Positions 1 to 64,000 of a DNA stretch of 64,000 bases are shown piece by piece. The stretch covers positions 97,414 to 161,413 of the forward strand of contig NZ_JARGDO010000001.1 of NCBI RefSeq assembly GCF_029211185.1, given 5' to 3'. The notes below the pieces were generated by a model, which was not told the DNA's origin, made no database searches, and saw only the letters and a program-made list of their open reading frames with translations. A program made the translations under genes and the position numbers. The stretch comes from Tessaracoccus caeni. Its GTDB lineage: Bacteria; Actinomycetota; Actinomycetes; Propionibacteriales; Propionibacteriaceae. Within the stretch, counting starts at the first letter, position 1, and every line of letters starts with the position of its first letter.

Positions 1-144
1 ACAGATCCCACACCGACGCCGACCACAGATCCCACACCGACGCCGACCACAGATCCCACACCGACGCCGACCACAGATCCCACACCGACGCCGACCACAG
101 ATCCCACACCGACGCCGACCACAGATCCCACACCGACGCCGACC
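1..144 (+). repeat. Six perfect 24-bp tandem repeats inside the Pro/Thr gene
   Basis: Six head-to-tail copies of a 24-bp unit beginning acagatcccacaccgac encode TDPTPTPT. The copies look identical, so recent slippage or selection for copy number is likely. The array runs off the left edge, so total copy number is unknown. Confidence 0.95.
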
Positions 145-831
145 ACAGATCCGGAACCCACCACGGAGCCCTGCATCCCGGTGGATCCCGATGATCCGCT
201 GTGGATCCTCGTCCGTAGTCTGTGGCCCAACGCGCTTCCGGAGCACTGGCCGAGTTGGCTCGGCCCCATGCCTGACTGGTGGGGAGGCAACTCGGGCGAG
301 CCATGCGACGGCTCATCAACCGATCCGGAACCCACTACGGATCCAGAACCGACAACCGACCCGGAACCCACAACGGAACCGACCACCGACCCGGAACCCA
401 CAACGGAACCGGAGCCCGAGCCCACCACGGAACCGGAACCGACGACCGCCCCGGAACCCACAACGGAACCAGAACCCACAACGGAACCGACCACCGACCC
501 GGAACCCACAACGGAACCGGAGCCCGAGCCCACCACGGAACCGGAACCGACGACCAACCCGGAACCAACAACGGAACCGCAGCCGACGACCGACCCCGAA
601 CCGACGACCAACCCGGAACCGACGACCAACCCGGAACCGACGACCAACCCGGAACCGACGACCAACCCGGAACCGACGACCAACCCGGAACCGACGACCA
701 ACCCGGAACCGACGACCAACCCGGAACCGACGACCGACCCGGAACCCACGCCCAAGCCGCCGACGTGCACGTGGCCGAACCTGCCCTACTGGGACATCCT
801 CACGGGCAAGTGGCGGTGCTTCCGCTGGTAA
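1..831 (+). CDS. Pro/Thr-rich repeat protein, C-terminal part (5' end outside window)
   Basis: The reading frame is open from base 1, so this is the 3' part of a longer gene; the GTG at 181 is internal. Residues 1-48 are six copies of TDPTPTPT, then a short Cys/Trp-rich insert (about residues 58-102, two Cys, many Trp and Pro), then a long run of PEPTT/PTTDPEPTT repeats with negative charge, ending in a Cys-Trp-aromatic tail (CTWPNLPYW... CFRW). No catalytic domain is visible. Such low-complexity Pro-Thr runs are usually extended, often O-glycosylated wall-spanning linkers of secreted actinobacterial proteins; that role is inferred. There is no LPXTG sorting signal. A strong hairpin follows the stop codon. 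Confidence 0.75.
   Translation, partial: TDPTPTPTTDPTPTPTTDPTPTPTTDPTPTPTTDPTPTPTTDPTPTPTTDPEPTTEPCIPVDPDDPLWILVRSLWPNALPEHWPSWLGPMPDWWGGNSGEPCDGSSTDPEPTTDPEPTTDPEPTTEPTTDPEPTTEPEPEPTTEPEPTTAPEPTTEPEPTTEPTTDPEPTTEPEPEPTTEPEPTTNPEPTTEPQPTTDPEPTTNPEPTTNPEPTTNPEPTTNPEPTTNPEPTTNPEPTTNPEPTTDPEPTPKPPTCTWPNLPYWDILTGKWRCFRW
318..750 (+). repeat. 15-bp PEPTT-coding repeat tract with 108-bp internal duplication
   Basis: A degenerate 15-bp unit encoding PEPTT(D/N/E) repeats through this stretch. The segment starting near 371 recurs at 479 (offset 108 bp, 36 residues). The 3' part (about 596-735) is a nearly perfect run of ccgacgaccaacccggaa units. Confidence 0.9.
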
Positions 832-846
832 GCCGACGGAAATGAA

Positions 847-886
847 CCGCGGCCCCCGAACCTTGAAGGTTCGGGGGCCGCGGTGT
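847..886. terminator. Bidirectional hairpin terminator between repeat protein and sigA
   Basis: A long near-perfect stem (left arm 847-864, right arm 866-883) with a very small loop, followed by tgttgttt on the plus strand. It lies between two convergent stops (831 plus, 901 minus) and can end both transcripts. Confidence 0.85.
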
Positions 887-900
887 TGTTTCGTGCGGGA

Positions 901-2223
901 TCAGTCCAAGTAGTCGCGAAGAACCTGCGACCGCGACGGGTGGCGCAGCTTCGACATGGTCTTCGACTCGATCTGACGGATCCGCTCACGCGTGACGCCG
1001 TACACCTTGCCGATCTCGTCCAGGGTCTTGGGCTGGCCGTCGGTGAGGCCGAAGCGCATGGAGACCACGCCGGCCTCCCGCTCGGACAGGGTGTCGAGCA
1101 CCTCGTTCAGCTGCTCCTGGAGCAGGGTGAAGTTGACGGCGTCCGCGGGCACCACGGCCTCGGAGTCCTCGATCAGGTCGCCGAACTCGGAGTCGCCGTC
1201 CTCGCCGAGCGGGGTGTGCAGCGAGATCGGCTCGCGGCCATACTTCTGCACCTCGACGACCTTCTCGGGCGTCATGTCCAGCTCGAGCGCCAGCTCCTCC
1301 GGGGTGGGTTCGCGACCGAGATCCTGCAGCATCTGGCGCTGGACGCGGGCCAGCTTGTTGATGACTTCCACCATGTGCACCGGGATGCGGATGGTACGCG
1401 CCTGATCCGCCATGGCTCGGGTGATGGCCTGCTTGATCCACCAGGTGGCGTAGGTGGAGAACTTGTAGCCCTTGGTGTAGTCGAATTTCTCGACCGCACG
1501 GATCAGGCCGAGGTTGCCCTCCTGGATGAGGTCGAGGAAGAGCATGCCGCGTCCGGTGTACCGCTTGGCCAGCGACACCACCAGGCGAAGGTTAGCTTCG
1601 AGCAGGTGGTTCTTGGCACGGCGGCCGTCCTCGGCGATCCATTCCAGATCGTCGAGATCGTTGGCGTCGACGACCACCTCGACGGAGTTGAGCCGCTCCT
1701 CTGCGAACAGGCCGGCTTCGATGCGCTTGGCGAGCTCGACCTCTTCGACGGCGTTGAGCAGCGCAACCTTGCCGATCTGCTTCAGGTAGTCCTTGACGGG
1801 GTCGGCTGTGGCGCCGGCCGAGACGACCTGCTGCTCGGGCTCGTCGGCGTCGTCGGAGTCGCTGAGGGCGAAGCCCTCTTCTTCGACGAGTTCCTTCTCG
1901 AGGACGGCTTCCTTGGCCTCGTTGAACTGGCCCTCGTCGACCTCGTCCAGCGAACGCTTCTTGCCGCCAACGGTGAGCACGACGTCGTCGCCCTCACGCT
2001 GGAACTTCACTTCGACCTCCCCGGTGGAGGCCTGCGCGATGGTGGGCTCGTCGCCCTTCGCCTTGGCGGCTCGCTTGCGCGGAGCGGCCTTGGTCGCGGT
2101 GGAACGGGTTGTCGCCCGCTTTGCCGCCGGTGCCTTTGCAGCAGCGGTTGCCGCCTGAGCCTTGGCGGGCGCTTTCCGAGTAGTCCGGGTGGCGGGCTTC
2201 TTCTCGTTCTGACCTTCCGTCAC
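901..2223 (-). CDS. sigA: Principal sigma-70 factor (SigA/RpoD/HrdB)
   Basis: Primary sigma factor that directs RNA polymerase to housekeeping promoters. The 440-residue protein has a Lys/Ala/Thr-rich basic N-terminus typical of actinobacterial SigA, an acidic stretch, region 1.2 ([13 protein letters not shown]), region 2 with [20 protein letters not shown] and [15 protein letters not shown] for -10 recognition and melting, region 3, and a region 4 helix-turn-helix ([19 protein letters not shown]) for the -35 element. The frame is open upstream to 2304, but GTG at 2223 is chosen because GGAAGG sits just before it and the basic tail starts there. It is divergent from sigB. An intact group 1 sigma factor; confidence is high. 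Confidence 0.96.
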
Positions 2224-2294
2224 AACGTTCCTTCCAACAGCCGACGGGAATTTGGGCGCGACTCGTCCCGTGTTGGTCAAGAGCCGCGTCCCCC

Positions 2295-2323
2295 ATCTTG
2301 TCACGCAGCTACCCCTTACTCAA
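2295..2323 (-). promoter_or_regulatory. Probable sigA promoter
   Basis: On the minus strand TTGAGT (2323-2318), a 17-nt spacer, then CAAGAT (2300-2295) fit a vegetative promoter, giving a leader of about 65 nt before the GTG start of sigA. Confidence 0.5.
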
Positions 2324-2483
2324 ACTGTCTACCCACCCAGATCCATGAATTTCCCGCACCTAAGGCGGACTAGGGGTCATACCTAGGTCTCATCCCACCC
2401 TGATTCGCCAAGAACTGGCCCAGACCGGGAACCACAGCGCCTCGTCGCGCGTTGTGATGGATGAGAGTTTGAAAGGGTCATCA

Positions 2484-3416
2484 ATGAGTATATCTGTGCG
2501 AACCCGTAACACCGACGGCATCGACGGCAAGGACGCGGTGGGTCTCTACCTGGACGCCATCGCCAAGACCCCCCTCCTCAGCGCGGTTGAAGAAGTCGAA
2601 CTGGCTCGGACCATCGAGGCCGGCGTCTTCGCCGAGAACATCCTGAGCGGCGAGGTCGAGACCTCGGTCGAGGCCACTGAAGAGGAACTGCGCGAGATCG
2701 TCGCCGAGGGCGAGCGCGCCATGCAGCGCTTCATCCAGGCGAACCTGCGACTGGTCGTCTCCGTCGCCCGCAAATACGGCAGGGCTCAGATGCCCCTGCT
2801 GGATCTGGTTCAGGAGGGCAACACCGGCCTGATCCGCGCGGTCGAGAAGTTCGACTACGCCAAGGGCTTCAAGTTCTCCACCTATGCCACCTGGTGGGTC
2901 CGTCAGGCCATCTCTCGCGGCATCGCGCAGCAGGGTCGGATCGTCCGGCTCCCCGTGCATGTCGCCGAGCAGGTCAACCAGGTCTCCGCGGTGCGCCGCA
3001 ACCTGGAGCGCCAGCTGGGACGCGACCCCGAGCTCGCCGAGATCGCCGACGAGCTGGGCATCGAGGAGGGCAAGGTCGTCGACCTGATCCGTTACTCCCG
3101 CGACCACGTCTCGCTCGACGCCCCCGTCGAGGCCGACGGCGACACCGCCCTCGGCGACCTGATCGCCCGGGAGCCCGCCCCGGGCCCCGACGAGCTGGTG
3201 CTGGACGCCGAGGATCGTGCCCGTCTCGAGGGCATGCTGGGCTCGCTGGACGAGCGCTCCCAGGATGTTGTTCGTCGTCGCTACGGCCTGCTCGACGGCC
3301 GCCAGGCCAAGCTGGCCGACATCGGCAGCCACTGGGGCATCACCGCCGAGCGCGTGCGTCAGATCGAGCGCCTCGCCTTGGCCAAGATGCGCCAGTCCCA
3401 GGGCCTGGCCGCCTGA
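2484..3416 (+). CDS. sigB: Group 2 sigma-70 factor (SigB-like)
   Basis: A primary-like, usually non-essential sigma factor of 310 residues; the family commonly serves general stress or stationary-phase promoters in actinobacteria. It has region 1.2 (VGLYLDAIAKTPLLSAVEEV), region 2 ([35 protein letters not shown]), region 3, and region 4 (ITAERVRQIERLALAKMRQ). It lacks the long basic N-terminus of SigA. The start is ATG 2484, preceded by GAAAGGG about 8 nt upstream; an in-frame GTG at 2454 has no ribosome-binding site. It is transcribed divergently from sigA, across an intergenic stretch of about 260 bp. Called SigB by similarity to the group 2 factor paired with SigA in mycobacteria and corynebacteria. 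Confidence 0.88.
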   Translation: MSISVRTRNTDGIDGKDAVGLYLDAIAKTPLLSAVEEVELARTIEAGVFAENILSGEVETSVEATEEELREIVAEGERAMQRFIQANLRLVVSVARKYGRAQMPLLDLVQEGNTGLIRAVEKFDYAKGFKFSTYATWWVRQAISRGIAQQGRIVRLPVHVAEQVNQVSAVRRNLERQLGRDPELAEIADELGIEEGKVVDLIRYSRDHVSLDAPVEADGDTALGDLIAREPAPGPDELVLDAEDRARLEGMLGSLDERSQDVVRRRYGLLDGRQAKLADIGSHWGITAERVRQIERLALAKMRQSQGLAA

Positions 3417-3428
3417 TCCCAGACCGAC

Positions 3429-3465
3429 GACGCCCGGTCCCACTCACGTGGGGCCGGGCGTCTTT
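3429..3465 (+). terminator. Rho-independent terminator after sigB
   Basis: A perfect 15-bp GC stem (3429-3443 with 3448-3462), loop tcac, followed by ttta. It lies between the convergent sigB and tesB stops and may serve both. Confidence 0.88.
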
Positions 3466-3477
3466 ATGTCTGGCGGG

Positions 3478-4323
3478 TTAGCCCAGAAGACGGATGAGGC
3501 CTTCTTGGGCGCACGAGGCGACGATGTGGCCCTTTTGGAAGAGGCGGCCCGTCGAGAAGCCTCGTGCGTTGGAGGCCGACGGGGAATCCATGTCGTAGAG
3601 CAGCCACTCGTCGACGCGCACCGGGCGGTGGAACCACATGGCATGGTCGACGGAGGCCATCTGCATCTTCGGCGACAGGAACGCCACTTCATGGGGCACC
3701 GTCGAGACGCTCAGCAGCGTGATGTCACTCAGGTAGGCCAGCGTCGCCAGGTGCAGCATCGGATCGTCGGGCATGACGTCGCGCGTGCGCACCCACGCCT
3801 TCATCGATCCCCCACGCTCAACGCGGCGCGGTGGCCCGGCCAGGCGCACGTCGAGCGCATCCCATTCCGCAAGAATCGGCGACGCCGCCCCGAACCGCTC
3901 CACGAAGATCTCGCCCAGCGACGGGCAGTCCTCCGGTGGGCGATGCACGTAGTCGCCGGGCTCCAGCGCGGAGTGGTCCAGGCCGGGTTCGGCGGCCTGG
4001 AAGGAGGCGGTCATCGCGAAGATCACCCTGCTCCCCTGCGTGGTGGTCACCCGGCGGTTGGAGAAGGTGTTGCCGTCGCGAGTGCGCTCCACCTCGAAGA
4101 CCAACGGCTCGTCCGGCGAACCCGGGCGCAGGAAATAGGCGTTCAGGGAGTGCGGCAGCCGATCGTCGGACACCGTCTTTGACGCAGCGACCAGCGTCTG
4201 AGCCAATACCTGACCCCCGAACAGCCGTTGCAGCAGGGTGTCCGGCTGCGGACCCATCCAGGTGTTCTCGCCCAGCTGCTTCAGCTCGAAAAGGGAGAGC
4301 AGGTCGTCGACGTCTCGTGGCAC
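3478..4323 (-). CDS. tesB: Acyl-CoA thioesterase II (TesB family)
   Basis: Hydrolyses acyl-CoA to free fatty acid and CoA in the cytosol. The 281-residue length matches the double-hotdog TesB family. Visible motifs are GGQVLAQTL near residue 35, HSLNAYFLRPG in the first hotdog, and near the C-terminus SVDHAMWFHRPVRVDEWLLY followed by QEGLIR, which in the family carry the Asp and Gln of the catalytic triad. The start is GTG at 4323; a CATGAT box ending 6 nt before it suggests a leaderless message. It stands alone, convergent with sigB. Confidence 0.93.
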   Translation of the reverse strand: MPRDVDDLLSLFELKQLGENTWMGPQPDTLLQRLFGGQVLAQTLVAASKTVSDDRLPHSLNAYFLRPGSPDEPLVFEVERTRDGNTFSNRRVTTTQGSRVIFAMTASFQAAEPGLDHSALEPGDYVHRPPEDCPSLGEIFVERFGAASPILAEWDALDVRLAGPPRRVERGGSMKAWVRTRDVMPDDPMLHLATLAYLSDITLLSVSTVPHEVAFLSPKMQMASVDHAMWFHRPVRVDEWLLYDMDSPSASNARGFSTGRLFQKGHIVASCAQEGLIRLLG

Positions 4324-4368
4324 CCGCCCATCATGGCACCGCGGGCCACGCTGGTCGATCTCCGATGT

Positions 4369-6132
4369 CTACGCAGCAGGCTTGCTCCACTGAATCTCGC
4401 ATCCGGCGTCGGCCAACGGCTGCAAAGCGGCCTTGTCGGCGTCGATGTCCGTAAGCGGATTGCCGTACACCCGCAGATCCTTGAGTCCTGTGCGACTGGC
4501 GAGGCCAGACACAGACGAGATCTCGTTGTCGAACACGATCAGGTGTTCAAGCCGAGCGAGTTCCGGCAAACCGTCGAGCGACGTCAGCTTGCTGTCCGTG
4601 ATCGCGAGAGTGGAGAGGTGTGGCAGGTCAGGCATCCCCGTCACATCGGCCAATGTGGACGTCACCACGCCAAGCTGCTTCAACTGCGGCATCGACGCCA
4701 GCCCATCGAGTCGCGCGACGTCGCTATGGATGATCGACAAGATCGTCAGTTGCTGCCACTGTCCGAACTCGGGAAAGACGGAGAGGTCCACGTCCTCGCC
4801 GCCCAGTTGCACCATCAGGTTGTCGAGTTTGGGGGTCCGCTCGGGAAGCCCGCGGAGACTCTTGATCTCGCTCTTGAAGAGGTACAGTCCTCGCAGCTCA
4901 GGAAGAGCAGGCAAGGCGTCCAGATCGACGATTCGGTTGCCCTGCAGGTTCAGGATCTCCAGACGCGGCAGAGCAGGCAGCCCGTCGACCGACGTCAGGA
5001 AGTTGTGCGTCGCGTCGAACTCGACGAGGTGAGGGAACTTCGGAAAGCCCTTCAGACTCGAGATATGGCCGGCCTTACAGTTCAGCTCAGTGGCTGCGTT
5101 GAGCTCCGCCAAGGGGAGCACGCCATCTTGAACGTCGAGCTCCCGCTCGATGCAGTAACGCAGATAAGGGTCTTCGATCGTGCGTAGCGACACGTCTCCC
5201 GGTTCATTCACCCGAACGGCCCTGCTGGTGGACTGCTTGGTTTCAAAGCCCTTCTTCGAGCCGATGACCTTCACCGACACCATCGCGCGCTCGTCTGCGG
5301 TGGTCAACACATAGCTCTTGCCGGTTGCTCCGGAGATCGCCTTGCCGTTCCGCAGCCATTGATAGCTGAACGAGACTCCGCTGGGCATCCATTCTCGTGG
5401 CAACGCCGTCAGCTTGTCGCCGGTCAACAGGTGGTCATCGGCCTTGTCGAAGGTCACCTCGTCGGCGACCAACGTACCGGGTCCGACCTTGGCCTCCTTC
5501 GAGGTCTTGGAAGCCGTCTTGTATCCCTTCTTCGTTCCCGTGACCTTGACGGAGACCTTCTTGCCGGCGTCGTCGGCGGTGAGCGTATAGGACTGCTTGG
5601 TTGCCCCCTGGATCGCCTTGCCATTCCTCAGCCATTGAATGGTGGTCTTGACGCCCTTGGGGCCCCAGAATCCGATGTTCATGTTCAGTTCTTCGCCGGT
5701 CCTGAACGTGCCCACAATATTCGGCGTCGCGGTCGTGAGCGCGCCCTGCGCGACCGACTTGGTCTGCCTCGAGGTCTTCGACACCGCCTTGTATCCCCGC
5801 CGCATACCGGTCACCGTGACGGAGATCTTCTTGCCCTCATCCGACGGCGTCAACGTATACGACTTGTGCGTCGCGCCCTTGATCTTCTTCCCGTTGCGCA
5901 ACCACTGGACCTCAACGCTGGCCCGCGGCTTCCAGGTGCCGGCCTTGACCTTCAGCGTCGAGCCGACCTTGGCCGTGCCCGAAATGGCGGGCGTCGGCGT
6001 CGTCCTGAACCTCGAGGCCGCGTCCGCCTGCACGGGGCCAAGCCCCACGAAGGCCAATGCCATCACCAGCATCGCAACGACGATGCGCCTCGCACCCGAA
6101 CATGCACGCCAAGCCGACAAACCATGTGTCAT
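4369..6132 (-). CDS. Secreted protein with Ig-like repeats and leucine-rich repeats
   Basis: A predicted exported protein of 587 residues. The start ATG 6132 is set by AGGGGG a few bases upstream and by a clear signal peptide (basic start, hydrophobic AMLVMALAFVGLGPV, cleavage near ADA). The frame is open to 6339, but that part is not signal-like. The first half has three beta-rich repeats of about 85 residues, each with GTxxVGSTLxVxxGTW, a WLRNGK motif, GAT(H/K)xSYTLT and KVTGxKKGY, a module common in actinobacterial surface proteins. The second half has about eight leucine-rich repeats of the type LPxLPxLexLxLxxNxI. No sorting signal or membrane anchor is seen at the C-terminus. Probable role: binding or adhesion outside the cell (inference). 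Confidence 0.85.
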   Translation of the reverse strand: MTHGLSAWRACSGARRIVVAMLVMALAFVGLGPVQADAASRFRTTPTPAISGTAKVGSTLKVKAGTWKPRASVEVQWLRNGKKIKGATHKSYTLTPSDEGKKISVTVTGMRRGYKAVSKTSRQTKSVAQGALTTATPNIVGTFRTGEELNMNIGFWGPKGVKTTIQWLRNGKAIQGATKQSYTLTADDAGKKVSVKVTGTKKGYKTASKTSKEAKVGPGTLVADEVTFDKADDHLLTGDKLTALPREWMPSGVSFSYQWLRNGKAISGATGKSYVLTTADERAMVSVKVIGSKKGFETKQSTSRAVRVNEPGDVSLRTIEDPYLRYCIERELDVQDGVLPLAELNAATELNCKAGHISSLKGFPKFPHLVEFDATHNFLTSVDGLPALPRLEILNLQGNRIVDLDALPALPELRGLYLFKSEIKSLRGLPERTPKLDNLMVQLGGEDVDLSVFPEFGQWQQLTILSIIHSDVARLDGLASMPQLKQLGVVTSTLADVTGMPDLPHLSTLAITDSKLTSLDGLPELARLEHLIVFDNEISSVSGLASRTGLKDLRVYGNPLTDIDADKAALQPLADAGCEIQWSKPAA

Positions 6133-6501
6133 GAGATCCCCCTGAATCGCAGGGATCAGCAACCGTGCTGGACCCCTAGAACGAACGCTATCAGCGCGCA
6201 TCGGATCCCGTGATCCGGCCCCAGGAATAGCGGTATGGATCGACGGAGATCTCACTCGCTTCCTTCTCCCGGTTTCGGTGCGAGTGTCCCTTTCGACGGG
6301 ACACCCCGGAGCGGAACGATCGAAGAAGCCACTTGCCATCGTCCTGGCTCGCGACGCCGGCCTAAGGCCAAGCTAGCGTCAGTCAACCCCTGTGGGGATG
6401 GCCCGAGCGGTGGGCAAGATTCGTCTGACTCTTGACATCGCTGTGGGGTCGCTCTAGGTTCGTCCGAACGATCACCCCAACGACGCGGAGAACTCAGACA
6501 G
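6133..6501. other. Divergent intergenic region (369 bp)
   Basis: No convincing gene. It holds the 5' region of the LRR gene, a short inverted repeat ggatcccgtgatcc near 6203-6216, and the promoter of the lipoprotein gene at its right end. The minus ORF continuing upstream of 6132 has no ribosome-binding site. Confidence 0.6.
6432..6460 (+). promoter_or_regulatory. Consensus vegetative promoter for the lipoprotein gene
   Basis: TTGACA (6432-6437), 17-nt spacer, TAGGTT (6455-6460). This is the best -35/-10 pair seen in the window. A palindrome gttcgtccgaac (6458-6469) overlaps the expected start point and could be an operator. Confidence 0.7.
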
Positions 6502-6870
6502 ATGACGCCCAACCCGCCGCTTCGACGCAGTCTTATGACCATCGCGCTGCTTGCTACGAGCATCATGGTCGGCGCCTGTGGGTCTCCGGCGGTGCCTGGC
6601 AACCCCACTTCCCCGCCGTCGGCAACACAGCAGAGCTTCGAGGGGCGGACGGAGATGGAACTCGCAGTCCTCAAGGCGTTCGAGGACGAACCCTTGGTAT
6701 TCGGGGCGGCTTACCACAACGATCCGGAGAGGATCGTGCTAGCGGTGTTGGAGGCGGATGGGAAGCCATCCGAGAAGAAGCTCGACGAGCTTCGGGCTAC
6801 GGCCGCCGCGGTCGTCGGAGACATCCCCATCGAGTTCGACTTCAGTTCCGAACTGCCCAGGGAAGCCTAG
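6502..6870 (+). CDS. Small lipoprotein of unknown function
   Basis: A 122-residue protein starting with a lipoprotein signal peptide: basic MTPNPPLRRS, hydrophobic stretch, and a GAC lipobox with the lipidated Cys at residue 26. The mature part is about 96 residues, acidic, with an initial Pro/Ser/Thr linker; it recalls small periplasmic substrate-binding or inhibitor-type folds, but I recognise no family. GGAG lies 11 nt before the ATG and a consensus promoter lies upstream. It is convergent with hrpA, with only 10 bp between the stops and no clear terminator. Confidence 0.8.
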   Translation: MTPNPPLRRSLMTIALLATSIMVGACGSPAVPGNPTSPPSATQQSFEGRTEMELAVLKAFEDEPLVFGAAYHNDPERIVLAVLEADGKPSEKKLDELRATAAAVVGDIPIEFDFSSELPREA

Positions 6871-6880
6871 CCCGCACCTC

Positions 6881-9800
6881 TCAGCCGGCGGCGCGGATGG
6901 CCTGGCGGACGCGTTTGGGCGAGATGGGCACCGCAGTGCGCAGGCGCTGCGCGAACAGGCTGACGCGAAGCTCCTCGATCAAGAAGGCGATCTCCTCCAC
7001 CTCGGGGCTCAGCGGGCCCGCGGGCTGGGCGTCGGTGAGGTCCGCGTAGGCCTGCTCGACGTCGTCCAGTTCCGCTTGGGCGCGCCGGTCCCTGGTGGGG
7101 TTGACCAGAGCGGCCTCCAACCGCAGCGTCGCCGCCTCCGCGTAGCGTGGGAGGTGCTGGTACCAGGGGTCGGGCGTAGCGGAGATGAACCGGTTGAAGA
7201 ACAGATCGTCGAGCTGTGCGGTGACGTCGGCGGCCGTCTCGTCCCCGCGCGGGCAGCGCTCCAGTAAACGCCGGGCTGCGGAGACGTGGGTAAGCGCCGA
7301 GGCCGCGATCGACATCACCCGACGGGTCTGGTCGGCGCATTCCTGACGCACGGCCAGGGCCAACGCGTCGTAGGCCTTGGCGTCGCGCACCTTGACGGCA
7401 GGCCCATGCGCCTCGGCAAGCTGCTCCGACGCCTTGAGCCAGGCGTCAGCCAGCAGATCCGGCACCGTCGGGTAGGGCGACTCAGCCAGCGCCAGCTTCT
7501 CCTGCATGGTCATGTGCGACACGACCCAGCGGATGGGATCGGGGTTGGTGAGCGTGAGCAGCCGGCGCACGCCATGGATATGCGAGCGACGCGCCCGGGA
7601 CTCGGTGTCCAGCACCACCAGACCGACGGAGGCCCCCTCGTCGGTCAGCGCCGGGTAGCCGCGCACCCCCTTGGCGACGGTGGTCTCGGTGGGCACCGTG
7701 CCGAAGGTCCACGACGTCTGCCCCGTGGCGGTGAGACCGCCGGCTGAGGCGGTGAGCTTGGCCGAGATCTTCGCGACGAGGCGCTCACGCAGCTCGTCGA
7801 GGTTGTCGCCACGGGCGATCTCGCGGCCGTTGTCGATCACCTGGAAGGCGAGCCGGAGATGCGCGGGCACCGTCTCGGGATGCCACTGGCCGGGCTCGAC
7901 GCGGGTGCCGGTGAGCGCCAACAGCGCCCGTCCCACAGCCTCGGTGAAGCTGCCCTTTCCGATCTCCCCTCGTTCCTGCAGCCAGGTCAGCGCCTTGGCG
8001 GCGAAGTCGGGCGCGGGCACGAAGCTGGTGCGCACCGCCTTGGGCAGCGAGCGGATCAGCTCGGTGGCCAGTTCTCGACGAAGCCCCGGCACCTGCCAGC
8101 TGAAGGGCGCACCGCTCAGCTGGTTGAGCAGCTCGACGCGCACCGTGACCGTCGCACCGTCGGCACCGGCTCCGGGATCGAAGACGTAGCGCACCGGCAG
8201 CTTGTGGCCGCCGATCACCCAGCGATCGGGGAAGTCGGAGGCGCGCAGCTGGGTGGGGTCGGTGACGCAATCGTCGACGGTGAGCCTCGGCCACTCGTCG
8301 GGCTTCAGGCCGCGCAGCCACTTGTCGAAGCTCGCCCCGGACACGACATGGCTGGGGATGCGGGCGTCATAGAAGGCGTAGAGGGTGTCGTCGGAGATCA
8401 GCAGGTCGGGCCGGCGCATCCGGTCGGTCTGCTTGGCCGCGTCCTCCAGCGCTGCCCGGTTGGCGGCCAGAAGCTTGCTGTTGGTGCGCCAGTCCCCCTC
8501 CACCAGGGCGGAGCGGATGAAGATCTCGCGCGCCTCCACCGGATGCTCGGCGGCGTAGCTGGTGCGACGACCAGCGACGATCGGCACGCCGAACAGCGTG
8601 AGCCGCTCGCTGGCGATCACAGTGGCGGTACGGCTCGACCAGCGCGGCTCCGAGACAGTGCGGGTGATCACGTGGCCGCCCACCTGCTCGATCCACTCCG
8701 GCTTCACCGGCGCCACCGTGCGCGCCCAGAGCCGGGATGTCTCGACCAACTCGAAGGCCATCACCAGCGGTGGCGTCGACTTCGCCAGCGCGGAGCCCGG
8801 CTGGATGGCGAATTTAGCGCCGCGAGCGCCGTTGTACTCGGTGAGCGGGCGACCCCGCCCCTTCTGACGCTGCCCGGGCTGACGTTGGGCGCGCTCCTGC
8901 TCGGCCAGGCCGACGTTGGACAGCAGACCGGACAGCAGCGACGTCAGCACCTCCGGCATGGCGCCGTCGCCTTGAGGCTTGAGGTCCAGTTCCTTGCAGG
9001 CTTCGCGCAGCTGGGAGACCAGATCCTCCCATTCCCGGAAGCGCAGGAAGTGCAGGTACTCGTCGCGGCACATCCGACGGAACGCGCTGCCGGAAAGATC
9101 CTTGCGCTGCTGCCGCAGGTAGTTCCAGATGTTGAACAGCACCTCGAAGTCGCCGCCCTCCAGGGAGGGCGCGGTCGCCTCGGTCTCCCTGCGGGTTCCC
9201 GTGTGCGCGGTATGGCGTTTGGGCTCCTTGGACTCCGGCTCCGTTGGTGCGGAGGAGGACGCCGCCCAGAAACGCCGGTGGCTCTGGTCGGCTTGGGCCT
9301 GGAACTCGGCCGGGCGTTCGCGCACATCGGGCACGGTGAGCCCGGCCACCAGCACCATGACGGTGCGCAGGCAGCCGCGTGTGTTGGCCTCGATCAGCAT
9401 CCGGCCCAGCCGCGGGTCGACGGGCATCCGCGCGAGCGTGTGGCCGATCCGGGTGAGCCGCACGCCGCGGCGATCGCGTCGCTGGATGGCCCCCAGCTCC
9501 TGAAGCACCCGGATGCCGTCGTTGATCTGCGACACGACGGGGGCTTCGACGAACGGGAAGGACTCGATGTCACCCAGCCCAGACTCGGCCATCAGCAACA
9601 CGACGGTGGCCAGGTTGGTGCGCAGGATCTCGGGGTCGGAGAACTCGGGGCGCGCCAGGAAGTCGTCCTCGTCGTACAGCCGGATCGCAACGCCCGGTCC
9701 CAGGCGGCCACAGCGCCCGGCACGCTGGTTAGCGGACGCCTGGGAGATGGGTTCGATGGGCAGCCGCTGCACCTTGGTGCGGGCGGAGTAGCGCGAGATG

Positions 9801-10702
9801 CGGGCGGTGCCCGCGTCGATCACGTAGCGGATTCCGGGCACCGTGATCGAGGTCTCGGCGACGTTGGTGGCCAGCACGATGCGTCGCCGCGAGTGGCGCT
9901 GGAAGATCTTGTTCTGATCGGCGGCGGACAGGCGCGCGAACAGAGGCAGCACGTCGACGTCGCGCAGGTCGAGACCGGCGATGGCGTCGGCGGCGTCGCG
10001 GATCTCCCGCTCGCCGCTCAGAAACACCAGGATGTCGCCTCCGCCGGGCTCCGTCAGCAGCTCCACGACGGCCTCGGCGATGGCGTCGAACTCGTCCTGG
10101 TCCTCGGCGGGAGGGCGGTAGCGCACCTCCACCGGGTAGGTTCGGCCGCTGACCTCGACGACAGGCGCGTCGTCGAAGTGCTCGGAGAAACGCGCGGTGT
10201 CGATGGTGGCGGAGGTGACGATCACCCGCAGCTCAGGCCTGCGCGGGAGAAGCTGCTTGAGGTAGCCGAGCAAGAAGTCGATGTTGAGGCTGCGCTCGTG
10301 GGCCTCGTCGATGATGATCGTGTCGTAGCGCCGCAGTTCGCGGTCGTGGGTGAGTTCGGCCAGCAAGATGCCGTCGGTCATCACCTTGATCCGGGTATCG
10401 GCCGACGTCTGCCGACTGAACCGCACCTGAAAGCCGACGAAACTGCCGAGCTCGGTGCCGCATTCTTCCGCGATGCGCTGCGCCACCGTCCGGGCGGCGA
10501 TGCGTCGCGGCTGGGTGTGAGCGATGCGTTCTCGGCCCGCGAGCAGGCAGATCTTGGGCAGCTGGGTGGTCTTGCCCGATCCTGTCTCGCCCGCGACCAC
10601 CACCACTTGGTGGTCGCGGATCAACTGCGCGATCCGATCGGCCTCCGCCGCGATGGGGAGGTTCGGATCGACCTCTATCGCCGGGGTGTCCGGACGGCTC
10701 AC
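6881..10702 (-). CDS. hrpA: DEAH-box ATP-dependent RNA helicase HrpA
   Basis: A large 1273-residue DEAH/RHA helicase that unwinds or remodels RNA using ATP; in proteobacteria HrpA is linked to mRNA processing and stalled-ribosome rescue. Motif I is GETGSGKTTQ (near residue 40), then motif Ia TQPRRIAA, motif II DEAH in IIIDEAHERS, motif III TSATID, motif V with NVAETSITV, and motif VI QRAGRCGR. Helicase-associated HA2 and OB-fold domains and the long DUF3418 C-terminal region typical of HrpA follow. GTG start at 10702 overlaps the stop of the universal stress gene by 4 bp (GTGA), so translation is probably coupled. Length matches full HrpA. Confidence 0.96.
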   Translation of the reverse strand: MSRPDTPAIEVDPNLPIAAEADRIAQLIRDHQVVVVAGETGSGKTTQLPKICLLAGRERIAHTQPRRIAARTVAQRIAEECGTELGSFVGFQVRFSRQTSADTRIKVMTDGILLAELTHDRELRRYDTIIIDEAHERSLNIDFLLGYLKQLLPRRPELRVIVTSATIDTARFSEHFDDAPVVEVSGRTYPVEVRYRPPAEDQDEFDAIAEAVVELLTEPGGGDILVFLSGEREIRDAADAIAGLDLRDVDVLPLFARLSAADQNKIFQRHSRRRIVLATNVAETSITVPGIRYVIDAGTARISRYSARTKVQRLPIEPISQASANQRAGRCGRLGPGVAIRLYDEDDFLARPEFSDPEILRTNLATVVLLMAESGLGDIESFPFVEAPVVSQINDGIRVLQELGAIQRRDRRGVRLTRIGHTLARMPVDPRLGRMLIEANTRGCLRTVMVLVAGLTVPDVRERPAEFQAQADQSHRRFWAASSSAPTEPESKEPKRHTAHTGTRRETEATAPSLEGGDFEVLFNIWNYLRQQRKDLSGSAFRRMCRDEYLHFLRFREWEDLVSQLREACKELDLKPQGDGAMPEVLTSLLSGLLSNVGLAEQERAQRQPGQRQKGRGRPLTEYNGARGAKFAIQPGSALAKSTPPLVMAFELVETSRLWARTVAPVKPEWIEQVGGHVITRTVSEPRWSSRTATVIASERLTLFGVPIVAGRRTSYAAEHPVEAREIFIRSALVEGDWRTNSKLLAANRAALEDAAKQTDRMRRPDLLISDDTLYAFYDARIPSHVVSGASFDKWLRGLKPDEWPRLTVDDCVTDPTQLRASDFPDRWVIGGHKLPVRYVFDPGAGADGATVTVRVELLNQLSGAPFSWQVPGLRRELATELIRSLPKAVRTSFVPAPDFAAKALTWLQERGEIGKGSFTEAVGRALLALTGTRVEPGQWHPETVPAHLRLAFQVIDNGREIARGDNLDELRERLVAKISAKLTASAGGLTATGQTSWTFGTVPTETTVAKGVRGYPALTDEGASVGLVVLDTESRARRSHIHGVRRLLTLTNPDPIRWVVSHMTMQEKLALAESPYPTVPDLLADAWLKASEQLAEAHGPAVKVRDAKAYDALALAVRQECADQTRRVMSIAASALTHVSAARRLLERCPRGDETAADVTAQLDDLFFNRFISATPDPWYQHLPRYAEAATLRLEAALVNPTRDRRAQAELDDVEQAYADLTDAQPAGPLSPEVEEIAFLIEELRVSLFAQRLRTAVPISPKRVRQAIRAAG

Positions 10703-11571
10703 TTGGCGATGTAGAGCGGGCAGAGCGCGTGGGCCATGAGGCCTCGCATCAAGCCGCCCAGCGCGAAGCCCGGGATGCTCGACTCCCCGACGCCCAGCAC
10801 CAGCAGATCGTAGTTGGCGCTGCGCGAGACCAGCTCGTTGATGGGGCTGTCGGCCACCACGTCGATCACGCTCTCGACGTCCGGATACTTCTCCCGCAGC
10901 GGCGCCGTGATCGCCTCGATGCCTCCCCGGGTGAAGGACAGTTGATCCTCGAGCTGGGCCGGCGTGAGCTTGCTGGAGAACAGGCCGACGGGCGGCTGCA
11001 GCACATGCACGATCTCCAGCTTGGCGCCGAGCAGCTGAGCCTGGCGGAAGCCGGCCTCAAGCGTCGACTTCGAGCCCGGGTTGGTGTTCACGCCGACGCC
11101 GACGAGGCCACGCCCGCCCACGCGGGGCGGGTGAGCTGCCGCCGAGATCACGACGACGGGACACGATGCGTTGGCCGCCACCGAGACGCTGGTGGAGCCG
11201 ACGAACATCCGCTCCAGCCCGGAGACGGCGCGTCGGCCGACCACCACCAGGTCGGCCATCTCGCTGAGCCTCGACATCACGCCGCCAGGCGTGCCCATGA
11301 CCACCTCTGTGCGGATCCGGTCTTCCGGAAGCCCCTCGTTGATGGCCTCCATCTTGGCCTGTTCGTTGGCCGTGACTCCGGCCTCCTGCAGCACCTCGGG
11401 GTCGTAGACGACGCCCCAGGCGCCGGCCATCAAGGTGTCATCGACCGCGTTGACGAAGAGACATTCGCCGTCGACCATCTTCGCGGCACGAGCGGCGAAG
11501 CGGACGGCGCGAAGGCCGTCCTCGCTGCCGTCGACACCGGTGACGATCAGTGGCCTGTTGGACTCGTTCAT
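10699..11571 (-). CDS. Universal stress protein with two UspA domains
   Basis: A 290-residue cytosolic protein with two tandem Usp domains. The first starts at PLIVTGVDGSEDGLRAV and ends with the ATP-binding type motif near VVGRRAVSGLERMFVGSTSV; the second starts at GLVGVGVNTNPGSK and contains LVLGVGESSIPGFALGGL. The start is ATG 11571, preceded by AGGGAG with 7-nt spacing; the upstream in-frame extension to 11658 is not used. It lies 13 bp after the PNPOx-like gene and overlaps hrpA, so the three form one operon. The family binds ATP and supports survival in stress or hypoxia; its role with an RNA helicase is not known to me. Confidence 0.9.
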   Translation of the reverse strand: MNESNRPLIVTGVDGSEDGLRAVRFAARAAKMVDGECLFVNAVDDTLMAGAWGVVYDPEVLQEAGVTANEQAKMEAINEGLPEDRIRTEVVMGTPGGVMSRLSEMADLVVVGRRAVSGLERMFVGSTSVSVAANASCPVVVISAAAHPPRVGGRGLVGVGVNTNPGSKSTLEAGFRQAQLLGAKLEIVHVLQPPVGLFSSKLTPAQLEDQLSFTRGGIEAITAPLREKYPDVESVIDVVADSPINELVSRSANYDLLVLGVGESSIPGFALGGLMRGLMAHALCPLYIAK

Positions 11572-11584
11572 CTGCGTTCTCCCT

Positions 11585-11983
11585 TCAGCGACGTACGCCA
11601 GAGACGACTCGCCCATCGATGGTACGGGGATCGATGGCGATGCCTGCGGTGCGGCCATCCACGAGCCAGGATGCGGGTTGGCTGCCTTCTGGTGCGGGTC
11701 CGGTGAGCCCGCGAACCAGAACCGACCATCCCAAGGCTTCCTCCGCGTCGATGTCGTCGACGAGGAAGGCGACCTCGGCAGGATCGGTCAGTCTCGACAG
11801 GGTCGTGCCCGGTTTGGTGTGGAAGACGATCTGCCCGTCGACGTACCGGAAGTTCACCGGCACGACGGACAATCCGAACTCGCCTTGCCAGGCGATCCGG
11901 CCGAGTTCTGCCGACATCAGAAGGTTCAGGCACTCGTCCGAGTCCAGCACCTCGAAGTAGGTCACCGCGTCGTGGTTGGTCAT
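11585..11983 (-). CDS. Pyridoxamine 5'-phosphate oxidase-like (flavin-binding split barrel) protein
   Basis: A 132-residue protein of the PNPOx-like split-barrel family, which bind FMN, F420 or heme. The N-terminal helix (SDECLNLLMSAELGRIAW) is followed by barrel strands VVPVNFRYVDGQIVFHT and KPGTTLSRL, as in small actinobacterial pyridoxamine 5'-phosphate oxidase-related proteins. Actual substrate cannot be told. The ATG at 11983 follows TACGCT by 6 nt, giving a leaderless start; GGAGG directly before ATG is too close to be a working ribosome-binding site. First gene of an operon with the universal stress protein and hrpA. Confidence 0.85.
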   Translation of the reverse strand: MTNHDAVTYFEVLDSDECLNLLMSAELGRIAWQGEFGLSVVPVNFRYVDGQIVFHTKPGTTLSRLTDPAEVAFLVDDIDAEEALGWSVLVRGLTGPAPEGSQPASWLVDGRTAGIAIDPRTIDGRVVSGVRR

Positions 11984-11989
11984 GCCTCC

Positions 11990-11995
11990 AGCGTA
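11990..11995 (-). promoter_or_regulatory. -10 box of a leaderless promoter (PNPOx-like gene)
   Basis: TACGCT on the minus strand ends 6 nt before the ATG at 11983, placing the transcription start at or beside the start codon. No clear -35 element. Confidence 0.5.
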
Positions 11996-12155
11996 GTCGC
12001 CCCCGGCCGTCACGTGTGCGGATAGCGCGCCGCGCCGCAGCCAGATTGTTACTTTGCCTTTCCGTCTGGTTCCCACCGCCCCTCGTTGAGACATGACTAG
12101 TTCCGCGAGACCAGGGGGCTCGAGCCCGAGAACGGAACAGCCAGCCCCTTGTGCT

Positions 12156-12800
12156 CTAGCCGAGTCGAGGCAGTGAGCCGGCCGTTCCGCGGAGCCGAAC
12201 CACCACGAGGCCCGCAAGCAAGGCCACAACGCCGAGCACCACGCTGCCGACTGACGGGTCCGGCCGTGCCGGCCATGCCCACCAGGCAAGATCGCCGAAG
12301 AGCCGGGCACCGAGCAGTCCGGACAGCGCCGCGTGGAGCCCGGGAACCACCCACGCCATCCGATAGCCGACGACAACGGTGGAGAGCAGTGCCTCGCTGG
12401 TCGCGGTGAGAACAACCACCGTGCTGGCGGCGACCTGTCCAGGGGCTTCGACGGCGATGATTCCGAGATACAGACCCACCAGCATCACGACCCTCAGTTG
12501 GCCGGCTAAACGGCGAGTGGGCACGGCCATCCGCCAGACCGCGTCGGACGGTTCGACAACGCAGAACGCCGCCGCGATCCCGACAACGGTGCCAAACAGT
12601 AGCGCCACCGGGCCATCGGTGGCTTCCAACGCCCGCAGCTGCGGGGCGATCATCGTCGCGGGCAGCCTCGCCTGAACGAGTGCGAGCACAGCCACCACGG
12701 GAACGAGTACTCGCACGGCGCCCGCTCGGGTCCACGGGAGGTGAGCCAGCCGTCGCCGAAGGCTTCTCTGTGGGGAGTCAGCCGGCAAGTCAGCGCTCAT
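12156..12800 (-). CDS. Multi-pass membrane protein of an ABC transporter operon
   Basis: 214 residues with about six hydrophobic segments; probably a second membrane subunit of the ABC transporter encoded just upstream. ATG at 12800 overlaps the stop of the preceding gene (ATGA), which fixes the start; the frame extends upstream to 12896 without a signal. No family motif recognised. Substrate unknown. Last gene of the operon running from 15162. Confidence 0.75.
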   Translation of the reverse strand: MSADLPADSPQRSLRRRLAHLPWTRAGAVRVLVPVVAVLALVQARLPATMIAPQLRALEATDGPVALLFGTVVGIAAAFCVVEPSDAVWRMAVPTRRLAGQLRVVMLVGLYLGIIAVEAPGQVAASTVVVLTATSEALLSTVVVGYRMAWVVPGLHAALSGLLGARLFGDLAWWAWPARPDPSVGSVVLGVVALLAGLVVVRLRGTAGSLPRLG

Positions 12801-14017
12801 CGGCATCCGCCTGCACGCAACGTCTCTTCGACCCACTCGGCCTGCTCCGACTCGGGCAGATCCATCACCATCGCTTCGACGCTGTCCGGCCACCACTGGC
12901 CCGTCACCCGAGCGCTGAACCAGGCGGCGATGTCCGCCGAGGCCTGCTCGCCCTCACGCGTGGCGTCACACTGAGGAAGCACCGCGAACATCGCCTCGTC
13001 GGCGAGGATCTCCGGGTCCGCCACGTCCAAGACATAGATCCGTCGCCCTTCGACAGACTCGGGCAAGCCATCCTGGGCGAAGACCGCTGGAGCCGCCCAG
13101 TACTCGGCCGCCAACGAGCGGGCCCGCGCGAGCACCCGAAGTTGCGGCTCCAGCGCGTCGCCCATCATCGGCCACACGCAGAGCGTCGTCTGATCCCGTT
13201 GTTCACAGACCGGTGGCTCCGTCAGGGGTAGGTTCTCGATCCGCGACGGCCCGAAATAGGCCCCAGCTCCGATGGCGACGGCGAGGGCGAGGGCGCTAGA
13301 CGCGACCAAAGGTGCCTTCCACCGTGTTCGCCTCGCCAGAGTGGCACCAACGCCGGCGAGCACCGCGACACACGCCCAACTATGGAGCAGCAACGGCCCT
13401 AAGCCCGGATGCTTGTACGGCGCGAAGTAGGTGCTGGCATCGAGCGGAGCCAGCAGTGACCACCACCACGTCCCGTCCAGCATCACCGTCCCGTACAGCC
13501 AGGAGAAGATGCCCAGCGCGATGACGGCGGACCAGCCAAAGCCCTCCACATGTGCGCCGATCACCGCTCCGATTGCGGCAGCCGCCAACAGAAGAAGCGC
13601 GCACAAGACCCAGGGAAGCAGCATTCGAAGCGTGAACGGCTCCCCCAGCGGAAGCCTCACCAGGGTGGACGACAGGATCTGGGCCACAGCGATTACCACC
13701 GCCCAGAGCGAGCCGGCGGCCCACCCCGTCCGCGCCGGAAAGTAGCGGCCCGAGGCACTGGAGCGAGCCACGTCGCCGAGGCCCGACGAGCGGCCGCTCA
13801 CCTGCAGGCACACCGCTCCGGCGAGAAGCGGGGCGGTGAAGAGGCATACCAGGGGTGCCAGCGTCGTCCGGTCGGGCCACGAGGTGCCATCGAGCTTCGT
13901 CATCCCCGACACTGCTATCGCAATCACGAGACCGATAGCACCGCCGGCGAGCAGCGGGCCGGTCGCAGCCTCCAGCAGCAACAACCGGCCTCGCTCGCGG
14001 ACGGATGGGCTACTCAT
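12797..14017 (-). CDS. ABC transporter permease-like membrane protein with a C-terminal extracytoplasmic domain
   Basis: 406 residues. About six transmembrane helices fill residues 20-260 (ABC-2-like layout), then a final helix near residue 265-285 and a C-terminal domain of about 115 residues with five Cys, predicted outside the cell. ATG 14017 overlaps the ATPase stop by 4 bp (ATGA). The gene is clearly the membrane partner of the ATPase. The outer domain is not one I recognise and could bind the exported or sensed ligand (inference). Confidence 0.75.
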   Translation of the reverse strand: MSSPSVRERGRLLLLEAATGPLLAGGAIGLVIAIAVSGMTKLDGTSWPDRTTLAPLVCLFTAPLLAGAVCLQVSGRSSGLGDVARSSASGRYFPARTGWAAGSLWAVVIAVAQILSSTLVRLPLGEPFTLRMLLPWVLCALLLLAAAAIGAVIGAHVEGFGWSAVIALGIFSWLYGTVMLDGTWWWSLLAPLDASTYFAPYKHPGLGPLLLHSWACVAVLAGVGATLARRTRWKAPLVASSALALAVAIGAGAYFGPSRIENLPLTEPPVCEQRDQTTLCVWPMMGDALEPQLRVLARARSLAAEYWAAPAVFAQDGLPESVEGRRIYVLDVADPEILADEAMFAVLPQCDATREGEQASADIAAWFSARVTGQWWPDSVEAMVMDLPESEQAEWVEETLRAGGCR

Positions 14018-14736
14018 GCATCCTCGCTCGGATCCACGTAACGCAAATAGCCGCGCTCGACGCTCTCCGCCGTCACCGGCCCGCCGTCGCACAGTTCGGC
14101 GATCGGACCATGGAACGCGACGCGGCCGTGATCGAGCACTACGACCTCCTCCGCCAGGCCTGCAACATCGTCGACCATGTGCGTCGCCAACAACAACTGG
14201 CAATCCAGCTCTGCCAGATAGGTTCTGAGCCGCGAACGCTGCTGCGGATCCAGACCCACGGTGGGCTCATCGACCACCACCACACTCGGGGCATGCACCA
14301 GAGCCTGGGCGATGCACACGCGCTGACGCATGCCACCCGAGAGCGTCTTGATTCGGGAGGACCGGCGATCCGCAAGGTCCACCATCTCCAACGCCCGCGT
14401 CACCGCCGGCTCCAAGTCCGAGCATCGATGCATCCACCCCGCGTAGGCCAGGAACTCCTCGACGGTGTACGCCCCAGGGAGATCCATCCGTTGCGGCACA
14501 TACCCGAACCGGCCCCGCGCCGCACTGCGCCCCCGGGCGTCATTCAGGCTGATCCCGTCGACCTCCAGATGACCGCTTTGCAACGGCAGGATCGTGGTGA
14601 TCAGCTTCAGGAACGTCGATTTGCCCGCACCATTGGGCCCCAACAGCGCAACCCGATCCGACTCCAACGACAACGATATGTCCCCAAGGGCAAGAACCTG
14701 CTTGTAGCTATGTCTCACCCCGGATGAAAGGATCAT
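14014..14736 (-). CDS. ABC transporter ATP-binding protein
   Basis: A 240-residue nucleotide-binding domain: Walker A GPNGAGKST near residue 35, Q-loop VPQRMD, signature LSGGMRQR, Walker B VVVVDEPT, and H-loop LLATHMVDD. It resembles the ABC-2/DrrA-type exporter ATPases. Nine base pairs separate it from the secreted-protein gene upstream. A TAGCGT box ends 6 nt before ATG 14736 and overlaps that gene's stop codon, so it may have its own leaderless promoter. Works with the two membrane proteins downstream. Confidence 0.9.
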   Translation of the reverse strand: MILSSGVRHSYKQVLALGDISLSLESDRVALLGPNGAGKSTFLKLITTILPLQSGHLEVDGISLNDARGRSAARGRFGYVPQRMDLPGAYTVEEFLAYAGWMHRCSDLEPAVTRALEMVDLADRRSSRIKTLSGGMRQRVCIAQALVHAPSVVVVDEPTVGLDPQQRSRLRTYLAELDCQLLLATHMVDDVAGLAEEVVVLDHGRVAFHGPIAELCDGGPVTAESVERGYLRYVDPSEDA

Positions 14737-14742
14737 TGCGTC

Positions 14743-14748
14743 ACGCTA
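14743..14748 (-). promoter_or_regulatory. -10 box overlapping the stop codon of the upstream gene
   Basis: TAGCGT (minus strand) lies 6 nt before the ATPase ATG and includes the TAG stop of the small secreted protein. It could drive leaderless transporter mRNA independent of the secreted protein. Confidence 0.4.
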
Positions 14749-15162
14749 GCAGAACTCGCCGTAACCGTTCGCATCAGGCCCACTCGCGGAGGTGTAGTTC
14801 CACGTCACGTTGGGGTAGTATTTCAAGCTGGAGTCAGTCGTCACGTATGACGTGGTCTTCTTGGCATCCGAATAGTAGGCAGACGTTGTCTGCAGCACCG
14901 GATCAGCAAGAATTGCCCGGTGACGCCGGATTTCCGAGACAAACTGAACCTTCGCCTTGGATCCAGGCGCATCAAGGCACTGCCGTATTTTGGACTTTCC
15001 CGTCACCTTGTTTCCGTCGGCATTCCCCGATGAATGACTGTAGTAGAACACCACACTCCCGGGGCCCCGAACAAAGTCACCAGACGCGGCATAAGCGATG
15101 CCGGTTCCGACGAGAATCGCCCCACCAATGAACGATACCGCGATCCGCTTCGATGCATGCAT
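14746..15162 (-). CDS. Small secreted protein of unknown function
   Basis: 138 residues. A signal peptide (MHASKRIAVSFIGG then hydrophobic, cleavage near AYA-A) is followed by a Ser/Thr/Tyr/Lys-rich mature part of about 113 residues with two Cys, one in the middle (IRQCLDA) and one as the last residue (YGEFC). ATG is preceded by AGAAAGGA at 6-nt spacing. No homolog recognised. It heads the operon with the ABC transporter, so it may be the export substrate, a bacteriocin-like product, or a ligand-binding partner. The Cys pair could form one disulphide linking the C-terminus to the core (inference). Confidence 0.75.
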   Translation of the reverse strand: MHASKRIAVSFIGGAILVGTGIAYAASGDFVRGPGSVVFYYSHSSGNADGNKVTGKSKIRQCLDAPGSKAKVQFVSEIRRHRAILADPVLQTTSAYYSDAKKTTSYVTTDSSLKYYPNVTWNYTSASGPDANGYGEFC

Positions 15163-15449
15163 AAACGATCCTTTCTACCGTACTTCACAGGCGCGACTCG
15201 GCGCCTCAAAACCAAACTGAAGACCAATAGCGTCATGCGCGTCAATGCCAACAACGCAAACCTGTCTGTTCGGGCAACCGGATCGCCGCAATCCTGCCCA
15301 CTAAGACAAGGTGCCACAGGCGTGGACTTATCGGCATCCAGATGAACGCCAAGAGATCCACGGGCACCGGCGTCGGGAGGAAACCGGAGCGTCGCCCTAA
15401 CCTCGATCTTTCATGGGGTGGCTCGACCGGGCTAGAAGAGCGTGTGGTG
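15163..15449. other. Intergenic region upstream of the secreted-protein operon
   Basis: No gene seen. It lies between a minus-strand stop (15450) and the minus-strand start at 15162. It is less GC-rich than its surroundings and includes a possible minus-strand promoter near 15212-15239 (TTGGCA, 16-nt spacer, TATTGG). A plus ORF beginning at 15342 is not credible. Confidence 0.5.
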
Positions 15450-16301
15450 TTACTCGGCGGTGAAGGTCGTGCGGCCGCCGAGGCGACCGGCCAGTTCGTC
15501 GTCGATGCCGTCGGCGATGTGGGCGATCACGCGGAGTGCGTGCCGCAGATGGGCCGGGACGAAGGGGTTGGCCGGCACGGACAACTGCACGAAGACCCGG
15601 TCGCGGTGCAGCGCGAACCGGCCATAACGCGACTCGACGTTGAGGTCGTTCAGCACTTCACAGGCCCTCGAGCGGCCGGAGACATCATGCACCAAGGGCG
15701 AGAAGACAACGAGCTCCTGGCAATCGGGCGTGGAGCGCAGGAAGACGACGGTTGAGCCGACTCGGATCGCCACGTCGCCCTGCGCGTCCCTCAGCGCCGG
15801 ATAGCCCATGATGTCGGCGAGCTCGGCGTCGACCAAGCGGTCCAACTCCGCCTGGGTCTCGGGCATCACGCCGATGACGGTGCGCTCCTCCTCGGGGGTC
15901 GCCCAGTCGGCGTTGCCGCGCAGCACCTCGGCCAACTGATCAGGCTCCAGGAACACGGGATGCAGCACGCCCATCGGCCCGGCGAGGGTGCGCGTGGCCA
16001 TTGAGGCCAGCTCGGTGGTGTTGTCCTGATCGACCGTGGCGTGGAACAACGCGCAGTCGTCGTCTGGCGACCGCCAGCCCAGCACGTTCCAGGCCGCGGT
16101 GAGACCGCCTTCCAGCAGCGTCGCGAGCACCTTGCCGTCGCGGTAGGAGAACCGCACCCCGAGATCCGGCTTTCCGGTGACGGAGATCGTCAGGTCGGAG
16201 GTGTCGTCCATGACGGAGAGCACCTCGTCGAGGCGCGCGCTGAACTCCCGCCAGGCCAGTCGGTTGGTCTCGTCGAAATCGAAGTCGTGCCAGTCCTCCA
16301 C
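15450..16301 (-). CDS. YbjN/TY-Chap-type protein of unknown function
   Basis: A 283-residue cytosolic protein without membrane segments. Two alpha-beta domains are visible: an N-terminal half with TISVTGKPDLGVRFSY and DDCALFHATVDQ, and a C-terminal half with VFLRSTPDCQELVVFSPL, LNDLNVESRYGRFAL and RDRVFVQLSVPANPFVP, which resembles the YbjN/CesT-like chaperone fold of actinobacterial TY-Chap proteins. The GTG start at 16301 is preceded by TACGTT 6 nt away, consistent with a leaderless message. It sits between the two transporter operons; a functional link is not shown by sequence. Confidence 0.75.
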   Translation of the reverse strand: MEDWHDFDFDETNRLAWREFSARLDEVLSVMDDTSDLTISVTGKPDLGVRFSYRDGKVLATLLEGGLTAAWNVLGWRSPDDDCALFHATVDQDNTTELASMATRTLAGPMGVLHPVFLEPDQLAEVLRGNADWATPEEERTVIGVMPETQAELDRLVDAELADIMGYPALRDAQGDVAIRVGSTVVFLRSTPDCQELVVFSPLVHDVSGRSRACEVLNDLNVESRYGRFALHRDRVFVQLSVPANPFVPAHLRHALRVIAHIADGIDDELAGRLGGRTTFTAE

Positions 16302-16307
16302 GAGTCG

Positions 16308-16313
16308 AACGTA
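16308..16313 (-). promoter_or_regulatory. -10 box of a leaderless promoter (YbjN-like gene)
   Basis: TACGTT on the minus strand ends 6 nt before the GTG start at 16301; no ribosome-binding site is present. Confidence 0.5.
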
Positions 16314-16352
16314 TCAGGCCGGTGTTACAGCTGCGGTCCGGCCCACCTATCA

Positions 16353-17447
16353 CTACGGGGTGCGGAGCACAGTGACAGGGTCTCGGGTGGCGGCGTAGAG
16401 CGCGGGTGGGATGGTGCTGGCGATCGCGGCAAGCAGCGCGAGCACCGCGATAGCGACGACGAAACCGGCCGGCGGGACCGCGTTAAGACGTGTGGTGAGC
16501 ACCAGGCCGGCCGCCACCCCGAGTGCGGCGCCGAGCAGTGCTGGGCCGGTTGTCCGTGCGGTGACCAGCGCGACGATCGTCGCCCGGTTCGCGCCCAGGG
16601 CACGGCGTCGGCCGAGATCCTTGCGGCGCACCAGGACATCAGCGAGCACTACGATCGCGGTGAGCAGCCCGCCCGCGCTGAGCACGCCGATCAGCAGGGT
16701 GCGGTTGTAGCCGGCAAGGTCACCGACCACTTGGTTGCGCAGCTCCGCGACGCCGATGGGCGAGGTGAGCTGGACGTCCTCGATCCGGCTGGGCGCGATC
16801 AGCGCGAGCACCAGAGCCTGGGCGGCCGCCGCCTGATGCGGACTCCGCGTGATCACCGACAACGTGTCGGTATCAACCGCACCGGGGTGGTAGAGCACGC
16901 CGGCGTCGTAGTCACCGAAGGGTTCCCTGGCCTGGAAAGCGCCAACGACGGCGTACTCGCCGCCGTTGGATGTGGGCTCGGTGACCCACCCGTAGGGTTC
17001 GATCATCCCGAGTTGCTGCTGCGCCGTCGTCGATACGAGGGCCTCTCCCGGGTTCGGCCAGCGACCGGCGGTGAGCGTGACCGCATCGGCGAAGTCGCCG
17101 ACGATTCCCCACGCCGGCACCCGAGCGCCACCGCTGCCGACCACGCCATTGACCAGATCGATCGCGGCCAGCGTGCCGATCACGCGTTCAGCCACCGACA
17201 GGCCGGAGGCCTGTTCCACGATGCTGGGACCGATCAACGCCTTGCCTTGCGCGTCGCGCACCACCAGCAGCCGCGAGCCGGCCTGGTCCATGCGGGCGTT
17301 GAGCTGTTCTTCCGCTGCCGCGCTGCGCCCCACCGTCGCGAGCGTGGTGGCCACCATCACCGCAACCAGCAGGCTCACCAGAGCCGACGGAACTTTACTG
17401 GCCCACGCGGTAGCGGCCGCCTCGCGCAGCAGGACGAGCGGTCTCAC
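16353..17447 (-). CDS. FtsX/MacB-type ABC transporter permease
   Basis: 364 residues: one N-terminal transmembrane helix (about 20-40), a large extracytoplasmic domain, then three C-terminal helices around 250-345 with ADVLVRRKDLGRRRALGANR, the FtsX-type cytoplasmic loop. This is the MacB/LolC topology used by mechanotransmission transporters that work with periplasmic fusion proteins. ATG 17447 overlaps the ATPase stop (ATGA). The gene ends in ATRDPVTVLR, the usual end of this family. Forms a transporter with the ATPase and the peptidoglycan-binding fusion protein upstream. Confidence 0.88.
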   Translation of the reverse strand: MRPLVLLREAAATAWASKVPSALVSLLVAVMVATTLATVGRSAAAEEQLNARMDQAGSRLLVVRDAQGKALIGPSIVEQASGLSVAERVIGTLAAIDLVNGVVGSGGARVPAWGIVGDFADAVTLTAGRWPNPGEALVSTTAQQQLGMIEPYGWVTEPTSNGGEYAVVGAFQAREPFGDYDAGVLYHPGAVDTDTLSVITRSPHQAAAAQALVLALIAPSRIEDVQLTSPIGVAELRNQVVGDLAGYNRTLLIGVLSAGGLLTAIVVLADVLVRRKDLGRRRALGANRATIVALVTARTTGPALLGAALGVAAGLVLTTRLNAVPPAGFVVAIAVLALLAAIASTIPPALYAATRDPVTVLRTP

Positions 17448-18079
17448 AGCGCCAGCACCTCATCGGCGTGCTCGATCACGAACGGATCATGCGTGGCGAT
17501 CACCACCGTCCGCGATCCGCCCGTCGCCTCCGACAGCGCGCCAAGCACCTCCTCCGCGTTCGCACGGTCGAGGTTGCCGGTGGGCTCGTCGGCCAGCACC
17601 ACCGCCGGATCGGTGATCAACGCACGACACACCGCCACGCGCTGCGCCTGCCCACCGGAGATCTCGCCCGGCCGATGATCGGCGCGCGCCGCCACCCCCA
17701 TCTGATCCATCAACTCACGGGCGCGGCCCTCAATCTGCGCCGGGGTACCGCCGGCGTACAGCGCGGGCTCACGCACCGAATCGAGGATCGTCCTCGACGG
17801 ATCCAGCGCCGCGTCCTGAAATACGAACCCGATCCGGGTGGCCCGCAACCGGCTCCGCTGCCAATCGGGCAGCGCGCTCACCGGCTCACCGCCGAGCAGC
17901 ACCTGCCCCGCCGTCGGGGTGAGCATCAACCCCAGCACGTACAACAGCGTCGACTTTCCCCGCCCCGACGGCCCAGTGATCGCGGTCATCGCCCCCGGAC
18001 GAAACGCGTACTCCAGCCCGCCGAACAACTCCTCCGCGCCCTTGCGATAAGCAAACGACAGATCCTGGACCGCCAGCAT
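17444..18079 (-). CDS. MacB/LolD-type ABC transporter ATP-binding protein
   Basis: 211 residues. Walker A GPSGRGKST, Q-loop FVFQDAALDP, signature ISGGQAQRV, Walker B VVLADEPTGNLD, H-loop VVIATHDPFV. ADEPTGNLD is the hallmark of the MacB/LolD/FtsE group that pairs with FtsX-type permeases. ATG 18079 follows a purine-rich GGGGGG stretch. It lies 6 bp after the fusion-protein gene and overlaps the permease by 4 bp. Confidence 0.92.
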   Translation of the reverse strand: MLAVQDLSFAYRKGAEELFGGLEYAFRPGAMTAITGPSGRGKSTLLYVLGLMLTPTAGQVLLGGEPVSALPDWQRSRLRATRIGFVFQDAALDPSRTILDSVREPALYAGGTPAQIEGRARELMDQMGVAARADHRPGEISGGQAQRVAVCRALITDPAVVLADEPTGNLDRANAEEVLGALSEATGGSRTVVIATHDPFVIEHADEVLAL

Positions 18080-18085
18080 CGACGA

Positions 18086-19216
18086 TCACCCCCCTTCCTC
18101 GGACGCACCGGGCGAGGCCTCCGCGCCCGGGCTCTCAGCCGACGACGCGTCTTGCACGCCGACCTGCACCCGAACACCGGCCTCCAGGCCCTCGATCACC
18201 GCGATCCCCTGCCCGGACCCGAGCACAGTCACAGGCACCTCCCCCATCTCGGTCGTCACCATCGCCTGGCCCGACGGCGTGGTCCGCACCGCCGCCACCG
18301 GCACCACGACGCCCGTCACCTCGGGTATGACGATCACCTCGGAGCGCAGCGTCACCTGCTCGTCCAAAGGCAACGCACCACAGTCGTCGCCGCATACCTC
18401 GCCGCCCTCGGCACTGGCGAGATCGAAGACCATCTGTCCCGACTCATCCGAGCGCGACCCGAGGATCACTGCCTCCCACGCATGCTCCTCGAAGGAGACC
18501 TTGACCGTCGCCTCCGACGGCACCTGACGGGCCTGGTCCTGGGTGAGCGCCAGCACGAACTCGCGGGCACCAGTGGGGGCGCGCACCGCCTCTTCGCCAC
18601 CGGTCAGCACCCGGCCCGACGCGATCTCTTCACCCAAGCTGACCGTCACCGGCAGCTTCGGCAGCCCCACCAGCTCCCCCAGCACCACCACGCCGGACTG
18701 CGCGCGCCGCTCAGCCTTCTGCCACGCCTTCACGGCCGCCTCCGTGCGAGCGTCGAATATTCCGTCACTCTTACCAGAGAGGTGTCCCAGCTCCACGAGC
18801 AGTTCCTGCAGCGCTTTCACGTCGTCGCCGCGCACATCACGCTTCAGGTCGCGCCACAACGGCGTCTTCGCCTCCACCGCCCGCACCGGCACCTCTCCTA
18901 CCCGGTACAGCACATCGCCCAGGTCGACCTCACCGGCCCCAGTCTGCGTCACCACCCCGGACAAGCCATTGAACGCCACCGGCACCACCGGCTGACGCAG
19001 GGTCACCGAGTACTGCAACGAACGCCCCACCGAACCCTCGCTCGACGTGGCCCACACCGGCCCCGCAGCCGTCGGTGCATCCGTCGACGACGGCGCCAAC
19101 GCCACCCCGCCGGCCCACCACCCGAGTCCGCCGGCGATCACCACCAACAGCACCGTCACCACGATGCCGATCCCGCGACGTCGTTCGCTCCCCATCGGCT
19201 TCTCCACGGCGGCCAT
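18086..19216 (-). CDS. Membrane-fusion-type protein with peptidoglycan-binding domain
   Basis: 376 residues with an uncleaved N-terminal anchor (IGIVVTVLLVVIAGGLGWW), then a barrel/hairpin adaptor region, a peptidoglycan_binding_1 domain (DDVKALQELLVELGHLSG, DGIFDARTEAAVKAWQ), and C-terminal MacA/HlyD-like beta domains (VVVPVAAVRTTPSGQAMV). An acidic Ser/Pro tail ends the protein, and one Cys pair is present (EVCGDDCGA). Peptidoglycan-binding domains inserted in fusion proteins are typical of Gram-positive MacB-like exporters. ATG 19216 forms a TGATG overlap with the lipoprotein stop; GTG 19219 just before it is an equally possible start. Confidence 0.88.
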   Translation of the reverse strand: MAAVEKPMGSERRRGIGIVVTVLLVVIAGGLGWWAGGVALAPSSTDAPTAAGPVWATSSEGSVGRSLQYSVTLRQPVVPVAFNGLSGVVTQTGAGEVDLGDVLYRVGEVPVRAVEAKTPLWRDLKRDVRGDDVKALQELLVELGHLSGKSDGIFDARTEAAVKAWQKAERRAQSGVVVLGELVGLPKLPVTVSLGEEIASGRVLTGGEEAVRAPTGAREFVLALTQDQARQVPSEATVKVSFEEHAWEAVILGSRSDESGQMVFDLASAEGGEVCGDDCGALPLDEQVTLRSEVIVIPEVTGVVVPVAAVRTTPSGQAMVTTEMGEVPVTVLGSGQGIAVIEGLEAGVRVQVGVQDASSAESPGAEASPGASEEGG

Positions 19217-19938
19217 CACTGCGGAACGCTCGGGTAGAGGCCCTCAGGCTCGCGCGGGCACGCCTGATACACGCCGTCCCGGTACGCGGCGTCGGGACTC
19301 GCGTCCACGGAGGTATACGGACTCCACGCCGACTCCGACCCCAACGCCCACGCGTCGAGCCAGGTCTGCTCGCTCGGCGGCCCCGTCACCTGCACCCCCT
19401 GCTGCTCCAGGCACGGCATGCTCACCTCGACCCAATGCTGATACAACAGCTGCGCCGACTCCTCCGGCAGCGCCATCTGCTGGTACGGGTTGATCGGGTA
19501 CTGCATGTTGCACCGGTAGGCCGCGTAATTCAACGCCTCTCCCTGCTCCGGCGGCACATCGTCCACATTCAGCGAGCCGTCGGCAAATCCCTCGGCCGAG
19601 AAACCCGCCTCCGCCAGACAGCCGACGATCGCCTGAGCCCACTCGCTAGACGAGACCACCCGCACCATCGGCACATCGAGTTCACGATCCGACGCCAGCA
19701 GCCCCGCCTCCACCTTCTTCTCGGCCTGCTCACGCTCATCACGGCGCGCCCGCTCGACGAGATCGTCGAACGACGCACCCGCCATCGCCTCATCCCAGCT
19801 CTTCGGCAATCCTGAACGCTGCGAGGCACCGGCCGAACCCGACTCCGTCGGCGCGACACTCGGCGTATCCCCGGCAGGCGCACAGCCGACCAACGCGCAC
19901 GCCAACACGCCAACGAGAAACCTGCCACCACGAATCAC
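19216..19938 (-). CDS. Lipoprotein of unknown function
   Basis: About 240 residues. The frame opens at 20061, but I place the start at GTG 19938, where a lipoprotein signal begins (VIRGGRFLVGVLACALVGC, lipidated Cys at residue 20). The mature protein is acidic with a Ser/Thr/Pro linker, a helix rich in Glu/Arg/Lys, and several further Cys (IVGCLAEAG, YRCNMQYP, MPCLEQQG, QACPREP). No family recognised. It is coupled by TGATG to the membrane fusion protein, so it is probably an outer-face partner of the transporter, for example a ligand binder or an immunity-type lipoprotein (inference). Confidence 0.7.
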   Translation of the reverse strand: MIRGGRFLVGVLACALVGCAPAGDTPSVAPTESGSAGASQRSGLPKSWDEAMAGASFDDLVERARRDEREQAEKKVEAGLLASDRELDVPMVRVVSSSEWAQAIVGCLAEAGFSAEGFADGSLNVDDVPPEQGEALNYAAYRCNMQYPINPYQQMALPEESAQLLYQHWVEVSMPCLEQQGVQVTGPPSEQTWLDAWALGSESAWSPYTSVDASPDAAYRDGVYQACPREPEGLYPSVPQ

Positions 19939-20087
19939 AAGACGATCATCCCAAGAACGCAGATTCCCTGTCCCAGGAATGACGAACTGCAGCGAGCCCG
20001 AGCGAACCTCATCACCACAACCCATTTCAGCACGCACTTTCACAGGACCACCCGCAAGCATCAGAGACCTTCAATACGAACACGACG

Positions 20088-20126
20088 TTTGCCCCGCGAC
20101 GCCCACCAGGCGTCGCGGGGCAAACA
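20088..20126 (-). terminator. Strong hairpin between the secreted peptide gene and its transporter genes
   Basis: A perfect 16-bp stem (20088-20103 with 20111-20126), 7-nt loop. On the minus strand it is followed by cgtcgtgttc rather than a T-run. It can act as a partial terminator that keeps transporter expression below that of the secreted peptide gene. Confidence 0.75.
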
Positions 20127-20211
20127 GTCGTCCATAGACCACTCACAAGGACAGAGCCGACATCACTACACAGAGGCGAAGCCCTGCGGCAAGCAGAAGA
20201 ACCGCCCGAAG

Positions 20212-20550
20212 TCAGGATCCACAGACCTTTCCAGGCGGGCAGTAGCAGCCCGCAGTATGCGCAGAGAACGAACCCGCAGTCCAGGCCAACGCATTCACAT
20301 CTCCGGACTGATTGGACTTGCTCGTCGCATAAGTACCACCAGACGACTTCGCCCCACGGAAAACACCGTTGTAGTAGTGCTCGACAGTCTTTCCTGACGT
20401 CGTCGTCGTGCTCATATTCGCCGTCTTTCCGACCCCGCAGTCCACAGTTCGACTCCAAGAGTCGGCATTTGCAGGCAGCGCAGTTGCGAAAACAACAGCA
20501 CCGGCTGCTACAGTCGCACACAACCTTCGGAGCATCTTGTTGATGTACAT
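20212..20550 (-). CDS. Small secreted Cys-rich protein, bacteriocin-like
   Basis: 112 residues. A clear signal peptide (MYINKMLRRLCATVAAGAVV, cleavage near ANA-D) is followed by an 83-residue mature chain rich in Ser, Thr, Gly and Asn, with four Cys: one early (RTVDCGVG) and three in the tail GCYCPPGKVCGS. There are several Tyr and two Trp. GGAAAGGGGAAAG before the ATG is a strong ribosome-binding site. Size, export signal and position ahead of a peptidoglycan-binding MacB-like transporter and lipoprotein recall lactococcin 972-type or other Sec-dependent bacteriocin loci, but I cannot show homology. A strong hairpin separates it from the transporter genes. Confidence 0.75.
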   Translation of the reverse strand: MYINKMLRRLCATVAAGAVVFATALPANADSWSRTVDCGVGKTANMSTTTTSGKTVEHYYNGVFRGAKSSGGTYATSKSNQSGDVNALAWTAGSFSAHTAGCYCPPGKVCGS

Positions 20551-20836
20551 CTTTCCCCTTTCCTGAGTTTCGACCGAAACCTCTTCGACCTGCTTCTAAA
20601 ATTGACAACAACCTACCGGCCAGGGACAACACACGGTTCGTGGCAGCTGAGAATGCCCCAAGGGCGACAGCATCACCCACAAGGGCGATACTCCTGGAGA
20701 TCCCACATCCCAACCCAAGGAACCACTTCGCAACAAACAGCTTCGAGGACCGCTCACTAGGGAGTTATTCGTGGGTTAGTTGGTCGACCTCCGAGTTACC
20801 AGCGGCCCTGTCACGTTACTAGCACAACATGAGTCC
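20551..20836. other. Regulatory region upstream of the secreted Cys-rich protein
   Basis: No gene seen. AT-rich stretch near 20596-20610 is the likely minus-strand -10 region. Two direct repeats (20659-20667 and 20680-20688) lie upstream of it. ORFs across this stretch lack ribosome-binding sites. Confidence 0.5.
20659..20688 (-). promoter_or_regulatory. Direct repeats with two-turn spacing, possible response-regulator site
   Basis: The 9-mer caagggcga occurs at 20659-20667 and again at 20680-20688, 21 bp apart, on the same DNA face. It lies about 110-140 bp upstream of the secreted-protein start. A binding site for the adjacent NarL-type regulator is an inference. Confidence 0.35.
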
Positions 20837-20974
20837 TTATTGACATCCTGGCCAGGTGGGGAAATAGCGGCATATGCTAGGTGGTGGTGGCGCAGGATCC
20901 GACATAGACGCGCTAACGACACCTTGACCACCCAGCAGCCCCAGCACCATCCACAGCGTTGCGATCACTTTCAT
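20837..20974 (-). CDS. Short secreted peptide precursor with a Cys-to-Cys core (45 codons)
   Basis: A 45-residue precursor: basic start and hydrophobic core MKVIATLWMVLGLLGG, cleavage expected near VVSA-S, then a mature segment of about 23 residues, SMSDPAPPPP followed by SICRYFPTWPGCQ. The two Cys frame an aromatic/Pro loop (CRYFPTWPGC), fit for a disulphide-closed ring. A weak GAAAG lies 10 nt before the ATG. It is divergent from the sensor kinase and upstream of the secreted Cys-rich gene on the same strand. Likely roles are a signal peptide for the kinase, or a second bioactive peptide; both are inference. It could be a chance ORF, but the signal-peptide layout argues against that. Confidence 0.55.
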   Translation of the reverse strand: MKVIATLWMVLGLLGGQGVVSASMSDPAPPPPSICRYFPTWPGCQ

Positions 20975-21101
20975 GAGGCGTAATCTTTCAGGAGAGTCAG
21001 AGGCTGCGCGAGGAGGTGCCCCGTCGTCTACCCGACCGGGCAGCGCTGCAGATGAAGAACTGTCCATACGGGCAGTCAGGTACGAGGAGGAGGCCCGAGG
21101 A

Positions 21102-22193
21102 GTGGATACAGCGGACAGCCAGATACGGCGTCAGCTCTCAGGGCGACTCGATGTGCTATTAGCAGTCACCGGCGCCGCACTTGCAACCCTGCTGAACCTC
21201 TCGCACGGCGAGATTGCCTCAGTTGCGCTCGACCTGGTTGCCTACACCGCAGCCGCCTGCATAGTGCGATGGCCTACCGGAGGGGGCATCGTCCTGGCGA
21301 GCACTCTCCTTCTCCTTGTGTTACTTCCGCCGGGCTGGCTCACGGTCGCGGAGTATGCGGCCTTAATTCCCGTGCTTGGAGCCGGCCTGCGTGGCGAACG
21401 ACGAAAGCGACTCTGGATGACCGTCCTCTACGGCGCGATTCTCAGCGCGGTGGTCGTACGGGAACTCCAGGGGAGCTCCCCGGGGCGTATCCTCGTGGGC
21501 TTGATGCTTTGGGGCGGCATGTTTGCCTTTATGTGGGTCATCGGCGACTTCTTCACGGCCTACCGACAAGCACAGGAGAAAGCCCGTGCTGCGGCTCTCC
21601 AGCAGCAACGCGTCGAGCTCGCCAGGGAACTGCACGACACCGTCGCGCGCGAACTCAGCAGGGCCTCTCTTCGAGCGCAAGCCATTCAGCAGGGCCACCC
21701 AACAGCAAATCTTGAGCCCATCCTGGCTGGCATCCAGCGCGCATCGGGCCAACTGCGATGGATGATGTCGCTTCTCCGGGAACCGGGTACCACCGCTCCT
21801 GGCCTTCCTACTACCACCGATGCGAAGGGGATCATCGACGAAGCGGAGCGAGCCTTGACCGAACAAGGGTTCACCGTCGCCAGCAGCTTCGACGGAGACC
21901 TGTCACGGATACCCACCGCCCTCCTACCGGTTCTCCGCTCAGCCGTCGGCGAAGCCTGCGCAAACATCGAGCGTCATGCCGATCCCGCTCGGCCATGTGC
22001 CATAGTGTTCAGCGTTGACCAGGACGGCATCGATGGCGTGTTCATCAACGGACTCAAGAAGTCTGCTGCTCCTGCCTCTGCGCGGGGCATGGGACTGGAT
22101 GGGTTGCAGGAGCGACTCAGCTTGGTCGGCGGAGAACTCAGCGTCGGAGTGAAAGGATCGCAGTGGACCACCAGGATCAGCATCCCGGCGTAA
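21102..22193 (+). CDS. NarL-type sensor histidine kinase
   Basis: A membrane sensor kinase of about 363 residues. Five to six transmembrane helices occupy residues 15-155, with little extracytoplasmic sequence. The HisKA_3 dimerisation domain has the phospho-acceptor His in ARELHDTVARE (His178 from this start), and the HATPase domain has GEACANIERHADP (N-box) and GMGLDGLQERL (G-box). GTG 21102 is chosen because GAGGAGGAGG lies 8 nt upstream; ATG 20973 opens the frame but has no ribosome-binding site and would add a polar tail. It overlaps the regulator gene by 31 bp. Divergent from the short peptide gene, which suggests peptide sensing (inference). Confidence 0.88.
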   Translation: MDTADSQIRRQLSGRLDVLLAVTGAALATLLNLSHGEIASVALDLVAYTAAACIVRWPTGGGIVLASTLLLLVLLPPGWLTVAEYAALIPVLGAGLRGERRKRLWMTVLYGAILSAVVVRELQGSSPGRILVGLMLWGGMFAFMWVIGDFFTAYRQAQEKARAAALQQQRVELARELHDTVARELSRASLRAQAIQQGHPTANLEPILAGIQRASGQLRWMMSLLREPGTTAPGLPTTTDAKGIIDEAERALTEQGFTVASSFDGDLSRIPTALLPVLRSAVGEACANIERHADPARPCAIVFSVDQDGIDGVFINGLKKSAAPASARGMGLDGLQERLSLVGGELSVGVKGSQWTTRISIPA

Positions 22194-22810
22194 GGCCTCC
22201 CATCACCGTCATGATCGTTGACGATGACCTCCTGGTTCGGACTATGGCGGCGATGCTGCTCGAACCACGCAACGATCTCCACATTCGCGGAACGTTCTCG
22301 AGTGGCCCCGAAGCGCTCGCCGCCGCCACCGACAACCCTCCCGACGTGATGGTTGTGGACATCTCAATGCCACACATGAGCGGAATCGAGCTCACTACAC
22401 AGGCACGCAAGCGGCTCCCCGAGACAAGGGTCTTGGCATATACCTCCCTGGCAGATCAGCAATCGGTGTCCGCGATGCTGCGCGCCGGCGCGTCCGGTGT
22501 CGTGTACAAGGAGGCGTCCGTCGGAGCGCTTGCAGATGCCATCGTGACGACGCACTCCGGCCTAGCCGTGTTATCCCCATGCTTCAGTAAGACGCTGCCC
22601 GTTCAGGAACCGAAGGAGCAGCTATCGGCCACGGAGTCTGAGTTGCTACGACTCGTGAGTCAAGGACTGACCAATGAGCAGATCGCACCCAAGGTGTGTT
22701 TGAGTGCCTCCACGGTGAAGTACCACCTCTCCAAGCTCTCCGAGAAACTCGGTGCTCGCAACCGGGTGGCACTTGCCGTCACCGCGGTTCGCATGGGTCT
22801 CGCCGACTAG
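22163..22810 (+). CDS. NarL/LuxR-type response regulator
   Basis: 215 residues. Receiver domain with VDDD acidic pocket, phospho-acceptor Asp66 in VVDISMP, Thr in AYTSLAD and Lys in VVYKEA; LuxR-type helix-turn-helix at the C-terminus (LSATESELLRLVSQGLTNEQ, LSASTVKYHLSKL). GTG 22163 is preceded by AAAGGA at 5-nt spacing and lies inside the end of the kinase gene, so the pair is translationally linked. Likely targets are the transporter and secreted-protein genes on the other strand (inference). Confidence 0.92.
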   Translation: MDHQDQHPGVRPPITVMIVDDDLLVRTMAAMLLEPRNDLHIRGTFSSGPEALAAATDNPPDVMVVDISMPHMSGIELTTQARKRLPETRVLAYTSLADQQSVSAMLRAGASGVVYKEASVGALADAIVTTHSGLAVLSPCFSKTLPVQEPKEQLSATESELLRLVSQGLTNEQIAPKVCLSASTVKYHLSKLSEKLGARNRVALAVTAVRMGLAD

Positions 22811-22826
22811 AACCGGTTGCGGCGGC

Positions 22827-24668
22827 TCAGTCGAACTTGCGGGCGGCGCCCTTGTCGGCGGACTGGGCCATCGAGCCGTAGATGCGCAGCGCGGTGGACA
22901 CCTTGCGGTCGCGGTTCACCGGCTTCCAGCCCCGAGCATCTGCTGCCCGACGGCGCTCGGCCAGGGTGGCGTCGTCGACGTTCAGGGTGATCGAGCGGTT
23001 CGGGATGGAGATGGTGATCGAGTCGCCGTCTTCCACCAACCCGATCGTGCCACCCGATGCCGCCTCCGGGGAGACGTGGCCGATCGACAGGCCGGACGAG
23101 CCGCCGGAGAACCGGCCGTCGGTGATCAGGGCGCACTTAGGGCCGAGGCCCAGGCCCTTCAAGTACGACGTGGGGTACAGCATCTCCTGCATACCCGGAC
23201 CACCCTTGGGGCCCTCGTAGCGGACGATGACGATGTCGCCTTCCTTCACCCGCTTGCTGAGGATGGCCGTCACGGCGTCCTCCTGCGACTCCGTGACCAC
23301 GGCCGTGCCGGTGAACTCCCACTGGTGCTCGGGCACACCGGCGGTCTTGACGATGGCGCCATCAGGAGCGAGGTTGCCCTTCAGCACGGCCAGGCCGCCG
23401 TCGGCCGTGTAGGGGTGATCGGTGGAGCGGATGCAGCCGCCGTCGGAGTCGGTGTCCAGGGTGTCCCAGCGGTTGGTCGACGAGAACGCCTCCGTGGTGC
23501 GCACGCCGCCCGGGGCGGCGTGGAACAGCTCGACGGCGTACTCGGATGCGCTACCGCCTCGGATGTCCCAGTCCCCCAGCCAGGCGTCGAGGTCGGGCGA
23601 ATGCACGGCGTGCACGGCGGTCTGCAGCTTGCCTCCGCGATGCAGTTCGCCGAGGATCGCGGGGATGCCGCCGGCACGGTGCACGTCCTCCATGTAGTAG
23701 CGGTTGGAGTTGGGCGCCACCTTGGCCAGGCACGGGGTGACGCGGCTGATCGCGTCGATGTCGTCCTGGTCGAAGTCGACGCCGGCCTCCTGAGCAGCGG
23801 CCAGCAGGTGCAGCACGGTGTTGGTGGAGCCGCCCATCGCCACGTCCAGGGTCATGGCGTTGGTGAACGCCTCCTTGGTAGCGATCGACAGCGGCAGCAC
23901 CGTCTCATCGTCCTGGTCGTAGTAGCGGCGCGCCAGCTCGACGACGAGCTTGCCGGCCCGCTGGAACAACTCCTTGCGCGCCGAGGCGGTGGCCAGCGTC
24001 GAGCCGTTGCCGGGCAGCGCAAGGCCGATGGCCTCCAGCAGGCAGTTCATCGAGTTGGCGGTGAACATGCCAGAGCAGGAGCCACACGTGGGGCAGGCGC
24101 TCTCCTCGATGCGCTGCAGCTCATCGTCGGTGACGTTGGGATCCACGGCGGAGGTCATGGCGTCGACGAGGTCGAGGGAGGTGACGACGGTGCCGCCCTC
24201 CTTGACGACGGCCTTACCGGCCTCCATCGGGCCGCCGGAGACGAACACCGTCGGGATATTCAGGCGCAGTGCGGCCAGGAACATGCCGGGGGTGATCTTG
24301 TCACAGTTGGAGATGCACACCAGCGCGTCGGCGCAGTGCGCGTTGACCATGTACTCGACGGAGTCGGCGATCAGCTCGCGGCTGGGCAGCGAGTACAGCA
24401 TGCCGCCATGACCCATGGCGATGCCATCGTCGACGGCGATCGTGTTGAACTCGCGCCCCACACCGCCGGCCTCGGCGATCGACTCGCTCACCAGCGCACC
24501 CATGTTGCGCAGATGCACGTGGCCCGGCACGAACTGGGTGAAGGAGTTCGCCACGGCCACGATCGGCTTGCCGAAATCCTCCGAGCCCATTCCGGTGGCG
24601 CGCCACAGCGCGCGAGCTCCGGCCATGTTGCGACCGTGGGTCGATGTGCGAGACCTCAAAGCTGGCAT
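22827..24668 (-). CDS. ilvD: Dihydroxy-acid dehydratase
   Basis: Converts 2,3-dihydroxy-isovalerate and 2,3-dihydroxy-3-methylvalerate to the 2-oxo acids in valine and isoleucine synthesis. 613 residues, the usual length. Fe-S cluster Cys are seen in [10 protein letters not shown] and [18 protein letters not shown]; further family motifs are [25 protein letters not shown], and [20 protein letters not shown]. The start ATG 24668 ([20 protein letters not shown]) is the conserved one and has GGAG upstream; the frame runs on to 24728 without support. No other ilv genes are adjacent. Confidence 0.97.
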
Positions 24669-24757
24669 GAGACAAGTACTCCTAAACGAAACGGAACGAA
24701 GAGAGTCTACTCCGCGCGGCCCTCCCACCCGATCCCCTCGCCTGACAAGATGGTGGG

Positions 24758-25033
24758 ATGAAGAGAGTGCGAGCCGTCATCACGGGCTGGGTGCAAGGCG
24801 TGGGGTACCGGTACTCCCTGTGGATCGTCGCCGATCGCGCAGGCCTCAGCGGCTGGGTGCGCAACCGCTATGACGGCTCGGTCGAGGCCGAACTGGAGGG
24901 ACCACCCGAGGCCGTCGACGAGGTCATCGAGTGGACGTTCAAGGGCCCACCGAGCGCACGAGTGACCAACGTCACCCTCACCAATCTCGTTCCGACCGGC
25001 GAGGTGGGTTTCAACGTCCGTCACGACGCCTAG
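24758..25033 (+). CDS. acyP: Acylphosphatase
   Basis: A 91-residue acylphosphatase that hydrolyses carboxyl-phosphate bonds. The active-site loop is GWVQGVGYR with catalytic Arg18, and the second catalytic residue is Asn36 in GWVRN. The rest fits the small alpha/beta sandwich, and the length is normal. CAAGAT ends 6 nt before the ATG; GGTGGG directly before it is too close for a usual ribosome-binding site, so a leaderless start is possible. Divergent from ilvD. Confidence 0.93.
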
Positions 25034-25049
25034 GACCTGGATAAGTGGC

Positions 25050-25055
25050 TAACCT
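25050..25055 (+). promoter_or_regulatory. -10 box of a leaderless promoter (polyprenyl synthase)
   Basis: TAACCT ends 6 nt before ATG 25062; no ribosome-binding site between them. Confidence 0.55.
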
Positions 25056-25061
25056 TGGTCC

Positions 25062-26153
25062 ATGCCGCGAGACTTCGCCCCTTCGACACCGCTGAACGAC
25101 GCCTTCCTCGGCGCCGTCGGGGAATCCATCGACGCCTTCCTCGACGCCCAGCGTCCCGCGCTGGAACAGATCGGCTCGGAGGCGATGCTCGACGTCGCAC
25201 GCGGCTTCACGAGCGGTGGCAAACGACTCAGGCCGGCGTTCTGCTATTGGGCCTATGTGGCCGTCGCCGGTACGCCTTCCGATGAGTTGTCGTTGGTCCA
25301 GCTGGCCTCCTCCCTCGACCTGCTGCACGTCTCGGCCTTGGTGCACGACGATCTGATCGACGCCGCCGACACGCGACGCGGCCTGCCCGCAGCGCATCGC
25401 CAGTTCGAGAATCTGCACCGCGACAACGGCGGACGGGGCTCCGGGCAGGAGTTCGGCGTCTCCTCCGCGATCCTGCTCGGCGACCTGCTGCTGATGTGGA
25501 GCATCGAGATGGCCGACTCCTGCGGCGCGCCCCACCTCGATCGGGCCCTGCCGCTGCTGGCCGCAACCCGGACGGAGGTCACGGCGGGACAGTACCTCGA
25601 CGTCGCCACCCAGTACGGACTCGCCGGCGCCACCGGCATCGACGCCGAACTCGACGTGGCGCGACGCGTCCTGGAATACAAGTCGGCCCGCTACAGCGTG
25701 CGTCGCCCCATCCAGATCGGCGCCGCACTGGGCGCCGCGCCCGAGGATCTGGTCGAGACGCTGGGCGAATTCGGCTCGCTCACCGGACGCGCGTTCCAGT
25801 TGCGCGACGATCTGCTCGGCGTCTTCGGAGACCCGGCCCGCACCGGCAAGCCCTGGGCGGGCGACCTCCGCGAGGGCAAGCGCACCGTGCTCGCCCTCAC
25901 CGCGCTCAGCCGCGCGACCCAGGCCCAGGCAGGGGTGCTCTCCGCCGTGCTGGGCAGCCAGGACGCGGCCGACGAACTGCTCGCCGACGCGGTCACCGTC
26001 ATCGAGGACACCGGCGCGCGGCACGACGTCGAAACCATGATCGACGACGGCCTGAGCCGCGCGCTCGAGATCCTCGACGGTGCGGAGATCACCCCCGAGG
26101 GACGCACGGCGCTTTCGCGATTGGCCGAACTGAGTGTCCGGCGTGCCAGCTGA
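25062..26153 (+). CDS. idsA: trans-Polyprenyl diphosphate synthase (geranylgeranyl-type)
   Basis: Condenses isopentenyl diphosphate with allylic diphosphates to make C15-C20 or longer prenyl chains. 363 residues. Motifs: GGKRLRPAF, first Asp-rich motif [13 protein letters not shown] (Asp96-97), GDLLLMWS, and second Asp-rich motif [13 protein letters not shown]. Chain length cannot be judged with confidence; the position next to a PASTA kinase gene and aroG matches mycobacterial idsA2. The start follows a TAACCT box by 6 nt. The stop overlaps the start of the P-type ATPase gene, so the two are coupled. Confidence 0.93.
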
Positions 26154-28527
26154 TCCGCCCCGCGGCCTCACCTCCGACGAGGTCGCGCAGCGGATCGCCG
26201 CAGGACACGTCAACGCGCTGCCCAGCCGCACCGGACGCACCACCGGTCAGATCGTCCGCGACAACGTCTTCACCCGGATCAACCTGATCCTGTTCATCCT
26301 GTTCTGCATGGTGCTCACCACCGGCCAGCTCCTGCAGGGCGCCTTCGGGCTGCTGATCGTCTTCAACTCCGCCATCGGCATCATCCAGGAGCTGCGAGCC
26401 AAGCGCACCCTCGACAACCTGGCGGTCGTGGGCGACGCCCACCCGACGGTGCTGCGCGATGGACGCACCCAGAGCATCGAACGCGACGGGGTGGTGCTCG
26501 ACGACCTGATCGTCGTGCACCCCGGCGACCAGGTGGTGGTAGACGGCTCCATCGTGCAGGCCGACTACCTCGAGGTGGACGAGTCGATGCTGACCGGCGA
26601 GGCCGATCCGATCGCCAAGAAGGAGGGCGACGAGGTGCTCTCGGGCACCTTCATCGTCTCAGGCACCGGTATCTATCGGGCCGAACGGGTCGGCGCTGAG
26701 GCCTACGCGGCCCAGATCACCGCTCAGGCCAGCAAGTTCACGCTGGTCAGCTCCGAGCTGCGCAAGGGCATCGACCAGATCCTGCGCTTCGTCACCTACC
26801 TGCTCGTCCCGGTGGGCCTGCTGACCATCGCCGTGCAGTTCACCCAGGAAGGCTCCAGCTGGCAGGAGATGGTGCTGCGCATGGTCGCGGCGCTGGTGCC
26901 GATGCTGCCCGAGGGCCTGGTGCTGCTCACGTCGATGGCCTTCGCCGTCGGCGTCATCCGTCTGGGGCGCCGCAACTGTCTGGTGCAGGAGCTCCCCGCG
27001 ATCGAGGGCCTGGCCCGTGTCGACGTGGTGTGCGCCGACAAGACGGGCACCCTCACGGAGAACTCGATGCAGCTCGGCGAGGTGATCCCGCTGGGCCTGC
27101 CGCCGGAGCAGTGCCTGCGCGTGCTGTCCCAGTTGGTAGCCGCCGAGCCGGCCCCGAACGCCTCGATGCAGGCGATCGCCGAGCTGGTTCCCGCCGCCGG
27201 AAACCGCTGGGAGCTTCAGGCACGCGCGCCGTTCACCTCCGCCAAGAAGTGGTCCGGAGCGACGTTCCGGGAACACGGTTCGTGGGTGCTCGGCGCGCCC
27301 GACGTGCTGGTGGGCAAGGCCGTCGCGGAGCGTGCGGAGCAGATCGGCTCCACCGGACGCCGCGTGCTGCTGCTGGCCAAGTCCAACGCCCCCGTCGACT
27401 CGGCGTCGGCGCCAGGAAGGATCACCCCGGCGGCGCTGCTGGTGCTCGACCAGCACGTGCGCCCCGACGCCGCCGACACCCTCGACTTCTTCCGCGCCCA
27501 AGGCGTCGGCGTCAAGGTCATCTCGGGCGACAACGCGGCCTCGGTGCGCGCCGTGACCCGCACCCTCGGCATGCACAGCGAGTACGCGATGGACGCCCGC
27601 ACCATGCCCGATCCCGGCGAGGGGTTCAGCGCGCTCGTGGAGAAGCACGACGTGTTCGGGCGCGTCACCCCGGAGCAGAAGCGCCTGATGGTCGACGCGC
27701 TGAAGGAGCACGGCCACTCCGTCGCGATGACCGGCGACGGCGTCAACGACGTGCTGGCACTCAAAGACGCTGACCTGGGAGTCGCCATGGGCTCCGGCTC
27801 CCCCGCCACCCGCTCCGTGGCCCAGATCGTGCTGCTCGACGACCGGTTCGCGACGCTGCCCCACGTCTTCGCCGAAGGCCGGCGCGTGATCGGCAACATC
27901 GAGCGCGTCGCCAAGCTCTTCCTCACCAAGACCATCTACTCGGTGACGCTGGCCCTGGTGATCGGCCTGCTGGGCCTGCAGAGCCCGTTCCTACCCCTTC
28001 AGATGACCGTCATCGGGTGGTTCACCATCGGCATCCCGGCCTTCCTGCTCTCCCTGGCCCCCAACCACGAGCGCGCGCGACCCGGCTTCGTCAAGCGCAC
28101 CCTCGCCATGGCCATCCCCTGGGGCCTCATCGTCGCGACGGCCACCTTGACCGCCTACCTGAGCGTGCGCGGCTTCGGTGCCGCCGCCGACGCCACCCAG
28201 GTGGGCGCCTCCACCGCGGCCATGATCGCGCTGATCACCACCGCCACCTGGGTGCTGTCGCTGGTGGCACGGCCCTACCAGTGGTGGCGCGTCGGGCTGG
28301 TCGCCTTCGCCTACGGCTTCTACGCCCTGATGTTCCTGCTGCCCGCCACCCAGCGCATCCTTCAGATCGACACCGATCACCCCGAGGTGGCCTTCATCGG
28401 GCTCGTCGCGGGCGTCGTCGGGGCCTGCTGCGCAGAGCTCGTCTGGTGGGTGGGCGCGCGGATTCGCCGCGAGCGCCCCGTACTGTGGAGGGTAGACTCA
28501 CCGGTGCGCCGCGACGCCCAGGCATAG
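26134..28527 (+). CDS. ctpE: P-type cation-transporting ATPase (CtpE-like)
   Basis: A 797-residue membrane ATPase resembling mycobacterial CtpE, which has been linked to calcium uptake. Motifs: actuator loop TGEAD in [13 protein letters not shown], phosphorylation site [10 protein letters not shown] (Asp near residue 303), nucleotide-binding region, and hinge [24 protein letters not shown] in two parts. About ten transmembrane helices. It lacks N-terminal heavy-metal CxxC domains, so it is not a copper or zinc exporter of the P1B type. GTG 26134 overlaps the previous gene by 20 bp; GTG 26143 is another possible start. Ion specificity is inferred from overall resemblance only. Confidence 0.87.
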
Positions 28528-28591
28528 CCACGCGTGGCAAAATCGAGCGAACATCCTTCCCCATCCCGCCGATCCTGACGGAGAGTGATCT

Positions 28592-30718
28592 GTGACCAGC
28601 ACATACGACCCCTTGGTCGGCCAAGTGCTGGACGACCGCTACGAGATCATCGCGAAACTGGACCGGGGTGGCATGGCCACCGTCTATCGCGCCCGAGACC
28701 GCCGGCTCTCGCGCATCGTCGCCTTGAAGGTGATGCGCAGCGACCTGGGCGAGGACGACGAGTTCACGGCGAAATTCGACCGCGAGGCCCGGGCCGCGGC
28801 CGTGCTCTCCCACCCCAACGTGGTGGCGGTCTTCGATCAGGGCGCCTCCTTCGGCCAGCCCTACATCGTGATGGAGTACGTCGACGGAGAGACGCTGCGT
28901 CGCATGATCAGCCGCGACGCCCCGTTCGCGCCCGACGCCGCGCTGGGGATCATGGAGGCGATCGCCTCCGCCCTGGCCTCTGCGCACGAGGAAGGCGTGA
29001 TCCACCGCGACATCAAGCCCGAGAACGTGCTGGTCTCCACCCGCGGCCAGGTGAAGGTGGCCGACTTCGGGCTCGCGCGCCGGGTCGACTCCCCCCAGGT
29101 GACGTCTACCGGCGTGCTGGTGGGCACCGCCAGCTACCTGCCGCCGGAACTCGTCACCCACGCCCGGCCAGACGCACGCAGCGACGTCTACTCCGCCGGC
29201 GTCGTGCTGTTCGAGCTCCTCACCGGCGAGAAGCCGCATCAGGGCGAGACCAACTATCAGATCGCGTTCCAGCACGTCACCGTCGACATCGAGCGCCCGT
29301 CGCAGCGGCTGAAGACCACCGCGTGGCGCATCCCCGACTATCTCGACGCCCTGGTGCAGGCCGCCACCAGCCGCGATCCCGAGAACCGGGTCGCCGACGG
29401 GCGCGAGCTGCTCCAGCTGGTGCGACGCTGCCGGGCCGAACTGGCGAAGAGCGGTGACGTCGACAACCCCGAGCTCGCGGCCGAACTCCGTCCCGACCCC
29501 GCCGACTCCAACCACACCATGCCGATCATGCCCAAGCCCGCTGGACGGCCCCGGCCCTCCGGTGCGCCGTCGGCCTCCCCGGTCTACCCGTCGCCGGTAT
29601 CCAGCCACTCCGCCTCGTCGCCGATGCCCTCCCCGCTGTCCTTCCGCTCCCTGGAGCCCGACGCGGCACCCGACGACTCCTCCTACGACGACGAACCGCC
29701 AGCACCCGCCACGCCGCCGTCGCCGCGACAGGGCTACCCGCGCAGTCACAGCACCCCGGTCTTCGGCAACGTGAAGCTGTCCGCCGACCCCACCCACCGT
29801 CGACGCCGCGGCATCGTGCTGCTCGTGCTGGTGCTGCTGCTGACGGCGCTGGTGTCGGTCGGTTCCTGGTGGTGGACGGCAGGACGGTTCACCACCGTCC
29901 CCGATCTGGCCAAGGTGAGCGAGGCCGAAGCCAGCACCGCCGCGGAGGCCAACGCCCTCGGCATCACCACCGCCTCCGAGTATTCGGAGACGGTGGAGAA
30001 AGGTCTCGTGATCAGCACCGACCCCGCCGCGGGCGAACGCGTGCTGCGCGGCGAGCAGGTGACGGTCATCATCTCTCTCGGCCCCGAGCGCTTCGACATG
30101 CCGGAAGTGGTCGGGCTGACCCTCGACGAGGCCACCACGAAGCTGCGCGACAACACCCTCGCCCTCGGCGAGGTGACGGAGAAATGGTCCGAGACCAAGC
30201 CCATCGGCGAGGTGCTCGCCGCCGCGGAGCAACCCGGCACCAAGCTCAAGCGGGACACCCCGGTGGGCCTCACCGTCTCCAAGGGCCCCAAGCCCATCGA
30301 GATCGAGAGCTTCGTCGGACGCAGCGCCGATCAGGCCGTCAAGGATCTGGAGAAGGCCGGCTTCACCACCACGATGAAGGAGGAGCACTCCGGCAGCGTG
30401 GAGAAGGGCATGGTGATCTCCCAGACGCCGTCCTCGGGCACGGGCAAGAAGGGCGACCAGATCGCTCTGGTGCGCTCGCTCGGCCCCGAGATGGTCGACG
30501 TGCCCACCGTGCTGGGCTCGCTGCCGCTGCCCGTGGCGGACGTCGAGAAGGAGGTCAAGGCGCTCGGATTCGAAACCGAAACCACCCGCGGCACGCTTCA
30601 GCTTCCCGGCCCCACCTACGTCGTCGACGCCAAGTACAAGGTGGGCGACACCGAGGTCGAGCCGAACGCCGACGGGAAGATCCCCGCCAACGCCGTGGTC
30701 GTCCTGGTCACCACCTAG
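28592..30718 (+). CDS. pknL: Ser/Thr protein kinase with PASTA domains (PknL-like)
   Basis: A 708-residue Hanks-type kinase. Kinase domain residues 12-270: Gly loop LDRGGMATVY, ATP Lys in VALKVM, catalytic loop HRDIKPEN, DFG in VADFGLAR, activation-loop Thr and Ser, and APE-like PPE. A Pro/Ser-rich juxtamembrane segment (290-400) precedes one transmembrane helix (about 407-427, GIVLLVLVLLLTALVSVGSW). Four extracellular PASTA domains follow (430-706; e.g. VPDLAKVSEAEA, MPEVVGLTLDEA), which in the family bind peptidoglycan fragments. GTG start with GGAGAG 6 nt upstream. Its place between the polyprenyl synthase and aroG matches mycobacterial pknL, though the number of PASTA domains may differ. 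Confidence 0.93.
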   Translation: MTSTYDPLVGQVLDDRYEIIAKLDRGGMATVYRARDRRLSRIVALKVMRSDLGEDDEFTAKFDREARAAAVLSHPNVVAVFDQGASFGQPYIVMEYVDGETLRRMISRDAPFAPDAALGIMEAIASALASAHEEGVIHRDIKPENVLVSTRGQVKVADFGLARRVDSPQVTSTGVLVGTASYLPPELVTHARPDARSDVYSAGVVLFELLTGEKPHQGETNYQIAFQHVTVDIERPSQRLKTTAWRIPDYLDALVQAATSRDPENRVADGRELLQLVRRCRAELAKSGDVDNPELAAELRPDPADSNHTMPIMPKPAGRPRPSGAPSASPVYPSPVSSHSASSPMPSPLSFRSLEPDAAPDDSSYDDEPPAPATPPSPRQGYPRSHSTPVFGNVKLSADPTHRRRRGIVLLVLVLLLTALVSVGSWWWTAGRFTTVPDLAKVSEAEASTAAEANALGITTASEYSETVEKGLVISTDPAAGERVLRGEQVTVIISLGPERFDMPEVVGLTLDEATTKLRDNTLALGEVTEKWSETKPIGEVLAAAEQPGTKLKRDTPVGLTVSKGPKPIEIESFVGRSADQAVKDLEKAGFTTTMKEEHSGSVEKGMVISQTPSSGTGKKGDQIALVRSLGPEMVDVPTVLGSLPLPVADVEKEVKALGFETETTRGTLQLPGPTYVVDAKYKVGDTEVEPNADGKIPANAVVVLVTT

Positions 30719-30739
30719 AGCGACACAACGACCCCGGCG

Positions 30740-31756
30740 CTAACCCAGCAGCCCGCCGAGGATCGTCCCCGCCTGGCGGCACTGCTCCTCGGTCACGTCC
30801 AGGTGGGTGACCACGCGCAGTTGCTTGGGTCCGATGACGCTCAGTGCGACGCCGTTCTCTCGTGCCGCTGCCGCCGCTGCGGGAGCGTTCTGGCAGTCGA
30901 TCAGCACCACGTTGGTCTCGACGCTGCCCAGATCCACCGCGTCCGGCCGACGCTCGGCCAGCGCGGCCGCGAAGGCTCGAGCCGCCACGTGATCTTCGCC
31001 GACGCGCGCGAGGTTGTGCTCCAAGGCGTAGCCGGCGGCGGCCGCCATCAGGCCGGCTTGCCGCCATCCTCCGCCCAGGCGCTTGCGCTGGATCCGGGCT
31101 CGGGCGATGTCGTCCGCATCTCCGATCAGAACGCTGCCCATGGGGGCGCCGAGGCCCTTCGAGAGGCACAGGCTGACGGAGTCGAACAGCGCGCCGTGAT
31201 CGGCGAACGAGCGGCCGGTCACCGCGATCGCGTTGGCCAGGCGGGCGCCGTCGAGATGGGTCTTGATACCCAGCTCGCGGGCACCGGCGGTGAGCCGGCG
31301 AACCTGCTCGAAGTCCTGCACCGTGCCGCCGCCGAAGTTGTGGGTGTCCTCCACCTCGATGCACGAGGTCTCCACCAGGAACGGGCCGCAGCCGACGGCC
31401 GCCAGCGCCAGCGCCTCGTCGGCGACCAGCTTGCCGCGTTCCGTGGTCCAGGTGCGCATGGTGACGCCGTGCAGCGCCCCGTGCGCCCCCATCTCCGCCC
31501 GGGCAATGTGGGCGCGGACGTCGCAGAGCACCTCGGTGCCCGGTCGCGTGTGCAGCCAGACGCCCAGCAGGTTGGCCATCGATCCGGTCACACAGAACAG
31601 GGCCGCCTCCCGTCCGAAGAGGTCGGCGACCTGCTCCTCCAGCGCAATCACCGAAGGATCCTCGGCGTACACGTCGTCTCCCACGGGAGCCGCGGTCATC
31701 GCGGCCAGCATCCCGGCCGACGGACGGGTGACGGTGTCGCTACGCAGGTCGATCAT
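30740..31756 (-). CDS. ltaE: Low-specificity threonine aldolase
   Basis: A PLP enzyme that splits threonine to glycine and acetaldehyde. 338 residues of the aspartate-aminotransferase-fold beta-eliminating-lyase group. Motifs: IDLRSDTVTRPS at the N-terminus, LFCVTGSMANLLG, HNFGGGTV, HLDGARLANA, and the PLP Lys in SLCLSKGLGAPMGSVL. ATG 31756 overlaps the aroG stop (TGATG), so the two form an operon. The frame continues upstream through aroG, but that part is spurious. Convergent with the PASTA kinase, 21 bp apart. Confidence 0.93.
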   Translation of the reverse strand: MIDLRSDTVTRPSAGMLAAMTAAPVGDDVYAEDPSVIALEEQVADLFGREAALFCVTGSMANLLGVWLHTRPGTEVLCDVRAHIARAEMGAHGALHGVTMRTWTTERGKLVADEALALAAVGCGPFLVETSCIEVEDTHNFGGGTVQDFEQVRRLTAGARELGIKTHLDGARLANAIAVTGRSFADHGALFDSVSLCLSKGLGAPMGSVLIGDADDIARARIQRKRLGGGWRQAGLMAAAAGYALEHNLARVGEDHVAARAFAAALAERRPDAVDLGSVETNVVLIDCQNAPAAAAAARENGVALSVIGPKQLRVVTHLDVTEEQCRQAGTILGGLLG

Positions 31757-33141
31757 CACAGCTCTCGGGGTTCGAAGTTCTGCACCGGATTGATCCGGCG
31801 GCCACGGTTCTCCTTGAGCCGCGTGGCGACGGTGAAGGCCATCTCCAGCGACTGGTCGCGGTTGAGGCGCGGGTCGCAGACCGTCTCGTAGCGGCTGGCC
31901 AGGTCGTTCTCGCTCAGCTGGTGGGCGCCGCCGACGCACTCGGTGACGTCGTCGCCGGTCAGCTCGACGTGCAGGCCACCCGGCCAGGTGCCGAGCTGGG
32001 CGTGCACGTCGAAGAAGCCGTTGACCTCGTCCACCACGTCCTCGAAGGAGCGGGTCTTGTAGCCGTGCGCGGTCTCGAAGGTGTTGCCGTGCATGGGATC
32101 GCACACCCAGGCCACCTTGCGGCCCGACGCCTCGAAGCCTTCGATCAGCGGGGGCAGCGCCTCGCGAATCCGGCCCGCGCCCATCCGCGTGATGAAGGTC
32201 AGCTTGCCGGGAATGCGGTCGGGGTCGAGCTTGTCGGCGTAGGCCAGCGCTTCCTCAGGAGTGGTGGTGGGGCCGAGCTTGAGGCCGACGGGGTTCTGGA
32301 CGCGGCTCAGCAGCTCCAGGTGGGCCCCGTCGAGCTGGCGGGTGCGCTCGCCGATCCACAGCATGTGGCCGGAGCAGTCGTAGGGAAGCTTCGAGCGCGA
32401 GTCGATGCGGGTGAGGGCGCGCTCGTACTCCAGCAGCAGCGCCTCGTGGCTGGCGTAGAAGTCGACGGTGCTGAGCGCGTCGTCCTGCACGCCGCAGGCC
32501 ACCATGAAGGCCAGCGCGCGGTCGATCTCGGCCGCGAGCTCCTCGTACTCGGCCTCGACCTTCGAGTCGCGCACGAAGTCGGCGTTCCAGCTGTGCACGC
32601 CCCGCAGATCGGCAAAGCCGCCCTGGGTGAACGCCCGCACCAGGTTCAGCGTGGCGGCGGAGTAGTTGTAGACGCGCAGCAGGTGCCGCGGATCATGCAC
32701 CCGCGCCTCTTCGGTGAACTCGAAGCCGTTGACGGCGTCGCCGCGGTAGCTGGGCAGCGTCACGCCGTCGCGCGTCTCGGTGTCCGCAGAGCGCGGCTTG
32801 GCGTACTGGCCGGCGATCCGGCCGACCTTCACCACCGGCACCTGAGCGGCGTAGGTCAGCACGACGGCCATCGACAGCTGCACCATCAGCTTGCCCTTGA
32901 TGTCTTGAGCCGTTCCCGTCTCGAAGGACTCGGCGCAGTCGCCGCCCTGCAGCAGGAAGGCTCGTCCTTCGGCGACCTCGGCCATCTTGGCCCGCAGGTC
33001 GTCGCACTCGCCGGCGAACACCAGCGGCGGTCGCTTCTCCAGCTCCGCCACGACCCTGTCGAGCACCTCGGGGTTGGGGTAGCTGGGCTGCTGTACCTGG
33101 GGAAATGCGCGCAGATCTTCCCTGGAGATGATGGAGGACAT
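31756..33141 (-). CDS. aroG: Class II 3-deoxy-D-arabino-heptulosonate 7-phosphate synthase
   Basis: First step of the shikimate pathway: phosphoenolpyruvate plus erythrose 4-phosphate to DAHP. 461 residues of the plant/actinobacterial class II type. Motifs: LQGGDCAESF (metal-binding Cys), VGRIAGQYAKPRS, LWIGERTRQLDGAH, NPVGLKLGP, WVCDPMHGNT (metal His), and HVELTGDDVTECVGG. Start ATG 33141 follows a TACCCT box by 7 nt, consistent with a leaderless transcript. Coupled by TGATG to ltaE. Confidence 0.97.
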   Translation of the reverse strand: MSSIISREDLRAFPQVQQPSYPNPEVLDRVVAELEKRPPLVFAGECDDLRAKMAEVAEGRAFLLQGGDCAESFETGTAQDIKGKLMVQLSMAVVLTYAAQVPVVKVGRIAGQYAKPRSADTETRDGVTLPSYRGDAVNGFEFTEEARVHDPRHLLRVYNYSAATLNLVRAFTQGGFADLRGVHSWNADFVRDSKVEAEYEELAAEIDRALAFMVACGVQDDALSTVDFYASHEALLLEYERALTRIDSRSKLPYDCSGHMLWIGERTRQLDGAHLELLSRVQNPVGLKLGPTTTPEEALAYADKLDPDRIPGKLTFITRMGAGRIREALPPLIEGFEASGRKVAWVCDPMHGNTFETAHGYKTRSFEDVVDEVNGFFDVHAQLGTWPGGLHVELTGDDVTECVGGAHQLSENDLASRYETVCDPRLNRDQSLEMAFTVATRLKENRGRRINPVQNFEPREL

Positions 33142-33148
33142 GAGCGAA

Positions 33149-33154
33149 AGGGTA
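33149..33154 (-). promoter_or_regulatory. -10 box of a leaderless promoter (aroG)
   Basis: TACCCT on the minus strand ends 7 nt before ATG 33141; no purine-rich ribosome-binding site is present. Confidence 0.55.
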
Positions 33155-33178
33155 CCGCACCCTCGGAGGGGCTGGTGA

Positions 33179-33874
33179 CTAGAAGACCTCGTCGGGGCGG
33201 AGCAGGCCCTGCTCGATGGCGTACAGGGTCAGCTCGACCCGATTGGTGAGCCCCAGCTTGCGCAGCACGTTGTGGACGTGGTTCTGCACCGTGCGATGCG
33301 AGATGAACAGGTCGGCGGCGATGTCGCGGTAGGCCTTGCCCCTGGCCACCTGCTGCAGCACCTCGACCTCACGACCGGTCAGCGTGGGCGCCGCCTCTTC
33401 TTCGTCCGTCTCGTTGACGAGCCGCCGGAACTCGCCCATCACCCAGCCTGAGAGCTCTTGGGACAGCATCGCGCTGCCGTTGGCCACCAGACGAGCGGCC
33501 TGGATGAGTTCGGGCCCGGTAGCGGTCTTGAGCACGTAGCCCAGGGCGCCCGCTCGCAGGGCACTGAGCACGTGTTCACGGTCGGACGAGCCGGACACGA
33601 CGAGGATGCCCATCTCCGGGAACTCGGCGTGCAGCGTCTCGATACACGCCTGGCCGCTCGGCTCCGGCATCGTGAGATTGGTCACCAGCATGTCGGGGCG
33701 GCTCGCCCTGGCACGCTGCAGACACTCGGTGCCCGTCTTCGCGACGGCGACCACCTCGAAACCTCCCGACGTGAGTTCGGCGCTGAGGGCCTCGAGCCAC
33801 AAGGGATGATCGTCGACGATCATCACCCGTGTGCGACCCCCGTCGCTCTTTGTCTCAGACATAGGGCCCATCAT
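33179..33874 (-). CDS. Atypical NarL-type response regulator lacking the phospho-acceptor Asp
   Basis: 231 residues: receiver domain with acidic pocket (MIVDDHP), Ser in VVSGSSD and Lys in GYVLKTA, plus LuxR-type helix-turn-helix (LTGREVEVLQQVARGKAYRD, SHRTVQNHVHNVLRKLGL). The residue that should be the phosphorylated Asp is Asn (codon AAT at 33679-33677) in the motif TNLTMPEPSG. No kinase gene adjoins it, so it is an orphan. It lies 15 bp downstream of plsC on the same strand. Start is either this ATG, the ATG just after it, or ATG 33862 (MSETKSDGG); the ribosome-binding site does not decide. It may act without phosphorylation. Confidence 0.88.
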   Translation of the reverse strand: MMGPMSETKSDGGRTRVMIVDDHPLWLEALSAELTSGGFEVVAVAKTGTECLQRARASRPDMLVTNLTMPEPSGQACIETLHAEFPEMGILVVSGSSDREHVLSALRAGALGYVLKTATGPELIQAARLVANGSAMLSQELSGWVMGEFRRLVNETDEEEAAPTLTGREVEVLQQVARGKAYRDIAADLFISHRTVQNHVHNVLRKLGLTNRVELTLYAIEQGLLRPDEVF

Positions 33875-33889
33875 GCCCGCCGCCCCTGC

Positions 33890-34642
33890 TCACTTGGGCT
33901 CTGGCGCCTGACCATCTCCGGGCCGGGGGCGGATGAAGGCGTCGGAGCCGCCGTCCTTCAGGTCGCCGTGCTTGACCCGGGTGGCATAGACGTCCACATA
34001 GGTCTGCCCGGTGAGCCGTTGAATGCTCGCCATCACCTCCTCGGTGACGTAGCGCAGCACCTTTGTGTTGGTCTGCCCGTGGTACTGCGGGAAGCTCAGG
34101 GGCTGACCGATCGCGACGACAGGGCGCCGCACCCACGGAATGCCGAACGGGCCGTTGACCCGCTCGGTGCCGACGATCCCCACCGGGAGGATCGGCACGC
34201 CGTTGATGAGCGCGATCCGGGCGATCCCCGTCTTTCCCTTGTACAGCCGACCATCGGGCGAACGGGTGCCCTCGGGGTAGATCCCGACGACGCGACCCTC
34301 CGCGAGCACGTCGGAGATCGACTGCAGCGCATCCGCGCTGGCGCGTCCGCCACTGCGATCCATCGGCACCATCTTGATCACCTTCAAGAACCAGGCGACG
34401 ATCTTGGTGCCCACGTTGTTGCCGCTGAAGAGCTCGGCTTTGGCGGGGAACGTCATGGGCCTCGACACCATCGCGGGCACCACGATGGAGTCCATCGCCG
34501 CGATGTGGTTGCTGGCGAGGATCACGCCGCCGTCCCGCGGCACGTTCTCCAGACCCTCAACCCGGGCCTTGAAGCCGAACTTCACCAAGGGACGGAAGAT
34601 CGTGTACTTGAAGATCTGATAAGCGGTCGACACCGTGGACAC
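33890..34642 (-). CDS. plsC: 1-acyl-sn-glycerol-3-phosphate acyltransferase (PlsC family)
   Basis: A 250-residue membrane-associated acyltransferase for phospholipid synthesis. Acceptor motif NHIAAMD (HX4D), substrate motif YPEGTRSPDG, and PVGIVGTERV are seen. The C-terminal 30 residues are charged and Pro-rich. AGGAG is upstream: GTG 34642 is only 3 nt from it, GTG 34633 about 9-10 nt, so the true start may be three codons later. TAGAAT at 34670-34665 is a likely -10 box. Same position near aroG as the mycobacterial homologue. Confidence 0.92.
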   Translation of the reverse strand: MSTVSTAYQIFKYTIFRPLVKFGFKARVEGLENVPRDGGVILASNHIAAMDSIVVPAMVSRPMTFPAKAELFSGNNVGTKIVAWFLKVIKMVPMDRSGGRASADALQSISDVLAEGRVVGIYPEGTRSPDGRLYKGKTGIARIALINGVPILPVGIVGTERVNGPFGIPWVRRPVVAIGQPLSFPQYHGQTNTKVLRYVTEEVMASIQRLTGQTYVDVYATRVKHGDLKDGGSDAFIRPRPGDGQAPEPK

Positions 34643-34697
34643 ACTCCTGTTCTGAGGTCACCGCATTCTATCCGCGGCGAGTCGTGCAGTGGATAAG

Positions 34698-34736
34698 GAA
34701 ACGGCCCGGCTCTTGGGGGGAGAACCGGGCCGTTTC
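34698..34736 (-). terminator. Terminator after the NlpC/P60 gene
   Basis: 12-bp perfect stem (34698-34709 with 34725-34736) with A/T base pairs at its foot. It lies 14 bp beyond the minus-strand stop at 34750. Confidence 0.8.
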
Positions 34737-34749
34737 AGCTTTGGGGTTA

Positions 34750-35817
34750 CTACGCGACGCGACGCGCTCCGCTGTAGGGCATCGAGTCGAGCTCGGCGGT
34801 GACGATGCCGCGACGCGGGTTGGCGGCGTGCACGATCTTGCCGTCGCCGATGTACATGCCGACGTGGCTCACCGGGCTGTAGTAGAACACCAGGTCGCCG
34901 GGGCGCAGTTCGCTCTTGGAGACCGCGGTGCCGGTGGTGGACTGGGCCCGCGACGAGCGAGTGAGGCTGACGCCCACCTCGCCGTAGGCGTAGGCCATCA
35001 GGCCGGAGCAGTCGAAGGTGCTGGGGCCTGCGGTGCCCCACACGTAGCTCTTGCCCACCTGGGCGAGCGCGATCTCGACGGCCTCGGCGGCGCGGTCGCT
35101 GGTGCTGCCGCTGCGCGCGGCAGGAGTGGAGTCGGCGGCCGACTCGGTGCCGTCGTTGGAGCGGTCGCCTTCGCGGGAGGCTGCGGCCAGGCGCTCCTCC
35201 TCGAGGCGGGCGAGACGCTCTTCCTCAAGACGAGCGAGGCGCTCCTGCTCCTCGGCGTTGAGCCGGTCGTAGACCTCCTTCGCCTCGGCTTCCTTGTCGC
35301 GGTAGTCGTCGGCGAGGGCGACCTTGGCGTCGCGGTCCTTGACCAGCTGCTCTTCGGTGGCCTCGGCCTCGTTGCGCAACGAGGTGAGCTTGGCCTGGCC
35401 GACCTGCAACTCCTGAAGCCCGGCGTTGGAGCGCTCGGTCTCGCTGTGAATGGTGGCCAGCGAGCTCAGGAAATCCGACTCGTCGGAGCTGGAGAACAAC
35501 TGCGCCGTGAGATCGAACCCGCCGGTCTGAAGCTGCACGATCGCCACCTCACCCAACTGGGTGGACAGCTCGGAGACCAGCTCCTCCTGCTCCAGCAGAT
35601 CCTTGGTGAGCACCTTCAGCTTGGCCTCGGCCTCGTCGACCCGCGCGGACGCCTCGATGATCTCCTGATCGATCGCGGACACCTGCTGCGAGATCTCGTC
35701 CAGCTTGGCCTTCGCCTCGCGCACCTTGTCGGGATCAGCTTGTGCCGCCGATACGGAAAGGGTTGCGACCATGACGCCGGCGGTAAGGCTGGCGATCACT
35801 GTGCGGATTCGACTCAC
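34750..35817 (-). CDS. Secreted NlpC/P60 peptidoglycan endopeptidase (RipA-like)
   Basis: 355 residues. Signal peptide (MSRIRTVIASLTAGVMVATL, cleavage near AQA-D); a long coiled coil (residues 30-225, rich in Glu/Lys/Ala, including the tandem LARLEEER repeat); Ser/Asp/Thr linker; C-terminal NlpC/P60 domain with catalytic Cys270 in FDCSGL, His in VSHVGMYIGDG and the third polar residue near HAANP. It cleaves stem peptides during cell separation; the coiled coil may hold it inactive, as in RipA-like enzymes. GTG start with AGGAG 7 nt upstream. Corresponds in position to mycobacterial Rv2190c. Confidence 0.93.
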   Translation of the reverse strand: MSRIRTVIASLTAGVMVATLSVSAAQADPDKVREAKAKLDEISQQVSAIDQEIIEASARVDEAEAKLKVLTKDLLEQEELVSELSTQLGEVAIVQLQTGGFDLTAQLFSSSDESDFLSSLATIHSETERSNAGLQELQVGQAKLTSLRNEAEATEEQLVKDRDAKVALADDYRDKEAEAKEVYDRLNAEEQERLARLEEERLARLEEERLAAASREGDRSNDGTESAADSTPAARSGSTSDRAAEAVEIALAQVGKSYVWGTAGPSTFDCSGLMAYAYGEVGVSLTRSSRAQSTTGTAVSKSELRPGDLVFYYSPVSHVGMYIGDGKIVHAANPRRGIVTAELDSMPYSGARRVA

Positions 35818-35852
35818 GAAGGCACTCCTGTGCTGATAGAAAATCTGAGACG

Positions 35853-35881
35853 ATCCTAAACAAAGTTCAGCGTCGACTCAA
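35853..35881 (-). promoter_or_regulatory. Promoter of the NlpC/P60 gene
   Basis: Minus strand TTGAGT (35881-35876), 17-nt spacer, TAGGAT (35858-35853); leader of roughly 28 nt to the GTG start. Confidence 0.6.
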
Positions 35882-35930
35882 CACGGATCGCAAAGCTGTG
35901 CAAAACTCCCGCCTTCCTTCCGTGGACGGC

Positions 35931-35975
35931 GATGCGCCCGGCACGGCGGTTGGGGACCGCAGCACCGGGCGCATC
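35931..35975 (-). terminator. Terminator after the beta-propeller gene
   Basis: 11-bp outer stem gatgcgcccgg (35931-35941) with its complement (35965-35975) and an inner gcggt/accgc pairing. It lies 20 bp past the stop at 35995. Confidence 0.75.
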
Positions 35976-35994
35976 GTCGCGTCGAGCCGATGAG

Positions 35995-37899
35995 TTACTC
36001 GACGGTGAGCCCCAGCCGGTAGCGCGCCCCGTCGCCGACCACGTCGACGGTTTGCCTGCGCGGCGAGTAGTAGCTGGTCCACCTCTTGGTGTAGTCATTG
36101 CCCATCGACTTGCCCAGCTGCTGGTCCACGCCCACCAGGATCACGGTGTAGGAGCCGATGCAGTCATCCGGGTCGCCGAAGCCCGAGAGCCAGCTGGTCA
36201 TCTTGTTCCAGACCGAACCGTTGAAGCCCGCCTGGATGTCGTCGATCGCCTTGCCGAGCGTGGAGTAGACGTTGGCCGTGAGCTTGGCGGCCGGTGCCGC
36301 GCGGTCTGCGACCACCTGCTTCTTCTCCACCACCTCGACCAGCCGCTTGGAGAGGTCCTTCGCCGCCTGGTCGATCCGGGAACGGACATTGCCCCAGGAC
36401 GAGTTGTCGCTCTCCATCACCATGGCGAAGGCGCCGAACACCTCGGGATTCATGCCGGCCGCGATATGGGCGGCGCTCATCGTCTCGACACCGTCGAAGG
36501 TCAAGGCGCCGATCGATGCCGGGATATTCGCGCTCCTGCCGGACTTGAGGTGGCCAAGATCCTGCAGGACTCCCGGCCAGAACACCCGCGTGCTGCCCGG
36601 CGTCCCCCACCGCGACCGGAACCCCAGCATGATCACGTAGGGCTCGTCGCCGTTGCTGAAGAGACTGCGCTCCTGAGCCTGGTCGACGGTGAGGGTGGTG
36701 GCGACGATCCTCGCCTTCTTCTTCGGCGGGGCCGGAACCTTCGGCGGGGCCGGCGGAGCCGGAGGCGCCGGCGGCGGCGGAGTCACTTCGAGGGGCGGCG
36801 CGCCCGGGCCGCTGGTGATGTCGGTCCAGGTGCCGTGGCCCCTGCTGCTCCACCCATGATCGGGCATCCACCACGCGGTGTAGATCCGGCCGTCCTTGTC
36901 GGGATAGAACACGTCCTTGTGCTCGTAGCCTCGAGCGGTCGCCGCGAGCGGCGCGTTCGGAGCGAACACGCCTCCGACGGGAATCCAGCTTCCCGCGCCC
37001 TCGTTGATGCTGTACCAGCCCACGTCCTTGGCCCACCAGTTCTGGTAGACGCATCCCGCGGAATCGGCCACGAGGATGTCGAGCTTGTCGGGGGTGCGCG
37101 CGACGACGGCGACCTTCGCCTTCGGCGCGAATGAGCCGCCGATCTCCAGCCACTGGTTGCCGTTCCTCCGGCTGTACCAGTCCTGGGTGACGGTCCACTG
37201 GTTGGTGTAGACCTTGCCGTCCTCGCCGGTGGCGAACAGGTCGACGCTGCCCAGATCCCGGCTGATCGCGGTGATGGGGGTTCCGGGCGCGAACTTGCCG
37301 CCGAGGGACGGCCAGCTCGCGTTGATCCCCGCCCAGTCCTTACCCTCCGACCACCACGAGGTGTAGACCCGCCCATCGGGCCCGACGATGAACAGATCGA
37401 GATTCTGGGGCCCGCGGGAGACCGTCGTCACCGGGCTGTTCGGAACGAAGGCCTGACTGATCGGTCGCAAGGCGAAGTCCGCTTCATGACTGGACCACCC
37501 CTTGCCGCCACCCCAGGTCGCGGTGTAGACGCGGCCGTCCGCACCGGTGGCGAAAAGGTCCATGTGATCGGATGTCCGGCAGACTCCCGCCATGGGTGTC
37601 CCCGGCGCGAAGCCCTTTCCGACCATCCCGAAGCTGACACCGGTGCCTTCCCAGCCGCCGGCTTGGGTCCACCAGCCGTTGCGGACGATACCGTCCTTGT
37701 CGATCGCGAACAGAACCAGATGGTCCGGTCGGCGGCTCATCGCACAGACGACGGTGCCGGGCACGAACTTGCCACCGAGCAACTTCCTCCCGCTCCAGGG
37801 CCACCCCCTCGTCCAGTTCGAGGTATACATTGACCCGTCGGCTCCCACCCAGAACACGTCCTGGGTATCTTTGGTCCTCGCTACGGCGCTGACGTTCAT
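35995..37899 (-). CDS. Beta-propeller (PLL/lectin-like) protein with C-terminal domain of unknown function
   Basis: 634 residues. The N-terminal 375 residues consist of seven or eight repeats of about 48 residues with the pattern DLFxxGxDGRVYTxxWxxGxxW and GGxFAPGTPxxxxSR, a bacterial PLL-like/sialidase-like propeller. A Pro-rich linker (PPPPAPPAPPAPP) joins it to a C-terminal domain of about 230 residues that I do not recognise (IVATTLTVDQAQE ... VFWPGVLQDLGHL ... GSYTVILVGVDQQ). The ATG is fixed by GAGGAG 5 nt upstream, yet there is no signal peptide, membrane helix or sorting motif, so it is cytosolic or leaves by another route. No conserved neighbours. Confidence 0.8.
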   Translation of the reverse strand: MNVSAVARTKDTQDVFWVGADGSMYTSNWTRGWPWSGRKLLGGKFVPGTVVCAMSRRPDHLVLFAIDKDGIVRNGWWTQAGGWEGTGVSFGMVGKGFAPGTPMAGVCRTSDHMDLFATGADGRVYTATWGGGKGWSSHEADFALRPISQAFVPNSPVTTVSRGPQNLDLFIVGPDGRVYTSWWSEGKDWAGINASWPSLGGKFAPGTPITAISRDLGSVDLFATGEDGKVYTNQWTVTQDWYSRRNGNQWLEIGGSFAPKAKVAVVARTPDKLDILVADSAGCVYQNWWAKDVGWYSINEGAGSWIPVGGVFAPNAPLAATARGYEHKDVFYPDKDGRIYTAWWMPDHGWSSRGHGTWTDITSGPGAPPLEVTPPPPAPPAPPAPPKVPAPPKKKARIVATTLTVDQAQERSLFSNGDEPYVIMLGFRSRWGTPGSTRVFWPGVLQDLGHLKSGRSANIPASIGALTFDGVETMSAAHIAAGMNPEVFGAFAMVMESDNSSWGNVRSRIDQAAKDLSKRLVEVVEKKQVVADRAAPAAKLTANVYSTLGKAIDDIQAGFNGSVWNKMTSWLSGFGDPDDCIGSYTVILVGVDQQLGKSMGNDYTKRWTSYYSPRRQTVDVVGDGARYRLGLTVE

Positions 37900-38040
37900 G
37901 GTGTCTCCTCGTCTCTGAGTGGAGGGGTCGCGACGGAAGCTCCTATAGGCTCTCGCGTACCCGGGTGTCTGGAAGGCAAGCTATGAGGCCCGACGGGCCC
38001 GGCGAAAGGGGTGCGCCGAAGAACTGTCGGTGGATCTGCC

Positions 38041-38046
38041 TAGGGT
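38041..38046 (+). promoter_or_regulatory. -10 box of a leaderless promoter (exonuclease-UvrC gene)
   Basis: TAGGGT ends 7 nt before ATG 38054. It lies inside the longer open frame from GTG 38030, which argues for the ATG as the start. Confidence 0.5.
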
Positions 38047-38053
38047 GCCTGCT

Positions 38054-39808
38054 ATGACTGCTCATTCGGCGGGACTTCAACCCAGCTTCGACGACCTCGG
38101 CACTCCCCTGCATGAGGTCCGCTTCGTCGTGGTCGACCTGGAGACCACCGGTTCCAGCACCGAATCGTCCATCACCGAGATCGGCGCGGTCAAGGTGCAG
38201 GGCGGGGAGATTCTCGGCGAGTTCCAAACACTGGTGCGGCCCGATTCCCCCATCCCCGCGATGATCCAGGTGATGACGGGCATCACCAATCAGATGGTGG
38301 CGGGCGCCCCGCGCATCGAGCAGGTGCTCCCCTCGTTCGCGACCTTCGCCGCCGGCTGCGTGCTGGTGGCGCACAACGCGCGCTTCGACGTCGGCTTCCT
38401 CACGCGAGCCTTCGCAGAGGTCGGGCTTGCCTGGCCACGGCCCCAGGTGGTCGACACGGTGGCGCTGGCTCGTTGCGCTCTGCTGCGCGACGAGGTGCGC
38501 AACTGCAAGCTCGCCACTCTCGCTGCCCACTTCCAGGCCACCACCGTGCCCAATCACCGCGCGCTCAGCGACGCCCGGGCCACCGTCGACGTGCTGCACG
38601 GTCTGCTGGAACGGGTGGGCAACCTCGGCGTATCCACGCTGGAGGATCTGACGGAGTTCACGGCCAAGGTGTCGCCCGACCGAAGAGCAAAACGCACCTG
38701 GGCCACCGGGCTGCCCGAGAAGGCCGGCGTCTACTACTTCGTCCACGAGTCGGCCGACCCCCACAAACCCAAGACGGAGGTGCTCTACGTCGGCAAGTCG
38801 AAGTGCCTCCGACGCAGGGTGCGCTCCTACTTCACGGCCGCCGAGACCCGCCCTCGCATCCACGAGATGGTCCGGGTGGCCACCGGCGTGCGCTACGTCG
38901 AATGCGCCACCGAATTGGAGGCCGACGTGCGAGAACTCCGGATGATCGCGGCTTGGGCTCCGAGGTACAACCGCAAGTCCAAGAACCAGCGGGGACTCTC
39001 CTGGCTCAAGCTCACCGACGAGCCGTTCCCGCGGCTGTCCATCGTCCGGCAGGTCAAGGGGGATGCGACGGTGTTCGGCCCGTTCCGCGGCGCCGGAGCC
39101 GCCCGTGAAGCCGCCGCCACCCTGTACGACGCGTTCGCGCTACGACAATGCACGGGGCGTCTCTCCGCCCGCACCGCCTCTCCGGCCTGCGCGCTCGCGG
39201 AGTTGGGGCGCTGCTCCGCACCGTGTCAGCTCGGCGACGCCGCCCGGGACTATCCGCAGGTGGTGGCGCGACTGCGCGACGCGTGGGACCAGGACGTGCG
39301 TCCCGTGCTGCGGGGCTCCGCGGAACGGCTGGCCAAGCTGGTCGCCCAGCAGCGCTACGAGGAGGCCGGTGAGATCGCCGCGCGCATTCAGTCGTATTAC
39401 CGCACCAGTCTGCGCTATCACCGGTTCCGTTCGATCGCCCGCTGCCCGCAGCTGGTGGCCGCGGCCCCGGGCGCGGCCGGCTGGGACATCCATGTGATCC
39501 GCTTCGGGAAGCTCGCCGCCGCCACCACCGCGCCGTCGTCACGGGTGCTCGACGCGGCCGCCGACGCCATCGCGACGGCAGAGACCGTGCCCCAGCCGCC
39601 GGCCGGGCTCCCCGCGGGCAGCGTCGAGGAATGCGGAAAAATCGCCGCCTGGCTCGAGCTTCCGGGAATCCGGTTGCTGGAGACAGACGGCGATTGGAGT
39701 TGGCCGGTCGGAGCAGGACTCCGACCCGAAGACCTTGCCCGGGAGCTACTGGGCGATCAGGCGACGGTGACCGAGGTGATGACCACCGGCTCCAGCGGGC
39801 GGTCGTAG
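38054..39808 (+). CDS. DEDDh exonuclease fused to UvrC-type GIY-YIG domain
   Basis: 584 residues. The N-terminal third is a DnaQ-like 3'-5' exonuclease: VDLETTG (Asp, Glu), HNARFDVGF (Asp), [10 protein letters not shown] (His, Asp). Next comes a UvrC N-terminal GIY-YIG nuclease (AGVYYF ... VLYVGKS, Arg in LRRRVRSYF, Glu in [10 protein letters not shown]), a UvrC-type Cys region (RQCTGR ... [15 protein letters not shown], likely Fe-S), and a UVR helix pair ([16 protein letters not shown]). The UvrC C-terminal RNase H-like nuclease and HhH domains are absent, so it resembles a Cho-type single-incision nuclease with an attached exonuclease. Matches mycobacterial Rv2191 in position. Its 3' end overlaps the convergent cyclophilin gene by 52 bp. 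Confidence 0.9.
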
Positions 39809-40266
39809 CGGTCGGTGCGGGTGGTCGCGATGGCGTCCACCACGGCCTTCGAGGCCTCGTCGGTGACCTCGCCGAAGATGGTGTGACGACGGTTGAGGTG
39901 CGGCGTCTGGGTGACGGTGATGAAGAACTGCGAGCCATTGGTGCCGGGCCCGGCGTTGGCCATCGCCAGCAGGTAGGGACGGTTGAACTGCAGCTCGGGG
40001 TGGAACTCGTCGGCGAAGGTGTAGCCGGGGCCGCCACGGCCGTCGCCGCGCGGGCAACCGCCCTGGATCATGAAGCCGTCGATCACGCGGTGGAAGCCCA
40101 GTCCGTCGTAGAACGGCTCGGTGCTCTTCTCGCCGGTCTCCGCGTCCAGGTATTCCTTCGTGCCCTGGGCGAGGCCCACGAAGTTCGCCACCGTCTTGGG
40201 GGCGTGGTTCTCGAACAGCTCGATGACGATGTCACCGGAGGTGGTGTGCAGCGTGGCGGTGCTCAC
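39757..40266 (-). CDS. ppiA: Cyclophilin-type peptidyl-prolyl isomerase
   Basis: 169 residues, cytosolic (no signal peptide). Cyclophilin motifs: [29 protein letters not shown] with catalytic Arg, [12 protein letters not shown], and HTIFGEV. Start: AGAAAGG directly abuts ATG 40272, leaving no spacer, so GTG 40266, 5 nt from that site, is the true start. The last 52 bp run under the end of the convergent exonuclease-UvrC gene. Confidence 0.95.
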
Positions 40267-40354
40267 AAGCATCCTTTCTCATCCGGGGCACGGCCCCGAG
40301 GGTTGAGGTACTCGGAGCACTCTAGTGCCAATCCGCGGGTTCATCGATATGCGC

Positions 40355-40382
40355 TTGTCTGAACGTCTTTATTAGGTAGCGT
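40355..40382 (+). promoter_or_regulatory. Promoter of the sunset-domain gene
   Basis: TTGTCT (40355-40360), 16-nt spacer, TAGCGT (40377-40382); leader of about 40 nt with GGGAGG before the GTG start. Confidence 0.55.
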
Positions 40383-40428
40383 TGAGCTTGCTCGAGCACG
40401 AGCCCTACAAAAACACTGGGAGGAACTT

Positions 40429-41298
40429 GTGAAGACGTCACAAGAGCTACGGAAGGCCGCCGCCGACTCCGCGTCTGCCGCCGCCGAGTACGGGCAGCAC
40501 GCCCTCAAGGAGGGCCTGGAACTGGCCAAGGACGGCTTGGACCACGCCCAAGAACTACTGCAGCAGGCAACCGAGCAGGCCGCGCCTCTGCTCAAGGAGG
40601 CAAAGGTCCGCAGCGCGGACTTCGCCTCACGCCAGCTCGACGCTGCCGAGCCGCATATCAAGAGCGCTCTCGACAAGGTGACCCCTGTCGTCGAGGCCGC
40701 GAGGGAAAAGGTCTCCGACGAGATCCTGCCCAAGCTGCAGGACGCCCTGCACGCTGCAGCGGAGCATCCCGTCGTGGCTGCCCCCCTTGCCGCCGCGGGC
40801 ATCGAGGTTGCCAAGCCCAAGAAGAAGTCCAAGCTCAAGGCCTTCGGCAAGGTTCTAGCCGTCGGCGCCCTGGTCGCCGGTGCATTGGCGGCTGTGCGGC
40901 ACTTCCTCGCCCCCAAGGACGACGGGTGGACCGCCCACGAGCCGTCCCGCGCGTACGTCAACAACAATGACACCTTCGCCACCGCTGCGAAGGTCGCCAC
41001 CGAAAGCGCGTCGGAGGAGCCCGAGCAGGAGCCGCAGCCGGCTCATGCCGCGTCCCCCGACGAGGAGGAGGCGATCAGCGAGATGCTGGCCGAGGGCGCG
41101 CCCGAGCAGGGGCAGACCTACGGAGAAGGCGCCTACCTTGGCACCGAGCCGCCCGAGGGCTTCACGATCAAGGGCAACGAGCGTTCCAAGAAATATCACC
41201 TGCCCGGCTCCGGTGGCTATGAGCGCACCAACGCAGAGGTCTGGTTCAACTCAGAGGAAGCAGCCGAGGCCGCGGGCTTCACCAAGGCCCAGCGCTGA
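40429..41298 (+). CDS. Amphipathic-helix protein with one membrane helix and C-terminal sunset-type domain
   Basis: 289 residues. Residues 1-125 form Ala/Glu/Lys-rich amphipathic helices (repeated [19 protein letters not shown]-type heptads), like DUF5324/apolipoprotein-like actinobacterial proteins. A short basic stretch (KPKKKSKLK) precedes a hydrophobic segment around 143-160. After an acidic linker, the C-terminal domain has [14 protein letters not shown] and [16 protein letters not shown], the sunset-type motif (family name from memory). GTG start, GGGAGG 5 nt upstream. Likely a membrane-surface scaffold, but the function is unknown. Confidence 0.8.
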
Positions 41299-41317
41299 GT
41301 TTCCCCTTACACACACC

Positions 41318-41356
41318 GTGCCGCCCCGATGACGTCGGGGCGGCACGGCCTGTTTT
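41318..41356 (+). terminator. Rho-independent terminator after the sunset-domain gene
   Basis: 12-bp perfect GC stem (41318-41329 with 41335-41346), 5-nt loop, then cggcctgtttta. Confidence 0.85.
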
Positions 41357-41412
41357 ACCTGGTTTTCCCCAGGCTCGGGCTCCGAGGCTGGCCTCATGCC
41401 CCGGTCGACGGC

Positions 41413-41418
41413 TAGCCT
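41413..41418 (+). promoter_or_regulatory. -10 box of a leaderless promoter (prepilin peptidase)
   Basis: TAGCCT ends 6 nt before ATG 41425, with no ribosome-binding site between. Confidence 0.5.
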
Positions 41419-41424
41419 CGCCGC

Positions 41425-42132
41425 ATGTGGCCGACCGTCCTCCCCTCCGCATCGATCGTGGTGCCGGTGGCGGCGATGCTGGTCGCGGTGGTGGCGTCCG
41501 CCACGCTCGGATTCTTCGTCCCTCGCATCGCGCCGCCGGAGGCCTCTGACGAGCAGGATGAGCCGGCGCCTAACTACGCGTCGCTCGCCACCCGCGGTGC
41601 GGTCGTGGGGATCGGCGCGTTCACCTTCGCCGTCGCCTTGACGCTGTGGGTGGTGCCCGTCGCCTTCTGGCCGCTGTGGGTGCCCTATCTCGCGTTCGGC
41701 GCGCCGCTGGTCTACGTCGACCTGCGCACCACCTACCTGCCGAAAAGGCTGAGTGGGGTCATGCAGGGCGCGATGCTCGTCGGGTTGATCCTGACCGCAC
41801 TGCTCTCCCCAAGCGGAGCCGTGGCCGCGGTGCTGGGCGGCGCGGCCTTCGCCGGCCTGTTCTGGCTGATCTGGCGGTTCAGCCGATCGTTCGGGTTCGG
41901 CGACGTGCGGCTCGCCGCTCCGGTGGGCGCTGTGGCGGCCGCCAGCGATGCGAACCCGCTCCTGGTCGTGCAGGGGTGGGTGCTGGCGTTGTTCGTCGGC
42001 ACCCTGCTCGGAGCGGTCGCAGGCGTGGTGTGGAGCGCCATCCGGCGACGCCGGGGCGGCCCCTCCTACTTCCCGTACGGACCCTGGCTGTGGTTGGGAC
42101 CGATCATCGCGCTGCCGCTCAGCGGTTGGTGA
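41425..42132 (+). CDS. A24-type prepilin peptidase-like membrane protein
   Basis: 235 residues with six or seven transmembrane helices. Both catalytic Asp motifs of type IV prepilin peptidases are present: YVDLRTTYLPKRL (D-hydrophobic-x4-LP type) and GFGDVRLAAPVGA (GxGDxxL). The N-terminal methyltransferase domain of full PilD is missing, as in TadV/archaeal-type enzymes. No pilin, pilus ATPase or tad gene is in the window, so its substrate is elsewhere. The 3' end overlaps the convergent trpD stop by 14 bp. Confidence 0.87.
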   Translation: MWPTVLPSASIVVPVAAMLVAVVASATLGFFVPRIAPPEASDEQDEPAPNYASLATRGAVVGIGAFTFAVALTLWVVPVAFWPLWVPYLAFGAPLVYVDLRTTYLPKRLSGVMQGAMLVGLILTALLSPSGAVAAVLGGAAFAGLFWLIWRFSRSFGFGDVRLAAPVGAVAAASDANPLLVVQGWVLALFVGTLLGAVAGVVWSAIRRRRGGPSYFPYGPWLWLGPIIALPLSGW

Positions 42133-43156
42133 GCTCCACCCAGCGGTCCAGAGTCGCAGCCGCGGCTCCGGAGTCGATCGCCTCGCCCACTTCGTCGAGC
42201 AGGTCGGCCAGCTGGTCCTCCAGCGGAACCACATGGCTCACACCGCGGTAGGCCAGCAGGGCCGCCGACGCGTTCAGCACGGTGATGTCGCGCACGGCGT
42301 CGCGCTTGCCGGCCACCAGGTCGAGCACGACCTGAGCGTTGTGCGCGGGATCGCCACCCTGCAGGTCGGCTGGCGCTGCGGGCTTCATGCCGAGCCGCTG
42401 CGGATCGACCGACGTGCGGTGCACGCGACCGTCCGAGACCAGCCACACGTCCGACGACGACGTGGTGGTCAGCTCGTCCAAACCGTCGAACCCGCGGAAC
42501 ACCAGGCCGCGCGAGCCGCGCCCAGCGAGCACCCGCGCGATCACGGGCGCGACGTCGTCGTTGGCCACGCCCAGCGCCATGGCCAGCGGCCGGGCGGGGT
42601 TGGCGAGCGGGCCGAGGAAGTTGAAGGTGGTCTGGATGCCCAGCGCCTTGCGCACCCCGCCCACGTTCTTCATGGCCGGGTGGTACATCTGCGCGAAGAG
42701 GAAGACGATGCCCACCTCGTCGAGGATTCTCTGCTGCGACGCAGGCTGGGCCATCACGTTGACGCCGAGGGCCTCGAGAGTGTCGGCGGTGCCCGACATC
42801 GACGACGCGGCCCGCGAGCCGTGCTTGACCACCTTCGCTCCGGCGGCGGCGGCCACGATCGCGGCCATCGTCGAGACGTTGACGGTGTTCGCCCGATCGC
42901 CACCGGTGCCGACGATATCGACCGCCTCACGGTCCAGGCTGATCGGCAGGGCGTTGCTCAGCATCGCGTCCGCGAGGCCGACGATCTCGTCCTCGGTCTC
43001 CCCCTTGGCGCGCAGCGCCGTCAGGAGGGCGGCCACCTGCACGTCGGATGCCCGTCCGTTGAAGATCTCGTTGAGCGCCCAGGTGGCTGCTTCGACCTCC
43101 AGGCCCTCGCTGCGCACCAGACCCGTCAGGATCTCCGGCCACGAATGCGGCGACAT
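42119..43156 (-). CDS. trpD: Anthranilate phosphoribosyltransferase
   Basis: Second step of the tryptophan branch: anthranilate plus PRPP to phosphoribosyl-anthranilate. 345 residues. Motifs: DIVGTGGDRANTVNVST (PRPP-binding GTGGD), KHGSRAASSMSGTADTLEALG in two parts, FLFAQMYHPAMKNVGGVRK, and TTFNFLGPLANPA. ATG 43156 overlaps the upstream stop (TGATG). No other trp genes nearby; it is isolated beside respiratory genes, as in mycobacteria. Confidence 0.97.
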   Translation of the reverse strand: MSPHSWPEILTGLVRSEGLEVEAATWALNEIFNGRASDVQVAALLTALRAKGETEDEIVGLADAMLSNALPISLDREAVDIVGTGGDRANTVNVSTMAAIVAAAAGAKVVKHGSRAASSMSGTADTLEALGVNVMAQPASQQRILDEVGIVFLFAQMYHPAMKNVGGVRKALGIQTTFNFLGPLANPARPLAMALGVANDDVAPVIARVLAGRGSRGLVFRGFDGLDELTTTSSSDVWLVSDGRVHRTSVDPQRLGMKPAAPADLQGGDPAHNAQVVLDLVAGKRDAVRDITVLNASAALLAYRGVSHVVPLEDQLADLLDEVGEAIDSGAAAATLDRWVELTNR

Positions 43157-43569
43157 CAGCCCACCTGCGCCAAACGGTCGCGCAGCAGGTTGGCGGCCTG
43201 CTCCGGCAGCTGGAAGGGATCGAGCGGGTAGGGGGCGACGGCGTCGGCGCGCGACCACGTGGCCAGCCAGGAGTCGACCTGACGCACCACGAGCAGCAGC
43301 ACGGGCGGGCAGTTCGCCACCTCGTCCTTGACCTGGTAGGCCACGCCGAAGCCGCCGGCGGGGCGGGCCTCGCCGTCGAGGATCAGGAGGCTGTAGTTCT
43401 CGTCCGAGTCGAGCGCCTTCAGCAGCGCCGGCACGGTCGCCACCTCGAAGATCTCGATCTCGGCCAGATCGGCGGCGACCTTCCTCCCCAGCGTCAGCCG
43501 CACCTGCTCGCGCACCGTGCGATCGTCGGAGTAGAGCAGCACCTTCAGCGGCGCACCGGCTTCACTCAT
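43156..43569 (-). CDS. Stand-alone receiver-like domain protein
   Basis: 137 residues with the alpha/beta pattern of a response-regulator receiver: LKVLLYSDDRTVREQV (acidic pair), LLILDGEARPAGGFG with an Asp at the phospho-acceptor place. The conserved Lys is not evident (ADAVAPYPLDP instead), and there is no output domain. ATG 43569 is chosen because GGAGGAAGG lies upstream; it overlaps the ctaG stop by 8 bp and is coupled by TGATG to trpD. A regulator acting by protein contact is possible; function unknown. Confidence 0.8.
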   Translation of the reverse strand: MSEAGAPLKVLLYSDDRTVREQVRLTLGRKVAADLAEIEIFEVATVPALLKALDSDENYSLLILDGEARPAGGFGVAYQVKDEVANCPPVLLLVVRQVDSWLATWSRADAVAPYPLDPFQLPEQAANLLRDRLAQVG

Positions 43570-44557
43570 CTTGGATTCCTTCCTCCGGATGGGAGTCCTG
43601 TCCTGGGCCATCGTAGCGAGCGGCGGCGCGCTTGGCTTCTTCGGCCTCCTCCCTGTCCAGTGCGCGGTCGATCCGTTTCGCCTCGCGGTTCGAGTCCTTG
43701 ATCCATTGGATGAAGATCAGCACCATCGCCGCGAGCATCGTGAGGTCGCCGGTGGCCCACATGAGACCGCCGGCGAGGTTCTGGTCGCGCAGCGGGCTCG
43801 GCCCCCAGGCGCGATCGAACGAGAGGTACCAGTCCTCGGCGATCAGGTTCTTCGATCCCATGATGATCACCCCGAGGAACGCATGGAAGGGCATGGTGAG
43901 GAGGAACAGCAGGATGCGGATCGGGTAGGGCATCTTGATCGGGACGGGGTCGACGCCGAGCAGCGGGAAGAAGAACAGGCACCCCATGGTGATCATCCAG
44001 AAGTGCAGCAGATCGTGGTGGACGTCGCTGCGCAGCGTGAGCTCGTACCAGCCGGTGAAGTAGAGCGCGAACGGCGTGCCGACCATGAAGGCCGTCGTCA
44101 ACGGCGGGAACAGCAGCACTTTGGCGAATCGCGAGTGCAGCAGTCCCAGCAGCAGCTGTCGGGGTTTGGGCGCGAGGGTGCGCAGCGCCAGGGTCATGGG
44201 AGCTCCATAGACCAGGAACGGCGGCGCGATCATGGAGAACAACATGTGCTGGACCATGTGGATCCAGAACAGCACCGTGTCGTAGGCACCGATCGAACTG
44301 AACATCGCCACCGCGAGCACACCGAGCCCCAGCAGGAACAAAACGGTCCGGTGCATCGGCCAGCTGTCTCCGCGACGGTGCAATCGATGCACGCCGTAGA
44401 GGTAGAGTCCAGCGACGAGGAGCAGCATCAGAACCGGGAACCATTGGAAGTCCCAGGCAGTCAGATAACGCCATCCCTCCAACGGCGCGAGGGCGTCGTC
44501 GGGCTTGGCGTGAAGGGGAAGAAACTGGGGCAACGGGGCCGCGAGCATGTGCTGCAT
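43562..44557 (-). CDS. ctaG: Cytochrome c oxidase assembly protein, CtaG/caa3 type
   Basis: 331 residues with seven transmembrane helices. His/Met-rich membrane motifs such as FWIHMVQHMLFSMIAPPFLV and HHDLLHFWMITMGCLFF fit the CtaG (caa3-type) family, needed for copper insertion or oxidase assembly. A charged C-terminal tail (residues 290-331) is cytosolic. Start ATG 44557 (MQHMLAAPLPQF) has GGAAGG about 11 nt upstream; the frame extends to 44596 without support. Divergent from ctaE, 92 bp away, which fits a shared role in aa3 oxidase biogenesis. Confidence 0.87.
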   Translation of the reverse strand: MQHMLAAPLPQFLPLHAKPDDALAPLEGWRYLTAWDFQWFPVLMLLLVAGLYLYGVHRLHRRGDSWPMHRTVLFLLGLGVLAVAMFSSIGAYDTVLFWIHMVQHMLFSMIAPPFLVYGAPMTLALRTLAPKPRQLLLGLLHSRFAKVLLFPPLTTAFMVGTPFALYFTGWYELTLRSDVHHDLLHFWMITMGCLFFFPLLGVDPVPIKMPYPIRILLFLLTMPFHAFLGVIIMGSKNLIAEDWYLSFDRAWGPSPLRDQNLAGGLMWATGDLTMLAAMVLIFIQWIKDSNREAKRIDRALDREEAEEAKRAAARYDGPGQDSHPEEGIQDE

Positions 44558-44614
44558 TATCCCACTGCCTTCCAAGAGATCGGAGGGGGGTGCCACTTAA
44601 TCCTGTGAGTTGGC

Positions 44615-44643
44615 GTGACCTCGCAGCGTTTTGCCGCAATAAT
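44615..44643 (+). promoter_or_regulatory. Leaderless promoter of ctaE-qcrCAB
   Basis: GTGACC (44615-44620), 17-nt spacer, AATAAT (44638-44643), then 6 nt to GTG 44650. Places transcription start at the start codon of ctaE. Confidence 0.55.
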
Positions 44644-44649
44644 GACTGC

Positions 44650-45351
44650 GTGGTCACCAGCGAAGAGACAAAGGACGGCGCGCAGCAGCTCCCCTCCGGA
44701 GCCCTGCACCCCGTAGCCCGGCCCCGACTGAACAAGCCGAAGGGACGACCCGACACCCTGTCTGTGGGCGTCATCGTCTGGCTGGCGAGCGAGCTGATGT
44801 TCTTCGCCGCCCTCTTCTCGGCCTATTTCATGATCCGAGACATCACGTCCCAGGCGGCGGCGCCCGGGCAACCCACGCTCTGGGATGCCAGCACCGCGCA
44901 CCTCGACGTGAAGTTCGCCGCGATCAACACCGCGATTCTGGTGTTCTCGTCGGTCACCTGCCAGATCGGCGCCAACGCCGCGGAGGCCGACCGTCCGAAC
45001 GGCCCGTGGCTGAACCCCTTGAAGTGGGGCGTGCGCCAGTCGTTCATCATCACCGCCTTCCTGGGTTCGATCTTCCTCGCCGGCCAGGTGTGGGAGTACT
45101 TCAACCTGTTCCACGAGGGCTTCACCATCAGCACCAACGTGTACTGGTCGGCGTTCTTCCTCGCCACCGGCTTCCACGGCCTCCACGTGCTCGGTGGCGT
45201 GATCGCCTTCTGGTTCGTGATCGCCCGCTCCTACATGACCCGCACCCACACCCACGAGCAGACGGTCAGCGCGCACGTCGTGTCGTACTACTGGCACTTC
45301 GTCGACTTCGTGTGGATCGTGTTGTTCGGCGTCCTGTACTTCCTTCGATAG
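44650..45351 (+). CDS. ctaE: Cytochrome c oxidase subunit III
   Basis: 233 residues, five transmembrane helices, part of the aa3-type oxidase in the bc1-aa3 supercomplex. Motifs: VGVIVWLASELMFFAALFSAYF, FLGSIFLAGQVWEYF, FFLATGFHGLHVLGG and YYWHFVDFVWIVLFGVLYF. The frame is open from 44590, but GTG 44650 is preferred: the AATAAT box lies 6 nt before it, and actinobacterial CtaE begins near this point. First gene of the ctaE-qcrC-qcrA-qcrB operon. Confidence 0.95.
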   Translation: MVTSEETKDGAQQLPSGALHPVARPRLNKPKGRPDTLSVGVIVWLASELMFFAALFSAYFMIRDITSQAAAPGQPTLWDASTAHLDVKFAAINTAILVFSSVTCQIGANAAEADRPNGPWLNPLKWGVRQSFIITAFLGSIFLAGQVWEYFNLFHEGFTISTNVYWSAFFLATGFHGLHVLGGVIAFWFVIARSYMTRTHTHEQTVSAHVVSYYWHFVDFVWIVLFGVLYFLR

Positions 45352-45373
45352 CCCCGAGACCTGGAGATCAATC

Positions 45374-46174
45374 GTGAAGAATCTCACCAAGCGTCGCAGG
45401 CACGCCGCAGCACGACCACTGCTGCTCGTGCTCGCCCTGCTGGTCATGGGATTGGCCTACGCAGGCCTCAGCCCGCAGACCAGTTCCGCGGAGACCGACA
45501 TGACCCAGCAGGTCGAGGAGGGCAAGGCCATCTTCGACACCACCTGCTCCAGCTGCCATGGCCTTGGCGGCGAGGGCACCTCGAAGGGCGTGTCGCTGAT
45601 CGGCGTCGGCGCGGCCTCCGTTCACTTCCAGATGGGCACCGGCCGCATGCCGGCCAACCGTCCCGAGGCGCAGATCCCCGCCGGCCCCGTCAAGTACAAC
45701 GCTGAGCAGATCGAGGCGGTGGCCGCCTACGTCGCCGGTTTCGGCCCCGGCCCGGCCATTCCTGAGGAGAGCCAGTACTCCCCGGAGGGCCTGACCGAAG
45801 AAGAGATCGCCCGTGGCGGTGCGCTGTTCCGCGCGAACTGCTCGGCCTGCCACGGCATCATCGGCGGCAGCGGCGCCATGCCCAACGGCAAGTACGCCCC
45901 GTCGCTGGCGGATACCGAGCCCATCCACATCTACGAGGCGATGCGCTCCGGCCCTCAGCAGATGCCCACCTTCTCCAAGGACGTGATGACCGATCAGTCC
46001 GTGCGCGAGATCATCGGCTACCTGCAGGAGGCCCATGAGCAGCCGCGTCACGGCGGCCTGGGCATGGGTGACGCCGGCCCGGTCTCGGAAGGTTTCTGGG
46101 TGTTCGTTCTCGGCATCGGCGGTCTTTCCTTGATCGCAACCTGGATCGCGAAGAAGGGGGCACGCGCCCGATGA
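45374..46174 (+). CDS. qcrC: Di-heme cytochrome c subunit of the bc1 complex
   Basis: 266 residues. N-terminal signal-anchor (PLLLVLALLVMGLAYAGL), two cytochrome c domains each with a heme site (CSSCHG and CSACHG), axial Met in the GRMPANRPE and QQMPTFSKD regions, and a C-terminal membrane helix (FWVFVLGIGGLSLIATWI). In actinobacteria this tethered di-heme protein replaces soluble cytochrome c, passing electrons to CtaC. GTG start with GGAGA upstream; overlaps qcrA by 4 bp (ATGA). Confidence 0.97.
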   Translation: MKNLTKRRRHAAARPLLLVLALLVMGLAYAGLSPQTSSAETDMTQQVEEGKAIFDTTCSSCHGLGGEGTSKGVSLIGVGAASVHFQMGTGRMPANRPEAQIPAGPVKYNAEQIEAVAAYVAGFGPGPAIPEESQYSPEGLTEEEIARGGALFRANCSACHGIIGGSGAMPNGKYAPSLADTEPIHIYEAMRSGPQQMPTFSKDVMTDQSVREIIGYLQEAHEQPRHGGLGMGDAGPVSEGFWVFVLGIGGLSLIATWIAKKGARAR

Positions 46175-47250
46175 GCAATCACAACCTCCCCGTGAAGGAT
46201 CCGGAGCTGGGGCAGCCGCTGGCCAACCCCGGACTGGAGGAGCACGTCGAGCGCTTCACCGATGTCGACGAAGGCGCCGGAAACCGCGCCTATCGCACGA
46301 TCCTCGCCATGTTCGGCGTGGTTCCGCTGCTCGCGATCACCTTCGTGGTGTGCTACTTCGCCATCCCGCGCGACGCGAACATCAACATCACCATCAGCGG
46401 CGCCCAGCTGATCTACGCCAACGCGCACACCGTGACGCTCGGCCTCACCGGCGGCCTCGCCGTACTGCTGATCGGCCTGGCCTGCGTGCAGTGGGCCCGA
46501 GTGATCATGGGCGACGACGAGAGCGTCGAGGAGCGACACAGCGCAGGCTCCGACGACGAGACCCGCGCCATCGCTCTCCAGAAGCTGGAGGACGGCATCG
46601 AGCAGTCCGGCGTGCGTCGTCGCCCCCTGATCCTCGGAGCACTGGGCGGCGCGGTCGGGATCTCGCTGGTTCCGGCCGTGGTGATGCTGGCCGACATGGG
46701 CCCCTGGCCCACCAAGGAGACCCGTCGCCGCACCATCGAGCGCACCATCTGGGCCGAGAACATCCGCCTCGTGCAGGACGGCACCTGGAACCCGATCAAG
46801 GCCTCCCACATTGAGATCGGCCAGCTGGTCAACGCCCAGCCGGAGAACCTGCACGACCTGCACGGCGCCGATCATCATCGCGAGAGCGCGAAGTCGGCCA
46901 TCATCGTGGTGCGGATGGACCCAGAGTCCATCCGGATTCCCGAGTCGCGCAAGGACTGGCACGTGAGCGGCATCCTGGCCTACTCCAAGATCTGCACCCA
47001 CGTCGGCTGCCCCATCTCGCTGTGGGAGCGTCAAACCCACCACCTGCTGTGCCCGTGCCACCAATCGACCTTCGATCTGGGCAACTCCGGCAACGTGGTC
47101 TTCGGGCCTGCCGCCCGCGCGCTGCCTCAGCTGCCGATCACCGTCGACGACGAGGGCTACCTTGTGGCCCAGTCCGACTTCACGGTGCCGGTGGGCCCCA
47201 GCTATCCCGAGCGCGACTCGCGCAACGACTTCCAGGAAGGTGACGAGTGA
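46171..47250 (+). CDS. qcrA: Rieske iron-sulfur subunit of the bc1 complex
   Basis: 359 residues, larger than mitochondrial Rieske, with three transmembrane helices typical of actinobacteria (around 45-65, 80-105 and 150-175). Rieske [2Fe-2S] ligands are in CTHVGCPISL and CPCHQSTFD. ATG overlaps the qcrC stop; its own stop overlaps the qcrB start. Confidence 0.97.
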   Translation: MSNHNLPVKDPELGQPLANPGLEEHVERFTDVDEGAGNRAYRTILAMFGVVPLLAITFVVCYFAIPRDANINITISGAQLIYANAHTVTLGLTGGLAVLLIGLACVQWARVIMGDDESVEERHSAGSDDETRAIALQKLEDGIEQSGVRRRPLILGALGGAVGISLVPAVVMLADMGPWPTKETRRRTIERTIWAENIRLVQDGTWNPIKASHIEIGQLVNAQPENLHDLHGADHHRESAKSAIIVVRMDPESIRIPESRKDWHVSGILAYSKICTHVGCPISLWERQTHHLLCPCHQSTFDLGNSGNVVFGPAARALPQLPITVDDEGYLVAQSDFTVPVGPSYPERDSRNDFQEGDE

Positions 47251-48950
47251 TGGCCAAGCCCACCACGACGGCTCCTGACGCGCCGGTCCTTCACGAGAAC
47301 CGTCCTGCCGAGCCCAAGAAGAGTTCTCCCGTCGGCGGCCTCGCCACCTGGGCCGATGAGCGCATCGGTTTGGGCAAGCTCGGCAAGGCCGGCCTGCGCA
47401 AGGTCTTCCCCGACCACTGGTCGTTCCTGCTGGGTGAGATCGCCCTCTACTCCTTCATCGTGCTGCTGATCACGGGTGTGTTCCTCACCATCTGGTTCAA
47501 GCCGTCGATGGCCGAGGTCGAGTACGCCGGCTCGTACCAGCTGATGAAGGGCCTGCCCGTGTCTGAGGCGTTCGCGTCGACGCTGGCCATCTCCTTCGAC
47601 ATCCGCGGCGGCCTGCTGGTGCGCCAGATCCACCACTGGGCGGCCCTGCTGTTCGTGGCGGCCGCCTTCGTGCACGCGCTGCGCGTGTTCTTCACCGGCG
47701 CCTTCCGCAAGCCGCGCGAGGTCAACTGGCTGATCGGCATCGGCCTCATGTCGATGTCGCTGATCGCCGGCTTCGCGGGCTACTCGCTGCCCGACGATCT
47801 TCTCTCCGGCACCGGCCTGCGCTTCGTCGACGGCCTCATCCGGTCGATCCCGATCATCGGCACCTGGGCGGAGTTCTTCGTCTTCGGCGGCGAGTTCCCC
47901 GGCACCCTCGTGATCCCGCGCCTCTACATGGTGCACATCCTGCTGATCCCCGGTCTCCTGCTCGGTCTGGTCTCCGCGCACTTGGCGCTGGTGGTCTACC
48001 ACAAGCACTCGCAGTACCCGGGCCCGGGTCGCACCGACAACAACGTGGTCGGCTACCCCGTCTTCCCGGTCTACGCGGCCAAGGCCGGCGGCTTCTTCTT
48101 CATCGTCTTCGGCGTTCTGGTGCTGTTCGGCGGCCTGTTCCAGATCAACCCGATCTGGCTGTATGGCCCCTACGATCCGGCCAAGGTCACCGCCGGTTCA
48201 CAGCCCGACTGGTACATGGGCTGGGTCGAGGGCGCGGTGCGCATCATGCCCGGCTGGGAGTCCCATTTGGGCGGAACCACCTGGTCCTGGAACATCTTCC
48301 TGCCCGGCGTGGGACTGATGGGTCTGCTGTTCGTCGGACTCGCGCTTTATCCGTTCATCGAGAGCTGGCTGACCGGCGATGATCGTGAGCATCACATCCT
48401 CGACCGCCCGCGCAACGTGCCCACCCGAACCGCTTTCGGCGTCGCGGGCATGACCTGCTACGCGATGTTCTGGCTGGCGGGCGCCAACGACATCATCGCG
48501 GTGTGGTTCCACCTCAGCCTGAACGCGATCACCATCTTCATGCGGGTCGCCATCTTCGTGGCCCCGGTGATCGCCTTCATCCTCACCAAGCGGATCTGCC
48601 TGTCGCTGCAGCGGGCCGACCGCGAGCGCGTGCTGCATGGCTCGGGCACCGGCTCCATGATGCGCACGCCCGAGGGCGGGTACTACGAGAACCACGCTCC
48701 CATCAGCGAGGACGAGGCTTTCACCCTCACCCAGCATCCGCAGTACACGCCGCTGGAAGCCAGTTCGGGCCTCGACGAGGACGGTTTCGCCTCCGGCAAG
48801 AAGGTCTCGAAGCTGCGCGCACGGCTGTCTCAGTGGTACCTCGGCAAGGACATTCCGAAGCCGTCGACCACCGAGATCGAGGACGCGCTCAGCCACGGCC
48901 ACGACGATCACGCGGTCGAGGACGGCAAGCACCGAGCCGAACTGCACTGA
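47250..48950 (+). CDS. qcrB: Cytochrome b subunit of the bc1 complex
   Basis: 566 residues with eight core transmembrane helices and a long C-terminal cytoplasmic extension. Heme-ligand helices contain HHWAALLFVAAAFVHALRVF and HILLIPGLLLGLVSAHLALV; the Qo site has the PDWY motif (QPDWYMGWVEG). The start is ATG 47250 in a TGATG overlap with qcrA; GTG 47247 just upstream is also possible, since AGGAAGG lies 7 nt from it. Last gene of the operon, followed by a terminator. Confidence 0.97.
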   Translation: MAKPTTTAPDAPVLHENRPAEPKKSSPVGGLATWADERIGLGKLGKAGLRKVFPDHWSFLLGEIALYSFIVLLITGVFLTIWFKPSMAEVEYAGSYQLMKGLPVSEAFASTLAISFDIRGGLLVRQIHHWAALLFVAAAFVHALRVFFTGAFRKPREVNWLIGIGLMSMSLIAGFAGYSLPDDLLSGTGLRFVDGLIRSIPIIGTWAEFFVFGGEFPGTLVIPRLYMVHILLIPGLLLGLVSAHLALVVYHKHSQYPGPGRTDNNVVGYPVFPVYAAKAGGFFFIVFGVLVLFGGLFQINPIWLYGPYDPAKVTAGSQPDWYMGWVEGAVRIMPGWESHLGGTTWSWNIFLPGVGLMGLLFVGLALYPFIESWLTGDDREHHILDRPRNVPTRTAFGVAGMTCYAMFWLAGANDIIAVWFHLSLNAITIFMRVAIFVAPVIAFILTKRICLSLQRADRERVLHGSGTGSMMRTPEGGYYENHAPISEDEAFTLTQHPQYTPLEASSGLDEDGFASGKKVSKLRARLSQWYLGKDIPKPSTTEIEDALSHGHDDHAVEDGKHRAELH

Positions 48951-48962
48951 TTCACACCTGAC

Positions 48963-48995
48963 AAAGGGCCCAGTCATCATGGCTGGGCCCTTTTT
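48963..48995 (+). terminator. Rho-independent terminator of the ctaE-qcrCAB operon
   Basis: 11-bp stem aaagggcccag (48963-48973) with its complement (48983-48993), 9-nt loop, followed by a run of T. Confidence 0.92.
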
Positions 48996-49004
48996 CGACC
49001 CCAC

Positions 49005-49043
49005 GCTCCTTGAGGCGCGAGCGAAGCGAGCCTCGAAAGGCGC
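49005..49043. repeat. REP-like palindromic element 1
   Basis: gctccttgagg ... cctcgaaagg around a gcgagcgaagcga centre. A diverged member of the gctctttgaggtgcga / tcgcacctcaaagagc family found in the gaps up to 58.3 kb. Confidence 0.65.
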
Positions 49044-49080
49044 CGAGCAGCAGACGTGTGGGTTTCCAGGTCTGAGCCGT

Positions 49081-49086
49081 TAAGCT
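49081..49086 (+). promoter_or_regulatory. -10 box of a leaderless promoter (guaB1)
   Basis: TAAGCT ends 7 nt before GTG 49094, with no ribosome-binding site. Confidence 0.5.
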
Positions 49087-49093
49087 ATGGCCC

Positions 49094-50554
49094 GTGCGTT
49101 TTCTCAATGGCGAACCTGCCTACGACCTGACCTATAGCGACGTCTTCATGGCGCCCAGTCGCTCCGCGATCACGTCGCGACTCGACGTCGACCTCACGTC
49201 GACCGATGGCCTGGCCACCCCCACCCCGCTGGTGGCGGCCAACATGACGGCCGTCTCCGGTCGCCGGATGGCGGAGACGATGGCCCGCCGCGGCGGCCTC
49301 GCGATCTTCCCGCAGGATATCCCCGCCGACGTGGTGGCCAAGTCGATCGCCAAGGTGAAGGCCGCTCCCACCGTCTTCGACACCGCCGTCACCGTCTCCC
49401 CCACCACCACGGTGGGCGAGACCCTGAGCCTGATCGCCAAGCGTTCGCACGGAGTGGCCGTGGTGGTCGACGATCAGTTCAAGGTGGTGGGCCTCGTCAC
49501 TCCGGCCGACGCCGCAGACAGCGACCGCTTCGCTCAGGCGAAGGACGTGATGTCCACCGACGTGAGCACCGTCTCCCCCACCGCCACCCCCAACGACGTC
49601 TTCGACACGCTGAGCGCCCAGCACCAGAAGGTGGCCATCGCCACCGACGACGAGGGCCGGCTCGTCGGCCTGATGACGCTGAAGGGCGCGCTGCGCTCCA
49701 CCATCTACGCGCCCGCGCTCGACCACCTTGGCCGCCTGCGCACCGGCGTCGCGGTGGGCATCAACGGCGACGTGGCCAGCAAGGTGCGCGCCGCGCTCGA
49801 TGCCGAGGCCGACGTGCTGGTGATGGACACCGCGCACGGCCATCAGGAGAAGATGATCGGTGCTCTGGCCACGGCTCGGCAGGTTCGGGATGCCTTTGAG
49901 ACCGAGACCGGCCGTCGGATCCTGATCGTCGCCGGCAACGTCGTCACCGCCGAGGGCTGCCACGACCTGATCGAGGCCGGAGCCGACATCCTCAAGGTGG
50001 GCGTCGGGCCCGGCGCCATGTGCACCACCCGGATGCAGACGGGCGTCGGCCGCCCGCAGTTCTCCGCGGTGCTCGAATGCTCGGCCGCAGCGCGCGAGCA
50101 CGGCAAGGCCGTGTGGGCCGACGGCGGCGTCCGCCATCCCCGCGACGTCGCCCTCGCGCTCGCCGCCGGGGCCGGCTCCGTGATGATCGGCTCCTGGTTC
50201 GCGGGCACCCACGAATCCACCGGCGACCAGCTCGTCGACCACCAGGGCCGGACCTACAAGGAGTCCTTCGGCATGGCGTCGGCCCGCGCGGTGCAGCAGC
50301 GCACCCGCGAGCAGTCCGCTTACTCGCGGGCGCGCGCCGCGCTGTTCGAGGAAGGCATCTCCCAGTCGCGGATGTATCTAGATCCGCGTCGCCCCGGCGT
50401 CGAAGATCTGCTCGACTGGATCACCTCTGGCGTGCGGTCGTCGTGCACCTATGCCGGCGCCCGCAGCCTGCCCGAGTTCTCGCAGCGCGCCGTCGTCGGC
50501 GTGCAGTCGGGTTCCGGCTATGAGGAAGGACGCCCGCTCGACCGGAGCTGGTGA
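49094..50554 (+). CDS. guaB1: GuaB1-type IMP dehydrogenase/GMP reductase family protein with CBS domains
   Basis: 486 residues of the IMPDH/GMPR TIM-barrel family. Two CBS domains lie at about 92-210. Barrel motifs: VLVMDTAHGH, VAGNVVTAEG, VGVGPGAMCTTR with catalytic Cys, ADGGVRHPRD and GSVMIGSWFAGT. The N-terminus (YDLTYSDVFMAPSRSAITSR) is that of the actinobacterial GuaB1 group, annotated as IMPDH-like but reported in mycobacteria to act as a GMP reductase. Most of the C-terminal IMPDH flap (REGVEG type) differs. GTG start follows a TAAGCT box. Six bp before the sensor kinase gene, so possibly cotranscribed. Confidence 0.9.
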   Translation: MRFLNGEPAYDLTYSDVFMAPSRSAITSRLDVDLTSTDGLATPTPLVAANMTAVSGRRMAETMARRGGLAIFPQDIPADVVAKSIAKVKAAPTVFDTAVTVSPTTTVGETLSLIAKRSHGVAVVVDDQFKVVGLVTPADAADSDRFAQAKDVMSTDVSTVSPTATPNDVFDTLSAQHQKVAIATDDEGRLVGLMTLKGALRSTIYAPALDHLGRLRTGVAVGINGDVASKVRAALDAEADVLVMDTAHGHQEKMIGALATARQVRDAFETETGRRILIVAGNVVTAEGCHDLIEAGADILKVGVGPGAMCTTRMQTGVGRPQFSAVLECSAAAREHGKAVWADGGVRHPRDVALALAAGAGSVMIGSWFAGTHESTGDQLVDHQGRTYKESFGMASARAVQQRTREQSAYSRARAALFEEGISQSRMYLDPRRPGVEDLLDWITSGVRSSCTYAGARSLPEFSQRAVVGVQSGSGYEEGRPLDRSW

Positions 50555-50560
50555 ACCTGC

Positions 50561-51817
50561 ATGAATATCGGCGCGGCCTTCCGTGGGTTCTTCGGGCTGG
50601 ACGACGACTACGTGCGGCCCGCACCGAAGAACCCGTGGCCGGCCGACATCCTGATCGCCGTCGTGCTGATGGTGGTCTCGGTGGCCACCCTTCTCCAGCT
50701 CCAGCAGATCCCCGAGGCCATCGAGTACGCCCCGCTAGGCCCCGGCCTTCTCGCCATCTTCACCGGAGGCGCCCTCATCGCGCTGCGGCGACGCTTCCCC
50801 ATCACGGTGCTCCTGCTCGGGAGCGGCGCCCACTTCATTCTGATCGGTGTACTGGTTCCGCTGGTGGCGAGCATCGCCGGCATGCAGGTGCTGTACTTCT
50901 TCGGCATCTACACAGCCATGGCCTATGCCCGCCGCCGCGACACCCTGATGCTGGCGACGGTCGCCGTGCTGGCCTCGATGGCGGTCTGGCTGCTCGTCTC
51001 CGACGCCTACACGCGCACGGTGCTGGGTGAGATTCCCGGCGGTTGGTACTACTTCGCCACCGTGACGCTCAACACGGCCTACTTCGGCGCGGCCTTGTTC
51101 CTGGGACGTCAGTCCTGGCAGCAGGCGAAATCCGAGGACGAGTTGCGCCGCTCGCGCGAGATGGTGCGCCTGCAGGGCGAGCAACTCGCGCACCAGGCGG
51201 TGCTGGCCGAGCGGCTGCGCATCGCGCGCGACCTGCACGACTCCGTCGCCCATCACATTTCCCTGATCGGTGTGCAGACCGCTGCGGCACGACGCGCGAT
51301 GGCCAGCCGTCCGGAACTGGCCTCCGAGGCGATGCAGGAGGTGGAGGAGCTGTCCCGGGGCGCCGTGCAGGAGCTGCGCGGCCTGCTGGGGTCGCTACGC
51401 GATGTCGGACCCGACGGCGAGAACGCCTCGCTGGGCAGTCTCGAACAGCTGTGCGCCGAGGCTGACGGTTCCGGCCTGCAGGTGCGCTACGACCTCGTCG
51501 GGGATCCTGCCTCGCTCGGCTCCTTGACGCCGACGCAGGCCAGCAGCCTGCTGCGCATCGCCCAGGAGGCGCTCACCAACGTGCGTCGCCATTCCACCGC
51601 CGACGAGGCCCGCGTGGTGCTTCGCATCAGTGAGGACACCGTCGAGCTCGAGGTGACCGACAACGGCATGCCGGTGCCCGGCACCACCGGCTCCGGGCTG
51701 GGCCACGTGGGCATGCGGGAGCGCATCTCCGCGCTCGGCGGCCAGCTGGACGTCGGCCCGCGAGCCACCCGGGGCTACCGGGTCCGCGCCTCCTTCCTTC
51801 GAAAGGCATCAGCATGA
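50561..51817 (+). CDS. NarL-type sensor histidine kinase
   Basis: 418 residues. Five or six transmembrane helices at residues 28-195, HisKA_3 domain with phospho-acceptor His226 in RDLHDSVAHHIS, HATPase with N-box QEALTNVRRHS and G-box GSGLGHVGMRERI. Overlaps the response regulator by 4 bp (ATGA). Together with the downstream ABC exporter genes it fits the common actinobacterial kinase-regulator-ABC exporter set for drug or envelope stress (inference). Confidence 0.93.
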   Translation: MNIGAAFRGFFGLDDDYVRPAPKNPWPADILIAVVLMVVSVATLLQLQQIPEAIEYAPLGPGLLAIFTGGALIALRRRFPITVLLLGSGAHFILIGVLVPLVASIAGMQVLYFFGIYTAMAYARRRDTLMLATVAVLASMAVWLLVSDAYTRTVLGEIPGGWYYFATVTLNTAYFGAALFLGRQSWQQAKSEDELRRSREMVRLQGEQLAHQAVLAERLRIARDLHDSVAHHISLIGVQTAAARRAMASRPELASEAMQEVEELSRGAVQELRGLLGSLRDVGPDGENASLGSLEQLCAEADGSGLQVRYDLVGDPASLGSLTPTQASSLLRIAQEALTNVRRHSTADEARVVLRISEDTVELEVTDNGMPVPGTTGSGLGHVGMRERISALGGQLDVGPRATRGYRVRASFLRKASA

Positions 51818-52452
51818 TCCGCGTCGCCCTGGTCGATGACCAGGCCCTGATCCGCAAGGCGTTCGCGCTCATGCTCAGCGTCGAGGACGACATCGAGCTG
51901 GTCGGCGAGGCGTCCGACGGGCACGAGGCCATCGCGCTCGCGGCTCGCACCGCGCCGGACGTCATCCTGATGGACATCCAGATGCCTCGCGTCGATGGGC
52001 TCACCGCGACGCGCGAGATCCGCGCCGGGGGCAGATCGCAGGTGATCGTGCTCACCACCTTCGATCGCGACGACTACCTCTTCGAGGCGCTCGAGGCCGG
52101 CGCGGCCGGCTTCCTGCTCAAGAACTGCGAGCCCGAGCGGCTGCTGGAGGCCATCCGCACCGTCGCCGACGGCGGTGCCCTGCTGGCTCCCGAGGTCACC
52201 CGCCGGGTGATCGCCCAGGCCGTGCATGGCCGTCGCGAGACCACTCCCCACCCCGCGCTGGACCACCTGACGGCCCGCGAGCGCGACGTGTTGACCGCCA
52301 TGGCCAAGGGCTTGAGCAATGCCGAGATCGCCGAGGAGCTGGTCGTGAGCGAGGCGACCGTGAAAACCCACGTCTCGTCGTGCCTCACCAAACTCGGCGT
52401 CCGCGACCGCGTCCAGGCCGTGATCTTCGCCTACGAGCATCACGCTCTTTGA
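51814..52452 (+). CDS. NarL/LuxR-type response regulator
   Basis: 212 residues. Receiver with VDDQ acidic pocket, phospho-acceptor Asp54 in LMDIQMP, Thr in LTTFDRD and Lys in FLLKNC; LuxR helix-turn-helix (LTARERDVLTAMAKGLSNAE, SEATVKTHVSSCLTKL). The TGA stop (52450-52452) and last codons lie inside a palindromic repeat element, so the repeat supplies the C-terminus (HAL). Cognate partner of the kinase just upstream. Confidence 0.94.
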   Translation: MIRVALVDDQALIRKAFALMLSVEDDIELVGEASDGHEAIALAARTAPDVILMDIQMPRVDGLTATREIRAGGRSQVIVLTTFDRDDYLFEALEAGAAGFLLKNCEPERLLEAIRTVADGGALLAPEVTRRVIAQAVHGRRETTPHPALDHLTARERDVLTAMAKGLSNAEIAEELVVSEATVKTHVSSCLTKLGVRDRVQAVIFAYEHHAL

Positions 52453-52480
52453 GGTGCGAGGAACGAGCCTCGAAAAGAGC
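52444..52480. repeat. REP-like palindromic element 2
   Basis: gctctttgagg (52444-52454) and cctcgaaaagagc (52468-52480) form a stem around gtgcgaggaacgag. It overlaps the end of the response-regulator gene and may also act as its terminator. Confidence 0.8.
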
Positions 52481-52605
52481 GACCGCCACCTTCGGCAGAG
52501 ACTATTTTCCACACAGAGCCTCATCCTTTCGACGGAGAAACCCGTCGGACAACTTCGCTCGGTCGGCCGATGCGCCGACCAGCCTCCACCCGGCACTCTG
52601 GAGGC

Positions 52606-53487
52606 ATGCTAGAGATATCCCATGTCACCCGCAGATTCGGGCAGCTGACGGCACTCGATGATGTGAGCTTCACCGTCCCCGACGGACAGTTCACGGGATT
52701 CGTCGGAGGCAACGGCGCCGGCAAGACCACCACCATGCGCATCGTGATGGGGGTTCTCGCGCCCACAGCGGGCGAGGTGCACTGGAACGGGTCTCCCGTC
52801 ACCGCCCGCGACCGCGCCGAGTTCGGCTACATGCCCGAGGAACGGGGCCTCTACCCGAAGCAGCCCATCCTCCCCCAGCTCGCCTACCTGGGCGAGCTGC
52901 ACGGCATGGCACCCAAGGAGGCGCGTGAGGCCGCCCAGGCCCTGCTCGAGCGCTTCAACCTTGGCGACCGCACCCGCGACAAGCTGGAGAAACTCTCGCT
53001 GGGCAACCAGCAGCGCGTGCAGATCGCCGGTGCGGTCATCGCGAGCCCGAAGGCGCTGATCCTGGACGAGCCCTTCAGCGGCCTGGATCCCGACGCCGTC
53101 GAGGAGATGTTCGCCCTGCTCACCGAGTTCACCCGCCGCGGCGTGCCAGTGCTGTTCTCGTCCCATCAGCTGGAGCTGGTGGAGCGGCTCTGCCACCAGA
53201 TCGTGATCCTGCGCAAGGGTCAGGTGCTGGCGGCGGGCAGCGTCGAAGAACTGCGCAGTTCCGGGCCGATCCGGCACAGCCTGGTCACCGCCGGCGACCT
53301 CGGCTGGCTGCGCGGCGAGGCCGGCGTCACCGTGATCGACGTCGATGGTCCGCGCGCGCAGGTGGAGTTCGCCGACGACGAGGCAACTCAGCGCATCCTG
53401 GCCGAGGCCATGGCACGCGGCCCCGTCCACTCCTTCGGGCCGATCGTGCGGCCCCTCAGCGACTTCTATCGAGAGGTGACCCGATGA
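52606..53487 (+). CDS. ABC-2-type exporter ATP-binding protein
   Basis: 293 residues. Walker A GGNGAGKTT, Q-loop MPEERGLYPKQ, signature LSLGNQQRV, Walker B ALILDEPFSGLD, H-loop LFSSHQLEL. The PEERGLYPK Q-loop and C-terminal domain are those of the NatA/YhaQ-type ATPases that pair with ABC-2 permeases carrying an external domain. ATG 52606 follows GGAGGC without spacing and a CACTCT box 6 nt upstream, so a leaderless start is possible. Its stop overlaps the permease start by 4 bp. Confidence 0.92.
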   Translation: MLEISHVTRRFGQLTALDDVSFTVPDGQFTGFVGGNGAGKTTTMRIVMGVLAPTAGEVHWNGSPVTARDRAEFGYMPEERGLYPKQPILPQLAYLGELHGMAPKEAREAAQALLERFNLGDRTRDKLEKLSLGNQQRVQIAGAVIASPKALILDEPFSGLDPDAVEEMFALLTEFTRRGVPVLFSSHQLELVERLCHQIVILRKGQVLAAGSVEELRSSGPIRHSLVTAGDLGWLRGEAGVTVIDVDGPRAQVEFADDEATQRILAEAMARGPVHSFGPIVRPLSDFYREVTR

Positions 53488-54653
53488 GTACCACCCAGAC
53501 CGCCCCGCATCCCGCACGCCGCCCGTGGCTGATCGTCGCCAAGCGCGAGATCATGGCCCAGATCACCGACAAGGCGTTCTGGATCGGCACCCTCAGCACG
53601 ATCGGCATCGTGATCGTCGCCTTCCTGGCCAGCGCCTGGCTGAACAGCGGCGACAGCAGCAGCATCGTCGCCGTGGACAGCGACGACGGTGCCGCTGTCG
53701 TCGCCCTCGCCAACCAGAGCGGGGTTCCGGCCGAGGCGCTGCGGGTGTCGTCGGAGGAGCTGACCGCCACGGTGGTCAGCGGCGACGCCGACGCCGGCCT
53801 CAGGTTCGTGGCAGGAGAGGGCTGGCAGCTCGCGGTCAAGAATCCCACCAGGGCTCCCATGCTCAACGACGCCGTGCGCAGCTTCCAGATCGAGCGCAAT
53901 GCCGAGGCCCAAGGAGTCGATGCCTCCGCGATCCTGACCGACACCGTGCTGGCTTTCGTGCCAGTGGGCGGCGACGAGAACGAGGCCGGCGCGGTCATGA
54001 TCGCCACCTTCGCCTTCGCCATCTTGTTCATGATGGTGGCGATCACCTACGGCATGCAGATCGCGCAGTCGGTGGTGACGGAGAAGGAGTCGCGCATCGT
54101 CGAGATCCTCGCCGCCGCCGTGCCGATCCGGCATCTGCTCACTGGAAAGGTGGTCGGCAACTCGATCATGGCGCTCGGGCAGGTGGTGCTGATCGTGGCG
54201 ACCGCGCTGGTGGGCATGTCCTTCAGCGAGTACAGCTCGATGATCGCCATCATGGCCCCCGTCGTCAGCTGGTTCGTGGTGTTCTTCCTGATCGGCTTCG
54301 CGTCACTGGCCTGCCTATGGGCGGCCGCCGGCTCGATGGCCACCCGAGTGCAGGATCTCAGCCAGACCACGACTCCACTCACGATGGTCCTGATGATGGT
54401 CTACATGGTCGGCATGTTCGCCAGCGGCACCACCGCCCAGGTGATGAGCTACGTACCGATCGCCTCCGCCGTCGTGATGCCCGGCCGCCTGCTCCAGGGC
54501 GAGGCCACTTGGGTGCATGCCCTGGCATCGCTGGCCGTCTCCGTCGCATTCATGGCGGTGGCCATCTGGGCCGGCTCCAAGATCTACCGTCGCGGCCTCC
54601 TCCAGACCAACAGCGTGATGCGCTACAAGGAGGCCTTCGCGAAAGCAGAATGA
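53484..54653 (+). CDS. ABC-2-type exporter permease (NatB/YhaP-like)
   Basis: 389 residues: one N-terminal helix (TLSTIGIVIVAFLASAWL), an extracytoplasmic domain of about 130 residues, then five helices from residue 170 with VVTEKESRIVEILAAAVP, the family motif before the coupling helix. Works with the ATPase upstream (ATGA overlap). Ends directly at a palindromic repeat. Substrate unknown; toxic peptide, drug or sodium export has been described for relatives. Confidence 0.9.
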   Translation: MSTTQTAPHPARRPWLIVAKREIMAQITDKAFWIGTLSTIGIVIVAFLASAWLNSGDSSSIVAVDSDDGAAVVALANQSGVPAEALRVSSEELTATVVSGDADAGLRFVAGEGWQLAVKNPTRAPMLNDAVRSFQIERNAEAQGVDASAILTDTVLAFVPVGGDENEAGAVMIATFAFAILFMMVAITYGMQIAQSVVTEKESRIVEILAAAVPIRHLLTGKVVGNSIMALGQVVLIVATALVGMSFSEYSSMIAIMAPVVSWFVVFFLIGFASLACLWAAAGSMATRVQDLSQTTTPLTMVLMMVYMVGMFASGTTAQVMSYVPIASAVVMPGRLLQGEATWVHALASLAVSVAFMAVAIWAGSKIYRRGLLQTNSVMRYKEAFAKAE

Positions 54654-54654
54654 C

Positions 54655-54754
54655 GCTCTTTGAGGTGCGAAGGCCCCAGGGGCGCACTTCGAGACGCTCG
54701 TACCTCGCTCCTCAGCACCCGGACGAGCCCTGGGGCCGAAGCCTCGAAAAGAGC
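54655..54754. repeat. REP-like palindromic element 3 (100 bp, composite)
   Basis: Outer arms gctctttgaggtgcga (54655-54670) and cctcgaaaagagc (54742-54754), inner arms ggccccaggg and ccctggggcc. A long imperfect hairpin that starts one base after the permease stop. Confidence 0.8.
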
Positions 54755-54771
54755 CAGCGCGACACGACAGG

Positions 54772-54810
54772 GCGGCCCAGCCACAGCACCCGTGGCTGGG
54801 CCGCTTCTTT
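54772..54810. terminator. Hairpin terminator between repeat elements 3 and 4
   Basis: 13-bp perfect stem (54772-54784 with 54792-54804), 7-nt loop, then ttcttt on the plus strand. Likely ends the kinase-regulator-exporter transcript. Confidence 0.8.
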
Positions 54811-54821
54811 GCCTAACGCGG

Positions 54822-54859
54822 GCTCTTTTCGAGGCTCCTTCGTCGCACCTCAAAGAGCG
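54822..54859. repeat. REP-like palindromic element 4
   Basis: gctcttttcgagg (54822-54834) and tcgcacctcaaagagc (54843-54858). The right arm is the exact 16-nt complement of the left arm of element 3, so the two also form a larger inverted repeat around the terminator. Confidence 0.8.
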
Positions 54860-54868
54860 TGAGTTCGC

Positions 54869-56038
54869 TCAATACCGCCCACCCAGCGCGCGGACCAAAC
54901 CGTCCCTGGCCGTCTTCGTCGCGTACTTCGTGGACACCTTCGCGGGGTACTCGACGGTGATCGCCGCTCCCTTGTAGTTTTTGTTGTACCACTGCGTCAT
55001 GGTGCCGTGGCAGCCGCCGTAGCAGGAGAACTCCTTGGCGGGCAGCCCGAGGTGCGTCACCAGCGCCTTCTGCAGCCTCCCGACCTTCCGCTCACCGGTG
55101 TCGACTCCATTCAGCGGTTGATGCAGCCCCACCACCTTGTCGGGCTTGGTCTTGGTCAGGAAGGCCCTCAGCGCCCGCGTCTCGGGCTCCGACGCCGCCT
55201 TGGGCCCGCTCCACTTGCGCCCCTTCTTGCTCTTCTCCCACGCGGTAGGCCAGTTCCGGTTGAGATCGACGCCGCGTGCGTTCACTCGCGTGTTCGCCCC
55301 GTTGCCGTCGGGGTTGACGGTGAGGATCACCCAGAGCGAGATGCCCTTGACGGTGCGCGGGTCGTCGATCAGCGCCCGAGCGGTCTTCACGCCGGCCTTC
55401 TCATCGCCATGGATCTGCCCGATCACCACCGCCGACGTCGACGCACGCGGGTCACCGACCTGATAGGCATAAAAGTCGAGCCCCTCCACCGACGTGCCCA
55501 CCTTGACCCTCGACACGTACGACTTCTTCGACGGCTTCGCCCCGGCGAAAGACGTGTGGTCGACGTCGCCCCAGACCACTCGTCCGCCGTACACGATCTG
55601 CAATCGCCCGGCGCTGACGGTGCCGGTGTGCTTCAGCTTGGCCCCCTTCTTCACAGTGTCGAAGACCGTGCTGGAGGTGGACGAGCGGAACAACGTGATC
55701 TTCTCGGCAACCTCCACCGTCGTCTTGGCCAGCGGCAGGCTAGCGATCTTGCTGCTGGTGTTCTCTACCCAGATCACCTTGTCGGAGCGCACCACTTCGA
55801 GACGTCCCTTGGACACCACGCCCGTGTACCGCAGCGCCGCTCCCTTACTGACCTTGCCCGACGACTTCTTCGCCGTCGCCGACGGATACACCTCGACGCT
55901 GCTGGCCACCACTTCTTTGACGCCAATGGTCTTCGGCAGCCGAGCTGCCTGGGCAGGAAGAACCCCGGCCCCCATGACCAGCAGCCCAGCCAGCATCGTC
56001 GCCAGCACCATCACCGCACGTCGTAGTCCCCTACCCAT
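54869..56038 (-). CDS. Secreted M14 zinc carboxypeptidase with SH3-like repeats
   Basis: 389 residues. Signal peptide (RRAVMVLATMLAGLLVMGAG, cleavage near AQA-A); two SH3-like repeats of about 60 residues (VYPSATAKKSSGKVSKGAAL and the matching LFRSSTSSTVFDTVKKGAKL) for wall attachment; then an M14 peptidase domain: zinc ligands in GQIHGDEKAG and GLHQPLNG, substrate Asn-Arg in DLNRNWP, catalytic Glu in ITVEYP. Probably trims peptidoglycan peptides or secreted peptides (inference). ATG 56038 follows GAAGGGGTGAAGGA; the upstream frame to 56176 has no support. Confidence 0.9.
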   Translation of the reverse strand: MGRGLRRAVMVLATMLAGLLVMGAGVLPAQAARLPKTIGVKEVVASSVEVYPSATAKKSSGKVSKGAALRYTGVVSKGRLEVVRSDKVIWVENTSSKIASLPLAKTTVEVAEKITLFRSSTSSTVFDTVKKGAKLKHTGTVSAGRLQIVYGGRVVWGDVDHTSFAGAKPSKKSYVSRVKVGTSVEGLDFYAYQVGDPRASTSAVVIGQIHGDEKAGVKTARALIDDPRTVKGISLWVILTVNPDGNGANTRVNARGVDLNRNWPTAWEKSKKGRKWSGPKAASEPETRALRAFLTKTKPDKVVGLHQPLNGVDTGERKVGRLQKALVTHLGLPAKEFSCYGGCHGTMTQWYNKNYKGAAITVEYPAKVSTKYATKTARDGLVRALGGRY

Positions 56039-56140
56039 GTCCTTCACCCCTTCGTGAACTTTCACGGCGCCCATACCTACTGAAGCGAGCCAGGCCGAGA
56101 TTCGGTTGCGAAGAGTCAAGACCGAGAGCGTGACAGCTAC

Positions 56141-56251
56141 GCTCTCTGAGGTGCGGAGGCACCGGTCGAGGAACACGCCCCAAAGCCTCAGCGCGGGGCA
56201 GAAAGCGGAGCGTTCTGTACAGGCTCACTGGCGCTAGCACCTCAAAAGAGC
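56141..56251. repeat. REP-like palindromic element 5 (111 bp, composite)
   Basis: Outer arms gctctctgaggtgcg (56141-56155) and gcacctcaaaagagc (56237-56251), with diverged internal copies. A further partial copy (gcacctcttcgaggtagc) follows at about 56261-56278. Fills most of the gap between the M14 peptidase and the HNH gene. Confidence 0.7.
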
Positions 56252-56336
56252 ATAACCGCTGCACCTCTTCGAGGTAGCTCGCATGGCGGGTTTTCATCAG
56301 AGACGTCGGACGGCGCGACAAAAGTGTGACAGCCGC

Positions 56337-58022
56337 TCAACCTGCCCGAGCATCCCTTGGCGGGTCGTTGGTGTGTGCTCGCTCCGTTCGTGGTCGGCGC
56401 CTGGTGGTGCCTTGGGTCGTGACGCGGTACCGGTAGCCGAGCGGGCTTCGCCACTCCAACTCCCCAGGGCCGACCTGATCGAGAACCCAGTAGCCGGCGG
56501 TTTTCGCGCGATGCGCACGACGATTCAGCGGGGCAAGGTTCCCGATCCCCGTCTGCCCCCTGACACCGGCCCGATAAGGGATGGTGTGATCCAGATCCAG
56601 CTTCCCGGACGGCCAACCCGAGTAGGGGAACATGTCGGTGGGGAACGCCAACGTCACCGCCCGCCGCATCCGCACGCTCGGCACGTACTGGTCTTCCGGC
56701 TCCAGCCTGGGCAGATCGATCACCGGCTGGATCGTGATCTTGGTACCGAGCCCTTCACCCAGCAACTCGGCCAGCAGCGCGGTGGTGATGTGGCCGGCTT
56801 TCTCGATCCGCGCCACACCATCCAGGTTCCCGAGCGCGTCGGAGTGGATATGCACCGCGATCCCGAGTGCGGGTCGTAGGTTCGTGGGCGGGGTGGTGAT
56901 GGTTCCGCAGTGATGCGACGCGTAGTGGTGCGGGTCGAACCGCGACGCATCGGCCGGGTCCGGGAACCAGCCGGCATCCGCCGTCCACCCGGTGACCCGG
57001 CGCGGATCCTCAACGATCTGCTCCGACGGATACAACCTGCTTACCGGCACCACAACCGCGTCCGGATCGCGCATCGTCCCCGCAGAACGGCACAAGCCTT
57101 GCGTCACAGCCCGGTGCGGATCCTTGACGAGCTGCTCGGACGGGCAGAGGTCCTCCGCTGCGGTCCCGGCTAGGGCCACAACCTGCGGCAGCTGGACCCC
57201 CGAGATGGTGTCCTGCCGGTGGCAGATGCTCTGCGCTGTGCCGTGGTCGACCTGTTCGACCTCGGGCAGCATCGGTTGTGCATGCTGCAACAACATGGTG
57301 GCGTAGGCGGGGTTCGCCAGGATCCCCACCGCTTTCGCCCGACGCTGCGCCACCGTCAGCTCTGGATACTGGCCTTCGATCAGAGCGGCGATCTCGCCCA
57401 GCCGGGTATCCAGATAACGAGCATCCAGCACGTCGAGTTTCCCGGTCAGATTCATCACACCCTCATGGAGGCCCCACAACCACACTCCACGCTCCCCACG
57501 AGCCCGCCGTTCCTGCTCCTCCGCGAGCTGCCTGTCGGCCTGGATGATCAACTTATCCAGCAGATTGAACGCAGCCTTCCAGCCCAGCTTCCCCTGAGAG
57601 GCGAGCCACAACGTCGTCACATGTTCAGCAGTCATTGGATGCAGATCCGCGCACCGCCGCGCCGCAAAGAGTGCCCGGGCCGCGTCGAGTTGAAGGGTGA
57701 GGGTGGCGTCGAAGAGCTGCGGATGCCGATACTTCACATTCAACGCATCAGCGAGTTTCATCGCCGCCGCCCGCGGCGTGCAGCCCAGCAGAGCACCGAT
57801 CTCCAGCGACACGTACTGCGACACCAACGGGGTACCCTCGCCGGCGACCCGTACATCGTCATCGACCAGGATCTCGTGGAGTTCTGCTTCATCCAGACAA
57901 TAGGACTCCGCCAGATCACACAACGCCACCACCACATCGGCTTCCGCCCGACGACGCGCCTCGTCCGCGACCTCCAGCCGCCGGGCGGCTGTACTCGCGG
58001 AACGAGACTTGGTGCTGTTCAT
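56337..58022 (-). CDS. DUF222/HNH endonuclease-domain protein (13E12-repeat type)
   Basis: 561 residues. The N-terminal and middle part is the helical DUF222 domain of actinobacterial 13E12-type proteins; the C-terminus has an HNH nuclease motif (LDLDHTIPY ... TGIGNLAPLNRRAHRAKT). Such proteins are common, multi-copy and of unknown role. Inserted near residues 290-350 are two similar peptides, CPSEQLVKDPHRAV and YPSEQIVEDPRRV, pointing to an internal duplication. Start ATG 58022 is preceded by TAGTGT 7 nt upstream, a leaderless arrangement. No phage or mobile-element genes adjoin it. Confidence 0.87.
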   Translation of the reverse strand: MNSTKSRSASTAARRLEVADEARRRAEADVVVALCDLAESYCLDEAELHEILVDDDVRVAGEGTPLVSQYVSLEIGALLGCTPRAAAMKLADALNVKYRHPQLFDATLTLQLDAARALFAARRCADLHPMTAEHVTTLWLASQGKLGWKAAFNLLDKLIIQADRQLAEEQERRARGERGVWLWGLHEGVMNLTGKLDVLDARYLDTRLGEIAALIEGQYPELTVAQRRAKAVGILANPAYATMLLQHAQPMLPEVEQVDHGTAQSICHRQDTISGVQLPQVVALAGTAAEDLCPSEQLVKDPHRAVTQGLCRSAGTMRDPDAVVVPVSRLYPSEQIVEDPRRVTGWTADAGWFPDPADASRFDPHHYASHHCGTITTPPTNLRPALGIAVHIHSDALGNLDGVARIEKAGHITTALLAELLGEGLGTKITIQPVIDLPRLEPEDQYVPSVRMRRAVTLAFPTDMFPYSGWPSGKLDLDHTIPYRAGVRGQTGIGNLAPLNRRAHRAKTAGYWVLDQVGPGELEWRSPLGYRYRVTTQGTTRRRPRTERAHTNDPPRDARAG

Positions 58023-58029
58023 ACCCCAA

Positions 58030-58035
58030 ACACTA
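58030..58035 (-). promoter_or_regulatory. -10 box of a leaderless promoter (DUF222-HNH gene)
   Basis: TAGTGT on the minus strand ends 7 nt before ATG 58022. Confidence 0.5.
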
Positions 58036-58147
58036 CGGGCCGGGTCTGACAGTTCTGGCCCCTGACAAGCCCCGATAGAGTCTTATTCGGATAACAGTTC
58101 GATAACAATCCTCGCGTGAGGCAGGGCTCCTGCCCGACCCTGCGCTC

Positions 58148-58188
58148 GCTCTCCTCGAGGCTCCGCTGCGCTCCGCACCTCGAAGAGC
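58148..58188. repeat. REP-like palindromic element 6a
   Basis: gctctcctcgagg ... gcacctcgaagagc with centre ctccgctgcgctcc. The same centre recurs in element 6c. Confidence 0.8.
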
Positions 58189-58284
58189 GTTCCTCCCCCA
58201 ATCCTGCCCTTCGGGTACCAGCCAGCTCTCCTCGAAGAGCGTTCCTCCCCCCATCCTGCTCTTCGGGTGACAGCCAGCTACCCT
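58181..58284. repeat. Two tandem copies of a 52-bp unit containing a palindrome
   Basis: The unit starting cgaagagcgttcctcc (58181) repeats from 58233 with a few changes. Each copy contains a cttcgggt stretch and ends in a palindrome arm; gctctcctcgaagagc (58225-58240) sits at the junction. This shows how the palindromes spread by local duplication. Confidence 0.8.
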
Positions 58285-58317
58285 CGAGGCTCCGCTGCGC
58301 TCCGCACCTCGAAGAGC
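58277..58317. repeat. REP-like palindromic element 6c
   Basis: gctaccctcgagg ... gcacctcgaagagc with the same centre as element 6a. Confidence 0.8.
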
Positions 58318-58329
58318 GGGGAATGCGAA

Positions 58330-58356
58330 AGGGCCGCTCCAACAAGGAGCGGCCCT
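58330..58356 (-). terminator. Terminator of the ctaC-ctaD-ctaF operon
   Basis: 11-bp stem (58330-58340 with 58346-58356), loop aacaa; the minus-strand transcript continues ttcgc. It lies 17 bp past the ctaF stop. Confidence 0.8.
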
Positions 58357-58373
58357 CTCGTCGGTTCAGAGAC

Positions 58374-58772
58374 TCAGTGCTTGTAGTCGCCGCGGTAGAA
58401 CTGGAACAGCCACCCGCTGAGCGCCCAGACGCCGATACCCATGCCGAGCAAGGAGATCCAGGCCTGGTGGAGGGCCGGGCCGAGGGCGATCACGGCCACG
58501 GTGACAGCGCACCAGAAGGGCCAGATCGACGACGGGGCGAAGAAGCCGTAGTCGCCGGCTCCTTCGACGATCTCGCCGTCCTCACGATCCTCGGGACGAG
58601 GATCGAAGGTGCGAGCGGTGATCGTCAGGTAGCCCGCGATCATGGCACCGAGGACGAAGGTGAAGGCCAGCACGACGGTGCCGACGATCTCGCCGGAGAT
58701 GAACCAGTAGGCGGGGGTGACGATCGCGAAGAAGATCGCGATGAACCAGAAGATCCACTTCTCGGTGTTCAC
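58374..58772 (-). CDS. ctaF: Cytochrome c oxidase subunit 4 (actinobacterial CtaF)
   Basis: 132 residues with four transmembrane helices (about 8-25, 30-52, 85-103 and 108-126) and the conserved [20 protein letters not shown] stretch in a hydrophilic loop, which is the mark of actinobacterial CtaF. It belongs to the aa3 oxidase in the bc1-aa3 supercomplex. ATG 58772 overlaps the ctaD stop (ATGA). Confidence 0.95.
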
Positions 58773-60481
58773 TTGGCGGCTCCTTCCACAGAGGCCTTCG
58801 GGGTGCGATCGAGCAGCTCACCGGGATCGTTGTCGTGATCCTCGGGCTCACCGGCCAGCTCGGGCCGGACGGCGTCTAGCGCCGGGCTGATCGAACGGAT
58901 GCGCGGCAGCGAGTCGAAGTTGTGCCGAGGCGGCGGGCAAGAGGTGGCCCACTCGAGCGAGCGGCCCCAGCCCCACGGATCGTTGACCTCGACCTTGGGC
59001 GACTTGCGGGTGATCCACACGTTCCAGGCGAAGGGCAGCATCGAGATGCCCAGCATGAACGCGCCGAAGGTGGACACCTGGTTGAGGAAGGTGAAGCCCT
59101 CCCAGGCGCCGTAGTCGGCGATCCGTCGCTGCATGCCCTCGACGCCCAGCCAGTGCTGCACGAGGAAGGTGAGGTGGAAGCCGAGGAACAGCGTCCAGAA
59201 GTGCACCTTGCCCCAGCGCTCGTTCAGCATCTTGCCGGTGAACTTGGGCCACCAGTAGTAGAAGCCGGCGAACATCGCGAACACCACTGTGCCGAACAGC
59301 ACGTAGTGGAAGTGGGCGACGACGAAGTAGGTGTCGGACACCTGGAAGTCGAGCGGCGGGCTGGCCAGGATGACGCCGGTGAGACCGCCGAAGAGGAAGG
59401 TCACCAGGAAGCCGATGGCGAACGTCATCGACGTGTTCATGGTGAGCGAGCCGCGCCAGATGGTGCCGATCCAGTTGAAGAACTTCACGCCCGTCGGGAC
59501 GGCGATCATGAAGGTCATGAAGGAGAAGAACGGAAGGTTCACCTGGCCGGTGACGAACATGTGGTGCGCCCACACCGACACCGACAGTGCGCCGATGGAC
59601 AGCGTCGCGAACACCAGGCCGTAGTAGCCGAACACCGGCTTCTTCGAGAATGCCGACAGCACCTCGGTGATGATGCCGAAGAACGGCAGCGCGATCACGT
59701 ACACCTCGGGGTGGCCGAAGAACCAGAACAGGTGCTGCCACAGGATGGGACCACCGCTGGCGGCGTCGAGGATGTGCGAGCCGAGGATGCGGTCGGACTC
59801 CAGCACCAGCAGACCGGCAGCCAGCACCGGGAACACGATGAGGATCATCATCGAGGTGACCAGGATGTTCCAGGTGAAGATCGGCATCCGGAACATCGTC
59901 ATACCAGGAGCGCGCATGCAGATGATGGTGGCGACGAAGTTCACCGCACCGAGGATCGACGAGAGGCCGAGCAGGTACAGGCCCATGATCCACAGATCGT
60001 GACCGAAGCCCGGGGAGTGCAGCGACGTCGACAGCGGGGCGTAGGCGAACCAGCCGAAGCTGGCGGCGCCGTCGGGGCTGAGGAAGCCGCTGCAGGCCAT
60101 GACCGAGCCGAACAGGTAGACCCAGTAGGAGAACGCGTTGACGCGCGGGAACGCGACGTCAGGAGCACCGATCTGCAGCGGTACCAGCGCGTTGGCGAAG
60201 CCGGCGAACATCGGCGTCGCGAACATCAGCAGCATGATCGTGCCGTGCATGGTGAAGAACTGGTTGAACGTCTCGTAGTTCATCAGCTGCATGCCGGGGC
60301 TGGCGAGCTCGGCGCGGATGCCCAGTGCGAGCACGCCGCCGATACCGAAGAAGATCAGCGCCGTGAAGAAGTACATGTTGCCGAGCGTCTTGTGGTCGGT
60401 TGTCGTCAGGTACTTCATGGCGCGGGCCCCGAAGGTGTGGGGCACGACGGGGGTCTCAGTGGAGCCGGGGTTCAGCATCAT
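58769..60481 (-). CDS. ctaD: Cytochrome c oxidase subunit I
   Basis: 570 residues, twelve transmembrane helices; the catalytic subunit with heme a and the heme a3-CuB centre. His ligands are visible in [33 protein letters not shown] (CuB His and the cross-linked Tyr), WAHHMFVTG (CuB His pair) and [11 protein letters not shown] (heme a3 and a). ATG 60481 overlaps the ctaC stop; ATG 60478 directly follows and is also possible. Confidence 0.98.
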
Positions 60482-61335
60482 TCGTGCTCCTCGTTGATTG
60501 CCGCGGGGATGACCTGGGAGTAGTCCTTGGGTGGCACATACTCACCGGTTGCGCCCTCCGCGACCATTTCCTTGAGCTTGGCCTCGTACTCCTCCTCCGT
60601 CACCACGTGCAGGTGGAAGAGCATGGCCGAGTGGTAGGTGCCGCAGAGTTCCGCGCACTTACCGGTGTAGTCACCCAGCTTGTTGGGGGTGACGTCGAAG
60701 GAGTTGGTGACGCCGGGAATGACGTCGAGCTTGGTGTAGAACTCGGGGATCCAGAAGGAGTGGATCACGTCCACCGACTCGAGGTTGAACCGGACCCTCT
60801 TGTTGATGGGGAGGTACAGATCGGGCAACTGCTCCATGGTGCCGCGTTCGTGCACCACCGCGCCGACCGCGGGGTTGTCCTGCTCCATGTAGTTGAACGT
60901 CCACGACCACTTCTGACCGATCACGTTCACCTGCAGGTCGGGCTCTTCGCTCTGGTCGAGCATCCCGTCGGCGGCCTTCATCGTGTAGAAGAACATCACG
61001 CCGATGATCAGGAAGGGCACCAGGGTGTAGAGCAGCTCCAGCGGCAGGTGGTACTTGGTCTGCCGGGGGGCCGTGTTGTCGCCGTCCTTGCTGCGGTAGC
61101 GGAACACCGACCAGCCGATGAGACCCCACACCAGGAGGCCGATCACCAGCGAGGCGATCCAGGCCCCAACCCAGAGATTGCCCACATGAGGGGCCTGCTC
61201 AGAAGCAGCCTCCGGAAGACCGAAGCGGGCCCCTTGACCGGAGCACCCGGCGAGGCCCAGCAGGGTCAGCGCGGATGCACCCGCGATCGCAAGGGATCGG
61301 CGCCGTGTGGCCGGCACTCGATGATCACTCACCAC
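60478..61335 (-). CDS. ctaC: Cytochrome c oxidase subunit II (lipoprotein)
   Basis: 285 residues. Lipoprotein signal with lipobox LAGC (Cys about residue 31), two transmembrane helices (around 55-75 and 100-120), and the CuA cupredoxin domain with [12 protein letters not shown] holding the Cys, His and Met copper ligands; the further His is in [10 protein letters not shown]. Receives electrons from QcrC. GTG start with AGAAGGG 5 nt upstream. First gene of ctaC-ctaD-ctaF. Confidence 0.97.
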
Positions 61336-61414
61336 AGTTGCCCTTCTGTCGTCATCGTCCTGGCGTGGGGCAGGCCCCGGAACGCCATACCTGTTCTCCA
61401 GGTACCCTAACGCA

Positions 61415-61458
61415 TTTACGCCACCCCGGCTGACGTGAATCAGCGAGGGTGGCGTAAA
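61415..61458. terminator. Long hairpin between erpA and ctaC
   Basis: Outer arms tttacgccaccc (61415-61426) and gggtggcgtaaa (61447-61458), inner gctga/tcagc pairing. Probably the erpA terminator on the minus strand; as a palindrome upstream of ctaC it could also be an operator. Confidence 0.65.
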
Positions 61459-61505
61459 ATCACGGGCCGCTTGGCCCAGGAGAGGCTTTCAGCCCTTCAG
61501 AAGGC

Positions 61506-61853
61506 TCAGTGGAAGGAATCTCCACACGCACAAGAGCCGCCGGCGTTGGGGTTGTCGATCGTGAAGCCCTGCTTCTCGATGGTGTCGACGAAGTCGATGG
61601 AGGCCCCGCCCAGGTAGGGCGCGCTCATCCTGTCGGTGACGACGACGACGCCGTCGTAGTCGCTCGCGATGTCGCCGTCGAGCTGGCGGTCGTCGAAGTA
61701 CAGCTGGTAGCGCAGACCGGAGCAGCCACCCGGCTGCACGGCGATGCGGAGCAGCAGGTCGTCGCGACCCTCGGCATCCAGCAGGCTGCGGACCTTCTGC
61801 ACGGCGAAATCGGTCAGGGTGACGCCAGCGGCGTCGATCTGGGTATCGGTCAC
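61506..61853 (-). CDS. erpA: A-type iron-sulfur carrier (ErpA/HesB family)
   Basis: 115 residues. A-type Fe-S carrier with the three conserved Cys: one in QPGGCSGLRYQL and two in GGSCACGDSF. Delivers clusters to Fe-S enzymes such as the Rieske protein or IlvD (general role from family). GTG 61853 follows GGGAG by 6 nt. Sits between ctaC and the glycerate-kinase-like gene as in mycobacteria. Confidence 0.95.
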   Translation of the reverse strand: MTDTQIDAAGVTLTDFAVQKVRSLLDAEGRDDLLLRIAVQPGGCSGLRYQLYFDDRQLDGDIASDYDGVVVVTDRMSAPYLGGASIDFVDTIEKQGFTIDNPNAGGSCACGDSFH

Positions 61854-61951
61854 GCTTTACTCCCAAAGAACTTGTATGTGTGACAGGCGCCGCCCATTCT
61901 ACGCCTTGTGTCCGGAACGCCAACCGAAGGCCGTTCCTGTTCTCCAGAAGC

Positions 61952-62845
61952 TCACCACGTCCAGGTGGCGGCGAGCTGTGCGGCCACGCGCACGAGATCG
62001 GCCTTCGTGGGTTCGTCGGCGGCGCCCGCCGGCACGAGACCCGAGGCAGACTCGATGCCGGCCAGCCTCAGCTCGCGTGCGGAGACGAAGTTCCGGCCCA
62101 CGACGGCGACCACCGGCCGCAGCGCTTCCTCCCCCATCGCCGCCACGCGTTTCACGATCGGTCCGCCGACGGCATGGAAGTCGAGGAGGTGGGCACCGGT
62201 CACCACGAGATCGGCTTGGCGCATGGTGGCGGTGAGACCCAACAGGCCTGCGGTCACGGTGATTCCGTCGACGACCTTGGCACCGAGCGCGATCAGCAGC
62301 AGCCCCAGGCCGCCAGCCGCACCGCAGCCAGGGCCGTCCTCGAGGCCGAGTTGCGTCAGCCAGGCCTCGGCGCGCGCGTCGGCCTCCAGCACCTGGCGGA
62401 TGTCCATGCCTGCGGCGCGTCCCGCGGTGGAGGCCAACCCGGACAAGCCGGTGAGGGGACGGGCGGCCTCGTCGTCCGCGACCACCGCCATCAGCTCGAG
62501 AGACGCGGTGGCGCTCCGCGCCTTCTTCAGTGCGACGCTCGGGTCTGGGTCGAAGGCCGCCAACAACTCGCGGCCGAGATCCTCGACGTCCAGGCCCGTC
62601 AGATCGACGACGTAGCGCCCGGCGGGAAGACCGGACAACCTCGATCCGAGCGTGGACACCGACTCCGGGACGATCACCTCCACGTCGCGAACCGGAGCCA
62701 GCGCGTCGACCAAGGACTCTCCCCCGACGCCCAGCACCGCGACCGCTACCTGGGCGCCGGCCTGGTGGAACGCCGACGCGACCACCTCGGACGCCTCGCG
62801 GGCGCTCAAGCCCGCGATAGCGTCGCAGGAGACGACAACCTTCAA
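61952..62845 (-). CDS. Glycerate kinase-family protein, short and degenerate
   Basis: 297 residues against about 370-400 for active type-II glycerate kinases. The N-terminal VVVSCDAIAGLSAREASEVV and the central GPGCGAAGGLGLLLIALGAKV match the family. The usual catalytic-site motif TGEGxLDxQSxxGK is changed to TGAHLLDFHAVGGPIVK, losing the Glu. Activity as a kinase is doubtful. TTG start at 62845 overlaps the pspAA stop (TTGA). The neighbouring place beside erpA and ctaC is kept in mycobacteria. Confidence 0.8.
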   Translation of the reverse strand: MKVVVSCDAIAGLSAREASEVVASAFHQAGAQVAVAVLGVGGESLVDALAPVRDVEVIVPESVSTLGSRLSGLPAGRYVVDLTGLDVEDLGRELLAAFDPDPSVALKKARSATASLELMAVVADDEAARPLTGLSGLASTAGRAAGMDIRQVLEADARAEAWLTQLGLEDGPGCGAAGGLGLLLIALGAKVVDGITVTAGLLGLTATMRQADLVVTGAHLLDFHAVGGPIVKRVAAMGEEALRPVVAVVGRNFVSARELRLAGIESASGLVPAGAADEPTKADLVRVAAQLAATWTW

Positions 62846-63150
62846 GACTGGCGCGGATGCACGTCGGGAATGATCCCGAAGTACTCGGAGACCGACTCCA
62901 GCACCAGGCGCACCTCATCGACGGTGGAGTCGAGGTCGGGCAGCACGAGATCCGATTCGACGATCACGTCGTCGGGCACCTGCGTGCCGAGTTCCTGGAT
63001 GGCGTCGAACAAGCCCTGGAGCGCGGCAGTGACGCCTTGCTGGTCGTTGCGCGCCGCGGCGCCCTCCAGCTGCTCGTCGAGATCGTTGAGAGCGCGGAGA
63101 TCCTCGGGTTCGATCACCCACTGGCCGTAGCCCATGATGCGCACGATCAT
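62842..63150 (-). CDS. PspA-associated protein PspAA
   Basis: 102 residues. The opening MIVRIMGYGQWVIEPEDLRAL and the LNDLDEQLEGA helix are typical of the PspAA domain that follows PspA in actinobacteria. Probably a partner in membrane-stress response. ATG overlaps the pspA stop (ATGA) and its stop overlaps the next gene. Confidence 0.88.
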   Translation of the reverse strand: MIVRIMGYGQWVIEPEDLRALNDLDEQLEGAAARNDQQGVTAALQGLFDAIQELGTQVPDDVIVESDLVLPDLDSTVDEVRLVLESVSEYFGIIPDVHPRQS

Positions 63151-63926
63151 GCGGGCCGCCCCTCACCCTGCTCGGCGGCGGCCGCTTCGGGCGCGGCCTC
63201 GATCTCGGGACGCGCGGCAGGTCCGCCGGTGAGCTGGGCCTTCATGGCGGCCAGCTCGTTCTCGACGCTGGAGTCGGCGGCAAGCGCGTCGAGCTGGCGG
63301 GTGATGTCGTCGCCGCCGATGCCCGTGGCATCCTCCAGGGCGCCGCTGGCGATCAGCTCGTCCACGGCAGAGGCGCGGGCCTGCAGCTGCATCGTCTTGT
63401 CCTCGGCGCGCTGGATGGCCAGGCCGATGTCGCTCATCTCCTCGGACATGCCGGTGAAAGCCTCGTTGATCCGGGTCTGCGCCTCGGCGGCCGAGTAGGT
63501 GGCCTTGATGGTCTCCTTGCGGGTGCGGAACGCGTCGACCTTGGCCTGCAGACGAGCGCTGGCACGCACCAGCTTCTCCTCCTCAGCCTGCAGCTGGGCA
63601 TGCTGCGCCTGAAGATCGGCGAGCTGGGTCTGGATGCCGGACTTGCGCGTCAGCGCCTCGCGGGCCAGATCCTCGCGACCCGACTCCAGCGCGCGCTGAG
63701 CGGCGAGCGTCAGGCGCTCCACCTCGGAGTTCAGCTTGTTGGCCTGCAACTCGATCCGCTTCCGGCTGGTGGCGACGTCGGCCACACCACGGCGCACGTT
63801 CTGCAGCAGCTGCAGCTGACGCTCGTAGGAGTAGTCCAGCGTTTCGCGGGGATCCTCGACCTTGTCCAGGGCCTTGTTGGCCTTCGACTTGAAGACGAGT
63901 GCGATGCGTTCAAAAATGCCAGCCAC
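63147..63926 (-). CDS. pspA: PspA/IM30 (ESCRT-III-like) membrane stress protein
   Basis: 259 residues, mostly coiled coil. N-terminal amphipathic helix (MAGIFERIALVFKSKANKAL), then DPRETLDYSYERQLQLLQNV and long heptad helices; C-terminal Ala/Glu-rich tail. It binds and protects the cytoplasmic membrane. GTG start with GGAAGGA upstream. Operon: pspA, pspAA, glycerate-kinase-like. Confidence 0.94.
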   Translation of the reverse strand: MAGIFERIALVFKSKANKALDKVEDPRETLDYSYERQLQLLQNVRRGVADVATSRKRIELQANKLNSEVERLTLAAQRALESGREDLAREALTRKSGIQTQLADLQAQHAQLQAEEEKLVRASARLQAKVDAFRTRKETIKATYSAAEAQTRINEAFTGMSEEMSDIGLAIQRAEDKTMQLQARASAVDELIASGALEDATGIGGDDITRQLDALAADSSVENELAAMKAQLTGGPAARPEIEAAPEAAAAEQGEGRPA

Positions 63927-63962
63927 AGGCTTGTCCTTCCACGACGTGGTTTTGCATCCCCA

Positions 63963-63968
63963 ACCGTA
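63963..63968 (-). promoter_or_regulatory. Possible -10 box of the pspA operon
   Basis: TACGGT on the minus strand, about 37 nt before the GTG start; no clear -35. The remaining bases to the window edge hold no gene I can support. Confidence 0.35.
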
Positions 63969-64000
63969 CCGCCCTCCACCAACCGTCGGCTATGCCTCCA

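Follow-up and report, generated by a model that had tools for sequence, protein, structure and literature searches.

A candidate ring-peptide signal gene beside a HisKA_3 sensor kinase in Tessaracoccus caeni

Peptide signals are best known from Firmicutes. The ComQXPA system of Bacillus pairs a multi-helix kinase of the HisKA_3 class, ComP, with ComA, a regulator of the LuxR/NarL type; in the Agr system (AgrBDCA) the peptide is sensed by the membrane part of its kinase. According to a ComQXPA census, ComX is prenylated by ComQ, its exit route from the cell is not known, and no ComQXPA system was found outside Firmicutes (PMC4008528). A second account describes Agr rings as thiolactones whose formation involves AgrB and whose receptor is a class-10 kinase (PMC3673130). 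For the streptococcal peptide GSP, a further report gives a double-glycine leader, exit by the gallocin ABC transporter, and a LytTR domain in the regulator BlpR (PMC8545106). A 2026 study of Micrococcus luteus competence reports no evidence for a signaling peptide or a two-component system (PMC12849477).

We analyzed a 64,000-nucleotide stretch of the Tessaracoccus caeni genome (hereafter, the window), in which a short, secreted-looking peptide is encoded beside a sensor kinase. With ComQXPA (ComX/ComP/ComA), this locus has in common a short precursor with a C-terminal Trp and the adjacency of membrane kinase and regulator (PMC4008528); with Agr, what would be a small macrocyclic peptide; with ComCDE/Blp (GSP-BlpHR), the combination of secreted peptide, kinase, and regulator, which in streptococci controls bacteriocin genes (PMC8545106); and with lactococcin 972-type cassettes, a secreted protein near a LolD/MacB-like ABC. 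An earlier note, made from the letters of the window, had described a 45-aa minus-strand ORF with a signal peptide and the ring CRYFPTWPGC, 127 bp from the kinase start. Both points were borne out: the frame from ATG 20974 to the stop at 20837 encodes MKVIATLWMVLGLLGGQGVVSASMSDPAPPPPSICRYFPTWPGCQ (45 aa), and the best kinase start is a GTG at 21102 behind GAGGAGG. Its statement that an ORF tool with a 60-codon limit would leave the frame unlisted was not, as an upstream in-frame ATG at 21067 gives a 76-aa version that such a tool would list, with another start. The features of the locus are given below.

16353..17447, minus strand: FtsX-type permease (Pfam)
17444..18079, minus strand: LolD/MacB-type ABC ATPase (Pfam, NCBIfam)
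18086..19219, minus strand: PG_binding_1 adaptor-like protein (Pfam)
19216..20061, minus strand: putative lipoprotein, part of the cargo cassette (Pfam gave no match at E<=0.1)
20212..20550, minus strand: secreted-looking cysteine protein of 112 aa, likely cargo (ORF list; no Pfam match at E<=0.1)
20837..20974, minus strand: ring-peptide gene, whose 45-aa product joins a hydrophobic leader to a C-terminal Cys-Cys ring (sequence, ORF list, profile matches)
20843..20872, minus strand: codons of the ring CRYFPTWPGC, C35 to C44 (sequence)
20975..21101, no strand: divergent region of 127 bp from peptide start to kinase start
20985..20989, minus strand: weak ribosome-site-like GAAAG, 11-15 nt 5' of the peptide ATG (putative role, from anti-SD pairing)
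21102..22193, plus strand: sensor histidine kinase, HisKA_3, with six predicted N-terminal helices (Pfam, fold prediction)
22163..22810, plus strand: response regulator with receiver and LuxR-type HTH (Pfam)

Judged by eye and by hydropathy, the leader of the window peptide appears to be a signal peptide. The GAAAG motif recurs at identical spacing in one relative (L076) and lies 2-3 nt nearer the start in three others (L069, L142, and L151). Between 20200 and 21200, neither sigma-70-like promoters nor terminators were found, and a search of 25 divergent intergenic regions for common operator dyads found none (the best was present in 5 loci, with shuffled maxima averaging 3.7 and reaching 6). 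A PDB sequence search with the peptide profile gave 0 matches at E<=1. It is conceivable that the frame is a spurious ORF whose resemblance to other peptides is due to chance, a reading that would fit the absence of a strong Shine-Dalgarno sequence and of any Pfam or NCBIfam family match. However, when the 1143 segments of the window were scored with a ring profile from which both host-genome rows had been omitted, this frame came first at 33.6 bits (E=2.6e-9), with a runner-up segment of 9.4 bits. Moreover, in 41 wider regions, about half of them chosen for a kinase or ring match and the rest for a ring match, 34 of 13778 frame segments reached at least 20 bits and none fell between 14 and 20. 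We consider a chance frame extremely improbable and regard it as refuted by conservation; the peptide gene belongs to a real, conserved, and previously unannotated gene family. Seven of the 41 regions had no ring above 14 bits (L066, L072, L073, L074, L079, L083, and L084), with ring-like ORFs present by a looser rule in L072, L073, and L074.

The extent of this family was analyzed across relatives of the host. With the window peptide alone as query, 146 relatives yielded mostly noise (41 genomes at E<=0.05), but the matches in G046 (E=0.0045) and G077 (E=0.023) adjoin those genomes' kinase matches, as does the host's own match on contig C2 (E=0.096). Similar short ORFs were present in a scripted scan of kinase-flanking DNA. 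The host's family, a grouping that we take to be GTDB Propionibacteriaceae, was represented by 198 genomes, of which a profile of 12 rows (A1) matched 74 at E<=0.1, host included; among the cleaner genomes only, 52 of 141 were matched at the same threshold. The earlier note had proposed looking for the short ORF beside the same kinase in related genomes, and the association holds from both sides. Starting from the peptide, a kinase lies within 1.5 kb at 28 of the 29 fetched best A1 loci (the window's own locus apart), and at 20 of 20 of those that are not rows of the profile, a count that takes in a few near-identical species pairs. Starting from the kinase, a ring of at least 28 bits was found in 17 of 20 same-order loci (L172-L190 and L220), 9 of these 17 not being profile rows; it was missing in L179, L190, and L220.

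The 34 related peptides have a common layout of hydrophobic leader, variable linker, and C-terminal ring. The two ring Cys are spaced by 8 residues in 32 of the 34 peptides and by 7 in the other 2, and the fifth ring position is Pro in all but 2. The ring is followed by 0-5 residues in 31 peptides and by 8, 14, and 15 in the other three. A typical ring reads C-D-x-[FLI]-P-x-[WFL]-P-G-C. Of the residues whose conservation the earlier note had proposed to check, the two Cys are conserved, together with the ring Pro and the hydrophobic leader, and Trp-Pro-Gly is common but not universal. With respect to the kinase, 26 peptide genes are divergent (L149 being counted here after trimming of a false kinase N-terminus), 5 are tandem upstream, 2 tandem downstream, and 1 lies at 3.6 kb. 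The window itself carries the two C-terminal Cys 7-8 residues apart, the hydrophobic leader, and the HisKA_3-type kinase within 1 kb by which the family is defined. Between the peptide genes of the related loci L098 and L112, nucleotide differences number 14, 5, and 19 at codon positions 1, 2, and 3, and 18 of 27 changed codons are nonsynonymous, a pattern that reads as coding, but fast-evolving outside the ring; two closer locus pairs have too few differences for codon bias to be judged.

We then turn to the kinase. Fold prediction on 20 family sequences (mean pLDDT 84.4) places N-terminal helices at 4-34, 38-53, 58-74, 82-96, 100-121, and the start of 127-198, with no extracellular domain, and we read these six predicted helices as putative membrane helices. 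The best Foldseek matches of the model are DesK kinase cores. In a tree of 111 kinases, one clade of 56 rows (support 95/95) has rings beside 48 of them, 8 rows being without a ring by the rule used, and a second clade of 37 rows, which holds other actinomycete and outlying kinases (support 89/77), has rings beside 0. Labels were set by hand for four rows, two long-tailed rings as present and two spurious ORFs as absent; the latter two, called by eye, sit in the 0/37 clade. The ring label requires 15 changes on the tree, 13 of them forced by starred branches, compared to a mean of 37.2 after shuffling (0 of 500 shuffles as low). The label is clustered on the kinase tree and of no one demonstrable origin; with 13-15 changes, neither a single origin nor strict coupling is demonstrated.

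Retention of the kinase without conservation of the peptide, named in the earlier note as evidence against its proposal, was encountered once. The nearest kinase relative, from Micropruina sp. KQZ13P-5 (L066/L179; 46-47% identity), keeps kinase and regulator, but the ORF in the peptide's place is merely signal-like and carries no ring; a different kinase of that genome does have a ring next to it (L081). In the NCBI taxonomy, Micropruina stands in Nocardioidaceae, order Propionibacteriales. For a second HisKA_3-type kinase of the window (50819-51781), which is not part of the ring clade, the rule used gave no ring ORF in the vicinity.

To more quantitatively relate ring and kinase, we compared their distances over 43 kinase/ring pairs. 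These exclude three loci whose rings depart from the 7-8 spacing (L073, L074, and L272), L220, the second L077 kinase, and all rows beyond the family clade. Ring distance correlated with sensor-domain distance after removal of the catalytic core (partial r 0.43 linear and 0.39 by rank, neither value being reached in 1000 permutations), whereas ring versus core, given the sensor, gave -0.03 linear and 0.02 by rank. On these distances, ring divergence follows the predicted membrane domain of the kinase and not its core. For the pre-ring part (leader plus linker) versus sensor, the values were 0.21 and 0.16 (0 and 9 of 1000 permutations); since this part also co-varies, if more weakly, some of the signal may reflect relatedness or the different degrees to which fast and slow domains are saturated. 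The co-variation is what a ligand and its receptor would be expected to leave, with relatedness and unequal domain saturation as partial alternatives. Fixed kinase pairing and co-variation would, however, fit any extracellular binding partner, including a small accessory or inhibitor subunit that is secreted and controls the kinase of its own cell rather than carrying a signal between cells. Such a subunit seems distinctly unlikely to us, as the cleavable-looking leader, the variable linker, and the several rings per genome look more like released signals. What comparison of sequences establishes is the peptide family, its kinase linkage, and its co-variation with the sensor domain.

The host genome offers a view of several rings side by side. 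Five ring modules were found, at C11:118253 (the window), C2:89477, C77:72518, C11:232250, and on C44 (L253 5402-5542), and their rings are all different: CRYFPTWPGC, CDLFPRFPGC, CDMAPWLPGC, CDRWWILPWC, and CDWWQFPWC. The C44 ring, at 7.4 bits only, was accepted on position and anatomy. A sixth candidate, on contig C22, was rejected for want of a signal peptide. In three of the five modules (window, C2, and C44), the ring gene is followed on the same strand by genes for a secreted-looking protein (112, 135, or 160 aa), a lipoprotein-like and an adaptor-like protein, and the ATPase and FtsX permease of an ABC system; the genes for kinase and regulator diverge from the ring gene. This layout is common to the three cassettes, but not all of the proteins are homologs of one another. 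Peptidase inhibitor family I36, with a cut-off of 21.1 bits, is resembled by the secreted proteins of C2 (22.1 bits) and C44 (19 bits); the window's secreted protein matches nothing, and Pfam gave no match for the C44 adaptor. A profile of the 112-aa protein had only 2 matches among PDB sequences (E 0.48 and 0.63), and its single-sequence fold reached a mean pLDDT of 41.6. In G029, FtsX, ATPase, and adaptor are 60-79% identical to those of the window, a tandem ring-kinase-regulator set is present, and so is a 112-aa-type protein (E=0.005). Just 3' of the window cassette, on the same strand, lies a gene for a TY-Chap1/TY-Chap3 (YbjN-like) chaperone protein (15450-16301).

A secreted ring peptide encoded beside an export-type ABC cassette, as in three of the five host modules, that of the window among them, could also be an antimicrobial, i.e., a small bacteriocin, with the kinase sensing the peptide or the damage it causes and providing immunity via the ABC cassette. 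The neighbors of the other rings weigh against this. A kinase lies within 7.5 kb in 34 of 34 ring loci, as opposed to an ABC ATPase cluster in 13 of 34, which is an undercount (the cluster of L065, identified separately, was missed here); Tad pilus clusters are found in 4 of 34. Conversely, the window-type cassette occurs with neither kinase nor ring in 11-15.5 kb stretches from G016, G036, G008, G045, and G072. The four loci in which the module borders Tad pilus genes, as grouped by sequence cluster, are L141, L143, L147, and L150, with SAF (SAF/CpaB), T2SSE, T2SSF, and TadE as the Pfam names in L141. We regard the bacteriocin reading as unlikely: peptide and kinase are the constant pair, which favors a signal over a toxin. 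The earlier note had left it undecided whether the ring is an autoinducer or a second active peptide, and the former is preferred because the kinase is constant and the neighboring cargo changes.

Several further observations concern the cargo. Related, large secreted-looking proteins of 701-857 aa adjoin the modules at L068:6735-9182, L135:8772-11345, and L139:6855-8960, with no or sub-threshold Pfam matches. Secreted-looking proteins of ~110 aa form a family (L258, L259, L261, L264, and window 16353-20550), several with CYCPPGxxCG-like tails, that travels with lipoprotein, adaptor, LolD-like ATPase, and FtsX permease, whether the signaling module is present or absent. In the G008 cassette (L260:2545-5346), adaptor and permease match in several frames, and this copy looks broken. 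The Tad pilus neighbors of the ring module suggest a possible link to adhesion or DNA uptake.

Beyond the host's family, a 26-row profile found nothing strong at E<=0.01. Besides the host, 13 of 394 genomes of the class were matched (E 3e-4 to 0.01; ~4 expected by chance), as were 6 of 296 genomes of the phylum (same E range; ~3 expected), and since these numbers somewhat exceed the chance expectation, a few matches could be real. In 31 loci of kinase relatives outside Propionibacteriales, 14 leader-plus-ring ORFs were found in 48.8 kb upstream of the kinase, compared to 7 in the remaining 201.4 kb. On inspection by eye, 11 of the upstream ORFs look real; they come from Rothia, Mobilicoccus, Kocuria, and Brachybacterium, and several of the Rothia loci are close relatives of one another. 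Of the 7 ORFs elsewhere, 3 look real, all from Actinomyces and lying downstream of the kinase. In these five genera, short, secreted-looking peptides with a looser two-Cys C-terminal ring, mostly on the kinase strand and just upstream, were seen at L199, L200, L198, L201, L203, L210, L211, L213, L215, L217, L194, L191, L196, and L221. Among the 29 top kinase loci from other genomes of the class, there was one leader-plus-ring ORF, which looks spurious. This locus survey indicates that most sampled HisKA_3 kinases are without rings and that some other lineages have them.

Together, these results lead us to think it probable that the peptide is a Sec-exported, disulfide-ring pheromone that is sensed by the adjacent kinase, with its six predicted membrane helices, and switches variable cargo via a LuxR-type regulator. 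Counting against this reading are the ringless kinase loci (L066/L179, L190, L220, and 8 rows of the ring clade) and the negative searches for a common operator and a sigma-70-like promoter. The 45-aa peptide would be the dedicated extracellular signal of that kinase. It would leave the cell by the Sec route and be cut by signal peptidase I after about residue 22 (VSA/S, by eye), its two Cys then being oxidized outside the cell to give a 10-residue ring. The multi-helix membrane domain of the divergently encoded HisKA_3 kinase would bind and sense this ring, and the kinase would phosphorylate the LuxR-type regulator, which in turn may drive the peptide gene and the cassette next to it, with its genes for the 112-aa protein, the lipoprotein, the adaptor, the ABC ATPase, and the permease. 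Such switching would probably be density-dependent. With a somewhat better than even chance, in our estimate, the family represents a class of peptide quorum sensing in Actinomycetes, made up of ribosomal, Sec-exported disulfide-ring pheromones with no dedicated modifying or exporting enzyme, each with its own HisKA_3 kinase. A single cell, such as that of the host, might run five channels, and the modules would be portable onto secreted-protein/ABC cassettes, Tad pili (possibly for DNA uptake), and large secreted proteins. The recipe of Cys, 3 residues, Pro, 4 residues, and Cys, preceded by a hydrophobic leader and with a HisKA_3 kinase as neighbor, yields testable ligand-receptor pairs in tens of genomes, and the question of actinobacterial peptide signals becomes directly testable with 10-residue synthetic peptides.

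How does this locus differ from the systems it resembles? A membrane HisKA_3 kinase with a LuxR-type regulator (Pfam, fold prediction) is a feature it shares with ComQXPA, but, unlike ComQXPA, it has a Sec-like leader and a two-Cys ring and no ComQ-like neighbor, none of the 10 scanned window ORFs between 14746 and 22810 matching a ComQ-type polyprenyl synthetase by Pfam at E<=0.1. In contrast to Agr, the kinase is of the HisKA_3 type and no AgrB was found in the host genome (PF04647 search of 82 contigs; 0 matches at E<=0.01); the two conserved Cys suggest a disulfide rather than an Agr-type thiolactone or lactone. Unlike ComCDE/Blp, the peptide has a Sec-like leader; this leader contains GG, which is not conserved in the 26-row alignment, the C39 domain is absent from the window ABC (Pfam), and the genome's one C39 peptidase match is on another contig (C66). 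As to lactococcin 972-type cassettes, the window ATPase scores 154 bits to TIGR03608, below the cut-off of 254.85 bits, and no Pfam model, that of the bacteriocin included, is matched by the 112-aa protein at E<=0.1. No description of the peptide family was found in open-licence PMC papers, as far as titles and the starts of abstracts go. In the literature searched, we did not encounter this export route together with such a ring, this class of kinase, and this lineage, and we therefore see in the family a variant of known peptide quorum sensing.
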